Shown: positions 1 to 13,092 of the stretch, piece after piece | Position numbering within the stretch: position 1 is the first letter of the stretch | How the letters are laid out: each line of letters begins with the position of its first letter | Assembly (NCBI GenBank): GCA_026984555.1 | Contig: JALSRY010000360.1 | Coordinates: 1 to 13,092 of the forward strand | Direction of reading: 5' to 3' | Source of the DNA: Phycisphaerae bacterium | GTDB lineage: Bacteria > Planctomycetota > Phycisphaerae > UBA1845 > Fen-1342 | Length of the DNA stretch: 13,092 bases | Notes under the pieces: model-generated | Seen by the model: only the letters and a program-made list of their open reading frames with translations | What the model was told of the DNA's origin: nothing | The model's database searches: none | Position numbers and translations under genes: made by a program

Positions 1-159
1 GGAATCTGCCGTACCATGTCCGCCGTCTGGTGCCGCAAGCTCAAAGAGCTGGTCCACAAGAACGCTCCCTGCACGTGGCGCCGGCGTCAGACCAGCGGCG
101 ACACACGGAAACGGCCCGCGCGAACCCCTGCCCGGCGCCGCAAACGCAAACCACGGTGA
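1..159 (+). CDS. 3' end of an unknown protein with a polybasic C-terminus (partial)
   Basis: The frame is open from the window edge to a TGA at 157-159 and gives about 52 residues. I chose it over the other two plus frames because roughly three quarters of its third codon positions are G or C and its codons (AAG CTC AAA GAG CTG GTC CAC AAG) look like genuine GC-rich coding. The first part could be the end of a helix (RKLKELVHKN). The last 27 or so residues are dominated by Arg and Lys and end RRRKRKPR, a tail that could bind nucleic acid or anchor to the ribosome. An internal ATG at 16 exists, but nothing shows that the gene begins there. No family is recognised. The gene converges on the minus-strand lipoprotein gene that ends at 375. 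Confidence 0.45.
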   Translation, partial: GICRTMSAVWCRKLKELVHKNAPCTWRRRQTSGDTRKRPARTPARRRKRKPR

Positions 160-374
160 CACCGGTCGAACTGGTTGACGGCCCGAAAGCGCAACTTCCG
201 CGCCACTTCGGGGCTGCGGGGGATGGAACGCGCAGGCGGCGGCGCCCGCGGCGTGGACCGCGCAACGCAGGGGAGACGTCGAGATGCGAAGGATGGGTTG
301 CCTGGTTATCGGACGATATGCCGCCCGCACCGAAGCAGGTGGCGGTCGTTCTCGCCGTCGCGTGTGCCGAGAGG
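160..374. other. Convergent intergenic region, no gene seen
   Basis: This is the space between the end of the plus-strand partial gene and the end of the minus-strand lipoprotein gene. It is very GC-rich and open in several frames, as expected by chance at this composition. No frame has a ribosome binding site or a recognisable product. I could not find a hairpin followed by a T-run on either strand, so any terminators here are not of the simple intrinsic kind. Confidence 0.5.
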
Positions 375-623
375 CTAACCGAAATACGGCTCGGGCAGAT
401 CGTGCATGACCCGCACCGTCGTCGCCGGTCCCTCGTCCTTCGGAGCGAGCACGGTCTGGAAAAAGGCGTTGATGAACGTGGTGGTCAGCGTGGTGGTGGC
501 CCCTTCGACGCCCGAAAGCACGGTGTCGCGTACGTTCGGATCACACCCGCCGAGCACGAACACGCTGCCGCCCGAGATGGCCGCCAGTAGCAACATCCGT
601 CCGCGGAAGAACATACGCCGCAT
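375..623 (-). CDS. Small predicted lipoprotein, 82 aa
   Basis: The start is the ATG at 623, because AAGGAG lies at good spacing upstream on the minus strand (GAAGGAGAAAACC-ATG). A longer open frame reaching 695 has no such site. The product begins with a lipoprotein signal: a basic n-region (MRRMFFRGR), a hydrophobic core at residues 10-24, and the lipobox LGGC with the lipidated Cys at residue 27. The mature part is only about 55 residues. It has a Thr-rich segment (residues about 41-51), a hydrophobic amphipathic stretch (INAFFQTVL) and an acidic C-terminus ending PYFG. Asp follows the Cys; in E. coli that favours retention in the inner membrane, but whether the rule holds here is unknown. 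No function is assigned. It lies downstream of the exported LTPEQ protein gene, in the same direction, with 174 bp between them. Confidence 0.72.
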   Translation of the reverse strand: MRRMFFRGRMLLLAAISGGSVFVLGGCDPNVRDTVLSGVEGATTTLTTTFINAFFQTVLAPKDEGPATTVRVMHDLPEPYFG

Positions 624-797
624 GGTTTTCTCCTTCTCGACCGCATCCCCGTGAGTCGGGTCGAATCGCCCGGGCTCGCACCTGCTGCCAAGCACCGCAA
701 AAAAGCGTTCGGTTGTTGTCCATCATCGGCCGGCTGCGGGTGAAGGTTGAATACACCCCGGCGACGGCGCTCGCCCGCCGCCGACCGCCCGATCACG

Positions 798-2030
798 CTA
801 CTTTTTCTTTTTCTCGCTGGTCTTGATTTTCGAGCCGGTTTTCTGGCGAGATTTCGGTTTCTTCGCCGCGGCCGCCGCTTTGCGCTGAGCCCGCGTGGGG
901 ATGCGTTCCAGCCGCGGTTTGAGCTGAGAATCGAAAATCTTGTCGATCGGCTCCATCAGTTTCTTCCGCTGGTTGTTCAACGCCGATTGTTTCTTGCTCT
1001 TGTTCTTGTCCTTGGACGTCCGCAACGCCTGGAGCTGCTTGTCGATCCGGGCGAAATGGCTTGCGCGGCTCTTGAGGTAGCGCTGTGCCTGTTTCTTGCA
1101 GTCGGCGAGGATCCCGTGGGCCTTCTGTTGCTGTTCATCGTTGAGCTGGTACTTCTTGATGAAGTCCGCGACGTACTTGTCCCATTTCGATTCGTAGCCT
1201 TTGCCGCCCCTGGACCGACCCCGGTGGCTGCCACGCGACAGTCGGCTGGCCTGCCCGGACGTTCCGCGTCGCGCGTGACGCGGTCGCGCCGCGGTGCTGC
1301 TGCCCGAGCGGCTCTCACCCTCCGGTGGGGGAGGGACCTCGTTTGGTGGCGTCGGCCGCTTGTGCGCCTGGGGCTTGGTGCCGGGGCCCGGCGGGGGGAT
1401 CGCCCGGCCGGGAGATTGCGCGGTCGAACGGGCTTGCCGCTTGGCCCGGTTGCGGTTGGCGCGCCGGCGGGCGCTGCGCCGCGGGGAGCGGAACTCCTCG
1501 ACGGTCATCTGGCCCGAGATGATGCGCTGGAGCTGGTCTTCGGTCGTGCGGAAGCTTTCCTCCATGAGCTTGAGATCTTCGTCGTGGATTTTGCGTTGCT
1601 CGGGGGTGAGAATCTCCCGCCACTCGTCGTTGCCCGCGATGATGAGCTTCTTGGCGTCTTCGTAGAGCGGTTTGGCTTCCTTGCCCCACTCGATCAGCTC
1701 CTCCTGCGTCATCTCGCCCCCGGTGCGCACGTCGAACATCCGATCGACGATGTGACGCAACTCGTCCTCGTGCTTGTCGATGAATTCGTACGCCTTTTCA
1801 CGCAGCAGGGCTTTCGTGTACTCGTCCTGCTCCTCGGTGAGGTTGTACTTGCGACCGAGAAACTTGCTGTAGTTGTCGATCAGCAGATCGACGTTGTCGA
1901 TGATCGCGTCGAATCCGGCGGTGCGGGACTGCCGCTGCTCCTGCTTCTCCTGCGCCGTCGCCGCCATGACCGGCAACACAAGCACGCACACCACCGCTGA
2001 TCGTCGCATCCATCGCGTGAAGGGGTACAT
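798..2030 (-). CDS. Exported two-domain helical protein with LTPEQ motif and basic linker (Spy/CpxP-like), 410 aa
   Basis: The start is the ATG at 2030, with AAGGAG eight bases upstream. The first 26 residues are a Sec signal peptide (MYPFTRWMRR, hydrophobic core, ATA|Q cleavage), so the mature protein is periplasmic or secreted. Residues about 40-185 form a charged helical domain containing NLTEEQ and LTPEQ, the short motif of the periplasmic Spy/CpxP family and of many planctomycete exported proteins. Residues about 186-290 are a disordered Arg/Pro/Ser linker. Residues about 290-385 form a second helical domain around YQLNDEQQQ. The last 25 residues are almost all Lys, Arg, Ala and Ser and end EKKKK. 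The two domains look like diverged versions of one fold. Similarity to Spy/CpxP is a motif-level inference; a chaperone or envelope-stress role is not shown. The highly basic linker and tail suggest binding to a polyanion. Confidence 0.85.
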   Translation of the reverse strand: MYPFTRWMRRSAVVCVLVLPVMAATAQEKQEQRQSRTAGFDAIIDNVDLLIDNYSKFLGRKYNLTEEQDEYTKALLREKAYEFIDKHEDELRHIVDRMFDVRTGGEMTQEELIEWGKEAKPLYEDAKKLIIAGNDEWREILTPEQRKIHDEDLKLMEESFRTTEDQLQRIISGQMTVEEFRSPRRSARRRANRNRAKRQARSTAQSPGRAIPPPGPGTKPQAHKRPTPPNEVPPPPEGESRSGSSTAARPRHARRGTSGQASRLSRGSHRGRSRGGKGYESKWDKYVADFIKKYQLNDEQQQKAHGILADCKKQAQRYLKSRASHFARIDKQLQALRTSKDKNKSKKQSALNNQRKKLMEPIDKIFDSQLKPRLERIPTRAQRKAAAAAKKPKSRQKTGSKIKTSEKKKK

Positions 2031-2230
2031 CGTTCCGACTCCTTGGATCAGGACCCGCCCGCAGCGCGCGGCGGCCTGTGGCTCTCGATTCTTTCCCGCG
2101 CCCCGCAGCCAACCGCCGTCCACGGGCCTGCCGCAAACGCCCGCCCCGCAGGCGGCGGAACGATCGGCACCACGAACCCGGCCGCGGCAAGGCGCGCGCC
2201 TCCACCGTCCGGCCGGTTCATTCCGCGGTT

Positions 2231-2236
2231 ATTATA
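2231..2236 (-). promoter_or_regulatory. Possible -10 element for the minus-strand LTPEQ gene
   Basis: The minus strand reads TATAAT here, about 200 bases upstream of the ATG at 2030 in the divergent region 2031-2306. No good -35 lies 16-18 bases away. An alternative minus-strand pair is TTGGCG (2311-2316) and CATAAT (2287-2292) with an 18-base spacer, which would overlap the start of the HAD gene. Either would leave a long 5' leader. The HAD gene side has a clear ribosome binding site (GGAGG) but no convincing promoter. Confidence 0.25.
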
Positions 2237-2306
2237 CGGTGCTGGTGCATGCGCGGTTGCGTCGGCGGCCGAGCGGTTCCACCATCATTATGTTATCGGA
2301 GGCCAG

Positions 2307-3044
2307 ATGCCGCCAACCACGAAAACTCCCGCCCTCTGCGTTTTTGATCTCGACGGAACATTGGTGGACTCGCTGCGCGACATCGCCGAGGCGCTCAACG
2401 AATGCCTCGAACTGCTCGGGCTGCCCGCGTACCCGGTCGATCGCTACCGCTACATGGTCGGCGAGGGCGTGCCCCGCCTGTGCGAGCGAGCCGTCGGCCA
2501 GACCCATCCCCACCTCGTCGGTCGGCTGATCGAACTGGCCCGTCCGCGATACCGCGTGCGTCCGCTACGTCACACGCGGCCGTTCGCGGGGGTGCCGGAA
2601 GCGGTTACGGCCCTGCGCGCCGCCGGCATCCGACTCGCCGTGCTCTCCAACAAGCCCCACGAGATGACCGCGCAGGTCGTGCGCCACTTCTGGAACGATG
2701 ACACCTTCGACATCGTCCAAGGATACGTCGAGGAAGATCGGCGCAAGCCGCACCCGCACTACTTTCTCGAAATCTGTCGGCGGATCGGAGTGGCGCCGCC
2801 AACTGCGTGCATGATCGGCGATACGCCGACGGATATCGAAACCGCGCGGCGGGCGGGAGCCCGCGGCGTTGGTGTCACCTGGGGGTTTCGCACACGCAAC
2901 GACCTGCACGCCGCCGGCGCCGAGACCATCGTCGACACGCCGGCCGAGCTCGTCGACGTCCTCGGCTGCGCCGCCGGTGTGCACCACGCGAAACAACGCG
3001 CGCCGGTTTCCGCGCATCCCGGCGACGACGAGCCCGGGAACTGA
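2307..3044 (+). CDS. gph: HAD-superfamily phosphatase, phosphoglycolate phosphatase type, 245 aa
   Basis: The ATG at 2307 is preceded by GGAGG at close spacing, and the recognisable family sequence begins eight residues in, so this start is firm. All four HAD motifs are present: motif I FDLDGT with the nucleophile Asp14 and acid/base Asp16, motif II Ser114 (VLSNKP), motif III Lys147 (RRKPHP), and motif IV GDTPTD (Asp172 and Asp176). Residues about 20-85 form the helical C1 cap typical of the Gph/PGP subfamily (DSLRDIAEALN), and the length matches it. The family removes phosphate from 2-phosphoglycolate produced by DNA repair or by oxygenase activity, but substrates in this family vary. The last 20 residues (rich in His, Ala and Pro) extend beyond the fold. 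The gene stands alone and is divergent from the exported protein gene. The exact substrate is inferred, not shown. Confidence 0.92.
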   Translation: MPPTTKTPALCVFDLDGTLVDSLRDIAEALNECLELLGLPAYPVDRYRYMVGEGVPRLCERAVGQTHPHLVGRLIELARPRYRVRPLRHTRPFAGVPEAVTALRAAGIRLAVLSNKPHEMTAQVVRHFWNDDTFDIVQGYVEEDRRKPHPHYFLEICRRIGVAPPTACMIGDTPTDIETARRAGARGVGVTWGFRTRNDLHAAGAETIVDTPAELVDVLGCAAGVHHAKQRAPVSAHPGDDEPGN

Positions 3045-3104
3045 CCGTCACCGGGCTGTGGATCGGCCGCGCAACATCGGGCCACGACAAACCGCCCCGC
3101 GTTC

Positions 3105-3389
3105 CTACGCGAGCGACCCGTCTTCGCGAATGTCGGCGATATCTTCCGGGCCCAGATCACGATCGATGCTGTACTCTTCGTTGAACCAGCGGCCCAGGTC
3201 GATCAGCTTGCAACGCTCGCAACAGAACGGATAGAGGGCGGGCAGCCCACCGGCGTATCGGACCGTTCGGCCGCAAATCGAGCAGCGGTACGTGCGGATG
3301 GGAACCCCCTCGTTGCCGGCAGCCGTTTCGCTCCCCGCCGAATCGCGGTCGCCGGCGGCACCCGGCGGATCAGTAGTATTCCTGGACAT
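3105..3389 (-). CDS. yacG: YacG-type zinc protein, DNA gyrase inhibitor family, 94 aa
   Basis: The core carries the YacG signature: CSICG (Cys36, Cys39), then FCCERC (Cys56, Cys60), then KLIDLGRWFNEEY. The Cys-x2-Cys...Cys-x3-Cys set is the zinc site of this family. In E. coli YacG binds GyrB and inhibits DNA gyrase. The usual length is about 65 residues; here there are about 30 extra N-terminal residues rich in Gly, Ala, Asp and Ser that look disordered. The start chosen is the ATG at 3389, which lies inside the last codons of the upstream sigma factor gene (20-base overlap, different frame). There is only a weak GAAG as ribosome binding site, so translation is probably coupled. A start further in would remove the overlap, but no ATG or GTG with a good site was found before Cys36. 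The acidic tail after the core (DLGPEDIADIREDG) is common in the family. Confidence 0.9.
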   Translation of the reverse strand: MSRNTTDPPGAAGDRDSAGSETAAGNEGVPIRTYRCSICGRTVRYAGGLPALYPFCCERCKLIDLGRWFNEEYSIDRDLGPEDIADIREDGSLA

Positions 3390-4257
3390 ATTCTTCGAGC
3401 TTGCGCTTGGCTTCCTTCTCGATCTGGCGGACCCGCTCACGCGTCAGCCCGACGGCCTTGCCGATCTCCTTGAGCGTCATGCGCTTGCCGTTGTGCAGCC
3501 CGTAACGCATCTTCAATACACGCGCCTCGCGATCGGTGATCCGCGAGAGCATCTTCTCGACGAAATCCGCGTCGGACTTGGAAAAAACCGCGTCGTGCGG
3601 CGGGGGGGTGCGGTGGTCCGGCAGCGCGTCCGTCACCGACGTACCATCCTCCGCCGCGGTTGATTGCGTCGGGCATGTGCACGCCCGGATCGCTTGCGAA
3701 ATCGCCGACGCTTTCCGCGGCGATATCTCCATGTGCCGCGCCAATTCGTCGATCGACGGCGGCCGCCCGAGACTCTCCTCGAGCTCACGCATCGCCAGCC
3801 GCATGTTCCCGATCTGCTCCATCAGGTAGCTGGGGATGTGGATCATCTGGTTGGCGTTCTGGACGGCGCGGCGAATCGCCTGGTCGATCCAGTAGCTCGC
3901 GTACGTGCTGAAGCGCGATCCCACCGTCGGGTCGAACCGATCCACCGCGTTCATCAAACCGACGTTCCCCTCTTCGATGAGGTCTTCCATCGGCAGGCCG
4001 CGGTTGCGGAACCCCTTGGCCACGCTGATGACCAGCCGCAGGTTCGAATGCACCATGCGATCGCGCGCCGCCGCCGCATCCTGCTGGATCCGCTCGTACT
4101 CGGCGACCGTGATCTCCCCGTTGGCCAGTCGTTGTTCGGCCTGGTTGGCGGCCTGGATCCGCCGCCCCAACTCCTGCTCCTCTTCCGGCGTCAGGAGCTG
4201 GTAGTCCTTGATCGCCTTGAGATAGTCACCCAGTGCCGAGTCGAGTTTCGAAGCCAT
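3370..4257 (-). CDS. Sigma-70 family RNA polymerase sigma factor, RpoD/SigA type, 295 aa
   Basis: The start is the ATG at 4257; upstream in the same direction is GGAGGAA about 10 bases away. Region 1.2 is at residues about 9-35 (DYLKAIKDYQLLTPEEE). Region 2 is at about 62-133, with the core-binding part NLRLVISVAKGFRNRGL, DLIEEGNVGLM, and the -10 recognition part FSTYASYWIDQAIRRAV. Region 3 starts at HIPSYL (residue 140). Region 4 is at about 223-295, ending in the -35 helix-turn-helix TLKEIGKAVGLTRERVRQIE. There is no region 1.1 and no large non-conserved insert, so it is shorter than a typical primary RpoD and most resembles group 2 or RpoS-like factors. Whether it is the main housekeeping factor cannot be told from here. 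The segment between regions 3 and 4 (RACTCPTQST) is unusual in carrying two Cys. The stop (TGA) overlaps the start of yacG. Confidence 0.93.
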   Translation of the reverse strand: MASKLDSALGDYLKAIKDYQLLTPEEEQELGRRIQAANQAEQRLANGEITVAEYERIQQDAAAARDRMVHSNLRLVISVAKGFRNRGLPMEDLIEEGNVGLMNAVDRFDPTVGSRFSTYASYWIDQAIRRAVQNANQMIHIPSYLMEQIGNMRLAMRELEESLGRPPSIDELARHMEISPRKASAISQAIRACTCPTQSTAAEDGTSVTDALPDHRTPPPHDAVFSKSDADFVEKMLSRITDREARVLKMRYGLHNGKRMTLKEIGKAVGLTRERVRQIEKEAKRKLEEYVQEYY

Positions 4258-4696
4258 AAATGCCCAGTTCCTCCGGCTGTCAGCACGGCCTGCCCCCAAC
4301 ACACACTGCGCGGCAGGGGCGCCGAGATTCCGCCGGTCGTATCGGCTCTCGCACCACTCGCGGTGATCAATTCCTCACTTTACCGCCGCGTTCTCGCATT
4401 CTCCAGAGTTTATCAGGCGCCGCCTGCGCGAAACGTCCGCTTGCGCACCGGCAAGGTTCGACCGCGACCGCGCCGGCTATCCACATGCCGATAAGAACGC
4501 ATCCGGCCCGCGCGAAAAGATGGTAGACAACCAGTCCGGATTTGTCCCCCCCAAGCGCGGCCGGCCGAACCCGCCCGCATCGGCCGCCCCGGAGCGGATG
4601 CCGAACGAATGCCGGCTCCCCTCGGGCGGTGTTTGGTTCCTGGGCGGTGGTCGTGCCAAGCAAAGGGAGGCGGCGACTCCCCCCGGAAAAGACGAG
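4258..4696. other. 439-bp intergenic region between pilT and the sigma factor gene
   Basis: No convincing gene is present. A minus-strand open frame (4367-4663) has low GC at third positions and no ribosome binding site, so I do not call it. The end nearest pilT contains a weak terminator-like hairpin. The end nearest the sigma gene should hold its promoter, but I found no pair of boxes with good spacing; a poor -10-like TAAACT lies near 4408-4413 on the minus strand. The length suggests the sigma gene has its own regulated leader rather than being read through from pilT. Confidence 0.5.
4658..4681 (-). terminator. Weak intrinsic-terminator-like hairpin after pilT
   Basis: On the minus strand GGGAG, a seven-base loop and CTCCC are followed by TTTGCTT. 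The stem is only five base pairs and the T-run is interrupted. It lies 16-39 bases past the pilT stop codon, which is the right place. It could equally be a chance GC-rich repeat. Confidence 0.3.
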
Positions 4697-5878
4697 TCAC
4701 CACATCGCCGAGCTGCCGCTGATCGTGTCCGGCTCTTTGGCGATCTGGCGCGCCGTGTCGCCCGTGATGCGCCCCTCGCGCACGAGTTGGCGGAGGTGCT
4801 CGTCGAGCGTGAACATCCCGTCCTTGCGTCCGGTCTGGAGGCAGGACTCGATCGACTCGATCTTGCCCGTGCGGATGGCCGCCTCGACCGCCGAGTTGAC
4901 GTGCAACACTTCCAGCGCGAGCACACGCTTGTGGCTGGGCTCGGTGGCCGCCAGCAGGTGCTGCGACACGACCGACCGCAGAGCCATCGCGAGTTGCTTG
5001 CGCAGATCCTCCTGGGTTTCTCGCGGAAACAGGTCGATCAGCCGCGTGATCGCCCCCTTCGCGTCGCGCGTGTGCAGCGTGGTGAAGATCAGGTGGCCGG
5101 TTTCGGCGGCGCTGAGCGCCATCTGCGCGGTTTCGCTGTCGCGGATCTCGCCGACCAGAATGACATCGGGATCCTGACGCAGCGCGAACTTGAGCCCCTG
5201 CGCGAACGTCGCCACGTCGCGCCCCACCTCGCGCTGTGTCACCAGCCCCCCCGCGCCCGGCACATGTACATACTCGATCGGCTCTTCGATCGTCAGCACG
5301 TGGCGGTTGGTCCGCCTCCGGAGGTGCGCGATCAGTGCCGCCAGCGACGACGATTTCCCGGAACCGGTGACGCCCGTGAACACGACCATGCCGTTCGGGT
5401 ACGAGATCAGTCGATCGGCCAGATCGACCGGGAAGCCGAGCCATGCGAACGACGGGATTTCCGCGGGGATGTAACGCAGACACGCACACAACGCATCCTG
5501 CGCGCGGTAGAGGCTGACACGGAAACGCCGCGGCGTGCCCTCGTGCTCGATCGACAGCGAGCAATCCAGGCTGTTCATCGCCACTGGCTGGCCCTGTTCC
5601 CGAGACGCGACCAGCGATCGAAGCATCGTTTCGAGACCCTGCTCGCTCAACGGCGGACGTTCGAGAGGCGTAAGCACCCCCTGGATGCGAAACGTCGGCG
5701 GATACCCCGGCACCAGGTGGATATCGGACGCTCCCTGCGCCGCCGCCAGTCGCAGCAACTCGATCAATGCGGGATCGTGCGAAAGTGCACTCATGCTGGT
5801 GTCCGGAAGACCCGTTGCCGGACGCGTCGTTGCGCGTGTCGTCTTCTGTGTATCGTCCCGTGTGCGCGTCGAAACCAC
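4697..5878 (-). CDS. pilT: PilT-type type IV pilus retraction ATPase, 393 aa
   Basis: This is a secretion/pilus ATPase of the PilT branch, which at the pilus base hydrolyses ATP to pull back the type IV pilus. Visible motifs (numbered from the GTG start) are GASDIHL near residue 50, Walker A GVTGSGKS (169-176), the Asp box VLTIEEPIEY, Walker B VILVGEIRD (239-247), the His box GHLIFTTLHT (261-270), and the PilT-like AIRTGKI (334-340) with CLQTGRKDGM just after. Start choice: GGAGG at 5885-5889 sits six bases before GTG 5878 but touches the ATG at 5884, so GTG fits best. An ATG at 5794 would give 365 residues starting directly at the conserved domain but has no ribosome site. The first 28 residues are Thr/Arg-rich and not conserved. 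The HD-GYP gene lies 145 bp upstream in the same direction. No pilin or assembly gene is in the window. Confidence 0.92.
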   Translation of the reverse strand: MVSTRTRDDTQKTTRATTRPATGLPDTSMSALSHDPALIELLRLAAAQGASDIHLVPGYPPTFRIQGVLTPLERPPLSEQGLETMLRSLVASREQGQPVAMNSLDCSLSIEHEGTPRRFRVSLYRAQDALCACLRYIPAEIPSFAWLGFPVDLADRLISYPNGMVVFTGVTGSGKSSSLAALIAHLRRRTNRHVLTIEEPIEYVHVPGAGGLVTQREVGRDVATFAQGLKFALRQDPDVILVGEIRDSETAQMALSAAETGHLIFTTLHTRDAKGAITRLIDLFPRETQEDLRKQLAMALRSVVSQHLLAATEPSHKRVLALEVLHVNSAVEAAIRTGKIESIESCLQTGRKDGMFTLDEHLRQLVREGRITGDTARQIAKEPDTISGSSAMW

Positions 5879-6023
5879 AAGCATCCTCCGGTCCGCGTGC
5901 GCGGCCCGTCCGCCTCTCGGACGCCCGCGACACACCAGCCTTGTACCCTCGGCGTGACGGTTGGATGCGGCCGTCACCGTGGCGTGGGCGATGCCCGGGG
6001 GGCTGGTACCTGTGGGTGGCGTC

Positions 6024-7133
6024 TCAGACAAATACCGGATCGTGACGCAGCGACATGATGTCCCGGACCTCGTTGGTACGGGCCAACGGCAGGAATACGC
6101 GTACCAACCCCGGGTCGAACATCCTTCCGCAACAGCGCTCGATTTCGGCCAGCGCCTCGTCCAGCGACCAGGCATCCTTGTAGACGCGCTTGCTCGTCAG
6201 CGCATCGAACACATCCACCAGGTGCACGATCCGGGCGGGCAGGGGGATCGTTTCGCCTGCCAGCCCGTCGGGATAGCCGCTTCCGTCCCAGTTCTCGTGG
6301 TGGCTGCGGGCGATCATTCGGCTGGCGTCGAAGAATCGACGCTTGGAGAGGATGCGCTCGCCGAAGATCGTGTGTTGTTCCATGAGCTTGCGCTCTTCGG
6401 GGGTGAGCGGACCGGGTTTCTTGAGAATCCCGTCGGGGATTTGAATCTTGCCCACGTCGTGAAGAATCGCGGAAAAACCCAGCTCCTCGGCCTCGCGTTC
6501 GGACATGCCCAGCTCGCGGCCGAGTAGTTGCGTAAACTCGCGGATGCGCAGCACGTGCGCGCCGGTGTCGGTGTCGCGCGCCTCACTGGCGACCGCAAGC
6601 ATCAAGATCGAATCGAGGTTGGCCTGGCGCAGTTCGGAGGTTCGCTCGGCGACCTGCTCTTCGAGGGTTTGTGAATAGTGCTTGAGCGCGAGCGCCTGCT
6701 CGAGCACGGTATCGCTCAGCCGGGCCACGTCCTGGAACTGTTCCTGAAAACGCGATTCTGCGGTTTTCTGCGAAGAAATGTCGATCACCGTGTAGATGCG
6801 GTGGGCCGGCAACATGCTCGACGAGTCGAGCGGTCGGCTGGAAACGATCACCGGGAGCTCGGCACCATCGGCCTGTGGCAAGACCGCCTCGCGCTCGATC
6901 TCCTCGTAGGCATCCTGCGCAAAATCGTAACGGAGCTGCGTCGCCTGCTGCGGGGGAAAAAAGTCCCAGATGCGTCGGCTTACGAGGTCGCCCCACGCCC
7001 GCTGCATCATGCGACAGAAACGCCGATTGGCGTGTACGATCGTCCCGTCGGGCGCAACCAGCACGCCGCCACAATGCAATGCATCGAGCACGCAGACGAT
7101 CTGTCGGATTGATTCGCTTGTTGCCGTGGTCAT
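6024..7133 (-). CDS. PAS and HD-GYP domain protein, predicted c-di-GMP phosphodiesterase, 369 aa
   Basis: Residues about 10-125 form a PAS sensor domain (APDGTIVHANRRFCRMM at the start, VIDISSQK at the end). Residues about 126-172 are a coiled coil of the kind that joins PAS to output domains (LEEQVAERTSELRQANLD). The HD-GYP domain follows from about 178. It has Glu184 and His193, the HD pair His225-Asp226 (ILHDVGKIQIPD), His254, the HHE (278-280) and the GYP signature GSGYPDGLAG (284-293). Every metal-ligand motif I can check is intact, so it is probably active on c-di-GMP. There is no receiver domain, signal peptide or membrane segment, so the sensor is cytoplasmic. The ATG at 7133 has only a weak ribosome site. 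PilT lies downstream in the same direction, a sensible target for c-di-GMP control, though that link is inference. Confidence 0.92.
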   Translation of the reverse strand: MTTATSESIRQIVCVLDALHCGGVLVAPDGTIVHANRRFCRMMQRAWGDLVSRRIWDFFPPQQATQLRYDFAQDAYEEIEREAVLPQADGAELPVIVSSRPLDSSSMLPAHRIYTVIDISSQKTAESRFQEQFQDVARLSDTVLEQALALKHYSQTLEEQVAERTSELRQANLDSILMLAVASEARDTDTGAHVLRIREFTQLLGRELGMSEREAEELGFSAILHDVGKIQIPDGILKKPGPLTPEERKLMEQHTIFGERILSKRRFFDASRMIARSHHENWDGSGYPDGLAGETIPLPARIVHLVDVFDALTSKRVYKDAWSLDEALAEIERCCGRMFDPGLVRVFLPLARTNEVRDIMSLRHDPVFV

Positions 7134-7152
7134 GGTGTCCGGGTTTCTTATC

Positions 7153-7173
7153 GAGTCGTATGCCGCACGACTC
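7153..7173 (-). promoter_or_regulatory. Perfect 7-bp inverted repeat in the leader of the HD-GYP gene
   Basis: GAGTCGT and ACGACTC are exact reverse complements separated by seven bases, and the repeat ends 19 bases before the HD-GYP start codon on the minus strand. No T-run follows on either strand, so it is not an ordinary terminator. It could be an operator for a dimeric regulator or an RNA hairpin that affects access to the weak ribosome site. The adjacent 7264-7277 segment (TCCCGG-AA-CCGGGA) is a second palindrome, nearer the gatE stop codon. Confidence 0.35.
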
Positions 7174-7322
7174 CATTAGCGAACAACCTCGGACAAGCAG
7201 GCCGTATCTCCACCACGGCTGATAACGATTCGCATCGCCCCCGCGCGGCAGCGGTCGTGGCGCTCCCGGAACCGGGACTACGCACGCGGCAGGCGGGGGG
7301 GCGGAGCGGCAGGACCAAACGC

Positions 7323-9311
7323 CTACGTGGTGTGCGCTCGGCGACCCGATACGAACGTTTCTCCGGCCCGGGCGATCTGCGCATCCAGCCTTTGCGCCAA
7401 CAGTGCCCCCGGTACGCAGCCGATGAACCGACGCATCAGCTCCCCCATCAGGTAGCGGTGCAGCGCGCCGCTGTCGCGGAATGTGGCGCCGGCGACGCCG
7501 GCAACCGCGTCGGCAACCGCGGCGTCGATCTCCTCGTCCGCCAGCGGCCGAATCCCCAACGCATCGAGCAGGTCCGCAACGCTCGTCGGCCGCGATTCCG
7601 CCGGCGCGTGAACCTGGAACAGCCGCTCGAACACCTCGACGACCCCTTCCCGCGCCAGCCGCCCCTCGGCGTGGGCCTGGAACACTTCGTAAATCTCGGC
7701 GTCGCTCAGGCAACCCGGATCGAGCCCGTCACGCCGCAAGGCCTTGAACCGCTGGATCAACACCACCGCGACAAACCGGGGGTCCACGTCCAGTTCGCCG
7801 ACGATGCGTTCGAACAACGCTGCCCGGGGCGAAATGCACAATGGGTCGATCACGTCCGCCGGCAATCCCAGCGACCGATAACGCTCGGTCCGTTCCCAGA
7901 CCATCGGCGGCAAGTGCGCACGGATCCGCTCAACCCGCGCGGGCGCGATTTCGATCGGCGGCAAGTCCGTGTCGGGATACATACGCTCCGCACCGGGCAA
8001 CACGCGCTCGAAGCCGTTGGTCCCGTCGGGAAAGGCCTGCCGCGTGTCGCTGGGCACCCCCCACGTCGCCTCGCATGCTCGCTGGGCGATTTCGTTGCAC
8101 GCTGTTTCCGTGTCGCGTTCATCCCCCCAGACAAGCACGAGCGCGTCGTTGTCCGCGGCGCGCGTCTTCTTGCGCAACTGCTTCCAATCGCGCGCCGGGA
8201 GCGATTCCGCCGCCGTGTCCGAGTGCACGATGTTCGGCAGTTTCGTGAGGCACGCGATGACGCGCACCCGGTCGGAGAACTCGGTCGCGAACGTGGTGTC
8301 CTCCTGGGTCTGGCGACGCAGGAGCCCCTCGAAAGCACGCAGCACCACGCACTTGACACGCAGGCCCCGGCGCAACGCCTCTTGAATGGGTGCGTACGGC
8401 GCCCGGCTGACGATCCGCGTCACGTCGTGGGTCGAGAACGCGAACGTCTCCGGTGTCACGCCACGCCGTTTGAGCTCGTCGCGGATGCCGAGCAACGCGC
8501 ATTGGCGCATCGCCTCGTTGTAGATCAGGCGTGGAATGCGACCGATCTGCGGCACGCCCTTGATTTCGATCCGCGTGCCGCCGCGCACCGACACGTTCAC
8601 GTCTTCGCGGGTCGAGCCGTAGCCGCGACGCACCTTGGCCGTGCTGCGACACAGAAGGCGAATGATCTGGCAGACGTCGGCGCACTCCTGAGGAGTGCGC
8701 ATGTCGGGGTCTGTGACGACTTCGATCAGGGGGGTGCCGAGCCGGTCGGTCAGGTAGACGCGATCATGCCCCACGTCGGAGACTTCGCGGCAGGAGTCTT
8801 CCTCGATGCTGAGCTGGGTAATGCCGATGCGGCGGTTCCGGTAGGGGATCCATCCCGAGACGCCGATGATGCCGGTACGCTGGAAACCCGTGGGAATCGA
8901 CCCGTCGAGGTACTGCTTGCGCGCGATATGGAGTTCACCAACGAGGTTCAAGCGGCAGAGCAGCGCGATCTCGATCGCGATATCGAGGGCCTGGTCGCTG
9001 ATCATGAACGGGGGCGTGTCGTCGAACTCGTAGGTGCAGACCGTTTCGTGGTGGATGCGGTAGTAGATGTTCTTGCGGGTCTTTTTCTCCATCAACGCGG
9101 TGCCGTCGTACTCGCCCAGCTCGGAGAGCGTCGGCCGCATGTGCCGCAGGATTTCGGCGTCGTATTCGTCGCGGTAGCGACCCGCCGGACAACGGCAAAA
9201 CAGCTTGGTGTCGGTCAGAAGCTGCTGGTGAACCTCGAGCCCGCACTTGAGGCCGATGCGGGCGTAGTCGTCCGCGGTCATCTGCTCGAACGGTTTGAAT
9301 CCCGGTACCAT
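7323..9311 (-). CDS. gatE: Glu-tRNA(Gln) amidotransferase subunit E (archaeal-type GatE), 662 aa
   Basis: The protein starts like all GatB/GatE enzymes (IGLKCGLEVHQQL, residues 19-31). It then shows the GatE version of the cradle domain: DGSIPTGFQRTG (136-147), SIEEDSCR (168-175), STREDVNVSVRGG (233-245). Residues about 295-430 are the AspRS-like GAD insertion found in GatE but not GatB. The GatE hallmark follows (AFPDGTNGFERVLPGAERMY, then PDTDLPP, 426-452), and then a helical and YqeY-like tail to about 645. Bacterial GatB is about 480 residues; 662 fits GatE. GatE phosphorylates and amidates Glu on tRNA(Gln) using ammonia made by GatD. No GatD or GatCAB gene is in the window. The start is the ATG at 9311, with a modest AGGTGGG site; Met11 is an alternative. 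Third-position GC resembles the neighbours, so any transfer is old. GatE identity is firm; the physiological role here is inferred. Confidence 0.93.
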   Translation of the reverse strand: MVPGFKPFEQMTADDYARIGLKCGLEVHQQLLTDTKLFCRCPAGRYRDEYDAEILRHMRPTLSELGEYDGTALMEKKTRKNIYYRIHHETVCTYEFDDTPPFMISDQALDIAIEIALLCRLNLVGELHIARKQYLDGSIPTGFQRTGIIGVSGWIPYRNRRIGITQLSIEEDSCREVSDVGHDRVYLTDRLGTPLIEVVTDPDMRTPQECADVCQIIRLLCRSTAKVRRGYGSTREDVNVSVRGGTRIEIKGVPQIGRIPRLIYNEAMRQCALLGIRDELKRRGVTPETFAFSTHDVTRIVSRAPYAPIQEALRRGLRVKCVVLRAFEGLLRRQTQEDTTFATEFSDRVRVIACLTKLPNIVHSDTAAESLPARDWKQLRKKTRAADNDALVLVWGDERDTETACNEIAQRACEATWGVPSDTRQAFPDGTNGFERVLPGAERMYPDTDLPPIEIAPARVERIRAHLPPMVWERTERYRSLGLPADVIDPLCISPRAALFERIVGELDVDPRFVAVVLIQRFKALRRDGLDPGCLSDAEIYEVFQAHAEGRLAREGVVEVFERLFQVHAPAESRPTSVADLLDALGIRPLADEEIDAAVADAVAGVAGATFRDSGALHRYLMGELMRRFIGCVPGALLAQRLDAQIARAGETFVSGRRAHTT

Positions 9312-9358
9312 CTTGCGCACCCACCTGCCGCACCGGTCGGCGCGGCGCGAAAACGCGG

Positions 9359-9387
9359 ATTCTAGGCCCGTCCCGGCCGCCCGGCAA
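9359..9387 (-). promoter_or_regulatory. Predicted sigma-70 promoter of gatE
   Basis: On the minus strand TTGCCG (9382-9387) and TAGAAT (9359-9364) are 17 bases apart. They match the consensus at four and five of six positions. Transcription would start near 9352 and leave a leader of about 40 bases before the ATG at 9311. It is back to back with the promoter of the dockerin gene. Confidence 0.55.
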
Positions 9388-9446
9388 ACGGTGCGCGCCG
9401 GCCGCCGAACCTGCCAGCCTTCCCCGCGCGGGCCGCGAACAAAACG

Positions 9447-9475
9447 TTGAACCTCGTCCGGCGTTTGGCTACGAT
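9447..9475 (+). promoter_or_regulatory. Predicted sigma-70 promoter of the dockerin-protein gene
   Basis: TTGAAC (9447-9452) and TACGAT (9470-9475) are 17 bases apart. They match the consensus at five and four of six positions. The start point would be near 9482, about 50 bases before the ATG at 9533, which has a GGAG site at good spacing (CCGGAGTAACCATC-ATG). An intact promoter and ribosome site argue that the interrupted gene downstream was recently functional or still is. Confidence 0.55.
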
Positions 9476-9532
9476 CGAACCGGGAGCAAACGCCCCACAC
9501 GGCCGCAACTACCGTTTTCCGGAGTAACCATC

Positions 9533-10312
9533 ATGCGGAACAAGTGCTCGCTCGCCGCGGTCGCCGCGGCCCTGCTGTTCGCCACCAGCGCCCGCGCCCA
9601 GACGGACTTCGTGTTCTTCTTCTCGTTCGGCGACAGTTGCTGATTCGGCCAGGTGATGGGCGTCTGGTCAGGCGCCACCGACGATTTTGACAGCGGCCTC
9701 GACCGACCGCTCGAGTTCCCGGGACTCGGGGCCGCTGCGATCTACCATGCCAACGATCCCAACGCGTGGGCCGGTCCCACCGCGTTCTACGTAACCGACT
9801 ATCGTGCGCCGATGGCCCCGGACGAGTCGAAAACCTGGTCGCCGATCCATCTCTGGGCGACGCCCGGAGCCTACGGCGACGACACGATGACGTTGTTGAT
9901 CCAGGGCGCGGCGGACGTGACACCGCCACCGAACCGAACCTACACGCTGGAGCTGCTTTACGTACCGCCGGGCGTGACGGGCGCGCCGCCGGTGGGTACG
10001 ACGTGGGATGTTCCCCCCGATGAGCCGTTTACGGTAACGGTGCCGACGTTTGCCACCGACGACGGTCGCGAAGGATACCAGTTTGCCTTGACGGTGGGTG
10101 CGGTGGCGTGTCCCGGTGATATCGACGGCGACGGTGTGGTGGATCTTTCCGATCTTGCCGTGCTCATCAGCTCCTACGGCTTGTGCGCCGGCGAGACCGG
10201 CTTCGTGCGACAGGCCGATTTCACCGGCGACGGGGACCACCCGGACGGCTGCGTGGACCTGGCCGACTTGGCGCTGCTCCTGAGCAACTACGGCTGTGGT
10301 TCGCCGCCCTGA
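9533..10312 (+). pseudogene. Secreted protein with C-terminal dockerin type I repeats, interrupted by an in-frame TGA
   Basis: The reading frame from ATG 9533 begins with a clear signal peptide (MRNKCSLAAVAAALLFATS, then ARA|Q, cleaved after residue 22). It meets TGA at codon 37 (9641-9643) and continues in the same frame for 222 codons to a TGA at 10310. The continuation is plainly coding. It has GVWSGATDDFDSGLDRP and VTDYRAPMAPDESKTW, resembling exported planctomycete proteins as I recall them, and then two dockerin-like calcium motifs. The first is canonical (GDIDGDGVVDLSDLAVL). The second (DFTGDG...CVDLADLALLLSNYG) carries about five extra residues between its calcium ligands. A GTG at 9653 and ATG at 9656 could restart translation but would lose the signal peptide. 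TGA ends other genes here (HAD, sigma factor), so it is a real stop. A TGG-to-TGA change or a sequencing error is the simplest reading; the gene may be intact in the organism. Confidence 0.75.
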
Positions 10313-10387
10313 TCCCTGCGCGCCGGCGTCGGTCCGGGCAGGGCAAGAAAATGGTGTGGGGGGGTGGTGCGGCGCGGGTCTTGGTTC

Positions 10388-10508
10388 TATAATCGAGCAA
10401 CTGGAATGTAGCTTGTTACTGGGCCTGTGGTTGCGGTGTGTCGTGGCGACCACCAGTACGTAGCGGCCCGTTGCTCGGCGTAGGATTGCCGGCGAATCGT
10501 CAGCCGGT
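10388..10508 (+). other. Candidate structured RNA: nested hairpins directly after a TATAAT
   Basis: Directly after TATAAT (10388-10393) comes an 82-base foldable segment. GAGCAAC (10395-10401) pairs with GTTGCTC (10470-10476). GGGCC (10421-10425) pairs with GGCCC (10465-10469), which abuts GTTGCTC on the 3' side. Inside these, GTGGTTGC (10427-10434) pairs with GCGACCAC (10446-10453) with one G-U pair and an 11-base loop. A second hairpin follows, CCGGC (10489-10493) with GCCGG (10503-10507). No T-run ends the segment, no -35 is evident, and a start about seven bases after the -10 would cut into the outer stem. I do not recognise it as tmRNA, RNase P, SRP or a tRNA. It may be a small RNA, part of a long rny leader, or coincidence. 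Confidence 0.22.
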
Positions 10509-10706
10509 TCGCAGAGAAGTTGATACACCAGCATCTGTTTGTCGGGGTTGTCCAAGAGTGCCAGGACCGCTGCTTTTCATAACGTCAAGCATCATCTGAA
10601 GATATAATTCGGTCCGCTCTCCCGCAATCCGGTGCACCCTGAAATCCAGCCGCTTGCGCCGATCGCTCGGCGACTCGTACGCGTGCCGCTCGTCGTGCTG
10701 CGCCAA
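10391..10706 (-). pseudogene. Probable frameshifted remnant of an unknown minus-strand gene
   Basis: On the minus strand the frame through 10706-10580 has high GC at third positions and reads as a charged helical protein (RAELAQHDERHAYESPSDRR, then RTELYLQMMLDVMK). At the AAAA run (10574-10577) it slides into poorer sequence. Removing one A joins it smoothly to another frame that reads KAAVLALLDNPDKQMLVYQ and continues to about 10400. I read this as one gene carrying a +1 frameshift. The upstream end is open to a stop at 10773-10775 but has no ATG and no ribosome site, only a TTG at 10706, so the 5' end also seems lost. The 3' limit is uncertain because the second frame runs on antisense to the dockerin gene. 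No family is recognised. A sequencing error in the A-run is possible. Confidence 0.35.
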
Positions 10707-10804
10707 TTCGGCGCGGCCGCGGATTGCCTCGTCCTCCCGTTCGGCCGAAGCCGACGAACGGACCCGGCCCGGTCATCACCCTGGACCGAACCGGATAGGT
10801 ATCT

Positions 10805-12403
10805 ATGTTTCCCCTCGCAAATCTCTTGCTGGTCGCCGAAGGTGGCTGGCCGCTCTACGTACTCGGTGTTGTCGTCGCGATGGGCGCGGGCGGGGCCGCG
10901 GCGTGGTTGCTGCTCTCCAAACGCATGAAAGGCGAGCACGCGGCCCATCTGGCCGAGGCGGAACAGCAATTGGTCGATGCCCGCCAGCGACGAGAGGAGC
11001 TTCTCAACAAGGCCGAAATGGAGGCCCAGAAGAAGCTGCTCGACATGATGGATCGTTTCGAGCGCGAGACCGCCGAAACACGCAACGAACTCAAGGCGGC
11101 CGAGCGGCGTCTGGCCAAGCGGGAGGACGTGCTCGACAAGAAACTCGAAGTGCTCAGCGCCAAAGAGCGCAAAATCGAAGAATCCGAAAAGGCGCTCGCC
11201 GAGGCCCGGGCCGAGCTCGACGCCCGACAGGCCGAACTCGAGGAGACCCTGAGCAAGCAGCGCAACGAACTGCTCCGGATCGCCAAGTTGACGCCGGACG
11301 AAGCCCGCGCTTTGTGCCTCAAGAAGGTGGAGCAGGAGGTCGAGCGAGAGGCGGGGCAGTTGGTCGAGCGGGTACTGACCACGGCGCAGGAAAACGCCCG
11401 GGAGCGAGCACGACGTATCATCATCGAAACCATCCAGCGCTACGCCGCCGAACACACCTGCGAAACCACCATCGCCACCATCGACGTTGCTTCCGACGAC
11501 ATGAAAGGCCGCGTGATCGGTCGCGAGGGGCGCAACATCCGCGCTTTCGAAAAGGCTACCGGCGTGACGGTGATCGTGGACGACACGCCGGGCGTGGTGA
11601 GCATCTCGTGTTTCGACCCGGTGCGCAAGGAAGTTGCCCGGCGGTCACTGGAAAAACTGGTCAAGGACGGGCGTATCCACCCGACGCGGATCGAGGACAT
11701 CGTCGCCGAGACCGGGCGGGCCGTCGAAGAGGAGATCGTCGAGGTCGGCAAACAGGCGGCGATGGAGGTCAACGTCTCCGGATTGCACAAGAAGCTGATC
11801 GAGCTGCTCGGGCGACTGCAATTCCGCACGAGCTACGGGCAAAACGTCTTGCGCCACTCGATCGAGGTCGCGTTCCTGTGCGGAATCATGGCGGACGAAC
11901 TCGGGCTCGACGGGGCGTTGGCCCGGCGCTGCGGCTTGTTGCACGACATCGGAAAAGCGCTCGACCACGAGGCCGAGGGCAGCCACACGAAGATCGGCGG
12001 AGACTTTTGCAAGCGGCTCGGGGAACATGCCGCCGTCATCAACGCCGTCGCCGGCCATCACGGTGACATCGCCGCCACCCACCCCTATACGCCGCTGGTG
12101 ACGGCGGCGGACGCGATGAGCGCGTCGCGGCCGGGCGGGCGGCGCGAGTCGCTCGAGCGCTACATCAAGCGGCTCGAAGAACTCGAGGCGATCGCGACCG
12201 CGCACGACGGCGTGCGACAGGCCTACGCGGTCGAGGCCGGACGCGAGGTGCGCGTGATCGTCGACGCCGTGCAGGTGCCCGACCGCTCCGCGCTCAAGCT
12301 CGCCCGCGACATCGCCAAGCAGATCGAGGAGTCGGTCACCTACCCCGGCGAGATCAAGGTCACCGTGTTGCGCGAGTTGCGGGCGGTCGAATACGCCCGC
12401 TGA
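10805..12403 (+). CDS. rny: Ribonuclease Y, 532 aa
   Basis: RNase Y is a membrane-anchored endoribonuclease that starts mRNA decay in many bacteria. All parts of the family are in order: one membrane segment at residues about 15-38; a long charged coiled coil at about 41-205; a KH RNA-binding domain with [15 protein letters not shown] (235-249); an HD domain with the catalytic His380-Asp381 ([12 protein letters not shown]) and a downstream AGHHGD near 417; and the conserved C-terminal domain ending [12 protein letters not shown]. The HD-domain lead-in [16 protein letters not shown] is also typical. The length matches the family (about 520). The ATG at 10805 has an AGGT a few bases upstream, a mediocre ribosome site, but no better start precedes the membrane segment. 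It lies 282 bp upstream of pepD in the same direction, with a possible promoter between them. Confidence 0.97.
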
Positions 12404-12618
12404 GACTCGCTCACCAGACGTCCCCGGACCTTCCTCACGCCGACCGCCGATCCCCCTTCGCGGCGTTGCCGGGTCGAGAGCCGTCGGCGGCGGTTGTGCC
12501 CCCTCCCGCGATTGTCACGGACGAGGAACCCCGTCGCGCGATGTGTCCCCCACCCTCGGCCTCACCCGGCCCGTTGTTTGCGGCCGTTGCCGATTCGCCA
12601 CCGGTCGTGGTACGCGGG

Positions 12619-12624
12619 TATGAT
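12619..12624 (+). promoter_or_regulatory. Possible -10 element upstream of pepD
   Basis: TATGAT lies 62 bases before the pepD start, with GGG just before it. No standard -35 is found at 16-18 bases; TTGCCG at 12587-12592 is too far (26 bases). The rest of 12404-12685 shows no gene and no clear terminator for rny. Confidence 0.3.
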
Positions 12625-12685
12625 GCGGCTTTGATCGGAAACCGGTGCCGGCGTCGTGTGCCGGCCGCAGACGAGGACAGCAGAC

Positions 12686-13092
12686 ATGAGTGACCCATCG
12701 AATACCACCACGATTGGAGCTTTGGAACCGGGGGCCGTCTGGCGGTTTTTCGTGCAGATGGCGGCTGTTCCGCGCCCGTCGAAACACGAGGAAAAAATCC
12801 GGGCACACGTGCGCAAGACGGCCGAGGCGCTGGGTCTGGAAGTTCACGAGGACGCCACTGGCAACCTGTTGCTGCGGGCGGCCGCGACGCCGGGGTGCGA
12901 GAACGCCCCCACGGTCGTCTTGCAGGGACACCTCGACATGGTCCCCGAGAAGAACGCCGACACCCAGCACGATTTCGAACACGACCCCATCCGCCTGATC
13001 CTCACCACCGACAAGCAAACGGGCGAACCGGTCGTGACGGCGGACGGAACGACGCTCGGGGCAGACAACGGTATCGGGGTCGCGATGGCGCT
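12686..13092 (+). CDS. pepD: PepD-type aminoacyl-histidine dipeptidase (Xaa-His dipeptidase, M20 family), 5' part
   Basis: The frame opens at ATG 12686 with GAGG about nine bases upstream and runs off the window edge after 135 complete codons. It is a metallopeptidase that splits dipeptides such as Xaa-His in the cytoplasm. The N-terminal part has PRPSKHEEKI (about 30-39) and GLEVHEDATGNLLLR. The first zinc-ligand motif is LQGHLDMVPEKN, in which the His and Asp of GHLD are the metal ligand and the neighbouring catalytic Asp. The second is TTLGADNGIGVA, with the bridging Asp of GADN. Both are close to E. coli PepD, which distinguishes it from other M20 peptidases such as PepT. The remaining ligands lie beyond the window, so activity cannot be judged. 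It follows rny in the same direction after 282 bp and probably has its own promoter. Confidence 0.93.
   Translation, partial: MSDPSNTTTIGALEPGAVWRFFVQMAAVPRPSKHEEKIRAHVRKTAEALGLEVHEDATGNLLLRAAATPGCENAPTVVLQGHLDMVPEKNADTQHDFEHDPIRLILTTDKQTGEPVVTADGTTLGADNGIGVAMA

Follow-up and report, generated by a model that had tools for sequence, protein, structure and literature searches.

A predicted GatE of a wide bacterial GatDE clade in the genome of a Phycisphaerae bacterium

The gatE locus

The window analysed here, a stretch of 13,092 nucleotides, is contig 360 of the assembly of a Phycisphaerae bacterium (G000; 3.48 Mb, 808 contigs, 88.7% complete). Its minus strand carries a gene for GatE, which is one half of GatDE, the enzyme that completes the attachment of glutamine to tRNA-Gln. 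A sequence-only reading of the window had placed this gene at the correct coordinates, 7323..9311, and gave no strand. The features of the gene are as follows.

7323..9311, minus strand: gatE, Glu-tRNA(Gln) amidotransferase subunit GatE, 662 aa, ATG start, stop codon at 7323-7325
7932..9248, minus strand: GatB/GatE catalytic domain (Pfam GatB_N, residues 22-460), split by the GAD insertion
8100..8387, minus strand: GAD domain insertion (Pfam, residues 309-404), which marks GatE versus GatB
7956..8000, minus strand: LPGAERMYPDTDLPP, residues 438-452, eight of them invariant in 39 aligned GatE
9228..9230, minus strand: His28, aligning with His15 of P0132, invariant in 39/39 GatE
8802..8804, minus strand: Glu170, aligning with Glu157 of P0132, invariant in 39/39 GatE
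8721..8723, minus strand: Glu197, aligning with Glu184 of P0132, invariant in 39/39 GatE

The residue reference in this 39-row alignment, P0132, is a Methanothermobacter-type GatE. We take the positions of His28, Glu170 and Glu197 to be metal ligands or the metal site of GatE.

The product exceeded the cut-offs of both GatE models of NCBIfam, with 535.5 bits against NF003107 (cut-off 456) and 488.7 bits against TIGR00134 (cut-off 319.55), and stayed below the cut-off of every NCBIfam GatB model (best 146.8 bits, cut-off 338). The GatE scores exclude chance, and the family assignment made from the letters of the window holds. The GAD insertion, which had been put at about residues 295-430, was matched by Pfam at 309-404 within the GatB_N core (34.6 bits, cut-off 23.4), and the GatB_Yqey tail scored 25.8 bits, slightly below its Pfam cut-off of 27. 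The signature claimed for residues 438-452 is indeed there. Eight residues of LPGAERMYPDTDLPP (L438, P439, R443, M444, Y445, T448, D449 and P451) are invariant among the 39 aligned bacterial and archaeal GatE.

Comparison with the sequences of solved chains placed two archaeal GatE at the top (361 and 343 bits), with GatB chains at 90 bits or less. An AlphaFold2 model built from the 39 aligned sequences reached a mean pLDDT of 88.6; Foldseek with this predicted model returned 1zq1_C and 2d6f_C/D as nearest structures (TM by target 0.83-0.84), with GatB at 0.76 or less. The window protein thus shares with the archaeal GatDE of Pyrococcus abyssi (1zq1) and of 2d6f, whose organism is presumably Methanothermobacter thermautotrophicus, the GatE domain order with GAD, the invariant core residues and, as predicted, the fold. 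It differs from them in being bacterial, in an identity of 32-35%, in falling into a separate group of the tree, and in the U1-A72 pair of the tRNA-Gln that accompanies it. With GatB of the bacterial GatCAB enzyme it shares a homologous core (Pfam GatB_N) and presumably the reaction on Glu-tRNA(Gln), whereas GatE has the GAD insertion and is partnered in relatives by the asparaginase-like GatD rather than by GatA and GatC. As far as the sequence tells, the gene is an intact gatE of a bacterial GatDE clade.

The bacterial setting described in the sequence-only reading is confirmed by Pfam, which identified a HAD phosphatase, YacG, a sigma-70 factor, a T2SSE/PilT-type ATPase, a PAS-HD protein (HD_5) and RNase Y among the neighbours. 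The frame at 801-2123 had no Pfam match. A dockerin type I match at 9653-10309 reached 22.1 bits, slightly below the cut-off of 22.9. At 12656-13090 the contig breaks off within the first part of a PepD-like peptidase, which was read by eye only.

The composition of gatE is also host-like, as had been claimed: its GC3 is 0.844, within the 0.68-0.85 of nine other stretches of the window. The flanking genes are not common to 36 relative loci, which have short flanks; the sole flank match outside the window's own locus was a PilT-type ATPase of 35% identity, 3.5 kb upstream of gatE in a genus-mate (L131). Such a private neighbourhood would be seen if an archaeal or otherwise foreign gatE had been joined to a bacterial contig during assembly. 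We consider a chimera of this kind hardly credible, since the window GatE is closest to bacterial proteins (71-72% identity to the genus-mate and at most 78% to database proteins, against 32-35% for archaeal rows) and its GC3 is no outlier among the stretches of the window.

Spread of GatE and GatD among bacteria

The species contigs of GTDB were scanned with two bacterial-type GatE peptides, a scan with archaea outside its reach. At least 590 stretches were recovered, at least 572 of them relatives, and the best 80 all bear bacterial names, from about a dozen phyla according to the titles of the assembled genomes. These names comprise Planctomycetota/Phycisphaerae, Latescibacterota, Bacteroidota, Ignavibacteria, Chlorobiota, Kapabacteria, Aminicenantes, Acidobacteria, Calditrichota, Cloacimonetes, Gemmatimonadetes, Krumholzibacteriota, Neomarinimicrobiota and KSB1, and some are given as 'bacterium' only. 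The suspicion that bacterial homologues might already be catalogued proved right: many of the 120 protein matches listed already carry the name GatE at NCBI, so membership of the family is on record.

Among the best 80 loci, gatD lies downstream of gatE on the same strand in 69. In seven of the remaining 11 the sequence stops about 430 bases or less from the gatE match (L139, L157, L177, L187, L193, L196, L209), and four (L135, L141, L186, L201) are without gatD despite more downstream sequence; the genome of L186 (G053) has gatD on another contig. The GatD of one relative (G039) matched the solved chains 1zq1_A and 2d6f_A at 407 and 402 bits, with all others at 144 or less, and the GatD of the relatives has the TGGT and HGTDTM motifs of these two chains.

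We also surveyed the order, with 41 genomes including G000. Here gatE was over the cut-off in 14 genomes and partial in two more (G017, G022), giving 16 GatE-positive relatives, while gatD was over the cut-off in 14. Both genes occurred in 13 genomes, gatE only in three (G000, G006, G017), gatD only in one (G004) and neither in 24, a co-occurrence with a Fisher p of 4e-7 that ignores kinship. The two genes sit on different contigs in G009, G010, G015 and G022. In a panel of 25 further GatE-positive genomes (G041-G065), which brings the GatE-positive set to 41, gatD was over the cut-off in 23, partial in G062 and missing in G058. Hence, the window GatE is no lone transfer: it belongs to a widespread bacterial GatDE clade.

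The partner of GatE in the genome of the window

The sequence-only reading had named glnS, gatB, gatA and gatD among the genes to look for in this genome. The first three turned up, as a GlnRS of 768 bits, a GatB of 443 bits and a gatA split into two pieces (491 and 171 bits), together with a bacterial-type GluRS, glutamine synthetase and tRNA-Gln(UUG). No gatD was found by profile search in the contigs of this 88.7% complete assembly, so our claim for G000 is a GatE and not a proven GatDE system. The general statement that bacteria use GatCAB or GlnRS applies here, with GlnRS and GatB present, and GatE is therefore an extra rather than a replacement.

Two sources of ammonia had been offered for this GatE, a gatD elsewhere in the genome or a different amidase. 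The former is the best fit, as the genus-mate (G001) has gatE followed by gatD and 13 of the 16 GatE-positive relatives possess gatD; the gene itself is the part that G000 did not yield. We infer from the relatives an unlinked gatD that is unseen in the assembly. Supply of ammonia by a different amidase, for instance GatA or an asparaginase, would account for the genomes with gatE and without gatD, namely G000, G006 and G017 of the 16 relatives and G058 of the 25 panel genomes, and gatA pieces are present in G000. It is nevertheless very unlikely: G006 and G000 are only 68% and 88.7% complete, the gatE of G017 is broken, G058 is without gatB, and the pairing with gatD in 13/16 favours the usual partner.

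Alternatively, the GatE of G000 might be a relic, on its way out after the loss of gatD while GlnRS and GatCAB do the work. The absence of gatD from a genome with gatE, glnS, gatB and pieces of gatA is in line with this, as is the relative G017 (97% complete), which is without gatD and whose gatE frame matches the window only up to residue 375 and is followed by a C-terminal part. Decay of GatDE therefore does occur. The G017 gatE locus with this apparent decay is L025 (G017:C252). For the window we regard a relic as unlikely, given that its gatE is of full length and retains the residues invariant among GatE, and that an assembly gap is the simpler cause, with 88.7% completeness, 808 contigs and the separate gatD contigs of G009, G010, G015 and G022. 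The unlinked gatD thus remains our preferred explanation.

Co-existence with GlnRS and GatCAB

Across the panel, GlnRS was over the cut-off in 20/25 genomes and GatB in 11/25, with two GatB pieces in G060. Counting G060, the routes found beside GatE were GlnRS only in 13 genomes, both in seven, GatB only in five and neither in none. The 16 GatE-positive relatives comprised five with GlnRS only, ten with both, one with GatB only (G029, which has a partial GlnRS) and none with neither. Judged by the GlnRS and GatB profiles, GatDE was the only route in 0/41 GatE-positive genomes, and so no genome proves that GatDE suffices. Furthermore, the presence of GlnRS in G000 and in most GatE-positive genomes means that pathway logic does not explain the need for GatDE. 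Panel genomes whose records are titled chromosome, such as G042 (CP054675.1, a complete genome) and G044 (CP070707.1), combine GatDE with GlnRS and have no GatB over the cut-off.

GatB over the cut-off was absent from 6/17 order genomes with gatD or gatE, versus 1/24 without them (G019, 62% complete). Among genomes at least 80% complete, which excludes G006, G019 and G029, the counts were 6/15 versus 0/23 (p 0.002, uncorrected for kinship), and at 90% completeness 3/9 versus 0/18 (p 0.029, Fisher test ignoring kinship). The same comparison with gatA was weaker (5/17 versus 1/24, p 0.066), and glnS displayed no link to GatDE in the order genomes (p 0.21). Of the GatCAB genes, the searches covered gatB and gatA in the order and gatB in the panel. 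The pattern of GatB loss fits a GatDE able to stand in for GatCAB.

Transfer RNA and GluRS features

Among the matches listed, after duplicates were dropped, we compared 84 tRNA-Gln genes; some genomes gave one isoacceptor only, and the GatE-positive set includes G000 and G058, both without gatD. According to one review, archaeal tRNA-Gln has A1:U72, C12:G23 and A73, and the GatDE of archaea makes use of A1:U72 and of the D-loop (PMC9499178). The comparison with archaeal identity elements that the sequence-only reading proposed speaks against an archaeal-type tRNA: all 49 tRNA-Gln genes listed for GatE-positive genomes (28/28 UUG and 21/21 CUG) have U1-A72, and A73 occurs in 6/49 and C12-G23 in 22/49. 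A bacterial GatDE must hence accept U1-A72, if it acts on tRNA-Gln. In planctomycetes without GatE, U1-A72 was found in 14/18 listed UUG and 17/17 listed CUG genes, the other four having A1-U72. These four tRNA-Gln(UUG) genes, which carry the pair of archaeal type and come from planctomycetes that lack GatDE, are L449, L497 (G031), L450 (G005) and L452 (G026).

We also considered a division of the isoacceptors, with GlnRS charging CUG and GatDE serving UUG. Planctomycete tRNA-Gln(CUG) has G2-C71, G3-C70 and G73, and most UUG genes have A2-U71 and C3-G70; the former set is listed as GlnRS identity in a table of PMC9976931. However, the UUG type is also present without GatDE (A2-U71 in 16/18 and C3-G70 in 17/18 rows), and G2-C71 occurs in 15/28 UUG rows of GatE-positive genomes. 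A division is thus highly improbable, and we rejected it because the same UUG tRNA is present without GatDE.

GluRS is the candidate supplier of Glu-tRNA(Gln). Arg358 of the Thermus enzyme, at a position linked to rejection of tRNA-Gln, falls opposite an alignment gap in all ten planctomycete GluRS compared (six from GatE-positive and four from GatE-negative genomes), with an arginine two columns beyond it in 10/10. As the gap is also found in 4/4 planctomycetes without GatDE, it does not track GatDE. The gap weakly suggests that planctomycete GluRS may charge tRNA-Gln. Of ten GluRS rows from outside the planctomycetes, seven have Arg358, which makes GluRS a doubtful source of Glu-tRNA(Gln) there, and three have His, Lys or Glu. 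PMC3927822 describes Arg358 as a weak predictor and notes that mutating it did not bring about this effect in Helicobacter GluRS1. For an archaeal-type GluRS partner the GlnRS profile was used, which returned GlnRS at high scores and other matches at 90 bits or less.

Four GatE-positive genomes (G044, G047, G052, G054) each have two different GluRS genes (L416-L423). In eight planctomycete GluRS (L405-L407, L410-L414) the KMSKR motif is followed by a long insertion that the Thermus and Mycobacterium rows do not have; the insertion is short in L408 and L409.

Proposed role of bacterial GatDE

Based on these findings, we propose, with a probability of about 0.68, that Glu-tRNA(Gln) is the substrate amidated by bacterial GatDE and that this enzyme can substitute for GatCAB, a reading drawn from gene content and homology. 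The glutaminase GatD would release ammonia from glutamine, and GatE would turn Glu-tRNA(Gln) into Gln-tRNA(Gln) by phosphorylating and amidating its glutamate. The substrate would be made by the bacterial GluRS of the same genome, which has the gap at Arg358. With GlnRS charging tRNA-Gln directly in parallel, GatDE would mainly convert or correct the misacylated fraction; GatCAB could perform the same correction, and GatDE would take over where GatCAB was lost.

A parallel is offered by Deinococcus, Thermus and Bdellovibrio, which have GlnRS plus GatCAB (PMC4206432). As in those bacteria, a direct synthetase and an amidotransferase stand side by side; here, in contrast, GatDE is added to them or accompanies GlnRS alone where GatB is missing. 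Bacterial GatDE differs in this from archaeal GatDE as well, since it sits with GlnRS and archaea have none (PMC9499178).

GatDE might instead act on another Glu-tRNA or on a metabolic substrate. All 41 GatE-positive genomes have GlnRS or GatB beside GatE, and the reported reading of A1:U72 by archaeal GatDE (PMC9499178) is at odds with the U1-A72 of the 49 listed tRNA-Gln genes. Nonetheless, the catalytic core, the GAD domain and the GatD partner match the known enzyme, and in order genomes at least 80% complete GatB was lost only where GatDE is present, which is what a shared function of the two enzymes predicts. We therefore judge a different substrate quite improbable, and retain amidation of Glu-tRNA(Gln) as the best reading of the whole.

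Phylogeny and implications

The main tree comprised 59 rows: 42 bacterial GatE, nine archaeal GatE and eight GatB as outgroup. The archaeal rows stem from very few groups, with five from Pyrococcus, Thermococcus or Palaeococcus, two from Methanothermobacter or the like, and two others. Viral contigs provided no additional archaeal GatE for the tree. The plasmid collection provided one frame-broken haloarchaeal gatE, read to its first stop (448 aa); its first 330 aa entered a quick tree of 60 rows as a partial tenth archaeal row and were omitted from the main tree.

In the main tree the bacterial GatE formed one group (bootstrap 93, SH-aLRT 74), as did the archaeal rows (100/99); in the quick tree the respective supports were 61 and 99. 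The tree program flagged the meeting of two long branches, those of the archaea and of GatB. The window GatE fell into a set of ten bacterial rows (100/99 in the main tree), which in the quick tree equals the planctomycete rows minus that of G029. Bacterial GatE therefore stands beside, not nested within, the nine or ten archaeal rows of very few groups, and transfer and old inheritance are both possible. The old inter-domain transfer suggested in the sequence-only reading is accordingly not borne out by groups of 93/74 and 100/99 that lie side by side, with nine archaeal rows of few groups. Tentatively, bacterial GatDE may be an old enzyme of the bacteria's own, predating the splits of many bacterial phyla (or a heritage of the common ancestor); it would accept U1-A72 tRNA-Gln and be retained alongside GlnRS to correct Glu-tRNA(Gln). 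We hold this to be possible, at odds clearly below even.

Three reviews restrict GatDE to archaea (PMC8007984, 2021; PMC8762117, 2022; PMC9499178, 2022). They further describe it as present 'only in archaea missing AsnRS' (PMC8007984) and as an archaeal signature protein (PMC8762117), and an archaea-only GatDE underlies a picture of the last common ancestor and an explanation for the absence of GlnRS from archaea (PMC9499178). Among the matches listed in open PubMed Central papers we found no literature on bacterial GatDE, and none in open PubMed Central on GatDE in planctomycetes. As far as these searches show, the bacterial GatDE clade is named in databases and has not been taken up in reviews. 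A wide bacterial clade that occurs with GlnRS and with U1-A72 tRNA-Gln makes the archaea-only ideas testable. Bacterial GatE now enter the GatE tree, and U1-A72 offers a natural counter-example for probing the role reported for A1:U72. The reasons for keeping several routes to Gln-tRNA can be studied in genomes that have two or three of them.

Glutamine synthetase beside gatE and gatD

Apart from gatD, no recurrent neighbour emerged from the 80 best loci (gatE found in 71/80), the largest group of similar neighbours comprising six loci. Glutamine synthetase (glnA) lies directly upstream of gatE in 4/80, with the names Phycisphaerae (two), Krumholzibacteriota and Latescibacteria, and directly downstream of gatD in G029.

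L134, 5-802: glutamine synthetase beside gatE-gatD
L136, 4080-4877: glutamine synthetase beside gatE-gatD
L194, 4171-4959: glutamine synthetase beside gatE-gatD
L210, 2355-3143: glutamine synthetase beside gatE-gatD
G029:C1:2606822-2607913: glutamine synthetase directly downstream of gatD

We rejected GatDE as the only source of glutamine, as glutamine synthetase was found in 39/41 GatE-positive genomes (missed in G049 and G062). The adjoining glnA of these five genomes hints at a tie between GatDE and glutamine supply.
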